A stretch of DNA of 64,000 nt from Rhizoclosmatium globosum (lineage: Eukaryota > Chytridiomycota > Chytridiomycetes > Chytridiales > Chytriomycetaceae). Shown here in pieces: positions 1 to 64,000 of this stretch (positions are counted from its first letter, which is position 1; each line of letters opens with the position of its first letter). The DNA is taken from the NCBI GenBank assembly GCA_002104985.1, contig MCGO01000105.1, forward strand, positions 1 through 64,000, in the 5' to 3' direction. A program made the translations under genes and the position numbers. The notes under the pieces are model-generated. The model was not told the origin of the DNA and did not search any database. It saw only the letters and a program-made list of their open reading frames with translations.

Positions 1-230
1 TCATTCAGGCTTCTGTGTGTGGATGGTTCAACATATCTTTCTTGACTCTGTTTTTAATGAAAGTTCGACTTGACATTCAACAGGGTCTGAGAGATGAGAT
101 AATGGGAGCGGAAATTCAATTGAGCATGGCAAGGAAGTCAATTGTGTCAAAAGATCCGGCTGTTACAGCTATCAAAACGGAATTGTCGTGTCGTAATAGA
201 TACGTTATAATCACAATACTTCCCAGGTGA
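1..230 (+). CDS. 3' end of a 7TM-like family protein (array copy A, cut by window edge)
   Basis: The reading frame enters from the left edge and ends at the stop at 228-230. Its translation (FLTLFLMKVRLDIQ near the start) matches the last membrane segment of the intact copy at 4234-5362 (FLTLFVMKVRLEYQ), followed by a hydrophilic tail. This is therefore the last of seven predicted membrane segments plus the cytosolic tail of a fifth array member. Whether the whole copy is intact cannot be judged, because the rest lies outside the window. The tail does not keep the RNSF motif seen near the end of other copies. Confidence 0.55.
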   Translation, partial: IQASVCGWFNISFLTLFLMKVRLDIQQGLRDEIMGAEIQLSMARKSIVSKDPAVTAIKTELSCRNRYVIITILPR

Positions 231-399
231 AACATTCAATAAAACTATGATCTAGTTTGATTGAAACCCTGAAAATAAATACCCACTTTCTCTTTTCAAA
301 TCAGTGAAAATCCAGAACGTAAACAATAACTTCTCTTTTGGAAATGTGCTGTAAAATCTCGTCAAGGCGTTTTTTGAAGATTCTTCTCTCCAACTACGC

Positions 400-1470
400 C
401 ATATGCTCACCAAACGAGGATTACCTTCCGCCCAAACGTCACTCCCCAGGACAAAGGCGCAATAATATCAACAGCGATCCTTGCTGCGTTGTCGCTTTTT
501 GAAGCTTTTGCCTTTGCAGCCTTTTCAATCTGCATCGCTTCAAGAACCAAACCGGCAAAACTTCGATCCTCAAAAACTGCGTGTAGCAAGTTCAACGTAC
601 TGCTTCTGACAATGTTTATCATGTCCTTTATTTGGTCTACTTGTGCGTGCTATGGTGTCAGCTTATTCCACAATAATTTGGCTTAGCAGTTCCTCAATCT
701 ATAGAAACACTTGCGTCTTCTACAGTTGAAATATGGTACGTGGTAGCTTGGGAGTAATATATTACTCATAATTGAATCAGCTTTATGCATTATTCTTGGG
801 CCATTTCGTTTGGGATCATGAAGCGCAACAGTAGCAAGCGGTTCTTCACAACCATGTCTACGCTAGTTTTACTGTCTCCCTTTATTTTTACGGTCAGGCT
901 ATTGCCTATATTATCGCGGCCATTACAAACTTGCCAGTTATGATCACTGTCAATAGAATATGGACAGCAGTAGCGGGATCAGCCGAATCAGTCTTTTGCA
1001 TATATCTCATGGCCCATGTTTTCTATGTTCTTGATGAAGCAGGAAAAAGACCTCGAAGATTCTTTGTCAACTAAAGACTCCAAAACCTCGAAAACAAAGC
1101 TTAAACGAACTTCCAGTGTTGTAGGGCAAGAGTCCCGAAACCAACGACGACGATTCAAAACAATTGCAAGGTACGGCATCTGGGCAAGTCTTTTCACCTT
1201 TGCAGCAATAATTTCTTCGTGGTGGTCTCCTCCAGAAGTTCGCCGAGTGGGAAAATGTCTTTCATTTAGTTTACGTTTGGATAAACTTCGCACTCATAAT
1301 TCTGTTGCTATGAAGGTGCAGCTAGATGTTGGAAAGAAGCGCGGGAATGATGATAGTGATAAAATAAGATCAGGTGAGCCGCAATTAAGTGAGGAAAAAA
1401 GTCAAGTATGTCTGCGGATCCAGCTTTGACAGGAGTACGACTGTAGTCCGAAATAGTTTTATCGGTAATC
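400..1470 (+). pseudogene. Decayed 7TM-like family copy B
   Basis: Successive stretches in different frames match the intact copy at 4234-5362: the first two membrane segments (about 400-690), a GT..AG intron-like break after the conserved TVEIW (about 735-780), middle segments (790-1015), then the hydrophilic loop with QESRNQRRRFKTIARYGIWAS (about 1120-1190). A stop (tag) interrupts the loop near 685-690 and at least two frame changes follow. The last membrane segment is rearranged, and a remnant of the terminal VRNSF motif lies near 1445-1465. No continuous frame can be restored with plausible introns, so it is called a pseudogene. Confidence 0.7.
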
Positions 1471-1622
1471 AGAAAATGTTTGAAGACTGAGGATGACAGA
1501 ATGTTGTTGAGGTATATTCAAGCAAGATAAATAGAGCTCAAAAGCAATTAAATTATTAAAATCAGAATTCTCCAGAAAATTGAGAAACCCTTGAAAATCC
1601 CCCTTTGACCCCTCTCAAAAGA

Positions 1623-2722
1623 ATGTCCTCCTCATCTCAAGCCACTCACTGACCACTCGCCGCGTAGTCCTTGCGGAAACCAAGAGAAGTCTCGAATTTC
1701 GCCCCAACATCACATATCAAGACAAAGCAGCTGTTATATCAACAGCCGTCTTTGCAACACTCTCTTTGATTGAAGCTTTCGCCTTTACGGCATTTTCCAT
1801 CTACATCGCGCACAAGAAACCAAACCGTGACACATCTATTCTAAAAAAGCATGTAGCAAGTATAACCTCCTAACCCTCATAATGTTCCTTGGACATTTGT
1901 CTGGTTCACTTGCGCGTGTTACAGTATCAGTTTGTTTCATAACAACCTTGCGGCTGTAGTACCTCAATCTATTCAAACGATTGCGGCCGCGACGGTTGAG
2001 ACGTGGTAAGATTAGCGGCACTACAGATTCAGTTTTACTAATGGATGCTGACGACAGCTTCATGCATTGTTTATGGGCAATCTCGAAGCTCATTATTCGA
2101 CGAAGTAGTTCTGCGTACTGTTTTGCTGTTATTTCCACACTTGTGACGTACTCCCCTCTGATTTTCTATGGTCAAGCTATCGTGTACATGATCGCAGGGA
2201 TTACAAAGATACCCGTCATGATGACTGTGAACAGAATTTGGACCGCGATTGTGCTTTCGCAGCTTCATTCTTTTGCATTTATCTCATGATCATGTTCACT
2301 AAATATTTGATGAAACAGAAAAGGACTTAAAAGAGTCGTTCCAAGACCAGAGTGACATGCAAAATAACGTCCTCGGAGATGACGCGTACAAGCAACAGCG
2401 AAAATTCAAAATAATAGCAAGGCATGGAATTTGGGCCAGCGTGTTCTGTGTTGCGGCTGTTACGTCGTTCACGTTGGGACTCATAGAAGCACTTGCAGAC
2501 TGGGTAAACATTTTCCAAACCCTTGTGTACGTATGGTTCGACATGTCTCTCTTGACCCTGTTCCTCATGAAAGTGCGAATGGATATCCGGATCAGCAAAA
2601 AAGTGAGAATAGTGAGAAAGACGGGGTGTGAAGATCAGAAAGTCAGCGAAGAGAGGAAAACTGCTTTTGCACCTTCACCCATCTCGACTCGGAAAGTTGG
2701 AAGAAATAGTTTTGTAGGATAG
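1623..2722 (+). pseudogene. Decayed 7TM-like family copy C
   Basis: The order of blocks is the same as in the intact copy: N-terminal segment with ATLSLIEAFAFTAFS (about 1750-1800), an intron-like GT..AG break after TVETW (near 2005-2031), a middle part with SPLIFYGQAIVYMIAGI (about 2150-2200), and a good 3' part (2357-2722) with RQ/QQRKFKIIARHGIWAS, the last membrane segment and a C-terminal VGRNSFVG. The parts are in different frames and the N-terminal half contains stops (for example 'taa' after the second segment). The 3' third is well preserved, which suggests fairly recent decay. Confidence 0.7.
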
Positions 2723-2813
2723 AATTTGACAATATATATGGACTTGAAATTTGTGTAAATCTGCACCAGTCAATCTCAGCAGGTGGTTAGGACGAAACCT
2801 TCGCAACTACAGG

Positions 2814-3919
2814 ATGCCCAGCATAAGCTTTCGCGAAGACATAACTCCACAAGAAATCATCGCCATTGTATACATGGCTGTACTATCAGTCATTGCCTTC
2901 GCAGAAGCCTTATCCTTCACCGTTTTCGTTACTTACACAGAATACAAAAACCCAAAACGCGAACCCTCCCTTATCCGCCGAATATTCAGCAAGTTCAACT
3001 TTCTTTTATGGACAATGTTCACCATGGAAGGACTATGGTCCAGTTGCGCATGCTACAGTATCATCAGAACTCACAACAACTTCTCTTTGATTGGCCCTCA
3101 AGCTGTTCAAACCTTTTCGTTTGCGATAATAAAAATCTGGTATGTGTACAAAGACGTGTTTTTGTTTCCGTATTCATGATGGCACTTCTAACGAAAGTAC
3201 ATCAGCTACATGCATTGCTGCTGGGCGATATCCGTTTCAATCTTACGACGAAACAGTGGACCGGCTATATTCCGTGCAGGATCTATTATAGTCACGCTAG
3301 CCCCCTTCGTATTCTTCAGTGAAGCAACGTTATTCATTGTCGGAATACAAAAAGCCTCAAATTCAAAAATCATAATCACAACTGATAAGATTTTTGTTTT
3401 TGTGGTGGTGTCGGTGAAGTCTTGTTCTGTGTATATCTTGTATACGTCTTCACAAAGACGCTGTATCGGCAACGCAGAGATCTTGATGAGCTTTCATCAG
3501 AGGAAAGAGTGTCTACTGAATCGCGGAAAAGCGTGCCAAGCGTTTTGGGAGAAGATTCGCAAAAGCAACAGCGGCAGTTTCGAACTATATCTCGACATGG
3601 AATTGTGTCGTGTTGTTTCTGTTTCCTTGCTCTGGCTGTGTACTCAATGGAACTTGTGAATGGATTGGAGGAGTGGATCAATACATTCGAAGTTGCTGTG
3701 CAAGGAATGGTGAATTGTGCGGTTTTGACGTTGTTTGTGATGAAAGTTCGATTGGATTTTCAACGGAATGAAAAGAATGGTTTGGGTGAAAGGGCTGCTC
3801 AGGTTGCAATTGCGCTGACGTCGAATCCTGAGTGCAGTAAGGAACAAAGAAAGTCTGTAGAGCCAGTGAGAACGCTTGGACGGAATAGTTTTAATGCGAA
3901 GGTTATAACAAGTTCTTGA
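2814..3919 (+). pseudogene. 7TM-like family copy D with a single-base frameshift
   Basis: Exon 1 (2814-3139) starts at ATG with MPSISFRED and gives two membrane segments. The intron is 3140-3205, at the same place and phase as in copy E. Exon 2 continues through segments 3 and 4 to about 3400. There a GC-rich stretch that is 18 bases in copy E is only 17 bases here, and the frame moves by one. The shifted frame then carries all of segments 5-7 and the tail to the stop at 3917-3919. Apart from that one base the gene looks complete, so it is either a very young pseudogene or an assembly error. Confidence 0.7.
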
Positions 3920-4233
3920 AGAAGTTTGAAGAATTTCTGACAGGCAGTTTATTGTTTATTCGTGATCCATTATAACTGCTTTATAAATTTGTTACTTTTC
4001 ATTTTGGTTTGCCAGTCAGAATTTCTCGGACAAGATAATTTAAAGTAATGGTACATGCCAATTCAGAATAATTTGACGCATGAGCATCTGATAGATAGCC
4101 CCAAAGGGAACTAAGAAAGTTAAAGGTAACAGTTTCATTGGATAGAAATTAACAATGTATATGTAATTTGTGTAAATCTGTATCCGTCAATCCATTGAAG
4201 AGGTAAAAACAAACACACGCAGCATCTCCAAAA

Positions 4234-5362
4234 ATGCCCAGTATACGTTTCCGCGATGACATATCTCCACAAGACATAATCGCGATAGTATCCATGGCCA
4301 CACTTTCCGTAATCGCCTTCACAGAAGCCACAGCCTTCACCATATTCGTAACATACACAGAACGCAAAAACCCAAAACGCGAGCCCTCTCTTATCCACAG
4401 AATATTCAACAAATTCAACGTGTTATTGTTGACAATGTTCATAATGTCATTGATTTGGTCCATATGCGCGTGTTACAGCATCACCAGAACCCACAGCAAC
4501 TTATCTTTAATCGCTCCTCAATCTGTTGAAACGTTTTCCTCCGCCATAATCGAAATCTGGTATACTTACACAGCATCCCACCCATTCTCCATGTTATCTT
4601 ACGTCACTTTACACACACAGTTTCATCCACTGCTGCTGGGCAATCTCCGTCTCAATCCTCCGTCGAAACAGCGGACCCATAATATTCCGTGTAGCGTCCA
4701 TAATCGTAACCCTAGCCCCCTTCGTGTTCCTCGCACAAGCCACACTCTTCATCATCGCACTCCACCTAGACGGCACGCCCATCTCAAAAATCATAATAAC
4801 AGCAGATAAGATCCTAGCACTCGCCGGGGGTCTCGGAGAAATCGCGTTCTGCGTTTATTTAGTATACGTGTTCACAAAGACGCTCTTCCAACAACGCAAG
4901 GACTTAGACGATATCACCGACATATCCAGCAAGTCCCTCCAAAGCACACCGACACAAAGCAACAGCATCGTTGGAGAAGACTCGCGGAAGCAGCAGAGAC
5001 AGTTCCGGACGATATCGCGACACGGGATCGCGTCGTGTTTGTTTTGTTTTCTGGCTGTTGCTGCGTACGCGATGGAGCTTGTGAATGGGTTGGAGGAGTG
5101 GATTAATGTGTTTCAGGTTGTTGTGCATGCGTTCTTGAATTGTGCGTTTTTGACGTTGTTTGTTATGAAGGTGCGGTTGGAGTATCAGAGGAATAATGGG
5201 GGGAGGAGGAAGGAACGGTCAAATCAGGCGCAGACTGAGCCGATAATGACGAGTACTGTAAGTAACACTGAGCAAAAGGTGTCATTTATTGTGGAGCCTG
5301 TGCGTTCTCTACTGAGAAATAGTTTTAATGGGAAGGCTACGTTGAGTTCTCAACAAGGTTGA
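4234..5362 (+). CDS. Seven-transmembrane-like protein, intact array copy E
   Basis: Two exons, 4234-4559 and 4621-5362, with a 61-base GT-AG intron, give about 355 residues. Seven hydrophobic stretches are visible: near residues 15-42, 55-80, 98-118, 124-152, 160-188, 228-252 and 258-285. A hydrophilic loop of about 40 residues precedes segment 6, and a polar tail ends in LRNSFNGKA. The N-terminus has no signal peptide. I do not recognise the family by name; the 7TM layout with a long third cytosolic loop resembles receptor-like proteins, but no GPCR signature such as DRY or NPxxY is seen. It is the only full, uninterrupted member of a five-copy tandem array, and the conserved RHGI(A/V)SC after the loop is shared by copies D and E. 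Function unknown; a surface sensor is an inference. Confidence 0.75.
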
Positions 5363-5402
5363 CTGATGAAAAAGGGGGAAAGCAATATCAATAATATTCA
5401 TT

Positions 5403-6999
5403 CTATTTCATTTGATCCATTACTTCCGTCACCATCAACTGTTTCACAAACTCGTCACTAAACAGTTGGATTTCCGAGGAAACAGCATGCATTACTTCTT
5501 CCAAGAGTTCATCAGCCATCCTACAAGAAAGAATCAAGAAATTAGCGTGAGTTTACAAAGACGCAGATATGAAACAAGAAGAATACATACAACTGAATCG
5601 CATCAATAGGTTCAAAGATAGGCATCCCTGAAGATCCAATACTTTTCGCTCGATGGAATCGGTTTCTTCCTTTCCTGATGGATGTGAGCACGCGAGAGGG
5701 AAGAACGAGACGCGTGGGTTGAGATATCCTTGTTTGAATTCCAGTATCATGCATCCGTAGAGGAGAATATGGACGTGGCGGAGAGGGTGATTTGTTTCTG
5801 ATTATTATAGCGCCGTCGTCGTCAGATTCAATTTGGTTGTTGTTTGATTGAATATTTTCGATTGAGATGGTCGCGTCTGTCAGATTATGAGGCTTCAAGG
5901 AATGTTCGGCGCCTGTATAATCCGGAGCCAGATCAAATATCGTTATTTGTTCATCCGTTTGAAGTTTCCATGGAGTTGGTTTCGGTACAGCCGGGACACC
6001 AGTCCCTGAAGTTCCATACAACTTCAAAATTCCGTTGTCATCATCGTCTTCTTCTGGATTCAAACCAGATTTGCGTGCAGGAGAAGGAGAAGGAGATCTC
6101 GAGTCTTTGTAGAGAGCAAACATTCCACGAGGAGGACTTTGAGTCATAAGAACTTGATGATTCGGACTCTTTTCTGAAGGCATGAGGGACACTAACAAAT
6201 CATCCAACGCATAATCCAACGACACACCTTCTTCATTCAATGCATCCTCATTTGGATCTGCAGTAACACCAACAACATTTGTCCAAGCATTCAACGCCGC
6301 CTGATTCGCCACCTTCTTTTTCATCCTCGCAATCTCCAACTTCCTCATCCTTCGCGCCTTTTCGTCCCTCGCCACCTGATCCAATCTCAACTTTTCAATT
6401 TCCATGCGTCGTTTCGCCTCAATAAGTCTTTGATCGGCCTCCCTCAGTTTCCTGTCCGTGAGTTCAAAGTCTCGTTTCAAGTTTCGCGAAGTCAGCGTGG
6501 CCGACGTGGATGCAATTGCTGTGACCGAGGGACGCGTGAGAGCAGTGACAAAGTCTTTTGAAGAGTGGCGGGTCACGCGTGACGTTGTTTGGTTTGGATT
6601 CAAACGCGTTGAAGTGAGTGAAGTGGCTGATGCGATTGTTCGCGTGGGCGAGGGACTTCTTCGCATTGTTGAGATGGAAGGCGGTCTGGTCTTTCTTTGT
6701 GGTTGTGGTTGAGTGTCATTGCGTTGGATGCGAAGCTGTTGCTGGTTTTGAAGTGGATTCGGATTTGGATTCGGGTGTTGTTGTTGAAGAGACGACTGTC
6801 GAATCGGAGAAGATTGTCGGATCGGAGAAGGAAGCGAAGGTGGTTTTGGAGGCGATTGTTGTTGTTGAATCAGAGGCTTCAGCGACACTGTTTTTGAAGT
6901 CTGTTTTAATGCGTGGAGAACTGAAAGCTCTTTTTGGACGAGCTCAACGGCGAGCTGCTGTTTTGTTTTGCGTGGCTGTGTCGTGGGTGGGCGCATCAT
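5403..6999 (-). CDS. Basic, Ser/Pro-rich coiled-coil protein, unknown function
   Basis: Exon 1 is 5591-6999 and exon 2 is 5403-5520, with a 70-base intron in consistent phase; the product is about 508 residues. Start chosen at the first ATG (6999), because the longer frame would begin at GTG. The N-terminus has an amphipathic helix (QQLAVELVQKEL). A disordered Ser/Pro/Gln-rich region covers residues 40-180. A strongly charged coiled coil follows at about residues 185-250 (ADQRLIEAKRRMEIEKLR). Further on lies disordered sequence, and a conserved-looking C-terminal block with FEPIDAIQL and an acidic helix created by exon 2. The layout resembles centrosome or basal-body proteins, but I cannot assign a family. 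Confidence 0.7.
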
Positions 7000-7028
7000 C
7001 TTGTCCACTTGATTCTGACGTCAAATAA

Positions 7029-7295
7029 ATAGAATACACTTAGAAGCACGCGTTAGGTCGCATGAGTAAAGAGTGTTAAACCAGTTACATCTTTATTCCT
7101 TCTGGCAAGATGAATGTGGTTCAGGGAGTCGTTGGAATGTATAACACTTGATTTGTTCTTTTCTTCACACCAAGCGCTGTGTATTAGCCTACAGCGTGTA
7201 ATTAGGAGAAAAATTACATTAATGTTCCTGATTGAATGGTTTATTTAAGTAATCTATACATGTCGTCTATGAGCTGTTTTGATAGAGATTCCCAT
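7029..7295. other. Intergenic spacer, nothing recognised
   Basis: AT-rich sequence between the coiled-coil gene (minus strand, starts at 6999) and tRNA-Arg. It should hold the promoter of the coiled-coil gene. No open frame, repeat or structured RNA was seen. Confidence 0.4.
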
Positions 7296-7368
7296 GGGCG
7301 TATGGCAAAATGGTTACCGCGCTTGACTACGAATCAAGAGATTCCAGGTTCGACCCCTGGTACGCTCG
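7296..7368 (+). tRNA. tRNA-Arg(ACG)
   Basis: A cloverleaf can be drawn: acceptor GGGCGTA/TACGCTC with one G-T pair, anticodon stem CTTGA/TCAAG around loop CTACGAA (anticodon ACG at 7329-7331), and T arm CCAGG-TTCGACC-CCTGG. No intron. Discriminator base G at 7368. Confidence 0.95.
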
Positions 7369-7568
7369 TTTTGGTGATCATTAGCAGTTATTGATGTGTT
7401 GTGAGGTGGCGGATGGGTTGTTGCGGAGGACTGATGTTACCAACTTGTGCTCTTTGACGCGTTTTTCAACCATGTCATTGGTCAGGGTATCATAATTTTT
7501 AAAATCATCAGCTGATTGCTTTGATTAGTGGTGCTGAGCTGGTAGGGTCTTGTCTCGGCCCAACTTAA

Positions 7569-7611
7569 CTTTCTCCAACCGCTTTATCATTCAGTTTCAA
7601 TCTGGAAAATT
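7569..7611 (+). repeat. 43-base direct repeat, left copy
   Basis: This segment (core CGCTTTATCATTCAG then TTTCAATCTGG) recurs at 10104-10146 in the same orientation with about four mismatches. Together the copies bracket the zinc-finger gene at 7994-9880. The rest of 7370-7993 holds no convincing gene; the short frames there look like chance. Confidence 0.7.
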
Positions 7612-7993
7612 AATGCGCATTGCTTAAAGCATAAATTTTATTGACTTTTATGTGTCAGCAGGTCTCTGTCGCATTCCTGAGGGAAGCTGCGATAAACGAT
7701 ACGTTGATCGTTGGTTGGGGTTTGAAACGCAGACTTTTTGTGCCAGAAAAACAGACAAAAGAAGGAAACAAACCCAGAAGAAAACAACGCATCCAGAAGC
7801 ATCTCAGACAGACATGAACGACGTCTGAATATAGCGAGGGAACCCACCACCATCGGAAGGATTCCAACGGCGGAAATTGGGAACAGAGTCTCTCATACGC
7901 TCATATACGATCATTGGCATTAAGTCATTGGTCGCGCAAAACAAAGTACTAATTTAATGATTGAAAACAAAGAACAGGATATAAACTATAACG

Positions 7994-9880
7994 CTAATCT
8001 TCATCGAGTGCCAATAACACAGCAGCAATATCGGAATTGTTGAGATGACGCAGCTTCTTGATAACATCCAATCGAAAACGAGAGGCTATGCGTCGGTCAG
8101 CCGCCTTATCACCTTGCATAACTTTTTGAGTTTGAGGTGTGTTAAGACCTTCCGCAGCGGCTCTCGACACCTTCCTCAGGTTCGTAACAACATCCTTCAT
8201 TTTTGACGGGTTTTCAATTTCCATCAAACGTTGGTTAACGTTCTCCAACGAGTCTTTCTCACATAGCTTCTTTGTGACTTTATAGGACACCTTCAGGCTC
8301 GCCCACCAAGAATCAGGTGCTGCTCCTTTAAACGTTGGGCAGTTCTTTTTCCTCCATCTAATGCCGTAAATATTGTTGAGCTTGTCAAAGAGCACCATCA
8401 TTTCGAACACATCCTGGTACGTATACATAGACAGGGGGCGAACGTAGACATTCGGAATAGAGTCTTTTTCGGCCGTGGCAAAATCAAACAACTTGTCATC
8501 GTAGGCAATATACAAGCGCCCCAACTGTTGACCTCGGACAGGTGTTTCAAATCCAGTCTTGCTAAAAACCATCCAGGGAAATGGCAATTCTGCAATGGTA
8601 ATTGTAGAGGACTTTGTTGGAGTCATCAGAGCAGTATTCCTGTCGATCGCGGTACTCGATGGTCCTCCAGTCACGGCGCTTGAGGGTCCCCCGATCTCCA
8701 GCTGGGAAATAGGCGACAAAACTTGAGGGGCAAAACTGGGCCGGAATTGTTTTGTTGGAGAGGTGGCATTTTGGCGATGCAACATTTTTCGGAGATCCGC
8801 AATCATCTTGGCCTGCGTTTCAATTTGACTTCTATTTGCCGAGCATTGTCCTTCCAATTCTATGGTTCGGTCACGTAGCATTTTGTTTTCACGAGAAAGT
8901 CGGTCATGGCTTACTTGCAACTGCGCCAAAGTTTCTCTGTCGACATTACTCTGATTCATGGCAGAAAGAGATGCGAATCAAGTCGCCCTAAAGTTTCGAT
9001 TAGTTGAGCATCTGCAATTATTTTCTCAGCATACCTTCAAAGCATCTCCAACCACCGGCTCCTGAATTACGAGTTTCATAAAGAACTTCGTTTTATCTGT
9101 CTTGTACTTTGCCGCTTCAGTGAGGGTTTTTGGCGGGGCTACTTTCTTTGGGGCTGGCCCGGTGTTGTCGGAAACTCGTGGGCGTTTCAGCGTCAAGCCA
9201 GTTGGGTTTTGGGGTTTTGTTGATGGAGTGGAGGGCCTATCGTCCGCAGAGGGACCAAGTGTCGGTTCCGACGGTTCTGCAAACTGGCAGGGACCACAGT
9301 AGCACTTTTCGTTTTCTGGGAACAGGCATTTTGAGTGTATTTGTCTGTGGCAGCCGTCGCAGTCCGAGGCTGTGGTTGTCGACAAAACCGGGAACTTGCA
9401 CGTTCTGCAGCGCGCTTCTTCCGCGTTTCGCGCTAAATAATAGAAGGAAACAATTAGCGACGTTACCAAAGAAAACAGGAAAATTCACCATGGGACGTTC
9501 GCATCGTTGGTGCGTCACGGCTACGAAGAGCTGCAGGCGACAATAAAGACGGCGTCGAAGACGAGGACGGGGCTCCTAGCATAGTTGCAGTGGTGGGAGT
9601 GGGTCTCCGGGGAGGCGACGTGGACTCTCGAAAGCGAAGGGGAGGGGCAATGGGTTTGCCAGCTGAAAAAGTGGATGTCCGGATATGAGCAACTGGATTA
9701 TTAAATGACGAAATAAATGTTACATTTAGCACATGTTGGAGCCGACGGCGTAGAGTAATAAAGATCACCAGTAGAATCTATCTTACTGCACGCCCAATGG
9801 ATTGGAAGCCGATGTGTAGCGCAAACAGTGAAGGCTTTTGCCATTGGTTTAGTGCAAATAGCACACTGAATAGTAGACAT
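7994..9880 (-). CDS. Two-zinc-finger protein with coiled coil and unknown C-terminal domain
   Basis: Preferred model: exons 9724-9880, 9489-9662, 9035-9432 and 7994-8920 (about 551 residues), all junctions in phase. Exon 1 carries a Cys/His cluster (CAIC, then VCATHRLPIHWAC, then CAKC). Exon 3 carries a second PHD/RING-like cluster (CRTC..CDGCHRQIHSKC..CYCGPC). Next come a Pro/Ser-rich, basic stretch and a coiled coil (SHDRLSRENKMLRDR). The C-terminus of about 200 residues contains the motif PDSWWASLKVSY. An alternative acceptor at 8987 gives a short zinc-finger protein ending at 8946 and a separate frame beginning at ATG 8959. A nuclear, chromatin-related role is only suggested by the zinc fingers. 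Flanking 43-base repeats hint at movement or duplication of the locus. Confidence 0.5.
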
Positions 9881-10103
9881 CGGGGGGTGTGAAAAAGAGC
9901 AAATTGATCAAATTACCTTTGGATTGTGCGTTTCGCCAGCCGGTTGGTGTTTTTGAGCTCTGATTATAAGCAGGTTAGCGACCTTGAGAGGAGCAACGGA
10001 TCAGGCCCATTCTAAGCGGATATAGGCTATAAATAATCATACACCCCAGGTATAGTGGTACCGGCGGCGCCTGAACGTGGCAAGGTGTTGCAAGGGTTGC
10101 TGA

Positions 10104-10146
10104 CCTTCTCCAAACGCTTTATCATTTAGTTTCAATCTGGAAAATT
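10104..10146 (+). repeat. 43-base direct repeat, right copy
   Basis: Same orientation and about 90% identical to 7569-7611. It lies in the gap 9881-10300, where no gene is seen. Confidence 0.7.
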
Positions 10147-10300
10147 GTTTCCCAAGCCTCAAGCGTATACAAGCCTTCATTCAGAATGAACGATTTTTCC
10201 ACTAGAAGATCAGGCCTTTCCCGATTCATTCGTTTTGCAATCAGCTGCAACATAACGTCTCAATAAAACTTTTCATTGGAATATCTATCGCAGATTAAAT

Positions 10301-11140
10301 TCACCACAGCCCCCACTTCTTGACCCACTTTCCCCCATTCGCCAAATACGAAATCAACTGTCTGTGTCGAATACTCACAACACAAACAAGAGCAGACGCG
10401 GCCGCCAATTCCCGTTCATTCTCCGACCTCCACGCCCCAACAGGAACTAAATCCCCCGTAACCCTCTCATTATTAATCTGAAACACAAACTGCGCAACAA
10501 CACGCTCCTCACCAACCCCTGCACCATCAAATTTCACCGAAAACAACTGAAACGACGCATGAATCGGCGTTTTCGGGCGGTCTTCTACTTTAGTGTCTGT
10601 TGAAAGGACAATCGGTTCTGCACGATGTCCTCCAAGACTTCCACCCCCGCGACGCCACGTGTAGCTTGCTCTAGGTGTAGTAAACGTGCAGGGTGTTTTA
10701 ATTGTTTTGAAGCTTGGAGACTCCATGATCATGTTGATTTCTGCACCTGGTACAAAAGTATCTACTTTGAATCCGGCAGTGTCGGAGATTTGGTATGGAC
10801 GGAGAAGGAGGCATGTGTCCGGGCTGGTTGACCATTTGAGTTCAATTGGTGGAGCGCATTCAATCAGGGAAATTGTGGGTGGCAGTTTCTTGGCTTGGAC
10901 TTTGTCTGGGCGGAATACGTTAAAATCAGAGGTTTGGTTGGTGTTATCCGAGCCGAGGTTGAATGTGAGGGAGTTGGTTCCATTTGGGAGGGAGAGGTCG
11001 ATTGTGTTGTAAGTTGGGTTGGAGAAGTGGAGTGATAAGGTAAGATCAGCTGTGTGATAGTGAGGAGGGGAAAAGGTGGCTGTATCTTGCTGCTGGTGCT
11101 GGAGGCTGTAAGTGGGTGGCTGTGGATCGTGCTTCGACAT
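10301..11140 (-). CDS. Hypothetical protein, beta-rich, Pro/Thr-rich N-terminus
   Basis: Single exon, 279 residues, ATG at 11140. The first 35 residues are rich in Pro, Gln and Tyr. After that the pattern of alternating hydrophobic residues with many Thr/Ser suggests a beta barrel or sandwich (LTLSLHFSNPTYNTIDLSLP, later VLSTDTKVED and FQLFSVKFDG). The C-terminus is a helix and a basic tail (KWVKKWGLW). No signal peptide or membrane segment. Many fungal DUF proteins of the tubby-like fold look like this, but I cannot confirm membership. Divergent from the NACHT gene at 11531, with 390 bases between the starts, so a shared promoter is possible. Confidence 0.6.
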   Translation of the reverse strand: MSKHDPQPPTYSLQHQQQDTATFSPPHYHTADLTLSLHFSNPTYNTIDLSLPNGTNSLTFNLGSDNTNQTSDFNVFRPDKVQAKKLPPTISLIECAPPIELKWSTSPDTCLLLRPYQISDTAGFKVDTFVPGAEINMIMESPSFKTIKTPCTFTTPRASYTWRRGGGSLGGHRAEPIVLSTDTKVEDRPKTPIHASFQLFSVKFDGAGVGEERVVAQFVFQINNERVTGDLVPVGAWRSENERELAAASALVCVVSIRHRQLISYLANGGKWVKKWGLW

Positions 11141-11530
11141 TCTTGCGTTGTTGAGTTTAGGCGATCAATTTCATTGGATTGAAATGAATCTTTACCAGAA
11201 CAATTGTGTACCTTCGAATACAATTCTCCTGTCCGCATTGTTTTATTTAATTAGAAGAAGGAAGGGGTGAATCATGATTCCAAATGGCCCAACAAAAGGT
11301 CATTTCAAATCCAAGTAACACGCAGGTTAAACTTATCGAGCTATTTCGTTCATGGATAATACTCAAGATCGTCAGGCAATTGGCCATGGCAAGAATATTA
11401 TTACCAAAACACCCATAATGAGTTGTGAGAGCCCACCCACTTTAACCATCCTCGCACTTACCACAAAGTACTCGTAGTCCAAGCAGCAGTCTACGCTGTC
11501 TGTTGCATCCCATTCGATGCCTTTCGTTCA

Positions 11531-13298
11531 ATGACGTCCAGGACCTCTTCACCAACCGAAGCAGAGCCTCTTCTCCCACCCAATCTCGCCATTTCAACCA
11601 CTGATCAAACTTCATCAACCACACTCACAATCAACCAGCCTTCTCCTAATCCAGCGCTGTCACCACACCCAGAAAGAACCGAAACCCCAAAAGCAGCACC
11701 AATTAAATACCGCCGTCCAATCAGAAACAGAGACCTGACTTTGAAGCAATGGCTGCGTCCTGTCGACTTCAAATCCCAAATGACGGTATTCGAGGAAGAC
11801 TACGTTCCAACCGCCCAAGTCTGGATCGCAAATATAGTGTATGAATGGGCTGTCCTCCCTGACGACGCCCCCATCATGTGGATCAACGGCGGAGGCAAAT
11901 CAGGGAAAACTTATTCATGTTATAGTGTCGTGAGACATCTCCCAGAAGAGCTGATTCTTGGATGCGCTTATTTCACTCGGTATGATGATTTAAGGACGAC
12001 TGAACCCGAAAGTGTTATTAGGACATTGGTGTGGCAGTTGTTTGAACGGTTACCTGCATTTAAAGCGTATGTTGAATCTATTATGAGTCAAGACTTGGCG
12101 CCGAGCAACAAAGTTAGTCTTTTGGAAGATCCTGTAAACGCTTTTACGGTTTTGGTTGTGAATGGGTTGAACGAGATTCCTGTACCTGAGCATAATGTAT
12201 TGATCGTGATTGATGCACTGGATGAATTGTCGGTCAAGACTCGAAAAGTACTATGGGAAATTATCGACAAACAGTGTCCTAACCTTCCATCCTACGTCAA
12301 ATTACTTGTCACAGGTCGACCCGAAGTCGATATATACAATTGTTTCACCAAAGCCGGCGCGTTTGAGTTCTCAGTCCACGACCAGACAGAATACCTTCAA
12401 CAAGAAGACATGAGGAAAGTCCTACAACACTACATGAAGAAAATATGGCATGTCCAGGAATTAACTGCGACAATGAAGGAGCTGGAAACTGTTGTACTCG
12501 AAAAAGCGTTCTTGTTTGCAAGTATTCGAATTTATACCCAAGTATTCCAGGATGGTGGATACACGCCTGAGTCCGCTCTTGCTTTGATAAAATCGGAGGA
12601 ATTTGAAGCGAATGGTGGGATATACCCAGTTGTTGTCAACTATGGCTTGCAACAGACTTGGAACTCTCCAATCAGTTTGTACAAACAAGTTGTCGGAACA
12701 ATTCTCGCTGCAAAAGAGCCTTTGGATTATAATACACTAGGAATCCTCGGTGCCGTGAGTCTCGGGACGTTTGCCTTCCTCGCATGTCAGGTAAATCTTG
12801 CCAGACTCATTCATCAAACCCAAAACTGACATTCTTGACCTTCAGCTAAAACCCCTCATCCGGCTCCAACACCACGAAAACTCCACAAATACACTCACAA
12901 TCCACCACAAACTAATCCGAGACCACCTCGTCCTCCCATACCACAACCCCGGTCCAAACATGTTCATCAACATCCGCCAACAAAACTACCAATTCGCAAC
13001 ATCATGCCTCGACATCCTCAGCGTTCACCTCGAAACAATCCCGCGTCGTTCTTTCTTGATGCCAAGGGTTCTTGTCGATTGGTTACATGGCGTGGATTGT
13101 AACGAGATTCCAGGGTGTAATGCTCATACAGAATACGCGAGAAAGTATTGGGTGAAGCATTTGGATTTGGAGTGGGCTGTTCCGCCGAATTTTCAGGATT
13201 TTGCAGAGAAGTATAAGGGGTTTGTTGGGATTTATTTGGAGGAGGTTGGGGAGGATGGGGTGTTGGAGAAGATGAAGGGGTTTGGGGTTGATGTTTGA
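11531..13298 (+). CDS. NACHT/STAND-type P-loop NTPase
   Basis: Exons 11531-12790 and 12846-13298 in phase 0, about 570 residues. After a disordered N-terminus of 65 residues comes a linker (LTLKQWLRPVDFKSQM). Then follow a Walker A motif (INGGGKSGKT, about residue 119), a sensor-like Arg region and a Walker B motif (VLIV IDALDEL, about residue 225), then LLVTGRPEVDI, which fits the NACHT sensor strand. The C-terminal 200 residues are helical and include a conserved-looking IHHKLIRDHLV. Such NTPases in fungi act as signalling switches, often in nonself recognition. Here no WD40, ankyrin or TPR repeats follow, so the protein is a compact form without a visible sensor. Confidence 0.8.
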
Positions 13299-13777
13299 AA
13301 AAAAAGGACTTTCTTTTACAAATAGTAATATACTCGTTTTATACCATATTTGATTGAGCAGTATAATGTAATTTTGTGTCCCATACAAGCCGGGTCCCGG
13401 TATAAACAATTTCTATTCATAAATACACGTAAGAGCACGAAAATGGAAGAATAATTCGGTATCTTACGGTTTTCGCAGGAAATGAAGCGGTTTCTGAGCA
13501 TCGACGCCACTGGAACTCATCCATTTCTTGGCAGATCTTCGAATGAAATGTAAGCCTCAACGATAATCATCCAACAACGTGTGTCAGTTGAGAAATTCGC
13601 AAGTTGGAACTTTGACTGTCGTAAATCGGAGGCGAAGCTGACAGTGTCAACCACACTCTGTTGGTGAGAAACTCATTTGAAAATTCCAGGTGTTCAGGGT
13701 CACGTTGGTTACAAAGCCCACGAGACCCTTTTTGAGCGCATGATTTCCCAAGCAAACGAGCGCCACCAAGTGGAAGG

Positions 13778-13784
13778 TATAAAA
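13778..13784 (+). promoter_or_regulatory. TATA box of the EXORDIUM-like gene
   Basis: TATAAAA lies 69 bases upstream of the ATG at 13853 and is kept at the same spacing in the duplicate (31658-31664). A CT-rich stretch (TTTCCTTCTCTCACTACTAC) follows at about 13797, typical of a fungal transcription start region. Confidence 0.6.
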
Positions 13785-13852
13785 CCCGTGAGGTACTTTC
13801 CTTCTCTCACTACTACTCAGAATCAAAACATTCTAACCAAACTCACTTCCAA

Positions 13853-15013
13853 ATGCTCTTGTCCCTTGTCTTGACTGCTGCCACTCTCGTTGCTGCCGCT
13901 CCAACCAGCCAGCCTCTTCCACACAGCGTTTCTTGGCACTTGAAGAATGGTGTCAAGAAGCACGAAGCATTGAACCTCGCAGCTGCATCCGCCCACTTGA
14001 CAAACTATGGCGGACCTGTTATTTCCAACGGTATTCTTCTTGATTCCACATTATAACAAGTTCCACTAAGACGATACAAAACAGTCGAAGTCCACCCAAT
14101 CTTCTACGGTAACGCAAACTACCAATCCGAAACCAACGCATTCTATGCTGGAGTTACTCAGTCTTCGTGGTACGATGTTATGGCTCAATACAACGTCTAC
14201 CGCGGTTCTGCTGTTCCAGGATTCTCTGTCCCTGCCACTCTTTCGACTTTGGACGACGTCAACGACATCCAACCATTCCTTACCAACTTGATCCAAACTG
14301 GACAAATCAAGCCAACTGCCAACACTTACTACCCAATCCACTTTGCCCCAGGAATCAGTATCACTCAAGGCGGAGGTGCTTCATGCTCCGTATTCTGTGC
14401 CTACCACGGAACCATTGACATTTCCTCCCTTAACGTTGGTACCAAGTACCTCTACTACGGTGTCATGCCAGACCAAGGAGGTTCCTGTGCCGGTGGATGT
14501 GGAAGCGACCCATCTGAAGTCAACAACATGTTCTCTGTCGCGTCCCACGAACTCGCCGAAGCTGCCACCGATGCCGCTGTTGGTGTCGCCACTACTACTG
14601 GATCGCCTCTTGCCTGGTACGACAACACCAACGGTGAGATTGGAGACATCTGTAACGCTCAGCAAGGAACTACTGTTGGTGGTGACGGAGTTACTTATGT
14701 CGTTCAGACAATCTGGTCCAACTCTGCTAACTCTTGTGTGGCGAGTGGTCCAAAGCCTAAGACTACTACCACTGCTGTTGTTAAGAAGACTACCACCACT
14801 GCTGCTGTTGTCAAGACGACAACTGCCGCTGTCAAGACCACTACTGCCGCTACCACTTGTGCCCATAGCAAGTGTGTGACTGGTGTTGCTTTGAGATCCT
14901 CTTGTGACTCTTGTGTTGGTCAAATTATTGCTCAGGACAGCTACTGTGGTTCTACTTCTTGGGACAGTGTTTGTGTTGGAGAAGTGAAGTCCATCTGTGG
15001 AATCACTTGCTAA
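13853..15013 (+). CDS. Secreted EXORDIUM/phosphate-induced-like protein with Thr-rich linker and Cys-rich tail
   Basis: Exons 13853-14030 and 14085-15013, about 368 residues. A signal peptide is clear (LLSLVLTAATLVAAAP). The main domain contains IFYGNANYQS, YYPIHFAPGISIT, and the hallmark SHELAEAATD followed by AWYDNTNGEIGDIC, which is the pattern of the PHI-1/EXORDIUM family; HELAE could bind metal, but protease activity is not established for this family. Next come a Thr/Ala/Lys-rich linker of about 45 residues (likely O-glycosylated) and a compact eight-cysteine tail starting CAHSKC. The layout points to a cell-wall or extracellular protein. It sits in a duplicated block; the second copy at 31733-32890 is broken. 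Confidence 0.8.
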
Positions 15014-15252
15014 ATTTAGCTACAGGAACTGCTGGTATAGTTTTGTGACTCTTGTGCTATACACTCTCTCTATGTTTTACAACTGTTCAAATATGATTTA
15101 GAATTAAAGGACGAGTATTCTTGCCTACTTAAAATTTATGTTCTTCGTAGGAAAGAATTAGAACACATTAAGTTTTTGAACGAAGAAGAATTCATACAAG
15201 CTCCTCCACACTAACACCTTTGAAGAATATTATATTATGTATAAACAAGGAG

Positions 15253-15320
15253 TGCCATCTTTGCTCAATTGGTTAGATCGTGTTAGCAACTCGCCACCAG
15301 TTAAATTGGTGGAAGGCATG
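15253..15320 (+). pseudogene. Decayed tRNA-Thr copy
   Basis: TGCTCAATTGGTTAGATCG and GCCACCAGTT..GGTGGAAGGCA match the D arm and T arm/acceptor of the tRNA-Thr(AGT) genes, but the anticodon arm is deleted and the stems no longer pair. The equivalent relic in the second duplicated segment is at 33149-33215. Confidence 0.75.
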
Positions 15321-15646
15321 TTTTGCTACAATTTGGATAAATCCGAGTTTTATGCTGTTTGGAAAGAGGGGATCTGGAGTTAAGGCGAAGGAGCGTAGAA
15401 TTTATTCAAATCCATTGGGTTATTGTGTCCGACTGAAAAGGAAAAAGATTCTCATACCGTAGCTTGTCTTTATTAGAAAGCATTCGTAGATGGGTGCGGA
15501 ACATAAACGCTGGTGAGGAAGCAGCTCATCAACATTACCATGTTAAAAACAAACCGAACAATGGAAACTGTTTTAGATGCGAGTTCCAGGTATCTATTTC
15601 AATGCTTATGTCCTCCCTTTTTACTCTTTATTTATCGATTTTTGGA

Positions 15647-17870
15647 ATGGATGACGCAACACAACCAGTTGAAGCATTCGTTGAAGAGGAAGACGAGTCA
15701 CAGCTCTGGGGGCGTTTAATCTTTCTTGATGGAAGCGCACCGATACCGTTGGACAGTAGTAAGCCAGAGATCGTTGTTGGGCGGGAAGGCTCTGGGTCTG
15801 ATGTTGAGGTTGCGGGAACAAGTATCTCAAAGAAGGTATTTGCCGCTGGTCTCTGTATCATTAAACTGATTCAGCTATAGCACCTGCGTATTTACAGAGT
15901 TCTGAATGAAGGGGAATGCGTTATGATTGAAGATCTCTCAGTGAATGGAACTGTACGTATACCTAACCACCACCGAGTCCTTGCTAACTCTTACGAATAG
16001 TACATTGATGGGAAACTGCTTGGAACTGGCAAGCGGACTCTCCTTACACATGGAGCTGTGATAACACTTGGCCAAGCGAAATCAAAGCTCATGTTCCATC
16101 AAGTGACTGGCTCATCAAACGATATTGTCCCACAAACAGAATACGAGAAAAAGTACGATACCCAGCAATTCGTGGGCCGCGGGAACTTTTCAATCGTCCA
16201 TCTCGCGATTCAGAAAGAAACGGGGAAGAAGTTTGCAGTCAAGATTATCGATAAAACCAAATTCATGTTTCAAAGTAAAGTTCTTGCGGCGCTGGATCGT
16301 GAGGTTGAAATTTTGGCGAAAGTGCAGCCGCATGTGAATATTGTTGGGTTTGAGGAAGCGTTTGATGAAGGTGATAAATTGCGCATTGTGATGGAGCTTT
16401 TACCTGGTGGAGACCTTTTGAAGTTGTTGAAGTCGAGAGGACCGTTGGATGAGGAGACAGTGCGTGGACTGTTCTTGCAAATGGTGCACGTCTTGAAGGT
16501 AAACCTGCTTTGAACAGTACCATTCGCTTAAAAGCTCCACCAGTATCTCAAAACAAAAGGAATAACGCATCGCGATTTAAAACCGGACAATTTTCTTGTC
16601 GCCGACGGTGATGTTTTGAAACTCGCCGACTTTGGAATCGCAAAAGGAACTTCGGCTGGAAACGCACTCAATACAATGTGTGGGACACCAGCGTACTTGG
16701 CGCCTGAAGTGATACTTGGGAAACCGTATGACAGCCGCGTGGACGTCTATAGCATTGGTGTGATTCTCTTTTTCTTGCTGTCTTGCGGAGACACACCTTA
16801 CCAGAACGCTCAAAGTGAGCCTGAGTTATACCAGAAAGTCAAGAACGGTGACGTAGATTGGAGCGCTCCTTCGTGGGCAACCGTTTCACCCTCAGCAAAA
16901 GATTTGATTCGCCAATTGATGGCACTGGATCCTGCGCAACGAATTAAACTGGAAGACATTGAAGCGCACGCATGGTTTAATCGCGTCTATGCTCATTTGG
17001 TGTTGCAAGGAGAAAAGCAAGACATTTTCGAATTGAAATCAGTTATAACCAAGATAGGCAGGTCTGGAAGTGAGTACCGAAACGGCTACTTGGATTGTCA
17101 ATATGAACTTATTCTATCTCACAGCCAGCGATATCATTCTCACCGACCTTCGAATTTCAAACAACCACTGCTCTATTTCATTCGCAGACTCCAAAGATCG
17201 ACCAACTTTAACAGTGACCAGCAAACAAAAAACGAGAGTAAATGCGACTCTCGTGACTGGTCCCACAAAGATACGCGATGGAGACATGATTGAATTGGCT
17301 CCTCCAAATGCCGATCGCCCTGCAGTGATAGTACAGTTCAAACTTGGGCCATCTTCACTTCCTGTCACTGTTCAGGGAAATAAGCGGAATATAGATGTCG
17401 ACAGTTCTCCTACAACGATTGTTGCTGACAGCACACACTCTTCAACGGTTCCAAGTTCCACAACAGCTCCACCAACACCAATATTTAAACAGCCACTTCC
17501 CAAGAAACCCAGGACCGTTAACACTCCAGGTCCATCTCCTGCTCCAAGCCCATCCTTTGATTTGGAACCCAAAACAAAGGACTTCTTCATGGAACGCAAA
17601 ACGAACCCACTGATACGCGTAATAACGATCGGCCGCCTTCCCGAATGCTCCATCATCTTGGATCACCAATGGATCAGTTCAATGCACTGCAAGATATTCC
17701 AGAAAGAGGACAAGACCGTAGTCGTGGAAGACCTAAGTGCGAATGGAACGTGGGTGAATGGCGTCAAGGTTGGGAAAGGGAAGCAACATGAACTTCTGGA
17801 AGGTGATGTTGTGATGGTATGTAAAGACAAGAAAAATCCGATTGAGTTTTTATTTCGGAAGTTGAGTTGA
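15647..17870 (+). CDS. Ser/Thr protein kinase with three FHA domains (Rad53/CHK2-like family, FHA-kinase-FHA-FHA)
   Basis: Five exons (15647-15835, 15881-15952, 16001-16498, 16544-17069, 17125-17870), all in phase, about 676 residues. FHA1 occupies about residues 15-120 (VVGREGSGSD, SISKKHLRI, SVNGTYIDG). The kinase domain is about residues 150-425, with GRGNFSIVH, VAL-type AVKII lysine, HRDLKPDN, DFGIAKG and APEV motifs; the lobe before the activation segment and FAYLAPEV-like P+1 region are complete. FHA2 begins at IGRSGT-SDIILTD with RISNNHCSI but lacks the usual NGT motif. A Pro/Ser-rich linker follows, then FHA3 (IGRLPECSII, WISSMHCKI, SANGTWVNG). FHA domains bind phosphothreonine, and Rad53-type kinases act in DNA-damage checkpoints; that role is inferred here. 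Confidence 0.9.
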
Positions 17871-17886
17871 TTTTTTGGAGTACTTA

Positions 17887-18997
17887 TTAAAAACTGTATA
17901 ATGTATCTATAGAGTTTGAGATGTGTTTATGGTGATGGTTTGTAGAACCGAAAGTCGTGTTTCGGATTTTGACTTTGGAATAACGGTGTTGAGATCTCCC
18001 GAATATTGGGTTGCGGAAGAGAATCGTTTCAATCGGCTGTTTTGACTGCTTTGACTGTCTCTTACGTCTTCTGTGGAACGGTCGGTGAGGGTTGAAGGTG
18101 ATGACCCCAAAGCAAAACTCACTCCAAACCAGTTCGACATTCATCAAAGCAGAATACACCAAATTCTGCGCAGCACTCAATATCATCCATTCACTCACAC
18201 CTAAGGGCACGAATATGGTGTACAAGTAATACAGATCCATTGATAAAATAATCGTCGTTCTTAAAACATTCTCTCTGGCAATAAGAAACCATAAAGACTG
18301 GCCTTCCAACATCTGTATGTTTCCATAGTTCTTGACAAACATCACAACAGCGCCAATAGTTGCAACACTATCAGTCAAAACATCAGCAAGAGTATATTGC
18401 AAATTTGAAGTGGGATTCACAAAGACCCAGCAGTTATTTTGGTTCCATTGCCCTTGTGACCAACACATGTCGATTACGGCCCAAACAAAACGATACAATG
18501 TTAGAAGGGCCGAAATTCCCCCATAGAAAGCGTTAAATTCCGTAACCGCCCACGATTTGTATAGCATAAAAAAATCTGCAGTGGTTCGTGAGCGCCAGTT
18601 CCAGCCACTAGGCAATACTAACCAAATAAAATCATAAACGTATGAAACCCAAAAGACTGCAAAACGTTTGCCGCCGCACAAGATTTTTCAGAAGCAGACA
18701 GAACCCACATCGTCCCAACCGCGTTCAAAACAACAGCACAATTGAAACCGTTCAAAACAATCAACAGAAACAGTGAACCCTTCTTTTCGCGAAGAACAGC
18801 GAGGATCCTTGGAGCTGGAATCGTGGGTTGTCAATCTCATTACATCTTGGGAAAAAAACAAAGAAAGCAGGGGAGAAAAAACCTCAACTTGCTACAAAGA
18901 TTCCAACAAGGCTTAGCTGACAGTACGCGCCGGTGATGAAAATAGTCACAGGGGTTGGTGTTGGAACCAACGTGGCGGAGTTTGTTTCGTTTGACAT
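17887..18997 (-). CDS. Seven-transmembrane-like protein, unknown function
   Basis: Exons 18889-18997, 18623-18814 and 17887-18575 (donors GTTGAG and GTTAGT), about 329 residues; phases agree at both junctions. The N-terminus has an N-glycosylation site (MSNETNS) and no signal peptide. Seven hydrophobic stretches can be counted, at about residues 18-37, 49-74, 82-105, 110-135, 160-182, 192-215 and 228-255. The C-terminal 75 residues are basic, with Arg/Lys/Gln runs and His-rich tail. The arrangement (glycosylated outside N-terminus, basic inside C-terminus) fits a 7TM receptor-like protein. It is not clearly homologous to the array at 1-5.4 kb. It is convergent with the kinase gene, with only 16 bases between the stops. 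Confidence 0.65.
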
Positions 18998-19269
18998 GAG
19001 TTTTCAAGTAAGTATCCCGGTTCTGCCGAAAGAAATTGTTAACAGTGTAAATCTTTTACACAAAAAACAGATAAAGAAACAGAGCAGAGGAGCGTCGGAG
19101 TTAGCTAAAGAGAGGATGTATTTATTATACATTTATACAACCCCTCGACTAACAGTTAGTTTAGCCATACAAACTGCAACAAGCTGACAGTGTTCCTGAA
19201 AGTGTTCTAGCCATCGGCGTAAATAAGGTATGTTGAAAGGTTTACAAGACTTTTGCCATGGCCAGAGAA

Positions 19270-19597
19270 CTTGACTTTGCTGTGCTTTGCACTATACGTT
19301 TCCTCTATATTTTAAAACAGGGATTAGAATTAAAGATGAGGTTTATTATAATAACGTTTAAAATATTAATATGAAAATACAAAAGAATAAGTGGTTAGAT
19401 TGCCTGCCTTACAATCTGTGAAGTGACACCTCTGTCACTACACTGACTTCAATTCCAACACCTTGTGTTCAAGAAAGGGACAAACGCTCCTTGGTAAATC
19501 ATGTGTGCAATTCCTTGCAAAGCGTGAAGTAAAATGTTCTGAGTTGGATGATTGTGGTATTGCTTTCCTATCGGCAGTTTTCGCTCAGCTTCCAGCT
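19270..19597 (+). repeat. tRNA-Thr-linked repeat module, copy 1
   Basis: TTTGCACTATACGTTTCCTC, the GGGATTAGAATTAAAGA block, CAATCTGTGAAGTGACA, the ACACTGACTTCAATTCCAAC block and GTTCAAGAAAGGGACAAAC all recur in the same order at 33618-33965, and partly at 30755-30990. The first blocks resemble the 3' flank of the EXORDIUM-like genes (15042-15110), so the module appears to be a decayed gene tail joined to a tRNA-Thr. No other gene is seen between 18998 and 19597. Confidence 0.7.
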
Positions 19598-19671
19598 GCC
19601 TTCTTAGCTCAGTTGGTTAGATCGCCTGCCTAGTAAGCAGGAGGCCACCAGTTCAAATCTGGTAGAAGGCA
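19598..19671 (+). tRNA. tRNA-Thr(AGT)
   Basis: Acceptor GCCTTCT/AGAAGGC pairs fully, anticodon stem CCTGC/GCAGG encloses CTAGTAA (anticodon AGT), and the T arm CCAG-TTCAAAT-CTGG is intact. Discriminator A. It closes repeat module copy 1. Confidence 0.95.
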
Positions 19672-19879
19672 TGTTTTGCTTCGCGTAACTATGAATTTTG
19701 TTTCAAAAGTGTTTCACTTTGATTCCTACTGGTTTGCAGTGAACAAAGGCATGGCAATAAGATGTGAATTGAACAAATGAGGCTCTGATAATACTGACTG
19801 AGGACGTGAGCTACGCATTATGCGCATTCATCACCAACCACACACCCTGCTCTTCTAAAACTATTCAAAACATTGTAGC

Positions 19880-19951
19880 GGGCCTCACGGGGAATTGAAC
19901 CCCGGACCTCTCGCACCCAAAGCGAGAATCATACTACTAGACCATAAGGCC
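19880..19951 (-). tRNA. tRNA-Pro(TGG)
   Basis: On the minus strand the acceptor is GGCCTTA/TGAGGCC with one T-G pair. The anticodon stem CTCGC/GCGAG encloses TTTGGGT (anticodon TGG), and the T arm is CGGGG-TTCAATT-CCCCG. It is identical to the plus-strand gene at 52704-52775. Confidence 0.95.
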
Positions 19952-20073
19952 GCTGTCTAGTGATAAAGTCAGCACTTTATAATGATTATACTTACATCAA
20001 TTTAACAATTTTTAGTATTTCATAATAGTTGAACCACAAAGTGACGCATTCGTTCATAAAGTAGATGACTAGT

Positions 20074-20901
20074 TTATTGGGTAGTACCGAAAAGACCCTG
20101 CTCCAACATTTTCTCCAACTCAATGGCAAGGCCATCTTCTGCATTCGTAAACTCTGACACCTTATCAGCAGCTTCTTTGAGAACATCTCGTGCATTCTTC
20201 ATTGCCACACCAAGTCCAGCCGCTTGCAAAAACTCGACATCATTGAAACCATCACCAAACGCAACAGTATTTTTGAGTGGAACTTTGAGAGCAACACAAA
20301 GCTTTTCAAATCCAAATCCCTTTGTAACGCCAGCAGGAAGACATTCAACAAAGTACGAGTCTTGCACGAGACCCACGCCTGGAACCTTTTCCTTGAGCAC
20401 TGCCATTAGGGACGCAGGATCGAGTGTCAAGAGAATCAGTTTGGGAGGCAGTGGAAGGCCTTCAAACGACGTGATTGAAAAGTCGTAATCGCAGTTTGTC
20501 AGTTTCCGGTACCGCTCCGCCAGCGCCGCCTGAGCCTCGTTTGAAGTGATGCATTTGATTAGATTTGCGTCGTAGTAGTTTACGGCCAGATCGAGCGCGG
20601 CAGCGACAGAAAGCGCAGCGTCGACCTGGTTTTGAGTCAGGGTTTCGCGGAAGAGTTCGACTCGATCCGCGGCGACTCCAACGGCGCCGTTGAACGTGAC
20701 AAGCGGAAGGGGCGTCGAAAGACCAAGCTGCGTTTCGATTGGAAGAGTTGTTGCCGTCGATCGGCCCGTGCACAGCGACACGTGACAGCCGCTTTCAACC
20801 ACTCGTTTTACCGCTAATTGCACTCGTGGTGAGATGCTTCCGTCTGGTGACAGGGTTGTGCCATCTAGGTCCAGAGCAAGAAGTTGGTATTTGTAACTCA
20901 T
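20074..20901 (-). CDS. Cof-type HAD-superfamily phosphatase
   Basis: Single exon, 275 residues, ATG at 20901. Motif I is LLALDLDGTTL at residues 7-17 (nucleophile Asp and acid/base Asp). Motif II is the Ser/Thr in SLCTGRS, motif III is the Lys in the CLPAGVTKGFGFEKL stretch, and motif IV is VAFGDGFNDVEFL (paired Asp). A cap domain of the Cof (type IIB) kind sits between motifs II and III. Proteins of this group dephosphorylate small sugar phosphates, flavin or pyridoxal phosphates; the substrate here cannot be told from sequence. Length and all four motifs are normal, so it should be active. Fungi have few such genes, while bacteria and plants have many, but codon use does not stand out. Confidence 0.88.
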   Translation of the reverse strand: MSYKYQLLALDLDGTTLSPDGSISPRVQLAVKRVVESGCHVSLCTGRSTATTLPIETQLGLSTPLPLVTFNGAVGVAADRVELFRETLTQNQVDAALSVAAALDLAVNYYDANLIKCITSNEAQAALAERYRKLTNCDYDFSITSFEGLPLPPKLILLTLDPASLMAVLKEKVPGVGLVQDSYFVECLPAGVTKGFGFEKLCVALKVPLKNTVAFGDGFNDVEFLQAAGLGVAMKNARDVLKEAADKVSEFTNAEDGLAIELEKMLEQGLFGTTQ

Positions 20902-21089
20902 TTTTTGGATGATGGGTTGCTTGCATCACCTACCAGCTTTACACGTTTTGATTAGGAATCAAATTAAAGGTTAAATCAGTTCGAGCGGTCAATTGAAAAG
21001 CTGTAATTAGGTGCTACGTGGAATGCAATGATGGAGAAAGAGGAAACAAAGTTTACTAAACAAAACACAAAAATACTGCAGCATTTAGA

Positions 21090-22502
21090 TCAGTCCTCAG
21101 AGATGGACTTTGGCCTAGGTGCCATGGTTGCAACGGCTGTGGCAACCGTGAACGCTGGTTCATATCCAAAGTTTTTCCATGCAGCTTTCTCCTCCTTCCG
21201 AACAATAACGTCCATGAAAGTGTAATACAAATTGCCTCGATGAAACTTCATAATCTGTCCAAAATCCAGAGGCGATTTTCCGAAGACTTGTGCAATCTGA
21301 CCAATATCCGCAATGGTCGAGATTAATCTGATGAGGAAGTAGTTGTCAATGATTTTCGGATTCTTTCCTGGATGAAGTGTGCGATAGATGTCGGTGTACA
21401 ATGTTTTTCGTGAAACACTGTCGACATCTGAGCAACCAGAAATCCTGCAGACGAAGTGATATGTCAACAAAGTTTAATACGAAACAAATACTTGCATATA
21501 CGGCTTTCCAGAGGATTTCTCAGACTTATCAGGATCTGCAAGAGCGTCCACAAGAAGAATATGTGCGCGTGCCAAATCCTCAGAATGAACAAAACCTTCT
21601 TTGCTTCCTTTCACCATAAGCAGCGGTGTATTAGGATCCATCATATGTCTTATCATATCAAAATTCTGTCCCTATTGCCGATTGTGAGTTTCCATGCAAT
21701 GAAATTCTTCGTTTTACCAACACTCACCAAAACAGCCGCAGCTCTAATCGCAGCAGTTCGAACTGCAGGAGAGTTACACGCGAGGACATAATCTTCTGCA
21801 ATAGCCTTTTGGGAAGAAAGTTAAATGTTGTTCTGACTGTGAAAATTGAATACCATACCTTTGAGCGGAAATATGGATGAAAATGCTCCACTTTTGTGAG
21901 AGGAGGAAGGGTTTCCATTTGTGGGTCCGAGTTGTATCCATATTGGCAGACAGACGAAGTGTAAACGACAGATATGACCGAGGACGTCTGACGTATTCAA
22001 AAACGAGAATCATTGAACGAACCACACGCACCTTATAAACCGCCTCCATAACATTCCTCGTTCCATCGATATTCACTCTCTTCAAAACCCCATGATCATA
22101 CGCCCCAATCACAACCAAACTGGCATGATGAATCACATGCGTCACATCACCCGAACCCTCCAACGCTTTCTCAACGTCACCAAGGTTTGTAATATCTCCT
22201 TGAATAAAACCAACACGGGGCTCATGTGTCCAGGCATTCTGGAGGTCAAAGACTCGGACTGTTCGGCCGAGTTCAAGAAGCTGGCGGACTGTCAGTTTGC
22301 CGAGGTTGCCTGATCCGCCAATGACTAAGTAGACTGGGGAATCGGGTTTATTGGGCGAGGACTTGTTTCGAGTTGTGATGAGAGATTCGGGGGCGTTGAG
22401 GAAGTGGAGCTTGTTGGTTTCCAAGAAGGACTGGATGCGGTAGTGGATGTATGCTATTATGAGTAGCACGGTAGCTAGAATGATCGCAGGTGCAGAGGAC
22501 AT
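21090..22502 (-). CDS. Membrane-anchored 3beta-hydroxysteroid dehydrogenase/Erg26-like SDR
   Basis: Five exons (22032-22502, 21859-21987, 21728-21805, 21502-21671, 21090-21444), all in phase, about 400 residues. Start chosen at ATG 22502, because the longer frame begins at GTG. An N-terminal membrane anchor (IILATVLLIIAYIHY) precedes the NAD-binding Rossmann start (YLVIGGSGNLGKLTV). Then come VFDLQ, the HHASLV loop, NIDGTRNVMEA, VVYTSSV (strand with catalytic Ser) and KAIAEDYVLACN, where the usual YxxxK is shifted. The C-terminal part contains FVHSEDLARAHIL and SGKP. The family acts on 4-carboxysterols in ergosterol synthesis, or on other sterol-like substrates; the exact reaction is an inference. 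The catalytic Tyr-x3-Lys is not in its classic form, which a specialist should check. Confidence 0.75.
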
Positions 22503-22743
22503 TTCAGTGATTCTTTCTTGATGAGTGGCTGTGGAGATCGGAGTTAGCACAAAACCAAATTATGTTAAATAGATATGTACAATCAGCATCTGTTGTGCAC
22601 CTTTTGCCAGTCATTGTTGCCCAGATTCTGCCACTGTTTCAAAGGGTTCCAAACACTAATCAAGCATAAATGAACTTTTTTAAATCCGGTTTTTTTTAAT
22701 GGTTTCGACATTCACTTTCTTGTATGTATAGGCTTATAGATAT

Positions 22744-25700
22744 TCAACTCAATTCAAAACCAGCGTTACTTCGTACAGCATACAACAACTTGCTCCGCAA
22801 CGCCTCCCTCGTCTTGTATTCCGGTAACTTCAGCATATTCACACACGTTGACGCAGAAGCTTATTAAAATCATGGGGTTAATTCACGGACCAAATGAACC
22901 AAGAAGAAAAGAACAACTCACGTAACCGATCCTCACTCTCTCCGCTAGGCCTAATACAAAACCCAGGCTTCAATTCCCCAAATCCTAGCAACGGCGGTCG
23001 AGCACATGATGTGACAAACTTTACGAGAAGGCGTCTGTCTTCTTCACCCACGTCCTCTGACTCAACGACATCCCAAAACAGACGAATCGTAGGATGCAGT
23101 TCGTGGAAATCTCCGCCGTATGTGATGTTTCGCTTTAGATCTTCCAGATCAATGGGTGTTGTTGCACCGCCGAGGAGCAGTTGGAGTTCGCCCTGGTTGA
23201 ATATTTTGAGCCATTTCGCGTTGATTAATGTGCTATTAAAGAACATTTGATTAGAATCAGACACCCCGGTTCAGACCGGTAATACTTACTTCAACCCCTC
23301 AAAAAACGCGCGACAAGGTCTCCCAATCCTCACATTCAATTTATAATTCGCCATCCGATATATATACGCGATCCGATTCTCCTTCGTGACAGGAATCCCA
23401 GCACCGCCAGGAACAATCTCAACAACCCTTCCCCCTTCCTCAACAGCCGTGAAATTCAACGCCAAGTCCCGTTCCACATCCCCCGGATACGTTTTGAGAA
23501 ACATGAGACCGTTATACAACTCTACATCGAGAGTCCGCAAGTCGTCTAGGTACGACTGCCGGTTCAACCATTTACTCAAAAAGAAGCCCGCGAATTCAGC
23601 GTCAATCAATACACCCTCATACAACGCCTTTCCCAACACGCGACCAAAGAACTCCATATACCGTAAATGCATTTTATCGTCAGAAAGTGGGGCCGGGTAT
23701 ATCAAGTGATCCGGTGTGGTTGTGAACAGAGGGACACGGTTCTCGCCAAACACTTCACGCAAGAGCTCACTCAGGAACTCTTTGAAGACGCCGCCGCCGT
23801 CGATACCTGCTTCGACTTCACCGTCGAGGGCTGATACGAATGTGATTGCGATACGGTTTTTGAGGGCGGGGCCGAGTGGGGAGAGGGTTTTGTAAGCGTC
23901 TTCGAAGATGTGGGATCGACGGATGGAGACGCGTGCGCGGGGGCGGAGCCATTGGGCGTCATCGAGACCAGATGCGATACGATCGCCGTAGATCCAGGCG
24001 CGGAAGATTTTCGCACGCGTTTCGAAGGGGATTACGTATGGCATTTTAGTGAGGATTTGGTGGCGGGGAGAAGTGGAGGATACGAGTCTGACTTGGGTTG
24101 GGGTTGTGATTGTGCCGGGGTTTTCAATTGAGGGGTCGGCGATTGCGTTTTCAATGAAGGTTTGCATTTCTAGGTCAGAAATCATTTGCCAGTGGCCTTG
24201 CGGGCAGAAAGATCGGCGTGAGTCGCGGGCGTAGAGTTGGTCGAGAAGCATTGTGAATGTGTCCGTAATTTGAGATGTATACTTTGGAAGGATGGCAGTT
24301 GATGTGCGCGGTGTAAAATCTACAGTGTTTGTCCAATACATATGGAACAGCACATTCTGCAAAGGTCTATGGTTAGAGAAGAACTCGTGCCATTTCAAAA
24401 TGACACTCACCCGTAACACTCCAGAGAACTGCACAACATCTGCTAAGGTAACAGGGTCCCTCAACTCTTCAACCTCCTTATCACTCAAAATCTGCACCTC
24501 AAGCGCCAACACCTCAGCCAACCCAGCAACAAGCCACCACTGCTTTTCCAGACTGCGCTCACTCAACAACCCACCCCACCCACTTCTCACCTCCGATAAA
24601 CCCCACAACCTCCCTTCCTTAAGGTTTTGCACAACTTTCGTGACCAACAAAGACTTTCTAAACCCAACAGCCCCCAACACACTTGACTTTTTTGTCGGCC
24701 AATGGTATACCAACAAAACCAAGAAGCGAAGCACATCATCCAACGCATCCACCTCACCACCATCTAAACTAAAACGACACGCCCACCCCACAACTCTCTT
24801 CAAAAACCCTCCATCCACCAACATCCCCAATACACTCTTTGTCCCACCATCCAACGAATCCATCGACTCAAATCGACTCTTTTTAGTCGCCCCACCGTCT
24901 CCAACACTTTTCCTATCCACATCCATCGCATCCCCATCCTTGTACCCACCGTCATCATCATCATCATCATGATCCTCATCCTCATCATCCTCCAAATCAT
25001 CCATCAAATCCGGATCCGACACCCGTGCAAAGTACCCCACAGGAAACGAATCCATCAACCCATAAATCATCATAAGTATCACATGTACAAGGTCACCTCC
25101 ACCACTCTTCACCAAAAGCGTATCCAAAAACCCAACAAGATTCGAAAGTACGTATGCACGTGTATGTGTCTCCGAGAAGATCGTTGTTGGATTTGAGGAT
25201 GTGATGAAATCGAGGGTTTGGGCGAGAGGGAATGATGTGAGGAAGTGTGTAGGGCATTTGGAGGAGAGGGAGGGTGTGGATAGGAAGCGAGAGGTTTGGA
25301 GGAGTGTTGAGTGGAATGGTGGGACTAAGGAGAGGAGGGTTGTTGTTATTTTGAAGGGGGTTTCTGATGGGGAGGGGGTAGTTGTTATGAGGGTTTGCAG
25401 GGTGAGGATGATGTTTTTTGCGATCAGTGTTGATGGGAGGGATGAAGTTGAGAGTGTTGGGTCTTGGAGGACGGTTAGAACGAATGTGAGGAGGGTTCTG
25501 TGGTTTTGTAAGGTATCAGAGGTTTGAAAAGGAAGATACAAGAGGTTGACTCAACTCATTCGCAGCTTCATCGGATGAATTGGCTGATTTGATGCATAGG
25601 ATGAGGAGATTTGGGAAGGTAACAATGAACCACGCGTCTTGTTTGTTTATCGATTGAAGGATATCCTTGTTGTTTAAACGTGCTACACAGTTTACCAGAG

Positions 25701-26062
25701 CATCCAAGTCATTCTTGTTTGTTGGTGGATTGCAGAAGAACAGGAGGGATCGTGTATCAGCGTAGATACTTGAGGTTGTACTAACACCAAAGGCCTCCCT
25801 CTCTTTCATCCTCCGATTTCCAACATCATTTCTCCCTCTTAAAAACGCCTGAATTCGAGCCGCCGAAGTTTCTCTTTTCTTTTCTTGTTCTCGGGCGAGT
25901 CTGTCTGCCTGCGCCTTTCTGAGCAGCGCCGCCTTGTCCACGGCTTTTGATGCGCCGCCGAGTGAGATCTGGTTTTGTGTTTTGTTTGGTATTTGGTATT
26001 TGTGTTTGTGGTTGAGGGTGGTCACTCACGCCCTTCTTGGCTTTGAAGTCGCCTGTGAACAT
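22744..26062 (-). CDS. HECT E3 ubiquitin ligase, Hul5/UBE3C ortholog
   Basis: Six exons (26030-26062, 25556-25968, 24411-25497, 23290-24356, 22922-23232, 22744-22859), total phase consistent, about 1008 residues. The N-terminus [11 protein letters not shown] plus ISLGGASKA and an IQ-like helix ([14 protein letters not shown]) is the signature start of Hul5/UBE3C. The middle is helical with a long acidic Asp run (residues about 330-345). The HECT domain covers the last 380 residues: [32 protein letters not shown], and the catalytic cysteine in [16 protein letters not shown]. Hul5 works on proteasome-bound and misfolded proteins as a chain-extending ligase. The exon 2-3 junction rests on a GTTGAG donor, the least certain point; the 54-base intron at 24357-24410 is in frame and could be retained. 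Upstream start 26125 is possible but not supported by the family. Confidence 0.92.
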
Positions 26063-26164
26063 TGTTGGTGGTGCTTTTGGATTTGTATTTGATTTGAAAG
26101 TGTTTATTTTGGATTTACTCAACATTCCTCATCATACTATTTTGTTCTACAACTCCCATTTTAA

Positions 26165-27152
26165 TTACACGGGAAGCTTCTTGCCTGATATCATGTCCAC
26201 AACCTTTGGTTACAATGTTAGTTGCTCCGTTTAGCCACAAAAAAGGAATACTAACCTTGCTCACTCCAGGTGTATTCAAGATAGGACCAATTATTGGTAG
26301 CTTCCGCATGAAACTGACTACAACTGGGAAAAAGTCGCTGAAGTTTGTTGTTAAAACGCTGTAAACAAGAGGCATCGTGAAGGATCCATTCCATTCCTCC
26401 CGGCCTCATTTCTTCCATTCGATCTCAATATAATTATTTCCCGGAATTTGATGATGCCTGCTGTTGCTACCGATTCACCGCTTTGCTATCGATTCCATCT
26501 GTATCCCTGTCCACATCCAGCCAGCCTCCCTGTGCTTCTTCATGCACTGAAACTTTCATTACGAATCACTCGAATGTATCTTGATCCATCCCAAACCTCC
26601 ACGTGCATCAACATCTGAAGTCATGAAACAACACCCCCGATCAGTCCTCCAGGTACAAGCACAACCCCGCTTCAAACATCAATGCAAAACTCACCCAAAC
26701 AGATTCACAAACCCAAACACTTCCACACCCATTCCAACAACCGGCCACCTCACAAAGACCAACAAAATACCGCCAAAGAAACACAAAGTCCCTCTCAGTT
26801 TCTGCGGTCGAGCAAAGAAAGCATATGTCTTTTGGATACCAATAAGAAGAAAGAGACCGGCGAGGAACATGATCTAGTTTGTTGATGTTGAGTTACAGGT
26901 TCCAACCAGAGACGAAACACAGCACGTACATTTCCGATGGCAAGAAGTCCACTGTCAAAGAGCATCAATACACCCAAAAGCATAAAAAAGAGGCCAAAGA
27001 CTGTGAGACCGACACCGATTTCTGGGTTGGGGTTGTTGAGTTAGACTGCTGATTGAAAGAGGGAGTAGAAACAGGGGAGACAGGGTGCATGTTGATGGTG
27101 ATAAGGTAATCAAATCGAGTAGGTACACACTCTGAGTATCACTGAGCCACAT
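26165..27152 (-). CDS. GOT1: Got1-type Golgi transport membrane protein
   Basis: Five exons (27131-27152, 26930-27021, 26695-26873, 26256-26337, 26165-26203) give 137 residues, the usual Got1 length (about 138 in yeast). Start MWLSDTQK, then four membrane segments: IGVGLTVFGLFFMLLGV, IMFLAGLFLLIGIQ, GTLCFFGGILLVF and FGDFFPVVVSFM. The linking motifs DSGLLAIGN, PQKLRG and LPIIGPILNTP are family hallmarks. The C-terminus is VVDMISGKKLPV. Got1 assists ER-Golgi transport together with Sft2. The third intron (26338-26694) is unusually long for this window, 357 bases. It lies head-to-tail with Hul5, 102 bases apart. Confidence 0.9.
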
Positions 27153-27300
27153 GGGTTAGACTTGGATTTGGGTTGGATAGAGTGTCAAAGGGATGAAACA
27201 GAGATTTGGAGAAACAAAATAATATATAGAATTCTTCTTCCATCCATTCACTGCCTTTCCTCTTACAGCAACCTCACTTCACATCAACAGGCACCCAAAC

Positions 27301-28849
27301 ATGGAAGAAGCCTTCTCACTCATAATTTCAAACTCCGCAACCGCCCTCAAAACACACATTTCCACTGCAAAACCATCAACATTCACAACCCAAATCCGTG
27401 GCCATTCTCTCTTGTCACTCGCAATTGCCCTCAACCACAAAGAATGCATTAAAGTCCTTCTCGATCATCCGTTGGTTTCATCCACACTTCGAACGAAGGA
27501 TGGATGGAGTCCGCTGCAGGAAGCGGCTAGTGTCGGTGATAGAGACGTTGTTGCGATGGTGTTGGTGCATTGGAGGAGGGAGATGGTTGGGTGGTGGGAG
27601 ACACGTGGGTCGTTGTTGGTTGAGGCTCTGCATGAGGTGATTCTACTCTGATTTGCGGTGCATCGCGTGTGTGTATGCTAATTCTGTGGAAATAGTTGTC
27701 ATTGCCAGACTTTTCTATAACGCTGCATTGGCGGTTTACGACGTGGCTTCCTTTTATTCAACCACTCTGTCCTTCTGACACAATCACGATACGGAAACAC
27801 GGGCAGAACGTAAGAATTGATTCGACGTTGGTTGGGTTTGAGAGTTTGAGTTGGGTTCGTGGGAATGTTTCAATTTTGTGTGTGGACGATGGGAAGAGGG
27901 TTGTACTTGTGGATCATGATCGACGGGTGGTGCAGCAAGTTGTTCCAAGGGTGAAGGAAGGAGAGGATGTCTTGACGGAGGAGGAGTTGCAGGAGGAAGT
28001 GAATATTCTGCTGAATACGCCTTTGGTTTCTCCTCCACATGTGGATGTTTCAAAGGCGAAGGTTAGGAAAGTGCAGGATGGAGTTTTGTTCAAGACGGAT
28101 AGGGTTGAGACAGTGAATGGATTCGATGCAAGTGTATGGGTTATCGAAGGAATCTCGGTGGAAACTCGTACACGCGAAGAACATTTGCACGTACCCCCAT
28201 ACCCAACCCATCAACACCAATCAGACACTTGGGCATCATCAACAGACACATCAAATGCAAACCCCCTCGAAACCTCCAAACAGTACAGACCCTCCTTAAC
28301 CCCACCTGAACCCCACACATTCACCCCATCCCAATTCCACACCCCCTCCCTCCACGCAACCCTCCAAATCGGACGCCCACACCTCCTAAAAACCACCACA
28401 AAACAAATCCAAGCAACATTATGGATGCACGATCCAACACCCCCACCACCTCCACCTCCACCCCCATCTACCTCCCTCTTCTCATGGATATCATCATCCC
28501 CTCCCCACCTCCCCCGACCCTCCAAATCACAAACAAAACCCCACAGATAACACTCACATCCCTTGTGCCCCTCCTCACGTGCCTCAACCTGTTTGGAGAC
28601 GTGCAGTCGACGAGGATTCGGGACTTTTTGGGGACGAGGATGCCGCCGGGGGTTCCTGTGCAGGTGGAGGTGCCTGTGATTGGGGCGGGTGGGGTTTCTG
28701 TGAATGTTGTTGTTTCGGTTGGGGAGGTGAAGGTCTTTGAAGGGGGGGAAGGTGGTGGAGTGGTTGGGGAGGGGGGTTTTGAGGTGCCGGGACGGAGGAG
28801 GGGGTATGTGAAGGGGGATGTTTTTGGTGGTGGTGCTGGAGTTAAATAA
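27301..28849 (+). CDS. ANKRD13-like protein (ankyrin repeats plus GPCR-chaperone domain), possible frameshift
   Basis: Exon 1 (27301-27636) carries ankyrin-type repeats (HSLLSLAIALNHKECIKVLL, DGWSPLQEAASVGDRD). Exon 2 begins at 27696 with LSLPDFSITLHWRF, then CPSDTITIRKHGQNVRID, a textbook ANKRD13 start of the GPCR-chaperone domain. ANKRD13 proteins bind ubiquitinated membrane receptors and endosomal machinery. The frame runs to a stop at about 28550, but the conserved end of the domain (LVPLLTCLNLFG, IRDFLGTRMPPGVPVQVEVP) continues in another frame to the stop at 28847-28849. No GT donor exists between 28420 and 28560, so a single-base indel in the C-rich stretch 28430-28540 is the simplest explanation (real or assembly). 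The Gly-rich end is low complexity. Confidence 0.8.
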
Positions 28850-29051
28850 ATATCGTGAACTGTGTGTGGTGACCTTGTTTATACTATTTTGTGTTTTGTC
28901 CCCTGAATATTGGCTAAATATTTTATGGGCAAACGTGTTAGAACAACATAGGTCACCCTGATATAGAAACAATTGAAAATTGATGCAAGTAGGCAGTTAA
29001 AAACAGGAACATATCAAAGTCAAAAGTAACTACATGACACGTTCCAAATAA

Positions 29052-29465
29052 TCATGCTCCCACTTTCAAAGAGAGTGGAAAGACAAAATTGCATTCCTGA
29101 CTGTTGGTTCCCTGTTCTAAGAGATTCACATTGGAAATCACCATGTTCCATGGGCTTCGGAATTTGAGTGCCTGCTTCGGACAGCGCAAGCAAGTATTGT
29201 TCTGCATGCCATTGCAGGAGACTCTGACTGTTTCCGAACGCTTGTCTTGATGGTGTGAAAGTGGGTTCATCTTCTTCCTGACGGCTCTTACTGTCTCCAG
29301 TTCAACGAGACTTGGAGAGTCTATTAAAACGCATGGGTGGACTTGAGGTGAATAAGATGACAGGGTTTGTGTTTGGAGATTGCGGATTGAGGGTAAAGTC
29401 AGGCAGACGTCAAACCTTTTTTCTTGAAGCACAGGTTGTACAACACTGAATTTGCAAACCTGCAT
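29052..29465 (-). CDS. Hypothetical 137-residue protein or exon, unrecognised
   Basis: An uninterrupted frame with ATG at 29465 and stop at 29052-29054. The product has no signal peptide or membrane segment. The alternating pattern and several Cys (VRVSCNG, TCLRCPKQ) suggest a small beta-type domain, but I do not recognise it. An AG directly before GTTTGC could also be a splice acceptor, making this the last exon of a longer gene; no convincing upstream exon was found. Confidence 0.35.
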   Translation of the reverse strand: MQVCKFSVVQPVLQEKRFDVCLTLPSIRNLQTQTLSSYSPQVHPCVLIDSPSLVELETVRAVRKKMNPLSHHQDKRSETVRVSCNGMQNNTCLRCPKQALKFRSPWNMVISNVNLLEQGTNSQECNFVFPLSLKVGA

Positions 29466-30297
29466 AAGTATGATTGGTTCTTCACTTGTTTTATTTAAAC
29501 ATCAGGAAAAAAAAAACAAACACCACAACTTCCTGCACCAATGCCATCTTTACAAGGAATTCATTGGAGGCTTTTTTCGCAATGTGGGTTTGGCAAGTGA
29601 TGACTTGGAGGAGGAAGACACGCACAAAGATCTCTATTCTTCTGTCCAGACTCAATGGTGTTTCACGTCATCTCAGCATTGGAAAGGAACTGCGGCTTGA
29701 AGTGCTCATCATATTATTTTCCAGGAGTTAAGTAAAAGTATCCAAATGGTTCAGGCAGTTTTCAACGGCCATGTCAATGGAAGATTTGCTCTAAAATTTG
29801 GAGTGAGAAGGTACGTGCTCCAGTTCAAAGTAGTGTAATGCGTTATGACATTTGATTTTGATATAGAAATCGCTGTTTCCGCAATTGTACTGTTTTCAGT
29901 CAGTGAATAGCCAGGGGTCACTTTGCAAAATGAATCATGACCAAATCTTAAACACTGTAAACACTTACGATATCAAGTGCCTTCGTAGTGTCGTGTAGGA
30001 GAATCCAATTAAAATCACTCCAATAAAACAAAGATGAAGGAGTGGATAGTTCCACGGTCTTGGGACCATATTTGAAGGAAGTATGTCAATTACAATAATT
30101 TGGGTGCGGGATTTGCCTGTGATGCTCTGGTCATAACAAAATGAATCAAGCATCTTTCTACAAATAAATCGTTTAGGTTGGTGGCGCAGATCACGCGACC
30201 AGCTGGTTGATCACATGTTTGATGTTCTTTCATTTCGAACGCCAAGACACTTCTTAAGTTCACAACGAAACCTCGAAAACAACCCAAGAAACACAAT
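29466..30297. other. Gene-poor stretch, nothing recognised
   Basis: Several short frames on both strands, one with a single hydrophobic helix (29965-30153, minus), but none with family resemblance, good exon structure or conserved spacing. The last part should hold the promoter of the GPI-anchored protein gene. Confidence 0.4.
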
Positions 30298-30675
30298 ATG
30301 AAATCAGCAATCGTCCTCCTTGCCATCGCATCACTCGGATTCTGCCAGGACTCAAGCGTGTCAGGTCTCAATGGGCGATGTGGCGGAAACCTCCTCAATC
30401 CAAACACTTGTGCTGCGGGTCTTGTCTGTGTGCGTCCCTTGAACATGCCTGATGTCGCTGGAACGTGCCAGTACTCTGTGGCGGGTGTCAGTGGAGCAAC
30501 TGGTGCAACGGACACTGCAACTGTGGTGGCAACTGCCTCTGCTACAGCTGCCACTACTTCGAATGCTGCTGCTACAGCCGCTTCCACTGCCCCTTCCACT
30601 ACTAAGGTTGCTAGTTTTGGTACCAGCGCCACATTCTCTTTGGCAGCAGCTGCTATCACTTTCATCATGGCATAA
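30298..30675 (+). CDS. Small secreted, probably GPI-anchored surface protein
   Basis: Single exon, 125 residues. A signal peptide (MKSAIVLLAIASLGFCQ) is followed by a short Cys-containing head with four to five cysteines (GRCGGNLLNPNTCAAGLVC, GTCQ). The head resembles a reduced carbohydrate-binding or hevein-like module. Then come an Ala/Thr/Ser stalk of about 55 residues (likely O-glycosylated), a small-residue site and a hydrophobic C-terminus (FSLAAAAITFIMA), the usual GPI-attachment layout. It probably sits on the cell wall or membrane. No close family can be named. Confidence 0.75.
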   Translation: MKSAIVLLAIASLGFCQDSSVSGLNGRCGGNLLNPNTCAAGLVCVRPLNMPDVAGTCQYSVAGVSGATGATDTATVVATASATAATTSNAAATAASTAPSTTKVASFGTSATFSLAAAAITFIMA

Positions 30676-30754
30676 ACAAACATCTCTATTTGCACTTCTC
30701 ATTCTGATCTCGTTATAGTTTACAAACTCTTTCAATAAAATGACGGGATGCTTG

Positions 30755-30990
30755 TCTGTGAAGTGCCTATTTCCTTGTATTTACGTCTCTGTCACTGGAC
30801 TGACTTAAATCCCCAAAGGCTCTGTGGTCAAGAAAAGGTCAAACGTTCCTTGGTAATCATGTGCGCAATGCCTTATGAAGTGAAATGATTTTGGTTGACC
30901 AGAGGATTGTGTTATTGCTTTCCTATTGGCACTTTTCCCAAAACTTTTATTTGCTTTTTTAGTTAAATTGGTTAGATTGTGTTGAGGAGT
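30755..30990 (+). repeat. tRNA-Thr-linked repeat module, partial copy
   Basis: GTGAAGTGCC, CTCTGTCACTGGACTGACTT, GTCAAGAAAAGGTCAAACG and TTGCTTTCCTATTGGCAC follow the order of the modules at 19270-19597 and 33545-33965. A degraded tRNA-Thr 5' half (TTAGTTAAATTGGTTAGAT) lies at about 30958-30980. It has more mismatches than the other two copies. Confidence 0.65.
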
Positions 30991-31732
30991 GATGAGGGAA
31001 GGTGAATAATTATAATACTCTAATCAAAAGGGGTTTTAATATTGTATTCTGAATCTTTACAACTATAGGTAACGTAGCGTTTTAGTACAGGCAGTGGCAA
31101 CAAACTGCTGCTTCCCAATACTTCACACATTCGCTTTACCTTCATTGAAGTAATCGGGTCGATCCAATTCTAACACCAGATTCAGAACAATATTCTTTAT
31201 GACCACAATCTGACACAATTCAAGTTTCTTCTCTCCATAACCGTGTTATGAATTTGAAAGAAGTTGGAACCAGAATATTGTCTCGTCGACGCTTAGGGTT
31301 TGCATTCCGGAGCATAGATGAGGGTGTAATTGACGCAAAGGTATACGTTGGTTTCAAAAGGGTTCCAAGCATGCACGCCACTGCAACAAAATTCGGTTAT
31401 TCGTTTCTTGGCAGATCTTCGAATGGAATGTAAGCCTCAACGATAATCATCCAACAAGGTGTGTCAGTTGAGAAAATCGCAAGTTGGAACTTTGACTGTC
31501 GTAAATCGGAGGCGAAGCTGACAGTGTCAACCACACTCTGTTGGTGAGAAACTCATTTGAAAATTCCAGGTGTTCAGGGTCACGTTGGTTACAAAGCCCA
31601 CGAGACCCATTTTGAGCGCATGATTTCCCAAGCAAACGAGCGCCACCAAGCGAACTGTATAAAACCCGTGAGGTACTTTCCTTCTCTCACTACTACTCAG
31701 AATCAAAACATTCTAACCAAACTCACTTCCAA

Positions 31733-32890
31733 ATGCTCTTGTCCCTTGTCTTGACTGCTGCCACTCTCGTTGCTGCCGCTCCAACCAGCCAGCCTCTCCC
31801 ACACAGCGTTTCTTGGCACTTGAAGAACGGTGTCAAGAAGCACGAAGCACTGAACCTCGCTGCTGCATCCGCCCACTTGACAAACTATGGCGGACCTGTC
31901 ATTTCAAATGGTATTATTCTTGATTCCTCTTTATAACAAGTTTCACTGAGACGATTCCAAACAGTCGAAGTCCACCCAATCTTCTACGGTAACGCAAACT
32001 ACCAGTCCGAAACCAACGCATTCTACGCTGGAGTTACTCAGTCTTCGTGGTACGACGTCATGGCTCAATACAACGTCTACCGCGGTTCCGCTGTTCCAGG
32101 ATTCTCTGTCCCAGCCACTCTTTCCTCTTGGACGACGTCAACGACATCCAACCATTCCTTACAAACTTGATCCAGACTGGACAAATCAAGCCAACTGCCA
32201 ACACTTACTACCCAATCCACTTTGCCCCAGGAATCAGTATCACTCAGGCGGAGGTGCTTCGTGCTCCGTATTCTGTGCCTACCACGGAACTATTGACATT
32301 TCCTCCCTTAACGTTGGTACCAAGTACCTCTACTACGGTGTCATGCCAGACCAAGGAGGTTCCTGTGCCGGTGGATGTGGAAGCGACCCATCTGAAGTCA
32401 ACAATATGTTCTCTGTCGCGTCCCACGAACTCGCCGAAGCTGCCACCGATGCCGCTGTTGGTGTCGCCACTACCACTGGATCGCCACTTGCCTGGTACGA
32501 CAACACCAATGGTGAGATTGGAGACATCTGTAACGCTCAGCAAGGAACTACTGTTGGTGGTGACGGAGTTACCTATGTCGTTCAGACAATCTGGTCCAAC
32601 TCTGCTAACGCTTGTGTGGCGAGTGGTCCAAAGCCTAAGACTACTACCACTGCTGTTGTTAAGAAGACAACCACCACTGCTGCTGTTGTCAAGACGACAC
32701 TGCCGCTGTCAAGACCACTACTGCCGCTACCACTTGTGCCCACAGCAAGTGTGTGACTGGTGTTGCTTTGAGATCCTCTTGCGACTCTTGTGTTGGTCAA
32801 ATTATTGCTCAGGACAGTTACTGTGGATCCTCTTCTTGGGACAGTATTTGCGTTGGAGAAGTCAAGTCCATCTGTGGAATCACTTGCTAA
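31733..32890 (+). pseudogene. EXORDIUM-like gene copy 2, three single-base deletions
   Basis: Compared with 13853-15013, three single bases are missing: near 32128 (CTTTCCTCTTGG against CTTTCGACTTTGG), near 32248 (ACTCAGGCGG against ACTCAAGGCGG) and near 32699 (CGACACTGCC against CGACAACTGCC). The first two throw the frame off, and the third brings the sum to three, so only the N-terminus and the Cys-rich tail are in the original frame. The HELAE region is intact in sequence but lies in a shifted frame. Intron sites, TATA box and signal peptide are unchanged. Either a recent pseudogene or a poorly polished stretch. Confidence 0.75.
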
Positions 32891-33148
32891 ATTTAGCTAA
32901 AGGAACTGCTGGTATAGCTTTGTAACTTTGTGCTATACACTCCTCTATGTTTTACAACTGTTCAAATATGATTTAGAATTAAAGGACGAGTATTCTTGCC
33001 TACTTAAAATTTATGTTCTCTTCTAGGAAGGATAAGTTTTGGAACGAAGAAGAATTCATACATGATATAATTAAACGACCGAAACGTTCCGGTAATTCTC
33101 GTGCAGTTTTCAAGCTCCAATACAATAACACCAAGAATGTATAAACGA

Positions 33149-33215
33149 GCGTTCTTTTTGCTAAATTGGTTAGGTCGTGCAAGCAACAGGCCACCAGTTT
33201 AAATCGGTGAAAGGC
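33149..33215 (+). pseudogene. Decayed tRNA-Thr copy
   Basis: TTGCTAAATTGGTTAGGTCG and GCCACCAGTTTAAATCGGTG match tRNA-Thr(AGT) halves with the anticodon arm missing. It is the counterpart of 15253-15320 in the duplicated segment. Confidence 0.7.
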
Positions 33216-33544
33216 ATGTTTTGCCCAAAATTTGGTAAAATCCGCCTTTTGTGCTGCATTCTTCACGACTGGTAAAAATAAACGGAACAGTAAAGGCGAT
33301 TGGGTTATTGCGTCCAACTGCCCTTTACGAAATAAATTAGAAATAGTTCTAATACCATAGCTTGTCTTTGTTGGAAAGTATTCGTGGATGGATGAGGAGC
33401 ATAAACGCTGGTGAGAAAGCAACGATACCAACCACCTCATTAACATTATTCTGTTAAAAAATCAAACCGAACAATGGAAATTGTTTCAGACACAAAAGTT
33501 GCGAAACTTGGTGAGTTCCGGTGTCTATTTCCATGTGTACCCAC

Positions 33545-33965
33545 AGGGACTAAGTGTGTAACTGGTGATCTGTGGAATCATTTGCTAAATGCAGAAAAGA
33601 ACTGACGGTATAGCTTTGCACTATACGTTTTCTCTATATTTTACAACAGGGATTAGAATTAAAGAAGAGATTTATTGTAATAACGTTTAGCAACCTTATA
33701 TTATTCACGAAGAATAAGTGCCTTCTTAGCTCAGTTGGTTAGATCGCCTACAATCTGTGAAGTGACTGTTTTCTGGTATTTACCTATCACTACACTGACT
33801 TCAATTCCAACACCTTGAAAGGCTCTCCGTGTTCAAGAAAGGGACAAACCCTCCTTAATGAATTATGTATATGTGTGCAATTAAAAGCGTGAGGTGAATT
33901 TGAAGACTATCGCCAGATGATAGGTCTTTGCTTTCCTACTGGCACTTTCCCCTCACTTTCCAGCT
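33545..33965 (+). repeat. tRNA-Thr-linked repeat module, copy 2, with an EXORDIUM-like gene tail
   Basis: It opens with AAGTGTGTAACTGGTGATCT and GGAATCATTTGCTAAAT, which are fragments of the last exon and stop of the EXORDIUM-like gene (SKCVTG and CGITC codons) joined by deletion. The same 3' flank blocks, then the module seen at 19270-19597, follow. A truncated tRNA-Thr 5' half sits at about 33719-33751, and an intact tRNA-Thr follows at 33966. Confidence 0.75.
33719..33751 (+). pseudogene. Truncated tRNA-Thr 5' half
   Basis: TGCCTTCTTAGCTCAGTTGG then TTAGATCGCCT is identical to the first 32 bases of the intact tRNA-Thr genes and then breaks off into unrelated sequence (ACAATCTGTGAAG). Confidence 0.8.
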
Positions 33966-34039
33966 GCCTTCTTAGCTCAGTTGGTTAGATCGCCTGCCTA
34001 GTAAGCAGGAGGCCACCAGTTCAAATCTGGTAGAAGGCA
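33966..34039 (+). tRNA. tRNA-Thr(AGT)
   Basis: Identical to 19598-19671: acceptor GCCTTCT/AGAAGGC, anticodon AGT in loop CTAGTAA, intact T arm, discriminator A. Confidence 0.95.
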
Positions 34040-34250
34040 CATTTTGCCAAAATTTTGTTTGAATTTGTACTGAAAACTCCTTCCCTTTTTCATCTGATAT
34101 TATATACTTTGCACGGGCTGTCTGTTTAAACCGGTTGGAAGTGTATTTTGCTCCAGAGAGGCCCCCACGATCAACTATTGGCCTCATGAGTTTTTGAAGT
34201 CAGCGGATTTTATTCATATCCGAAAGGAAAGGGAAATAGAGAGAAACTTT

Positions 34251-36303
34251 CTACTTGGTAACAGCACCAATCAACTCTGGGTTCTCCAAATACTTTTTCC
34301 ACACTTGCACGAATCGTGCCATGGTAGCGCCGTCAACGACACGGTGATCAGCGTTCCATGAAACAGGCATCAAACTCTTTCCAACAACAGTCTCAACGCC
34401 ATTCACAACCTCAAACCGAGGAACCCGTTCCGTCTTACCCAACGCACCAATACATACTTCAGATGTAACACAGACAGGATGCATCCAGTTTCCACCAATG
34501 GTTCCAATGTTCGAGAGCGTAATAGTTCCTCCAGCCAAATCCGCGGTACTCAATCCCTTCTTGGCAGCCTCCTTCAACCTATCCAACTCAACCGCAATAT
34601 CAAGAATCGATTTGTCCTGCACGTTCTTGACATTCGGAACAATCAAACTGCATACGATTAGCACACCTCAATGAAACACAAAAAAAAAACTCACCCAACA
34701 TTCGTATCCATAGCAACCCCAATATTATGCGCCCCACGATAAACAAGCTTCACATCCGTCCCGTCCTCCACCACTTTCGCATTCAAAAGCGGATACTCCA
34801 CCAAAGCAAGACTCAACGCCTTCATGAAAATAGGCATGAACGTGACCTTCGAAACACCCTTGTACGGGGACCCTGCCAGATGCTTGTTGAGTGCGTTTCG
34901 GAAGGAGATGGCGGCGTCGAGGTGTACTGTGTCTGCGTATCCAAAGTGTGGGATTGCGAGGGATTTTGTCATTTGTTTGAACATTGCTTTTTGGATTGCG
35001 GTTAATGGTTTGATTGTTTCTTGGGGGGATTGTTGTGTGGCTGATGGGATGCTTGAGGTTGGGATTGGGAAGGGGGGTGGTAGTTGCAGGTTTGGCGGAT
35101 GGTTGTGGTGTTGGGGCGACAGTGGATGGAGTTGGTGCAGGTTGGGATTTGAAGGCAAGGACATCTTCCTTTGTGATACGGCCTTCCTTTCCTGTTCCTT
35201 TCACGAGAGACAGATCAACACCTTGCTCTTTGGCAAAGTGGCGAACGGCAGGAGTTGCAAGAACGTCTGCTTTTGCTCCAGAAGCCCCTTTCCCTGTAGT
35301 TGGGGAAGAGAGGGCATTAGCTTTGAAGTTGAGGACGTCTTCGTTGGTGATTCTACCGTTTTTGCCGGTTCCTTTGACGTGAGCCAGGTTTACTCCGTTT
35401 TCACGGGCGACACGGTGAACGCCCGGGGTTGCAAAGATTTCGCCGTGGTTGACAACTTCTGGCTCAGAGGCAACTGGAGTAGTAGAAGATTCGGCAGCAG
35501 ACTCTGAAACAGCAGAGGAAGACGCATCTTCCATTTCAATGTCGACCAGGGGAGTGCCAACACGGGCCATGTCTCCTTGCTTGTAGTACAGCTTTCCGAC
35601 AACTCCATCATATCGAGAGGTAATTTCAACAGACGCTTTGTCACTTTGGACTTCACAGATCTTGGTGAATTGTTCAATTTGGTCGCCTTCTTTCACAAAC
35701 CTGTGACAGAGGTAATTAGATTGTCGAAATGCATTCATTCAGAAACATTTGCCACTCACCATTGAATTAATTCACATTCTGTAATACCTTCTCCAATGTC
35801 AGCCAGCAAGAATGGAACCTTCTTCTTCCCACCAGGAACAGACACAGGTTTAGCGGCGACTGGAGCTGGAGCTGCTTTCACAGGCGCAGGAGCCTCAACA
35901 ACTGCTGCTCCGCCTTCCTCTTCAGTTTCAATATCAACCAAAGGAGCTCCGACTCTAGCCATATCTCCCTTTTGGTAATACAACTTTCCAACAACTCCAT
36001 CATAACGCGACGTGATTTCGACTGATGCTTTATCACTCTGAACTTCACAGATTTTTGTGAACTGTTCGATACGGTCACCCTCCTTGACAAACCTGTTGTT
36101 GTTTGCAAGCGCGTTATTAGATTCACTGCTGGGGTCCTAACGGTAGCTACTCACCACTGGATAACTTCGCATTCAGTGATACCTTCTCCGATATCCGCAA
36201 GAAGGAACGGAACCTTTTTGTGGGTTGGAGGAGACGAGTGGAAGCATCGGGCGGGTGCAGCCAGTCGTTGGAAGGATGGCTGTGTCGCTGGAGCAAAGGC
36301 CAT
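34251..36303 (-). CDS. Branched-chain 2-oxoacid dehydrogenase E2 (DBT-like) with two lipoyl and two E3-binding domains
   Basis: Exons 36155-36303, 35760-36092, 34695-35700 and 34251-34647; about 627 residues if one extra base in exon 3 is ignored. A mitochondrial presequence ([12 protein letters not shown]) leads to lipoyl domain 1 ([20 protein letters not shown], lipoyl Lys in SDKAS). Lipoyl domain 2 is nearly identical, and exon borders after IQW are at the same phase in both. Two peripheral E3-binding domains follow ([14 protein letters not shown] and [14 protein letters not shown], each ending in KGTGK.GRIT). The acyltransferase core ends with [14 protein letters not shown] (catalytic His-Asp). 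It transfers branched acyl groups to CoA in valine, leucine and isoleucine breakdown. A G6 run at 35072-35077 shifts the frame between linker and core; five G would restore it. An upstream exon starting near 36523 could lengthen the presequence. Confidence 0.88.
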
Positions 36304-36672
36304 TGAAGAAAGAGGAAGGATCTGTGGTTTAATGTCAGGTTATTCAGATCGAATGTCAAGTAGGAAAGTAGTGTACGAACCATCCCTCTCTTGGACGGTC
36401 CCTTCAACGCGAGAGACGATGCACGTCGAGCGAGACCGGCGATTCTGGTGATTGGAAGCTGATTCAAACGAACGGGTTAGTTGGGACTTGGTTGTGGCTG
36501 CCAAAACAGGTCTGACCATCGGGATGTTTCGGAAACAAATCAAAGAAAGGATCAAAAGCTCCCGTCTCTTCTCTCATTCCGGCTACAACCTTTCTATTAA
36601 TATTCCCTCGGAATTACGCATTTATTTATTCATTCAATAGAGCCTCAAATACACGAACCATGCCACTAGTCT

Positions 36673-37620
36673 TCAATATTCCAGAATAGGTGCTCCAATC
36701 TCATCGATACAAGGAATCGTGCATCTCAAGTCAAATACTTTGGCCAGAACGATTTTAAAGATTTTTTGAACATTGATAGAGTGAGAGGAGCTATTGGAGA
36801 AATTAGTTACTGCCGTGTGTCTGTCAGAAGTCGAATCATTTAGTTCCTACCTGCAAAAAATAAGAGAGGCTTTCATGGCTTTTGCGAATTTACGAGCCTG
36901 AAGTTCATGAGTTGAGTTCTTCGCTTCCTTTGATATAAAACACCACACCTGATTTGTGATTTCCTCCTGTTCGTGTCTGGGAAGTCCAGCGAAATGATCA
37001 TACTTGGTACCAATAAGAAAGGGAATAGCAGTCTAACATTATGAATGTGAGTTCCGTGGATTAAGACGGAGAATAGCTAGTTATTACCTTGTTGAACCCA
37101 CGCGCTTGCCTGTACCACTCTTTGATGCTATTCAGGGTATGTTTTCTTGATAGATCAAACATGAAAAGAATTGCTACAGCGTCGTTGCTGACTAGGGGTA
37201 ACATATTGACGAATTCTCGTTGACCTGTTGCAAAGATGAACCTGTCAAACTCTAAACCCCTCTTTTGGGTCGAAACCAACCTCCCAAATCCCAGATACTG
37301 AAGGTTATCTCCGTGTTTCTGATTGATATTGTCTTTTCCATGAAGTTCACACCTGTCTACCTTTGTCAGCGAGTCTTAAGTCTTCGAATGTTAAATTGAT
37401 ACTGACCAAGTGTTTGAATGTAGTCTTCATCAAATGATCCTTCGACGTATTTGACCATTAGCGATGTTTTTCCGATCTGGGAGTCGCCAACCATGCCCAC
37501 TTTGACTAACACACTGTAAGTAGTAAATGTATAAGTGAGGCAAGCAGATGAGAGAACTATATGAATGTCATCATACCTATTCTTTCGCGTAGCTTCAGAT
37601 GTGGATGCTGTGGTTGCCAT
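36673..37620 (-). CDS. Spg1/Tem1-type small GTPase
   Basis: Seven exons (37577-37620, 37407-37513, 37281-37352, 37088-37224, 36949-37032, 36851-36897, 36673-36790), phases all agree, 202 residues. G1 is [12 protein letters not shown]2 is near [14 protein letters not shown], and G3 is WDLGGQREF, with Gly-Gly before Gln as in Spg1/Tem1. G4 is [11 protein letters not shown], the family's form of NKxD, and G5 is near [10 protein letters not shown]. There is no C-terminal prenylation Cys, also typical. Spg1/Tem1 sits at the spindle pole body and triggers septation and mitotic exit. Seven exons in 950 bases is intron-rich for this window. Confidence 0.9.
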
Positions 37621-37721
37621 GTCGAATGTGGCTTTGATGTGTTTGAGAGAAATAAATTGTCAGCATTTACAAAATAAGAACTGAAGTCAAGTTATTATGA
37701 TGGCAACAAATAAAACGCGAC

Positions 37722-40700
37722 TCAAGACTTTAACGCAAAGAACCTATTCAACTTCTCATCCAACCCAAGTGGTCTCTCCTCCTTCGGAATGAATGCGAAA
37801 TTCGAGTCAGCACCACGCGAAAGCTCTGCAATATCATACAACAAATCACAATGCTCCCTGAATTTTCCCAACTCCTTCGCTTTTGCCTCCTGCATCCATT
37901 CCTTGGCTTTCGGATTAGTAGCTTGCAAGAACAATCCAACATAATCAGCCGCAGACTTTGTCAAACTCTTGTACGGATACTTTGGCCTAAACTTCCCAAC
38001 ATCCGTCAAAGAGTCCATCAACGCGCGAGCAACGGACTGCTCCAAGTATCCAATCAGGGGAAGCTGTGCGATATTGATGTTGACGAGTTTCGGGGGAAGT
38101 TTTTTGGGGAGTTCGAGGTTTACGTAGTCCCAGGGAGTTTTCATGAACTTTTCTAGGGTTTCTTCTGTTGTGAAGGAGTACAGTTTTCCTTCGTACTCGA
38201 CGATCAGGTTTGGGTCCCCGGGGAGGATGCTTTCGAATCTACAAACACGTTTGTTACACCCTCGAATACAAATGAATGAAATCATGACTAACCCTGGAGG
38301 ACCGTCACCGAACGTTACTGGGCAGTAACCTTGCAGCTCAAGTTGTCTTGGGAACACAAGAGCAGATGCATCTCTTCTCTGTGGCAAGGTTTCGGGTAGT
38401 TCAGGACCATACGCATACTTTGCTGGGTTTTGTAGAAAGATTCTGAGTTCATCTTCTCCAGCCATTCTGTAGAATCGGCCCTGAATAGCATACAAATCAA
38501 AAAAAAAAGATTCTCGTAGTTTTAATCAAATTACCTGATACTCGGCGGTAAATTTCGTGGAAGGAGCCGGGCCTCTCACAAGTTCGCCTTCATTCAAAAG
38601 CCGGACTCCGCAGTACTCTCCAAACTTGCTCAAATGATGCTCGACAAATTCAACGCTGATACTAATGTCATTCAACGGAGCGGCTAATCCTTTTGTCTTC
38701 AAGTCCGTATAATTTTGACGTCGCTTTGTCTCGGATTCGAGATGATGGGCAATTGCTTCCTTGAGGAACCATTTTGATTTGGTGCCGTCGATTTCCATCC
38801 AGTTTGCGTATTTTACTTGATATAATGCTTTGAGTGGAGACAAATTCGTTGTGTAAATATCGTTTCGCGTTTGCATTATGGAAGGGTAGTTCAAATGTGG
38901 TGTTTTTAACCTATTCAATTTATCAGTTTAACCTTTTACAATGCAAAAAGAACTTACTTGATATCCATCTTTAAGTCATAATCGGCACGAGAGAACATAT
39001 CTTCCTCAGAAATATTCAGGTTGAAAACCACATGCGGAACAAGACCCATCTTCTCCAAAGCTTTAGCTTGCTCAATTGTTTGTGGGTAACCATCAAGAAC
39101 CCATCCCCGAACTTGACAAACGGCTCGTGACGTTACCAACAAAACAGCTTCATTCACAATCTCATCGGGCAGTTCCAAGCCAGATGTAAGAGTCTCCTGA
39201 ATCTTGTATGCAAGTTGCAAATGCTCTTTTCCTTGAAGAATACTGTTGATGATTATGGGAATCGTCAAATACACCATATCGTATTCTTTCGCGATTCTCT
39301 CCGCTGCAACAGATTTGCCTGACTTTGGTCTTCCAACAATGCAAATCTGAGGACGTACTACAGTTTGAGGAGGCGGCTGGTTGATGTACTCATAAATATT
39401 TGCAATGAATTCATCGCGGTTTTCTTCGTTTCTCAAGTAGTAGATGCAGTCTCTGTAAAGTACTGGTTTGGTTCCTGTGAGACGGCGAAGCACTGATGAG
39501 TTTCTTTTCAAGGAAACAGGGCACAAGTTTCCGAACTTGCTGTAATTCTTGACACCGAGTCTCATGAGGAGTTCTGCATCGCGGTATTCAATCTTGATGG
39601 CGTTACAAAGCAGACTGCGTCTCTGCAATAGAGTTAAACGGAAAGGTTAGGTCAATAAGCTATGCTTACGTTTTCAAAAAACTGAGTACAGTTTCGTTTT
39701 AAGCTTCCAAGGACAGGGCGGATACATTTGTTGCAGTCGATTTCAATAATAGGAACTGTCCAAGAACTTTCAAATGTGCTTGTAGCGTCTCCAATTCGCA
39801 TATTGTCTTTATCAACACTAATAGATGGTTAGTCAAAGGAGGTGAAACGAGATACGTACATATCCAAGAAAGTGTCTAAAATCTCGCTTTCATGTTCTTC
39901 CAGGTTTTTAATTTCCTTTAACACTGATTCGAGAGCTGTAAAATTCTTGTCGCTCTTCACACTTTGATATGTTTTTTTCGCTGCATCGCGTTTCGCTTTC
40001 AACTCCTTCTTGCGTTCCGACATCATCCGGTGTGCGGCAACCTCAGCATCGATACGCAACACCACAACAGCATCCACATAGAGATTATGCTTCACAACAA
40101 CTTCAGCCTCCACCTTTGTACGTGGGAACCCTTCCAACAAAAATCCTTTTGAGGCATATGGCTCTTTCTTGAACAAACTCGTGATGATATCCTCAACAAT
40201 AATAGGAGATAAGAGGCCAGCGTTTTCTTTCATCATGTATTCGATTTCTTCTTTGACTGATTGTTCTGCTGTTGCAGCAAATTCAAAGACGTAGTCTTGG
40301 AAACGGACGATGGGAGCTCCCCACTTTTCCAATGCTTTCATACATACGGATTTACCTGCACCTGTGGGACCGAGGAAGAAAAAGCGAGGAGGTGGAGGTA
40401 CCATTAAGTGCTGGGTTGAGACGAAGTTGTGTGGTTCCATGAGGAATGCATATCTTGCCTCATCACTGCACAAGTAGTACACTTGTCCCTAAAATATTGG
40501 TTATTGATAAGCTATGGCTGTTGATAAACTGACCATATATTTAACAGCGATATTCGGATTCCCTTTCTGCAAAATGTTCACCTGTCTCAACGCAAATGGA
40601 CAATAATCTTTCGTGCTTCCCATCTCCAAAATTGCTGGTAACTCTTGAAGCTGCTTCTCCGTCAATTCTTGAGCCTTTGGCAAGAACGGGTCGATTGCAG

Positions 40701-43376
40701 TTTGAATGATTGCCAAAATCGTTGGAATCGATTGTTCAGCACCTGTTTCAACAATCTTGGTTTTGAGTTCGAGAAGCTTCACGATTTCAGCTAGTTCTTC
40801 GCGGAATCCGTTGAAGAGGTTGTCAAAGTAAGGGAACATCAGGATCGGCATTGCTGGCATTTCGTATTCATCAAAGGTCTTTTTCTTTTCGATAAGGGAA
40901 GTGGGTGGCGGCAGATTGCTTGGTCGTCGTTGGGATATGGAAGTTCGATGCTGACTAACGGTTGCTCTGCCATGTCCGCGGGGAGGAGTTTTCTTGGGTG
41001 GAGACTTAAATCTTCCACCAGGGGTAACTAAGCGATGAACGGAGGACAATCGATGGCTTGAACTGAGTCTGCTGTTTGAAGCGAGACGGGTGTGGGAGCC
41101 ATTGGGTTTCGGCTGAGATGGTGGATGTGGGGTGAGGTCGACTGTCTTTGGCTTTTGGACCCAAGGCTTTCCAGACTTTGAGTCGGCTAGTTGAGCTTTT
41201 GATCTCATTCGGACTCTTTCTTCGTTGATATCTGTTTCGAAGTATCGACATTATCTCATTTCTACCAACATTATCAGACACTTACCATTTTTCAAGAGGA
41301 CTATGTATTCTGGTGCAAGACCAGCCTGAACTAATGCCCTCGCTTCATCCAAAGTACGTGGGAATCCATCAATCACCCAACCAGAAGGATCTTTCGTCCC
41401 ACTCTTTCTTGTCAAATCCACTGATGGTTGGTCCTTTAATGCCATCTTAATAAGCTCAATCATCATCTCAGGAGCAATAGAGAGTCCCTTCTTGCATCTC
41501 TTCACGATTTCCGCATACATAGGAACACGTTTCTTCAACTCCCGTTGATTTGGATCGTGATCCCATTCATCCAACATCTCATCCACGCTAATATACTTCA
41601 AGTTGTAAATCTTGGCAAGCATCTTTGATTGAGCTGTTTTTCCGGTGAAAGGCCCACCAAGAACACACAGCTTAGCACCTTTGAGAGTTGGTGGGGTTTC
41701 CAAATACTTGTCTGGGTTTGCTTGGAACTTTTCCATGCTTTCTTGATCACTGAGGAAAAAGAAACATCCACGATACGAAATCGGGTTTTCGAAACCGCTG
41801 TGAACGAGTGTTCCTGTTTCGTAGAACTGGACTGGACAGAATCTGCCCCAACTACTTTCTTCACGAGGTGGCTCGTTTGTTTCGAGTTCAAGCGCGTTCA
41901 AGTATGTGTAAATGTCTTGCTGAGTCATTCCTTTTTACATGGAATAGTTAGTTACGTTGTTATTCGACAGCATTTGGAATCACCAGTAAAAGTTCCTGGA
42001 GCGATTTCTAGGCGTTTACTCATTGGTGTACGTTCCAAGAGATTGAATCCGAGAGTGCCAAGCTTGTTCATGGCACACTTGAGAAGAATGTCGGGATGCT
42101 CTGAGGCATCAAGCTTGATGGTGTGAAGTTCATCAAAGTACTTTGCCTTTAATTTTGCAATCTCGGATTGTCGAGCTTCGTAGGCTTCGAATTCTCTATC
42201 GATGAGATCTGGCATATCTTCGGGACGTTTGAGGAGTCTGTAATTTTTTTTAAGCTTCATATGCATAAATCGATAATTTCACCTGTCAAGAATTTCTTTA
42301 GGTAAAATTGGCCACACATTCTTGTTGGACAAGTTGAAACGGGACTTGTTTTCTGGAATCTTTGGCTTCTTCTTCTTACTGCCCTCTTCATCGTCGCCTT
42401 CTTCTCCATCATCTACTTCTTCAGCCTCCTCTTCCTCCTGCGGCTCCTCCTCTTCTTCACCATCTTCGCCCACAGGCTTGAGCACAAATGAGTTATCATA
42501 ATAATAAAAGCACTTTTAACAAACCTTCTTTTTCTTTTGATCTTCGACATCAAAATTCCAAGTCTTGTCTTCATCAATCAAGACCGCTTCCATTTCAGAA
42601 TCCAATCCTTCGACCCATCCTTCAGCGCGTCTTCGCTTAGAATATTCCACTTGTCCGCCGGGATACAATAATCCAGTGACTGGGTCAATCCACTGCCTTC
42701 CCCGTCGCTCCTTCAAATCCACGTGCCCCATCATAAGATCCACCAAAACAAGTCTAAAATTATGTGGCTTCGAATCCAGAATCGATGCTAACGTCTCCAA
42801 GTCCTTATACTTGTACGTAGGAGTGGACACGTCCATAGCTTCAGTTTCGAGTTGATTCCAAGGAGACGTGAAAGGTAACCCATCAATCACGATTCCTTTA
42901 TGCTGAGCGTCGTTTGATGAACACAAGGTCTTGTATCCCTCCAAAAACTTTTGCGAGTCGATTTCCTTTCCAGCCAATAAACCCTCAAACGTTCCCTTTT
43001 CGAACGTGTTTGCAACTTTAATTGTCGCGCGACGGGAAGACGGTTCCGGTGGTTGATCGGTTTCTTCGTCGACTGGTTTCTCTGTATTCTCGTCTCCTTC
43101 TTCGCCTTCTTCTTTTTTGGGACTGTTCATGTCCAACTCGAGGCCATTGAATATTGTTGCTGAGATGACTGAATCTGGAGATGCAAGTTCGCAGTTTGCA
43201 GCTGTTGCCATGCTTTTAGCGATTGTTGAAGTTCCTGCACCTGGAACGCGACCAACCACAACGATTAAAGGGCGAAGTGTTGGTGGAACACAGCGGGCTG
43301 GTGGAAGTGCTGCGATGATATCATCTAGGGTCTCTTTGGACGGTGGAAGAGCGGGAAGCTGCGGTGGTGTGAGCAT
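37722..43376 (-). CDS. Multi-domain adenylate kinase 9 (AK9)-like protein
   Basis: Eleven exons (42525-43376, 42283-42476, 41984-42237, 41286-41930, 40534-41231, 39860-40488, 39670-39817, 38958-39622, 38535-38910, 38293-38480, 37722-38238) sum to 1721 residues in one frame. Four P-loop units are visible: a degenerate GRVPGAGTSTIAKS near residue 42, then GGPFTGKTAQSK, GPTGAGKSVCMK and GRPKSGKSVAAE, each followed by an adenylate-kinase lid pattern (WVIDGFPRT, FLLEGFPRT, WVLDGYPQT). Small Cys/Tyr modules of the type YY/FF-L-S/R precede each P-loop (CFFFLSDQES, VYYLCSDEAR, IYYLRNEENR). An acidic Glu-rich stretch lies near residues 290-320. AK9 proteins are associated with cilia and flagella and convert nucleoside mono- and diphosphates. 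In a fungus this is good evidence for a zoosporic life cycle. Confidence 0.92.
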
Positions 43377-43518
43377 ATTCTCACTTCCTTTTCAGAGATT
43401 TACACCAGTGACAAGTTTCCACGAATAACGACTCTACTAGAATAGCTTCCGTTTCGCAACTTATGAAGCAGTTTTATATTCTGATGATTTGATTCAATCC
43501 TTTATTTTTTGTTGGAAT

Positions 43519-45348
43519 ATGGAAACCGCTTGCACACCACCACCCACACCAGTGAACATACGCTTTGGATTGAGGCCAACTGTGGGAGACTCATCGTTCC
43601 CCGTCATTTCTCAAGAACGACGCACATTCGTCGACAAGTCTCTTTTGATTGCAGAAGTCATTGACAATGCATCAGCAGTCAGCCTCATTCTGCGACCCCG
43701 CCGATTCGGAAAGTCCCTCAACTTGTCCATGCTCAAAACATTCTTTGACTTGGAAGAAAGTGGATTGAATCGAGTCTACTTTCAGGACTTGTTGATTGAA
43801 AGGCATCGACCGGATCTGTTTGGATGGAATGGACACTTTGGACAGTATCCTGTTGTTTATTTGGACTTGAAGGTAGAGTGTGGTATTGACGTTTGGTGAG
43901 ATCTGTGAATAATTGCTGTTTCCCAGGATATCAGAGCAAGAACGTGGAGTCATATGCTAAATCAAATCCGCGGGCTGCTTGCTCGAACGTATACAAAATT
44001 CTACTATCTTTTGGATAGCTCTGCTCTTGACGATTGTGAGAAGAAATACTTTGATCGAATTTGCGAGAAAGACAAAACTCTGAATATGGCTGAACTTAAC
44101 ATGTGTCTGCAGCGGTTGACCGAATATCTCACTCGGCACCACAGCCAACAATGTGTCGTTTTGGTGGACGAATATGATACCCCATTACAATCTGCTCATC
44201 CTGAAGGATTTTATGAGGATGCTAGCCTTTTCTTTCACTCAATGTTTTCCATGCTATTGAAGGTCCGTTTTAATTCCCTTTTCTAATTTACTGATTTTTA
44301 AAAGGGGAACGGCGTAAACATTTACAAGGCAGTCCTAGTTGGTATCACTCATGCAGCCAAGTCCAACCTGCTCAGCGACACTATGATACATACGTTTAAA
44401 GACTACACGTTTTCTGATAAATTTGGGTTCACGAGTCAAGAAGTGGGCATGTTGTTGAAAGTGCATCAACCAAAAATGGATATGGAGGCTGTGAAATCGT
44501 GGTATTGTGGATATAGATCGGCGTATGATCTGGCGTTATTTAATCCGTGGTCGATTATGTGTTTATGCTCTAGTTTTGGAGGAATCATACAAAACTATTG
44601 GGTGGAATCAGGCAGTACGGCAAGAATAATCCCTCTTATTGCATCCAGAGGCCATCATTTCAAGGAAAGCTTATCAATGCTTCTTGGCCATAGAATCAGT
44701 CAGAACCCAATAGGAATTCATCTCCGCGTCAATGACAATCTGAGGTATAACTTGTCGCTGCCAAAGCCTGAGGACGAAGACATCTGGACACTCTTGTGCT
44801 TTGCAGGTTACTTGGCCATGCTAAAAGACGGGACTTTCTACATTCCAAACATGGAAATATCAATTGAATGGCTAGATTGGGTTTTACCAAGCGTGAATCC
44901 GCGGTATTCGTTTCAAAATATTGTGGAACACCTGATTTGTGGAGATATTCTGGAGTTTGCTAGATTTTTAGCTGAAGTTGTTGAGAGCAGTTTCTCGTTC
45001 TTTGATGGCGATGGGTCCAGTGTTGTTCAGACGACTCAAGCTTTTTATAACACTTTCGTACTTGGGATTATGGTTCTAGGACGTGATACTGGGTACGATA
45101 TCGAGTCAAACGACGAAGATGGACGGTTTGGTGTTTTACTGCGACCGCAACAGCATTTGCCACGGGATTCACTTGGAATAATTCTTGAATTCAAGAATGC
45201 GAGGGAGACAGAGGACGCGGATGTTGTTGCAAGACAAGCATTTGAGTTAATTCGCGAAAAGAAGGATGCAAAGAGATTTGTTGATTCGGAGAATGTTTGT
45301 GAAGTCGGCATTGGGTTGAAGGGAAAGATGTGTTCGGTTCAATTCTGA
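43519..45348 (+). CDS. AAA-ATPase-like / PD-(D/E)XK nuclease-like protein (DUF1703 type)
   Basis: Exons 43519-43872, 43927-44262 and 44305-45348 in phase 0, about 577 residues; start at ATG 43519 because the longer frame starts at TTG. The N-terminal half is the AAA-ATPase-like domain: FVDKSLLI, Walker A variant ILRPRRFGKSLNLSML, and Walker B VLVDEYDTPL. Then VGITHAAKSNLLS and FGFTSQEVGMLL follow. The C-terminal half has a PD-(D/E)XK core (FVLGIMV, LGIILEFKNA with the E-x-K pair). The family is common in bacteria and expanded in chytrids and other early fungi; effector-like or mobile-DNA-related roles are proposed but not settled. Introns argue for long residence in this genome. It is divergent from the AK9 gene, with 142 bases between the starts. 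Confidence 0.85.
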
Positions 45349-45405
45349 ATGAATTACGGATGGCTAATAACACTTTACTCAAAACAATGATTTACAAAAG
45401 CGACC

Positions 45406-46184
45406 TTATTCCTTCTCCTCATTCTTTGCCATTCTGTCAAACAATCCAGCCCATTCCTTCTTTTGCTTCTTGTCATACTCTGCATATCTCTTCTTGAGTT
45501 TCGCCAACTCCAACTTGACACCATTATCGCCTGGCGCAAGTTCATCCGCTTTCGTCAAATCTGATTCCGCTTTTGCAAGTTCATTGAGTTCACGGTACGC
45601 CATTCCACGACGGTATAGGGCTTTCGCGTTGGTGGGAGTTAGTTTGAGGACTTGATTCGCGGAAGCAACGACACGAGGCCAGTTTGAGAGTTTGATTTGG
45701 CATGCTATTTAATATAATCATGTCAGTGAATACAGTTTTGTGAGTGGTAGGTTCAAGGTGGGGATTAGGGAATCTGTGGATCAAAAGGGGCAACACACCA
45801 GCCAGATTGTTGTAGCAAGCGACAAGGGTCTAATTGAATACGTAAGACACTGTGAATACTCAATAAAATGTACTATTTAAGCTTACATCGTTGATCTCCT
45901 TCTTCTCAGCTTCAGAGACCTTCTTTGCAGGGGCACCAGGCATCATTGAAGCATACTGGGACTGATCAAGGCCACTCATGTAGTTGATTGACTAGTTCAG
46001 CAGCAAGGCATTAGTGCAAGGTATAAGGCAAGGGAAGCAAGACCTCGTGATACTTCTTCATTGCTCCTCTCAGCTTTGCTTCATCAGTTCCCGCAGCTTT
46101 GAACGCAGCATTTCCCTCTTCTTTCAAGTCTTTTCCCTTCACAATCTTTTCTTGGATCGAAAGCGGGGCTGTTGTGGTTGCCAT
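45406..46184 (-). CDS. Small TPR-domain co-chaperone-like protein
   Basis: Four exons (46044-46184, 45887-45991, 45799-45829, 45406-45704), phases agree, 191 residues. Helix GKDLKEEGNAAFKAAG is a TPR opening; the second TPR is TLVACYNNLAACQIKL, and the third is ALYRRGMAYRELNELAKAESDL. The carboxylate-clamp residues (Lys/Asn in the first helices, Lys-x3-Arg in KALYRRG) are present, as in Hsp90/Hsp70 binders such as FKBP-type or TTC4-like proteins. The C-terminus is a Lys/Glu-rich helix (YDKKQKKEW). No catalytic domain is attached. It is head-to-head with the OB-fold gene, only 65 bases apart. Confidence 0.8.
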
Positions 46185-46249
46185 TCGGTTTTCCAAATGT
46201 TTCTTTCTCTGTTACTTTTGTCCTTTAATCATTTATTTATCACTGAATA

Positions 46250-46759
46250 ATGTCTGTTGCTCGCAAGTTCTTTCTATCGCAACTGTATCAGTCATCACTG
46301 GCGGAATCAACGGCTTCTGATGGAGGGTCCGAGTTTCTATTTGCTGGTTTTAGCTTCTCTCGCATTTGGATTCAGGTTGGCTGCACTGCCTTGAACCTTC
46401 TTTCAAGCTTTACTTATCCCACAGTGCAACAGGGTACTGTAACAGCAATAACCTCATCCTCGTTTCATCTGGATGATGCATCAGCACCCTCCTTTCCATC
46501 TGAAGCATTACCCCCAACTGCCGGTTTAATCCGTGTCGATATTCCTGACTTGAATCGCCTGTTTCCATTTGTAAAACTTGGTGCTGAAGTGGCTGTGATT
46601 GGTCGTGTTGTGTATGACTATGAGGGCGAAACATTTGCGATTACTGGTCTGGATACTCGTGTGCTCGATAAAAGCAACAATGTTAATGCGTCAAGCAAGT
46701 GGGCTATTGAAGTGTGTGGGATTCATGAACGCGTCTATTATCCGATCCCGAACAAATAA
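46250..46759 (+). CDS. RMI2-like OB-fold protein
   Basis: Exons 46250-46375 and 46433-46759 give about 150 residues; the intron is a multiple of three, so unspliced reading adds 19 residues. After FSFSRIWIQGTV, the OB-fold strands can be followed: TVTAITSSSFHLDD, GLIRVDIPDL, LGAEVAVIGRVVYDYEG, FAITGLDTRVLD, and the C-terminal helix WAIEVCGIHERVYYP. The WIQG start, the GxV-(I/V)-xG middle strand and the WxxEV end match RMI2, the small OB-fold partner of RMI1 in the BLM/Sgs1-Top3 dissolvasome. The match is by pattern only; another OB-fold protein is possible. Confidence 0.55.
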   Translation: MSVARKFFLSQLYQSSLAESTASDGGSEFLFAGFSFSRIWIQVGCTALNLLSSFTYPTVQQGTVTAITSSSFHLDDASAPSFPSEALPPTAGLIRVDIPDLNRLFPFVKLGAEVAVIGRVVYDYEGETFAITGLDTRVLDKSNNVNASSKWAIEVCGIHERVYYPIPNK

Positions 46760-47247
46760 ACTTTAAGTCCCATGGCCTTAGGCTGAACTATCAGGGCATG
46801 CGGGGGGAACATTTAATAGCGAGCAGAGGCGGGCTTCGACAAGGTACGAGTTGGAGCCCGCTGGCGCGAGCTTTTAGTGATTTGGGTGAGTGTGTTGAGC
46901 TGTAGTGGGCAAAACTCACTCTGTCATCAATGAAGACTTTGATCTAACGGCAACTTCCCCCCCAACGCACTAGAACCACGTGTAATGACTTTTTGGAAAG
47001 ATAGTGAGCGCGAAATTGGTATTAGTCATATAATAAAATAGTTTATATGATTGATTCAATTATTTAAACTTCCAGCTCTTAAACAAAAGCTGCTTCTCTA
47101 TCTTATAATATTGTATACAGTAATTTAAGGACGCCTTCAAAAAGTTGGGAATCAAAACCTTACCATACTCAGTCTTTCTTAATTTTTGCTCCCATAGACT
47201 CTTTTGCTTCAGCAGATTTCAACAGATTGCCAAAGATTTACCAAAGT
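46760..47247. other. Intergenic stretch with a GC-rich, foldable core
   Basis: No open frame of note. At about 46825-46870 a GC-rich segment has a perfect 7-base-pair inverted repeat (GCGGGCT..AGCCCGC) enclosing a loop that can pair further, followed by GGCGCGAGC. The flanks are AT-rich. It could be a structured non-coding RNA, but it matches none that I know. Confidence 0.3.
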
Positions 47248-49087
47248 ATGCAACGACCGTCTACATCGTCTTCCGCAACAGCAACAAAAATTACCCGACC
47301 AAAATGTTCTATATCTATTCTATTCGTTGTCGTGATCCAAACATTTGTCGTTGTATGTAACTTGTTCCTCATATTCATGATATTCTTCCGTAACAGTAAA
47401 CAGGCACTGGTTGTCCTCCTTGTTCCTCTCCTTCTCTCCGTGAACAACACCCGTACCTCAAACTCACTAAGTGTGCAAACTGGAAGAGACATATCATCCA
47501 ACCTCGTGTCAACAATCCAATATGATGCAAACAAAATGGCGGCGACAGAAGTAGATACATGGCTTTCTTACTTTGAAGAAACCATCAACAACTTCCAGCT
47601 CGCGATTTTTAATGGATATGTGGATCCATACTCCATTGACGACGTGTATGATTACTTTAGAATGATTGTAAGGCATCAAATGTTACTTCCCATTCAAGTG
47701 ATGTACCTTTAAACTATTAAAAAGGAGCAACGAAATCAAAAGATCGACTCGATATTCATGGGATTTGTGGATACCTCCTTCCTACTTGTACGCGGAGATA
47801 CGCCCAATCGCGTCGGTCTCGTCCTGAACGAAGAAACAACCGGCTGTCGCTTATGCACACTGCTATTCCCCGTAAACTCAACAAACCCCATCTTAGTTGC
47901 CAGGAAAGTATCACGAAACACTTTGGTTCGATACAAAGTCTTAGACTTCACTGTTTGGAACGCCATCAATACTTCATCACCGCTTGATTCCTTAACCCTC
48001 GATTATAAAACACGACCGTTTTATGTAGAGGCGATGAAACAGTCCCAAGAGAATCCAGTTGTGCAATGGACGAGTCCGTATTTTGTTGCAGGTGCGAACT
48101 ATACAGGTGTTGGGGCTGGGTTACCGCTGTACACACGAAATGGGACGTTTGTGGGTGTTGTTGGCGTTGATTTGACATACACGAATATGGCTTCGTATGT
48201 GGCAGGGTATAAACCGACGCCACACTCATTCATGGTTTGTGAAATACTTTTGACAATGCAACGCTGACAATTACGTGTGGTAGTTTATCATGACGGGGAC
48301 TGGTGTTATGATTGTGTCATCGTTCAATGAGACTTTAGGGAACTCAACGACTCAAATACTAAAGAGCCTAGTGAATTGTACGACACCAATTTTGGTCCAA
48401 ATATCAAACTACTTGTCAACAATTCTGCAGCCAAACCAAACGTATGCGAGTCTAGGTCCTTCAGCACACTATGAAATTGGAAATATGTATGCCCAACTCT
48501 CTGTTACCAAGCGAAACATGGTTATCATAAGCGGTGCTCTGAAATCTGATTACCAAGGAGATTATGATGTTGTACTAGATCGATTGGAAACCACACTGTC
48601 AACGAAATTGAATCAAATGATTGTGATTGGCATCGGGCTCTTTGTCTTTGTTATGCTGCTTGGAGTTGCTTTCACGTACCTGCAAATCACAAGGCCTATG
48701 CAAAAGTTGGCTACATATCTCGAAATGGTAATTACTGCTCTTATTTCCTACAAGAGCCAAATCTAAAATAAATCCACCACACAAAAGGCATCCAACTTCA
48801 AATTCAAACCAATCACTGAAAGCGGGGGATATGGTAAAACTAGCTTTCTCAGTGAATTAGGGGAAATCCATGTCATGTTCTTCGAGATGGTAGAGCGATT
48901 CGCAGTAGCCATTAAAGAGAACCATGAGTTAGCTAAGTTCTCGAATGGACCCGGTGGATATACAACGGTGGTTGAGAAGAGAAGGTCCGCAGGAGATGTG
49001 AGGAACACAGTGGTCATTCCTGGGAATGAAGCGAAGTTTTCACTTTCAAGAAAATCGTCTCGTGTATTGCCGAAAGATAAAGAATGA
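47248..49087 (+). CDS. Cache-domain transmembrane receptor with HAMP-like linker and no catalytic domain
   Basis: Exons 47248-47697, 47743-48234, 48284-48727 and 48788-49087, all phase 0, 561 residues. One membrane segment near residues 22-45 (SILFVVVIQTFVVVCNLFLI) and another near 440-462 (VIGIGLFVFVMLLGVAF) frame an extracellular part of about 390 residues. That part holds a double-Cache signature (LDYKTRPFYVEAMKQ, WTSPYFV, VGVVGVDLTYTNM) and many N-glycosylation sites. The second helix runs into LQITRPMQKLATYLEM and an EIHVMFFEMVERFAVAIKEN helix, similar to HAMP/signalling helices before cyclase domains. Then it stops after a basic tail. Cache receptors sense small ligands. The missing output domain is unusual; either it signals through a partner or the 3' part was lost. 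Confidence 0.75.
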
Positions 49088-49614
49088 ATCAATTTTAGCT
49101 GATACTGGCTTGTCCTTTTCTTTGCAGTCTAGTGCATTTAATCAAAAGTTTGAGTGCTTTCTCCAAATCAAAACTATCCCCAAAGTCTCACATACCGTCT
49201 TGGTTCCAGACATTCAAGCATAACTAGATTGATGGAGGCGGTGAACACAAAGAGGCTGCTGCTAATGCTCAGAGTGTCGCTGGCGGCCTCAATTTGGAGA
49301 ACAACGATACCCGAACCAAGCCAAACGGTCAAGTTACCAATCTGATTCACTGAAAGTATCTTCGCCTGATTGTACGTCTTTTCTTCAGTGGATGGTTAAC
49401 ACTTGATTAATTTTGAAGACTCACACCAGAGTAGTCATACATATGAGTTTTCTTGGCGCCACTCTGTGTTGTCTAATGCATTGAGTGCGATAAGCTATAT
49501 TGATTTTCAGGTCTTCATAAGCCTATTTATTAATGTAAGAGCTTAATTGAATACAGAAAGCGTCTTCTAACTGTCAGTGTGCGGTTACCAAATTCCTTTT
49601 TTTTCACGGCTGAA
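49088..49614. other. Intergenic, nothing recognised
   Basis: About 530 bases between the Cache receptor and the methyltransferase. The sequence just after the receptor stop was checked for a cyclase or kinase continuation; no nucleotide-cyclase or kinase motif is seen in any plus-strand frame. Confidence 0.4.
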
Positions 49615-50621
49615 ATGAGTGGCATCCCAAGCTGGAGACGCAACCTTTTGCCGACGTACACTCGCTTTCAAAGCCCTCTTCATCTCTGGGTCCCAACCAT
49701 ACATGGCGCATTCGTTCCGTTCGTAACAGCGGACGATGCGGATGCATTGCAAATTGACTCGTTGGGACCTAACCCAGTACATGGCATTGTCGTACAGCGC
49801 CTTGAAACAGTCAACTGTTTGTGGGATGCTGCGACAGTTCTTTGTGGATACTTGGCGATACATGGTGAGAGTGTTCTGAACAAGTGTTGCAGTCGGTTAG
49901 TTTGTTCAACTTCAATTCTCGCCTTCTCTCATACCTTCCATTCAGATTTTCGAATCCCCCGTCTCTTTTCCGTATCGTAGAGATAGGCAGTGGTTGTGGT
50001 GCCCTTGGAATTTTGGCTGCGAAGTGCCTTGGAGATTACGGAGCCGCCATGTCACCGCCTTTGAAAGTACAAGTCATAATGACAGATATGAAAGATGAAA
50101 TCAAAGTACTTCAAGATACGATTGCAATGAACTTTGGTAGGCTAGATGTGTGTAATTTCTGTCTCGAGCTAACTTTGACTAGATACATCAGTGCTTGCCA
50201 ATGATCCTCCAAGTAAATATTAGCTCCCATACGATATTTGAATTGTAACTTCCTCTCATGTTTAGTTACGGTCGCACCTTTGGAGTGGGGTTCATCAAGC
50301 GATTGCGAAGATCTTCAGACAAGGCTGGAACCAGATTTAACTCTTCCATGGTTACATTTAGTAATTGCAACAGACGTTGTTTACGAGTGACAAAATTTCG
50401 ATATTCTTATCAAGACTATGAATGATTTGTGTCCAAGACGGTCACCCACCTTGTTTTTGATGGCATTTGAAAGACGTTGGAGTGATGTGACGTCGTTTTG
50501 GTGGCGGGATGTAAAACGGGCTGGTTGGAGGTGGGAGGTTGTATCAAAAGCTGAACAGTCTCAAGAATGGTATGGCAGTGTAGAGGCCATTGATATTGTA
50601 TGGATGTGGAAGGCATATTAA
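49615..50621 (+). CDS. METTL21-like (methyltransferase family 16) protein with an in-frame TGA
   Basis: Start at ATG 49615; exons end at about 49896, 50144 and 50215, and the last begins at 50268. Motif I is RIVEIGSGCGALGILAAK (SAM binding), followed by IMTDMKDEIKVLQ (acidic residue after strand 2). Then come LANDPP, VAPLEWGSS, the substrate-side VIATDVVYE (D-V-V-Y in place of DxxY) and, after a TGA at 50388-50390, QNFDILIKTMNDLCPR and a Trp-rich end (SFWWRDVKRAGWRWEV). The family methylates lysines in chaperones and translation factors. The TGA lies in a conserved stretch. A 46-base intron with donor GTGACA and acceptor CCAAG would keep the frame but delete conserved residues, so a nonsense change or recoding must be considered. 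Confidence 0.7.
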
Positions 50622-50745
50622 GATATGCAGTTTTTTCTCAAATTCCTTGGGTTTCCCTTCCGTCACAGCCAATGTGATGAAGAAAGTATGAAGGGTTAGG
50701 TTTGATACGATGTAATCTGACTTTAGTGGAATAAACAAGTTTTAT

Positions 50746-52084
50746 TTAGAAACTCCAAAACGATTTCGTACTGGCCATTAGCTTGGGATTGAGAGGAATA
50801 AATCCCACCGTCTTTGATGCTTTATCGTGCGCAATATATGCTGCCTGATGGAATGGCGATCCAAAACAGCTCATCCCAAGGTCTTCAGCGCCATTCATAA
50901 TGAGGGAATAACACTCCCCTGAATCCAATTTTGAAACCAAAGATGAATATGGAATCGTGTATTCAACTCTTGGTTCGCCGCTTTTTATTGTAAGAGACAA
51001 GACCAACGAGCGACCACCTTCACATGGAATGCGATATTGATTCAACTTCTCGATGTACGTGGCGTTGTACCATCCGTTGATTACGTCTGCTGCATTACGC
51101 GTGAACGTCAACAATGGAGACCCAGAATCAACCAATGTCTTTCCCTGAACTACTTTGGACTCTGACGTGTATGAAAGGAATCTCTCTGTTCTTGTATAGT
51201 CAATTGTTGAAATAATCTGATACAATTTTACGTTAGCTTAGGCTCATGATTGATTGGTTTTTCGTTACCATTTGGGAAGAATCAATGATCCAATGACCAT
51301 ACTGCCCGTTCACAGGAATCACTGGAAACCACTGCAACTCACGCCCAGGAACACCATACTTCTTATCGTTGAAGTACCCAAAGTTCACTTGTCCCTTTGT
51401 TGGATCCGACGGCGATACGTAGATCCCAAATCGTGAAACCGTCAATGCATCCAAGAAATTTGCATTCTCGGCACCTTTGAAAGCCTGCTCAATCTTTGAA
51501 AGAGAGTTGAATCCGAGTCCAAGGACTCCCCGAACTGTGACTTCTCCTGACATTTGGTACACCACACCCACAGGAAAATTGGATACCTCTGCACTTCCAA
51601 ACTTGATAGAAGTCTTGTATATAGCGTAATCAACGCTTATTTTATCGCGCTGCCCGTATATTGTTTTGGCCGTCTTGCCAGTAGAGTTAAACTTGGTTGG
51701 GGTTACTGTAATGGACCCAGCTTCGTTTGGCTCACAAGCTCCATCTTTTGCGTCTTGGACGGAGCTGTGGCATGTTGATCCGGTGACCCAAGTGTCAGAT
51801 GATCCAGTGTCGAGAATTACTTTGGTTGGTGTTTTGCTGCCTCCAACGTACAAGTCCGCATAGAGGTAGCTGTGGTCGTTTCCCTTGCAAAGCGCATCCA
51901 GACAGAGTTCTCCATCGGAGGCTTGGCTGGCAAGGCGAGAGAGGGTGCCTACGTGTTCTGTGGTTCGGATTTGTCTGCTAAGATTGATGTCGAATCGAAG
52001 CGCTGTGTCGGCTGGAGTTGGTGCTGCCGCTGTCGTGCGAGGTATCGAGGCAGCAACAAGTGTAATGAGAGGAAGTACATGCAT
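50746..52084 (-). CDS. Secreted pepsin-type aspartic protease (A1 family)
   Basis: Exons 51269-52084 and 50746-51216, phase 0, 428 residues; ATG at 52084 (the frame opens with TTG at 52090). A signal peptide (LPLITLVAASIPRTTAA) is followed by a propeptide of about 45 residues. The first active site is VILDTGSSDTWV, the flap region contains the usual Tyr (VDYAIYKTSI), and the second active site is TLVDSGSPLL. Between them GVLGLGFNSLS is conserved. The C-terminus lacks a GPI signal, so the enzyme is likely released or vacuolar. Disulfide cysteines are in the usual places near LCLDALC and SCFGSP. It lies between the intact methyltransferase and a decayed copy of its 3' end. Confidence 0.9.
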
Positions 52085-52194
52085 TTTCAAGATAGATTTC
52101 AGGATAGGGCGTAACAGCTGTGGCTATGTGATTTGTTGAACATCAATATGCTATTGCCGAACACCAAATGTCCCTTTATAAAATGATAATTTAG

Positions 52195-52590
52195 TTAAGT
52201 TACGGTCGCGCTATTGGATTTGGGATCATCAGGCGATTTTAGTTGCAATAGGATGACTTGCATAGAACCTCAAAAAGCCTCGCGATTCCATGGCGCAATT
52301 CATGATTGCCAAAACTTCGTGTACGAAAAACAAGATTTCTATACCTATTTCTACACCTAGCTTTGAATGGCTTGCGTCCGGGACTTTCTCCGATTACATT
52401 TAATTGTATGTATAATAAAACGCGCTAGTTGGAGTTGGAAAATCGTATTTACAATCAGAAAAGTCTCACGAATCGAATGAGAACGTAGAGCTGATTGATA
52501 TGGTGTGCATATGAAAGGCATTTTAAAGATATACTTGTTTTTCCCACAACATTTTCTCCCGTCCGTCACAGCGGAGAATAAACATAGATT
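52195..52590 (+). pseudogene. Decayed 3' end of a METTL21-like gene
   Basis: GTTACGGTCGC, the GGGATCATCAGGCGATT block, AAACGCGCTAGTTGGAGTTGG, TTGATATGGTGTGCATATGAAAGGCAT, AAAGATAT and CCGTCCGTCACAGC follow the same order as the end of the methyltransferase gene (50267-50690), with many indels and stops. No protein frame remains. The aspartic protease gene lies between gene and relic. Confidence 0.7.
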
Positions 52591-52703
52591 ATGGGCAGGC
52601 ATTCAAACAATAAAAGATAGCAGCCATTTATCCCCTCGTAGAAGCAACGGGTAGCAGTTAAGTTATGCAATATATAATGTAAACATTCTTCACTCTTCTC
52701 AGC

Positions 52704-52775
52704 GGCCTTATGGTCTAGTAGTATGATTCTCGCTTTGGGTGCGAGAGGTCCGGGGTTCAATTCCCCGTGAGGCCC
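52704..52775 (+). tRNA. tRNA-Pro(TGG)
   Basis: Acceptor GGCCTTA/TGAGGCC, anticodon loop TTTGGGT, T arm CGGGG-TTCAATT-CCCCG. Same sequence as 19880-19951. Confidence 0.95.
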
Positions 52776-53144
52776 GCTGGATAGTTTTGAAACCGTTTTG
52801 GAGAGAAGGAGGTTGGATGTTGGTGGGTTGTTGGTTGCCATCACCAAATCACGAATCATCCAAAGTTCCAAACAATTGATCCGAATAGTTCACACTCATT
52901 TTAATGCTTTCGTTACAACAAAATTGTGAGTTCAGCAACGATGAGTCGCATTCAAGACTTTGTTCATTAATTGTGGGCGAAGTTGACGAGTACTCCCATA
53001 ATTAGAAACCTAAACTGATTCAAGGATTACTCCTACTTTGAACAATGCTAAATATTTACAAAACGTGAATGAATAACAAGTGTTGAATACTTCCCCAATT
53101 CTTCACCCAACATCAACAACCACACCCCCAGAAAACAAAACGGC
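52776..53144. other. Intergenic between tRNA genes, nothing recognised
   Basis: AT-rich; short frames only. Confidence 0.4.
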
Positions 53145-53218
53145 TGCCTTCTACCAGATTTGAACTGGTGGCCTCCTGCTTACTAGGCAGGCGATCTGAC
53201 CAACTGAGCTAAGAAGGC
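53145..53218 (-). tRNA. tRNA-Thr(AGT)
   Basis: Minus-strand cloverleaf with acceptor GCCTTCT/AGAAGGC and anticodon loop CTAGTAA. One base in the D loop differs from the other copies (GATCTGACC against GATCTAACC on the plus strand). Confidence 0.95.
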
Positions 53219-53492
53219 AGTTGTTTATAATAGTTGATAATAGCTCTATAACATACATTTTAGTTCAGAATCTCCGGAATAACAGTTTTGAAAGAACATG
53301 ATGAGAGAGTAATTATCAATAATTGCCCGGCGCTGTCTGCGTCATTTGTTTATTTAAGGGAAATCTGACCAAAATCAATCAAAATACGCACCAACAGAAT
53401 TCCTTTCCATATCAAAGGATATTAATTCCTTTATTGGTTCCATTCTTTCTTCTATGAAAAGACAAAGCTCTTGCTGCAACCGATCAGACCTC

Positions 53493-55672
53493 TCAGCGAT
53501 TACTTCCCGCATTCAACCGTCTACTACTCCTAACCACTTTCTCCTCAATTTTTGGCGCAATTTTGTTCACAGTTTTCCGTCTCTTGGCGGCATACGTATC
53601 TCCGGTCAAGAACCTTTCAAACGTATACCCATCTTTAGCAGAAATGTCAGAGTCAAGGCCAGGACGTGACAAGACGGGCGATTCATCAGGGGTTGTTTCT
53701 TGCTGTCTCAGTCTTCTGCTCGTCCAGGCTGGTTGCTTGAATTCAATCACTAAACGTGCAGGAACGTGTGTTTTCCTTCTGTTGACATTTACACCTGCGT
53801 TCTCTTTTTGTTTCTCGACAGAAACGCAGTCTTCTTCTGAGGACGACACGTATTCACATTCAGAGATATCTGATTCGTCTAATGAGGCGTTAGAAACCTC
53901 GGGTTCTGGTGATTCGTCGGGTGTAAAGTATTGCTGTCGTTGCCGAATGCTACTTCTTTCATCCCTGCTCAAATTGATAGAATGGACCTTCAGTTGTGTT
54001 CTTATTTTACATTCTGTCTCTTCATCTGCAGACGATGACACGTATTCACATTCCGAAAGTTCGGATTCAGATTCGAGTGTTATTGGCCGCCTCTCATCTT
54101 CGATAACAACGTCCCTCCATAGATTTTTCTGCACGATTACATTGCTTTGTTCAACATTGCTTCTCGGTGATGGATTGAAAACTACTTCAACATCCTTCTC
54201 AACTTCCGATTCCAACAGGTCAGAATCAGCTCCTGAGACACTTGGAACATATGTGTAGATCATTGATGATGTGCCATGATGTTCATCTTCCTCGGATGAA
54301 GCATAGTATTCACATTCAGACATATCAGAGTCAACCATGATAGAGATATTCAAGAAGGACATAGTCGGCACTGGTAATTCATGTGTCATACGTCTTTTGC
54401 TTATTGCTCCTTCATCCTCTGTTGTCACGTCTTTCTGAATCTCCGAATTTTCTAACGAGACTACAAATGAGTTCTCGTCATTCAAGCCGTCCGAATTATA
54501 CCGTGCTTCGTCATTCTCGTTCTCTTCTGCAGATGAAACGTATTCACACGCAGAAATATCAGAGTCAGTCTTTGAGGAATCAAGCCCAGATATTATCGGC
54601 ACTCGCACTTTCCCATGAGTCCTTTCTCGCCTCCTTACCAGTCGGCGATAACGAGACCCACTCTCTTCCTCTTTTACGCGATTCATTAGTTTCTCCAACC
54701 TCTTTACACTGCGCGCGAACGTGGTTCTCTTAAACGGCTCGTTCAAGTCGATACACCCACTATTTTTCGATTCATCCTCAGACGACGAATAGTATTCACA
54801 TTCTGAAAGACCAGAATCAATTGCAGACGAATCTGAAATATCAGAGATTGTGGACGCGTCAGACAGGTATGATGCATCCATGGAGTCTTCATTTTCAGAT
54901 GAAACTACCGGTCCGGATTTAATATGTGATATGAGTTTTTTGCGTTGGAGTATCCGTTGATTTGCGGCTTTCGTTGAACAGATTGGAGTGTGAAAGAGGA
55001 GGATATTGGGAAGTGGAGGGAGGTCGTCGGAGGGGTCTTGGATGGGTGCCTGATAAAGAAACCTTGGAAGTGTAATTGTTGATGATATTGATGCATTTTG
55101 AGTTGTGCTGAAGGTGGGTTGAATCTGAATGAAGTTGTGAGTCGAAGTGACATCGTTTTGAGTGATAGCTCACATTGACAGATCCGCGAACTAATGCTCT
55201 TGATACAATAAACTGCGCTGCTGCTGAAAGTTGTTTGAAACCAGTCAGGTTCTGTTCGTTTTTGATGGTTTCGAGAACTGGATCTGGGACACAAGGCCTG
55301 CGAGAAGGTTACTATTCGATACGGTGCAAGTATATTAAGGGCGAGAGTACGTTACCAGTGATACCACCCAGAAGAAGAGCTGATTACAAGGCCATGTTGA
55401 TTGTAAGTTAAACAATCGAGCTTTCTTCTACAGCCAGTGCACGCCATTACACGAACATTCGCACTTGTATTCGAGAGTGACGGTACAGGCGAAGCGAAAG
55501 AAGGACTGCCAGGGTCCAGACGTTGAACGTCTTCCACTCCAGAACTTGAAAGAGAAGAACTACGTCGAATCCGTTGCCGTTTCTCTGAAGTATTTCGTAT
55601 ATCGGATGCATTTAATTCGAGAGATATTCTCAGTGGACTTCGTTGAACTTGACAAACTGAATATTGTGACAT
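53493..55672 (-). CDS. PARP-type-zinc-finger-like protein with five acidic S-x-CEY repeats
   Basis: Exons 55356-55672, 55174-55297 and 53493-55124 join in phase to 690 residues. Residues 30-75 are Ser-rich and basic. At about residues 76-147 lies a Cys/His cluster (ACTGCRRKLDC, GWYHWPC) followed by NLTGFKQLSAAAQ; the WYHxxC and the 'GF-x-L' helix recall the PARP-type zinc finger, although the C-to-H spacing is shorter (about 23 residues). The rest is disordered and acidic and carries five copies of D/E-S-x-(I/L/M)-S-x-C-E-Y-(V/Y)-(S/A)-S, about 65-90 residues apart (SGLSECEYYSSSEDE, SDISACEYVSSAEEN, SDMSECEYYASSEED, SELSECEYVSSSADE, SDISECEYVSSSEED), and a sixth worn copy (SDISAKDGY). Basic patches (RRLVRRRERTHGK) alternate. 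A nuclear DNA- or protein-binding scaffold is inferred. Confidence 0.7.
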
Positions 55673-55871
55673 GGTTCAGTGGGTTGGCTTCAAAGTGGAA
55701 AAAAACAACAATCAGATATATTGCCAAAAATAGCTGACGCTATTTCTTTCATGATGGTAGAGTAATGATAAATTGCTGAATTAGAATGAAAACCTGTTTG
55801 GAAAGCTGGACCATTCCACTCCAACTCAATTAACACCATACTGTCCCAACATACTACTCCGGAGCAAAACG

Positions 55872-55945
55872 TGCCTTCTACCAGATTTGAACTGGTGGCC
55901 TCCTGCTTACTAGGCAGGCGATCTAACCAACTGAGCTAAGAAGGC
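55872..55945 (-). tRNA. tRNA-Thr(AGT)
   Basis: Minus-strand copy identical to 19598-19671. The rest of 55673-56110 holds no gene. Confidence 0.95.
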
Positions 55946-56110
55946 AGCTGACAGTGGAGGTGGTAAATATTACCATATAATCGATTTCATCTGTAGAACG
56001 ACAGCCGCCCTTCTCCACTTCCACAAACCTAAGCCGCACAAACAACAATCAACTTAACATCTATGCATTTATTCACGTTCACACAACCCCCAAAAAACAA
56101 CAAGCGTGTC

Positions 56111-58653
56111 TCACATATACCCACGACTCTGCTGCGATATCTCCACCCCTCTCACAAAATCCACAACCTCCATAACACCCCTCGTAGCATTCTGTATACT
56201 CCACAACCCAATCCTCTTCAACTGCCGCGTGCGTTCCCGTTCATCCAACACAAGCAACGTCAACGCGCGTCCAATCTCCTCCGCAACAACATCCACAACG
56301 CCCGCGGAGAAAAAGTCCCATGATCCGTTGAAGTTTTCGAGCGGGAGACGGGTTTCGAATGTTATGGGGATACGGACGCGGTGGGCGTTCATGTATCCGA
56401 CGATGGGCCGGATGAGGGCGTTTGACATGTATCCGATTTCGGGGGTGGAGAGGGGGACGGAGGCGCGGAGGTCGTTTAGGGAGATGGCCCAGTGCATGAA
56501 GAGGAGTTGTGGGGCGCCTGATTTGTTGATTTGGGGTTTTTGGGAGGCGAGTTTTTCTGTGGGGGGTGGGGAGGTGGTTGTGTAGCGGGAGGGGTATTCG
56601 CGGGGGCTGTAGGTTTCGATTATGGCTTTTGATTCTTCGGTTTCGGCGTCGGTTTCAATGTATTGGGTTCCGGTTCGTGGCGAGGTTACAGTTTTGGGTT
56701 CGGTGAGTTGATGTATTTTCTGGCGGAGGGCTGTTTGGTATTCGTCTTGGTAATCAGAGGTACCAGTTTTCTTTGTTGTGACAGGATCGTTGGAGTGGTG
56801 TCGCTCCTTAATCTTTTCGAGTTTATCCATGGCAATATATTTGACGCCTTCGAATTCTTGACGGATTTGGGCAAAGAGCTGGTCGGTCGGGAGAGGTGTT
56901 GATTTGGGGAAGAGGAAGTGGAAGTCAATATCAATCGTTCCAGATGTGATCCATGAGAAGGGGCCAGTGACGCCTGTGGAAATGTGATCGATTGGCAAGT
57001 TGTTGATTTTCAAATGGGACTGCATATGATGGGTTAGCTGTCCGATACAGAACGAGTCAAATAACAAACCATCTCAGCTCCCAAATCCTTTCCAGCTCCT
57101 TCATTCGCCATCGCACCAGCAACATTCCCATCCCCAATCGCATCCGCAGCCCCACCAGTCCCCTCATTCTTCCACTTATGCACACTAAACAAACAATTAT
57201 CAAAAGCCCCAACAATACTCTCCGCACACATGACATCATACAAAAGCCACTGCTGCCGAAACCTCTCCAACCGTGCACTATACACACTGACACTAAACGG
57301 CCGAAACTCGTTCGGGTTCTTGATGTCAACGAGAACGTCTTGGACAACAAAGTCAGACATGTCAAAGTCGTATGGAGTTGCTTCGCGGCGGGTGGGGACC
57401 CAGTCTGCGGGCCAGATGATGTGGGAGCGGTCGGCGACGCCGCGGATTCCGGTTAGTTTGCAGGCTTGGACGAGGCCGTGGCCTTGGAGGTAGCGCCAGA
57501 GGGATAGGGATACGTTTACGGATTTGATGCGTCTGATTGAGTTGGTTAGTCTGTAAATTCCATCGATTACGCTCGAAGAAGATCTTAATGTCAGGGCTTC
57601 CTTTGTGTCTCCTCTGAAAAAACACGCTAACTCATGCTCTTTTGCTCATTCTTTCCTCCAAATGCCAGCTTTTTTCATTTCGTGTTATAAAAAGGCGTCA
57701 GCGGAGCTTGCTTAATCCTTATCATTTCAGGACATGGCTCACTGCGCCATAAGTGTTACCAGGATCCCGAATTTCCTAAAACATTCTTTCTGCGATCCAT
57801 TTTCTCGCTCACTCATGATCTCAGCCGATATCAAACTCAACCAAGATCTCACACTTGCATCTTCCATACTCACATATCCCAATACGTCCAATTGACATTC
57901 ACATCATCCGTATTTTGGTTGTACTCGACCCCTTCCTTCCTCCTATTTGGATCATTTGACGTTACCCAAGACTTTGGTAGAAAGAGACTCAGTCCGCCAA
58001 GAACCCTTCGAGCAAGACTCCTATTCAGGCCTTCCGCCTCTTCCCTGCGTTGATCAAGAACCCTCTTTCGCCATGTATCAGCGTTACACACGATATGCAA
58101 GTTTGCAAGATGGATAGTGCCTTCCTTCCAGTTTGGCAAGATCGCCGAGTCGCAGTGCACTTCGTAGCCCGTAAGATGCGATAGATATGCAGAGATAGCA
58201 TTTGACAGGTACTCTACGGGCGCCATCTGAATAAGCACATGATACCTAATAAAAACGCCCCCATATTTAACACACGCAAATACCTTGATCCGAGCCCAAC
58301 ACAACCAGTGACACCGCACTCGTCGTTCCCGCAACTGCAAACAATATCGCCGCCACCGAAAACCAGCTAAACAGCGCCGCAACATCGTCGCCCTTCCACC
58401 GTCGATTCGCCTGAGTTCCAACAAGAACAAATCGCAGCCGAAGTCGCAATCGCCGCAGAAACGACGTCTCATTTGAAAGACTTTCGCTGAGAGACGGCGC
58501 AAAGGCCGATTTGCCTTCCTTTTCTTTGGTTGACGAAAAGTACTTTCGACTGAGGACCGGCGGTAAACTTGCTTTTGGGGTGGTTCGATGAAGGAGGATT
58601 CGGTGGTGGTGGTGGCGATGAAGGAGGGGCCGCCGGAGGACTTGAGTGAACAT
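56111..58653 (-). CDS. Mdm31/Mdm32-like mitochondrial inner-membrane protein
   Basis: Exons 58276-58653, 57874-58226, 57070-57613 and 56111-57019, phases agree, about 727 residues. ATG 58653 opens a mitochondrial presequence (MFTQVLRRPLLH, His/Arg-rich, ending RKYFSST). A membrane segment follows (AALFSWFSVAAILFAVAGTT). Family motifs are AISAYLSHLTGYEV, FDSAILPNWKEGTI-like DSAILPNWKEGTIHL, VNWTYWDI, VSLSLWRYLQGHGLV, GIRGVADRSHI, NEFRPFSVSVYSARLERFR, QWLLYDVMCAESIVGAFDNC and, near the end, PITFETRLPLENFNGSWD. Mdm31/32 are needed for mitochondrial shape and distribution and lipid supply. A 260-base intron (57614-57873) is long for this window. Confidence 0.88.
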
Positions 58654-59038
58654 GTTCCTTTGGCAGTTGGTTGGTGGGTTGGTTGGTTGTGAGAAAGAAA
58701 GATCTCCACGTGCTGGATGCAAATCCCTCACTGCCCCTCAACCAACAAAGGAAACGATTACAGGCAGATAAATACCAGTTTGGTATCACGTATTTAGTTG
58801 GTCAAGAAATGCATGTTAAAACGCGTGAGAGATACTGATGATCATTGAAAACAAATGTATTCATCTGAGTTTTTGATACACTAAAACAGAAAAAAATGAG
58901 TGAACTGGAAGGAAGTTCAATCATGCTTGAAGATCATTGGAGTGCAAAAAAAAATCACGACTTGTAAAAAACCAAACTTCAAATGTGAAATTTCAATGTC
59001 GTGTTTCGTGTATTGGCATAAAAGTAGAACGTTTAAAA

Positions 59039-59373
59039 ATGGACCAAACTACTTCAGCGGCGAACTCAATCAAGCGCCTAATTACTCGCCGTTTGGCAAT
59101 ATCCGGACTCGCTTTCCTTATTGGTTTGCTGATATCTTCTTATGCTGGCTTCACGCTATCCACCGTCCTGTCACAAAACAGCGACTTTTCAAGAATAGGC
59201 TTCCTTCTCGCGACTCTTATCGCTTGCTGCCATCACTTTTTGCTTTGTTTCCATTCAGTTTCTTCTGCTCCATTACACTTCTCGATACGCACGAGACATT
59301 AAATAGCTTGTTGGAAAGCCCAAAGCACATTGGTGATACAAAAGAAAAGGAGTTACTTTCAAGTTTTTGCTGA
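59039..59373 (+). pseudogene. Small membrane protein, copy 1, frameshifted
   Basis: Starts MDQTTSAANSIKRLITRRLA with a first hydrophobic helix (ISGLAFLIGLLISSYAGF) closely matching the intact neighbour at 59622. After about 59240 the original frame ends early, while another frame continues with SITLLDTHETLNSLLESP to a stop at 59371-59373, matching the neighbour's VLDAYEIIACDLENP end. One indel in 59230-59270 explains this. Confidence 0.6.
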
Positions 59374-59621
59374 TAGTTTTTGACTTATTTATGAATTAAA
59401 AGCGAAGGGATTCCTATTTAAGTCATTACCAACACACCTCTTCCGTTGCATCAATAAACAGAATGGCTTGAGAACGCTCAGAAGTACCTTACATTTGTTA
59501 AAAGAGTTCTAATTTATCTCCAGATCAATGGAATTTGTGGCACTTTGAGTGTCGGTGTTTGGTCGCCATTCGGTCACCAACAAAACCCTGAAATGTGTCT
59601 GAAAAGTCTGTGCAAACAAAA

Positions 59622-59945
59622 ATGTCCCAAAACACATCAACAAATTCAATCAAGTGCCTCGTTGTTCGCCGCTTAGCGTTATTCGGGCTCTTTTTCTTGC
59701 TTGGAGTGCTGTTCTCTTGCTACGCTGGCATTTCGATTGCTCTCACGAATACATCAGGATTTCTTGTAGGCAGTGTAGTTTTCGCTGCTGTCGCTTTCTT
59801 CTCTGCATCTGTCTACTTTCTCCAGCTTCTCATTTGTACGATATACAAAGTGCTCGATGCATATGAGATAATTGCTTGTGATTTAGAAAATCCAAACTAT
59901 GTGGATAAGGTGCTTGCGTCCAATGAAACTGTTAGATTCAATTAA
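59622..59945 (+). CDS. Small membrane protein, copy 2 (107 residues, unknown)
   Basis: ATG 59622; the frame opens at GTG 59595. Basic N-terminus (SIKCLVVRRLALF), then hydrophobic stretches at residues 18-40 (FGLFFLLGVLFSCYAGISIAL) and 46-75 (GFLVGSVVFAAVAFFSASVYFL), a short polar tail (ACDLENPNYVDKVLASNE). Two or three membrane helices. No known family. Tandem paralog of the broken copy 1, which shares the SIK-x2-x3-RRLA opening. Confidence 0.65.
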   Translation: MSQNTSTNSIKCLVVRRLALFGLFFLLGVLFSCYAGISIALTNTSGFLVGSVVFAAVAFFSASVYFLQLLICTIYKVLDAYEIIACDLENPNYVDKVLASNETVRFN

Positions 59946-60133
59946 AGTATCGAGTTGCGATCCTACTCATTTCTTTATTGCTTTATGATGGCTTGACTTC
60001 AGTCACAGTGTCAACAGCCAAATAATGACAAAGCAATGAAATAGGCTACAAGTCCTGAGTTAATAACGCTTATAGAATATGTGTATTGCTATAAGTTGGT
60101 TAAATTGTTCAAATAAACAGAAATAACTCTTTG

Positions 60134-61597
60134 ATGAAAGTTCTAATTGCCTTGGGGATCCTTCTCCGACTGGCCCTAATCCAGCATCCAACCTTTCCCG
60201 GGCTAATTGGATCTCGAATTGAAGTTGCGACTCCGTTGACCTCCTTCAAACGACGTAAGCTTTGAAGTTGAAGTTCGCAGTTGTCATTAAACCACTCTGC
60301 ACCAAAAACCAGTGCAAGAAGGCATCCACCTGTTCCGTAACAATATCGATCCTTATGAGGGAGGACCCTTTCATCAGGTACCATACCTCGGTAGTTTTAC
60401 CCCATAACACACACTAACACACACTAACACAAATCCAGCCTCCCCTCATCCTCGCCCTCTTCCACATCCTCCCTCAAGTATTAACACCATACCTGTTCCC
60501 CCTAATCGACCTCCTCACATCCATCCTCCTCCTCCAAATCGCAAAAACCTACAAATACCGTCCCTTCCCACCGCAACCCGAGAAAGACGAAACAGTGCCT
60601 GTGGATACACCTTTGGACCCTGAAATCGCTGCGGCCGTGTACTTGTTGAACCCGTGGACGCTTGCTGCGTGTGTGGGGAGGAGTACGGGTGTTGTCACGT
60701 CGTTGGCTGTTGTTTCCGGGGTTTATTTTGCGACGAGGGGGAGGAGGGTTGGGTGTATGGTTTCGTTGGCGTTTGCGGCTTATTGTGGTGTTTGGGCGGG
60801 GATGTTGGTTTTGCCGTGTGGGTTGTTGATTGCTGGGGTTAATAAGGCGAAGGTGAGGGACTGCGTGTTTTGTGTTAGGATGTGTATTTAAGTCGATGGA
60901 GCAGCAATTGCCAACTCTCTTTTCGGGTTCGGTGCTGTTTGCGACGTTCACATTCGCGTACCTCCTTCTTTCAAACCTTCTTATGGGTTCCTGGTCCTTC
61001 CTCTCGTCTACATACGGAACTCTATTCCTTGTTCCAGACTTGACTCCCAATATTGGTCTCTCATGGTACATTTTCATTGAAATGTTTGACCAATTCCGGT
61101 TGTTTTTCTTGCTCGTGTTCCAAATCTTTGTCGTTGCGTTCTGTGTTCCACTTAGCATCAAGTTCAACGAGCAGCCATTGTTGGTTGTTACTCTGTTGCT
61201 TGTTGTCACGAGCGCGTTCAAGAGTTATCCGGAAGTTGGGGATGTGGGGTTGTATGTGCCGTTTGTGTTTATGCATCAGGAATTGTTCAAGTGTGAGTGT
61301 TTTTATTTTCTTGTCACATTGGAGGAGATGACTAACTATTCCACAGACATGAAGAACTTGTATTTAATTACGCATTTGGCACTTGCTGCCACAATTCTCC
61401 TCCCTCTCTTTTACAATCTCTGGATCTATGCGGGAAGTGGAAACGCCAACTTCTTTTATGCAATCACGTTGGTTGTGGGTGTTGGACAGGTGTTGTTGAT
61501 TGGGGATTTGATTGCAGCAAGTTTAAGACGGGAATGGGAGCGTGAAGGGCCTGGAGTCGCTTTGAGAAAGAAGAGGGTAGAAGTTACCATGAAGTGA
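60134..61597 (+). CDS. GPI transamidase subunit PIG-U (Gab1-type)
   Basis: Exons 60134-60254, 60313-60377, 60439-60852, 60893-61292 and 61347-61597, phases agree, about 416 residues. The start MKVLIALGILLRLAL is a signal anchor. Then come SRIEVATPLTSFKRLQEGI, DPYEGGPFHQPPLIL (lumenal loop hallmark of PIG-U), AVYLLNPWTLAACVGRSTGV, PDLTPNIGLSWYIFIEMFDQFR (the most conserved stretch of the family) and KSYPEVGDVGLYVPF. About eight to nine membrane segments. PIG-U is a subunit of the ER complex that attaches GPI anchors. A minus-strand frame across 60109-60384 is a shadow. Confidence 0.93.
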
Positions 61598-61789
61598 TTC
61601 TGATTGTGGTGTTGTCTTGGGAAAGGAGTTGGCCCCAACACGAAATAAAGTATATTCTGGAGACTTTCAATTCTATCGATGTTGGAGGCAGCTAAACCCA
61701 GAGAACCCAAGCAAAATACAGTAACCGATGGAGGCGTTTCATCATTTTATGAGAGGGAAGAGAGGGAGGGGTATTCGGCGTCAACAAGC

Positions 61790-61965
61790 GGCAGTGTAAA
61801 GCCAGCGACACCAGTTCCCGGGTCTGGTGCGAGCACACAGAATCCACAGGAGAAATTCAAAAATATTTGTGATAATAGGAATACGTGCGGCGCACGCAGA
61901 TTTAGTTATCACACTAAATAGAACAGATACTACACTTGATCTTAGCCTGTTAGGCTTGAGAGGAT
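61790..61965 (-). ncRNA. U2 spliceosomal snRNA
   Basis: On the minus strand the 5' part reads ATCCTCTCAAGCCTAACAGG then CTAAGATCAAGTGTAGTATC, TGTTC. It matches U2 stem I (AAGCCT/AGGCT) and the branch-point-recognition region with GTGTAGTATCTG; the 28-base distance from the 5' end to GATC equals that of human U2. Next are a stem-IIa-like TTAGT..ACTAA, a GC hairpin (CGTGCGCCGCACG), an Sm-type ATATTTTTG, and a 3' hairpin CACCAG..CTGGTG with CCCGGG loop. The 3' end is approximate. The plus-strand frame over this region should not be annotated as protein. Confidence 0.9.
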
Positions 61966-62255
61966 TGTGCTTGGAAAACGAGGGAAGGGAGGAGTGGTTT
62001 TATACCCGTTTCGAGAATGCGCAGTCCGTAGTTTGATTGAATTATGGTGGAGTTCTTATGTGGCGGAGTTGATGTTTCCAAGTCAACCGAATGAATTTCA
62101 TTGACATTCTTAATAAGACCTGCACGTTTAGGAACCACGAATTGTATACACTTCATATAAAACGATAAACTAAATAAATGCAAACTCAAAAACAGAGAAA
62201 ACGATAGTACTCAAAGGGGAAAAAGTCATAACCCACAAACAACAACAACGTCTCC

Positions 62256-64000
62256 TCACTTTTTACCCTCCAAGACCAACCGAATTCTCTCCAACACATC
62301 CGCCTTCGTACTCTCATCTAATCCGTCCAACCCTTCCAATGCATTCTCCACCTCTCCAACAACATCCCTCTCCTCAACTTCATTCCCACTCTCCCCACTA
62401 CTCTCCACCCCTTGCAACTGCCCCTGACTATTATTATCCACCCTCAAAACCCCCAACCACTCCTCCAAACTAGTCTCCCCAACAACATCACCTCCACCTT
62501 CCCCATCAAACAAACTCTCTTCATCCTCTCCAACGCCCTTCTCAAGGTTCGCAACCTGTCGACACAGCGGACACTGGAACATGACGGAACTGCCCAAGAG
62601 CGGCATGACGCAGCGGAAGTGGAAGCAGTGGGAACATGGGGCGAGGAAGAGGGTTTGGAGAGGGGAGAGGGGGGAGAGGCAGATGCAGCAGTCTGTGCAT
62701 GATGTGCCTGAGGCGGCTGTTGTGGAGGTTGGGTTCATTGCGGAGAGGAGGGCGCGGAGGGCGGCTTTTAGGCGGAGGGGGTTTGGTTTTGGTGGGTCTT
62801 TTGAACGGATTGTAACAAAGATTTTCATAACGACTGATTTGTACATGTCTACATTGTGGATGTGAGTTGTTAGATTTGAGTGTGGAGTGCTGGGAAGGTT
62901 ATTTTTGTTCACCTTCTTGTCTGCCTTGGTAATCCATTCCGAGTTGAATAACGTCGCCGCTCTTGATTGCGTATGGACGACTCTCTTTTCCTGATGGACT
63001 CAAGCGATGGCGGTTCACCCAGGTTCCGGAAGAAGAACCCACGTCTTTGAACATTACTTGGCCGTCCTCCGAGACCCAGAGTTCAGCATGAGTACGAGAA
63101 ACAACTTTGGATTTGAATGCAATAAAGTCGACTTGAGGCTGTTCCTTCTTTTCAGGAATGATTGCTGGCGTTGTTGAGGAAGCAGCGGCGGGGCCGGCTG
63201 CATTTGGGTCTGAGGACGTTGGTTGATAGTCTGAGGTTGTCGTTAGCTTAAATACATCAAATCCAGTTGAATTACCAATAAAGCCAGAGGTGGATTGGTA
63301 TGATGCTGGCAATACAGCCACTTCGTTTGTTGAAGCTGCGAGTTCTCCGTCGATAGATATTCCTGTTGGTTCAAGTTCATCTGGTTGGGCGATGGGCGCT
63401 GGTGGAGGCTGCAACATGATGTTCAGCATTGCATTCGATGAAGGAAAGTCCTCATCAAGGACAGACACATCCAACATCTTTGTCCCTCAATCCATCCGTC
63501 TGGCAGTATCTTCCTCAACCGCTGTATTCTATACATTTTTTGCAGCATATACAGCCTCCCAATTGCAGTTCTTCCCAAAGTGGTATGGGTATCACACCCT
63601 TCCAGGCCTGCCTCCCACCGCCTCCAACCTCCTCCAACCCTCCTTACACTTCCACAGAAACTAACCTTCTTGTCGACTTTGCGGCCAATCTTGAGGACCA
63701 TCCCCTTCATCAAATCCCTTTCAATTGGTTCAAAGTGAAAACGTTGTGGCTGAGGAGCCCCAGGGATCGCACCAAGGACCTGTGCATTCTCCCTAAGTAG
63801 ATGGTATTAGTTTAGTTAGGCAGTTGGGACAGCATCGGAGGCGTCCCTAGGTGGGACACTAGCAAAGACACTCAACAGTCAACTTACCGATGTGGGAAGA
63901 TCTGCACCTTGTACGTGTATACTAAACTGTTTCCTGGCTCGTGCGTTGACACGGTCGTGGCACTGGATGCACTGGATGCGCTTTGGGCGAGGACGGGAGG
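62256..64000 (-). CDS. Dma1/CHFR-type FHA-RING E3 ubiquitin ligase (5' end beyond right edge)
   Basis: Exons >64000-63888, 63792-63666, 63477-62913 and 62848-62256, phases agree; at least 460 residues. The start of the FHA domain reads YKVQIFPH, LGAIPGAPQPQRFHFEP, VLKIGRKVDKK. After an unusual insert of about 115 mostly disordered residues (62913-63477, first two thirds) the FHA resumes with FIAFKSKVVSRTHAELWV, SSSGTWVNRHRL and DVIQLGMDYQG. A linker and a C-terminal RING (CCICLSPLSPLQ, APCSHCFHFRC, FQCPLC) follow, then an acidic tail. Dma ligases couple phospho-recognition to ubiquitylation at the spindle pole and septum and act upstream of the Spg1/Tem1 pathway, whose GTPase is also in this window. 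The N-terminus is missing. Confidence 0.88.

Follow-up and report, generated by a model that had tools for sequence, protein, structure and literature searches.

Two described systems come close to the locus reported here. In S. pombe, Hpz1 (SPBC2A9.07c) combines an N-terminal PARP-type finger with four acidic regions; according to the available part of PMC3435320, it is nuclear, slows S-phase entry and is linked to Rad3/ATR, and several fungal Rad3 (ATR) homologues carry a similar finger and acidic region as a C-terminal extension. In APLF, a histone chaperone of DNA repair, aromatic residues in the acidic tail anchor histones, and in cells no histone binding was left once all four anchors had been altered, as stated in the accessible text of PMC9328677. 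A literature search joining the PARP-type zinc finger with fungi and acidic, or with Hpz1, found no paper.

Here we describe a gene of Rhizoclosmatium globosum that lies in a 64,000-nucleotide stretch of contig C8 (the window) and was first proposed from the letters of that stretch alone (the sequence-only reading) as a repeat protein of no described family. As far as our searches go, that description stands for the motif, which is the new part; it does not stand for the overall plan, which is that of Hpz1 and the Rad3 extensions as described in the available part of PMC3435320. The nearest architecture is fission-yeast Hpz1: compared by description, the window protein likewise has an N-terminal PARP-type finger, here scoring below the family cut-off, followed by acidic clusters, and Pfam found no PARP catalytic domain in it. 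It differs from Hpz1, as presented there, in having 690 residues and an ordered S-x-C-E-Y repeat, against 246 residues and four acidic regions. The product is probably a nuclear protein. The likeness to APLF is one of working and not of homology, namely a zinc finger with a flexible acidic segment that would carry aromatic anchors, whereas the fingers of APLF, in the accessible text, are of the PAR-binding (PBZ) kind and its acidic domain is single.

Gene structure and diverged copies

The gene is read from the minus strand in three exons:

53493..55672, minus strand: whole gene, 3 exons, 690 amino acids, ATG at 55672 and stop at 53493, with a GT..AG splice model common to three genome copies
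55356..55672, minus strand: exon 1, N-terminus rich in Ser, then the start of the finger with C78, C81 and H105
55298..55355, minus strand: intron 1, 58 nt, GT..AG, phase 2, splitting the W codon of Y-H-W-P-C; a paralogue has an intron at this position in the same phase
55174..55297, minus strand: exon 2, finger C108 and a GF..L..Q segment
55125..55173, minus strand: intron 2, 49 nt, GT..AG, phase 0, after RGSVN, donor GTGAGC; same position and donor in the paralogue
53493..55124, minus strand: exon 3, linker, five motifs, basic tail and stop (53493-53495)

The limits that the sequence-only reading had given the gene coincide with the ATG and stop of this spliced model. It had also treated the N-terminal exons as part of the repeat gene, and they do fall into one gene model with the repeats: HDU99_008694 of R. 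hyalinum, a partial protein of 590 amino acids on a 4277-base contig (a prediction, not transcript evidence), links exon 2 to exon 3, and with them the later part of the finger to the repeats, as in the window model, and both introns are matched in the paralogue.

Scanning of the genome (56.9 Mb, 420 contigs) revealed three diverged copies, invisible from the window alone, on C8, C46 and C380. These are 90.9-94.1% identical to one another, and in all three the reading frames are open and the introns intact. Their surroundings are collinear over some 20 kb, with long matching pieces 93.5-98.2% identical, and therefore the copies look like diverged haplotypes or homeologues and not like a tandem family. 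HDU99_008694 is 89.5-91.3% identical to the genome copies, about the same distance as separates the copies from each other.

The gene lies between two tRNA-Thr (AGT) genes (53142-53219 and 55871-55945, minus strand), which are matched at collinear places beside the C46 and C380 copies. Four tRNA-Thr genes occur in the window, and a further match lies near 66762 of C8. The protein-coding neighbours, both on the minus strand, are an aspartyl protease (51233-52123) and an MDM31/MDM32 mitochondrial morphology protein (56111-57645).

Relatives were sought in a protein collection with three queries. With the exon-3 frame, the R. hyalinum protein was the sole relative among the matches listed (at least 7991 candidates scored); it was also found alone with residues 60-160 (78 candidates, E up to 1) and with residues 546-590 (3 candidates, E up to 10). 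These searches rely on shared five-letter words, so divergent orthologues may escape them. NCBIfam gave no match for HDU99_008694 or the exon-3 frame, and a literature search found no paper on the Rhizoclosmatium hyalinum genome.

A shortened finger and its paralogue

PARP-type fingers are spaced C-x2-C-x(about 28-30)-H-x2-C, and their C-terminal half carries W-x-H-x-x-C and G-F-x-x-L. The window finger is C-x2-C-x23-H-x2-C, in which 23 residues, not the usual 28-30, separate the second Cys from the His. Its presumptive zinc ligands (C78, C81, H105 and C108) are all present in the three genome copies; the R. hyalinum record begins after the CxxC. The sequence-only reading had described a WYHxxC finger, which holds for the window copy; the W has been replaced by R in the other two genome copies and in R. 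hyalinum (3 of 4), and GF has become GL in one copy.

Taken from the window sequence, a PARP-type reading of the finger is weak. The zf-PARP profile (PF00645) scores 24.1 bits in the window copy (E 6e-5), 17.0 in C46 and 15.3 in C380, every one below the cut-off of 39.3, so that membership by score fails; the match covers profile positions 39-86 or 44-86. The exact reverse and three shuffles of the window domain gave no zf-PARP match. For the C380 copy, Herpes UL24 (E 0.028) does slightly better than zf-PARP (E 0.035). Two hhalign comparisons with other zf-PARP domains from this genome failed to support the assignment (probabilities of 1.9 and 0.7%), and a PDB sequence search returned no PARP-finger match for the N-terminal 157 residues, the paralogue finger or HDU99_008694.

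Several other assignments were set aside. Of a Zn2Cys6 cluster, only C-x2-C-x5-C is present (by eye). In the exon-2 frame, a glycosyltransferase 64 Pfam match was below cut-off and disappeared after splicing, and a Herpes UL24 match, also below cut-off, was treated as chance.

A stronger case for PARP-type origin comes from the genome search with the finger, which found a paralogue at two places:

C122:51250-51587: paralogue of the finger
C401:168282-168538: paralogue of the finger

Its spliced finger, C-x2-C-x30-H-x2-C, is 37% identical to that of the window and reaches 30.6 (E 5.6e-7) and 27.6 bits against zf-PARP over positions 4-86 of 87, both scores still under the cut-off. Both intron positions and phases of the window gene recur, together with one extra intron inside the finger (in C122; in C401 by eye). 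The better score and the common introns make it likely that the window finger descends from a PARP-type finger, despite its own failed score. The two genes also share an acidic downstream frame; the paralogue differs in its fuller x30 finger, its additional intron and the lack of CEY in that putative frame (L046 643-1413, minus strand). The same frame contains an AT-hook-like KRGRGRPRK and a DSGVSESDS stretch that is like motif 1 without C-E-Y.

A search for the family turned up zf-PARP at seven further places in the genome, one of them above cut-off, and the domain context of three was examined. At L016:1498-2604 (minus strand) zf-PARP is combined with RING, and at L017:1123-2595 (plus strand) a sub-threshold zf-PARP occurs with BRCT and a sub-threshold DnaJ match. 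Genes of this genome were met in one to three diverged copies: at least three for the window gene, at least two each for the finger paralogue and the DnaJ/BRCT gene, and at least one for the RING/zf-PARP gene. Such copy counts suggest that the strain is heterozygous, hybrid or polyploid and that its assembly has partly collapsed.

Conservation of the repeated motif

The 690-residue protein holds five copies of [DE]-S-x-[ILM]-S-x-C-E-Y-[VYFL]-[SA]-S, at motif-to-motif distances of 64-88 residues:

54784..54806, minus strand: motif 1, core S-E-C-E-Y-Y-S-S, C at residue 256
54532..54554, minus strand: motif 2, core S-A-C-E-Y-V-S-S, C at residue 340
54298..54320, minus strand: motif 3, core S-E-C-E-Y-Y-A-S, C at residue 418
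54034..54056, minus strand: motif 4, core S-E-C-E-Y-V-S-S, C at residue 506
53842..53864, minus strand: motif 5, core S-E-C-E-Y-V-S-S, C at residue 570

The translation bears out the five motifs and the worn sixth that had been read from the DNA, the latter being LDSDISAKDGY near residues 638-647 (by alignment). The count is above shuffle expectation: two or more S-x-CEY occurred in 0 of 20,000 shuffles of residues 147-690, encoded by exon 3. The pattern first proposed was right except in the residue after the Tyr, which is V, Y, F or L and not just V or Y.

The motif is nearly private to this gene in this genome. Among 17 genome DNA matches to coded S-x-C-E-Y-x-[SA]-S, 15 fall in the three copies of the gene, and a control with the pattern written backwards matched nowhere in the genome. 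The two remaining matches (C41 and C101, both S-T-C-E-Y-S-S-S in the same bases) were taken as chance; at C41 the peptide is absent from the listed frames of at least 80 residues.

All four known copies, the three in the genome and that of R. hyalinum, have five motifs; the sequence-only reading had named repeat number in relatives as a check. With the Cys as position 0, that Cys, the Ser at -5, -2 and +5, the Glu at +1 and the Tyr at +2 are unchanged in 120 of 120 cells (five motifs in four copies). Position -3 is I, L or M, -1 is E, A or Q and +3 is V, Y, F or L, and the serines at +4 and +6 are each replaced by Ala in one motif. Because the relatives found are all within Rhizoclosmatium, this conservation is shown at short range only.

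Serine codons differ among the five motifs, so the peptide has been kept although the DNA diverged. The codons for C-E-Y (TGT GAA TAC) are identical in all five window motifs, though neighbouring Ser codons differ; these nine bases are one base off in one motif of C46 and in one of C380. Outside the motifs, Tyr is encoded by TAT eight times and by TAC four times.

We compared substitution patterns in the three copy pairs by the Nei-Gojobori method. Within the motifs (5 x 16 codons) dN/dS is 0.05-0.12, a low value owed partly to many synonymous changes in few sites, against 0.37-0.87 in the rest of residues 237-590. Nonsynonymous and synonymous changes number 2/9, 3/6 and 3/7 in the motifs versus 12/9, 39/16 and 43/14 in that remainder (Fisher P 0.061, 0.053 and 0.008, in tests that share copies and are not independent). 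Elsewhere dN/dS is 0.43-1.05 in the finger region (few changes), 0.58-1.07 in the N-terminus, 0.31-0.73 in the linker and 0.13-0.26 in the tail (591-690). Across the four proteins, when gapped columns are excluded, variation is seen in 8 of the 80 motif columns, compared with 59 of the 281 remaining ones in residues 237-600 (P 0.033); when five 16-residue windows were placed at random 20,000 times, 809 placements showed as little variation. Together these comparisons give modest grounds for holding that, inside the repeat region, the motif peptide has changed less than the spacers. Other parts of the protein are conserved too: variation is as low in the pre-repeat linker 147-236 (8 of 90 columns variable) and in the second finger part 99-146 (5 of 48).

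The repeat unit extends beyond the motif. Among the ten spacer pairs tested, the likeness of 1-2 and of 4-5 was each reached by 3 of 500 shuffles, which indicates that duplication did happen; the corresponding counts were 17 for 2-3, 27 for 1-3, 43 for 2-5 and at least 205 for the other five pairs. Between the motifs of the window copy (frame 55124-53493) we also saw a second recurring element with basic residues, T-H and V-P, in the forms RRERTHGKVRVP, KRRMTHELPVP and NRRKTHVP, which precede motifs 2 and 3 and follow motif 5.

Proposed docking peptides and competing readings

We tentatively favour a lineage-specific relative of the Hpz1 type in which a finger would tether a five-fold array of phospho-tunable docking peptides. 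The shortened PARP-type CCHC finger would bind zinc through its four ligands and hold the protein to nucleic acid, presumably DNA. In the long and probably unstructured tail, a unit of 64-88 residues would have been tandemly duplicated and then have diverged, with selection retaining one 16-residue peptide per unit, S-x-x-S-x-C-E-Y-hydrophobic-x-S-x-x-[DE]. Each peptide would act as an independent low-affinity docking site, its Tyr and hydrophobic neighbour serving as the anchor in a pocket on some nuclear partner of positive charge. Charge would be tuned by the acidic residues and, after CK2 phosphorylation, by the invariant serines, and avidity would come from the five copies.

For the partner our first guess, a doubtful one, would be histones, since APLF, whose acidic tail holds aromatic anchors, offers an analogy. 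The motif does place an invariant Tyr in an acidic setting, as histone binding would call for. Counting against histones, an acidic residue is more usual in a histone anchor at the place where the motif has Cys. It is conceivable, with about as much doubt, that the motif represents a new class of nuclear linear motif, borne five times by a single finger-tethered chain, in which a three-serine ladder of CK2-type spacing round C-E-Y would set the number of partners at a DNA site.

Phosphorylation could instead be the basis of binding itself. CK2 (or CK1) would then modify S(-5), S(-2) and S(+5), a phosphoserine reader (BRCT or other) would bind, and C-E-Y would provide specificity. None of the three serines varies across the 20 instances, S(-2) and S(+5) match S-x-x-[DE] in all 20, and S(-5) precedes S(-2) by three residues, the spacing of hierarchical priming. 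The match alone is weak, however: in the window copy 26 of the 61 serines of residues 237-600 also satisfy this minimal pattern, and for that reason CK2 phosphorylation of the invariant serines is plausible, no more, and the CK2-like context first noted for the motifs holds at the level of consensus only. The aromatic residue follows S(-2) by four residues, versus three in BRCT ligands, and the core offers no Thr for FHA domains. On balance we consider this reading unlikely.

Less likely again is an acidic activation domain or charge-driven tail, in which composition would count and not exact residues, and the repeats would be duplicated acidic sequence. The tail is indeed acidic and Ser-rich, and structure prediction is unconfident along the repeats (for HDU99_008694, mean pLDDT 31.8 and 582 of 590 residues below 50, a result of little weight as the input alignment had two distinct proteins). 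The duplication evident from spacers 1-2 and 4-5, and the paralogue's putative downstream frame, acidic without CEY, are likewise in its favour; but composition alone would not hold C, E and Y in every motif of every copy while the spacers change.

The same invariance makes it improbable that the motifs are SUMO-interacting motifs (SIMs), with C-E-Y-[VYFL] followed by S-S-S-E-E-D as a CK2-tuned acidic flank and five copies binding SUMO chains. Spacing and acidic serine flank resemble phospho-SIMs, and the residue after Y is always hydrophobic, but SIM cores are usually Val, Ile or Leu, freely interchanging; here the core is C-E-Y-[VYFL], not rich in these residues, and Cys and Tyr are unchanged in 20 of 20 instances.

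A fast-drifting, lineage-specific gene whose repeats have no specific function, and whose motifs seem kept as the copies are close, is more improbable still. It would fit the 89.5-94.1% identity of the four copies, the word-based protein searches, which found no relative beyond Rhizoclosmatium, the motif columns that vary as little as the pre-repeat linker, and the high dN/dS of finger and spacers. Against drift, the three genome copies retain open frames and intact introns, changes in the motifs are mostly synonymous, and serine codons have diverged between motifs with the residues unchanged. Lastly, sensing of metal or redox by five repeated cysteines, pairing or binding metal between motifs, has the invariance of the Cys (20 of 20) behind it and is hardly credible with a single Cys per motif, 64-88 residues apart.

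Should the array of finger-tethered docking peptides prove correct, it would bear on the wider Hpz1 type, for whose acidic tails the available part of PMC3435320 gives no ligand. The five-fold kept peptide, about 16 residues long, would be a bait of defined sequence with which to look for one, and the five motifs would form a natural series for measuring avidity. The finding would gain in importance if the motif is retained in distant chytrids.
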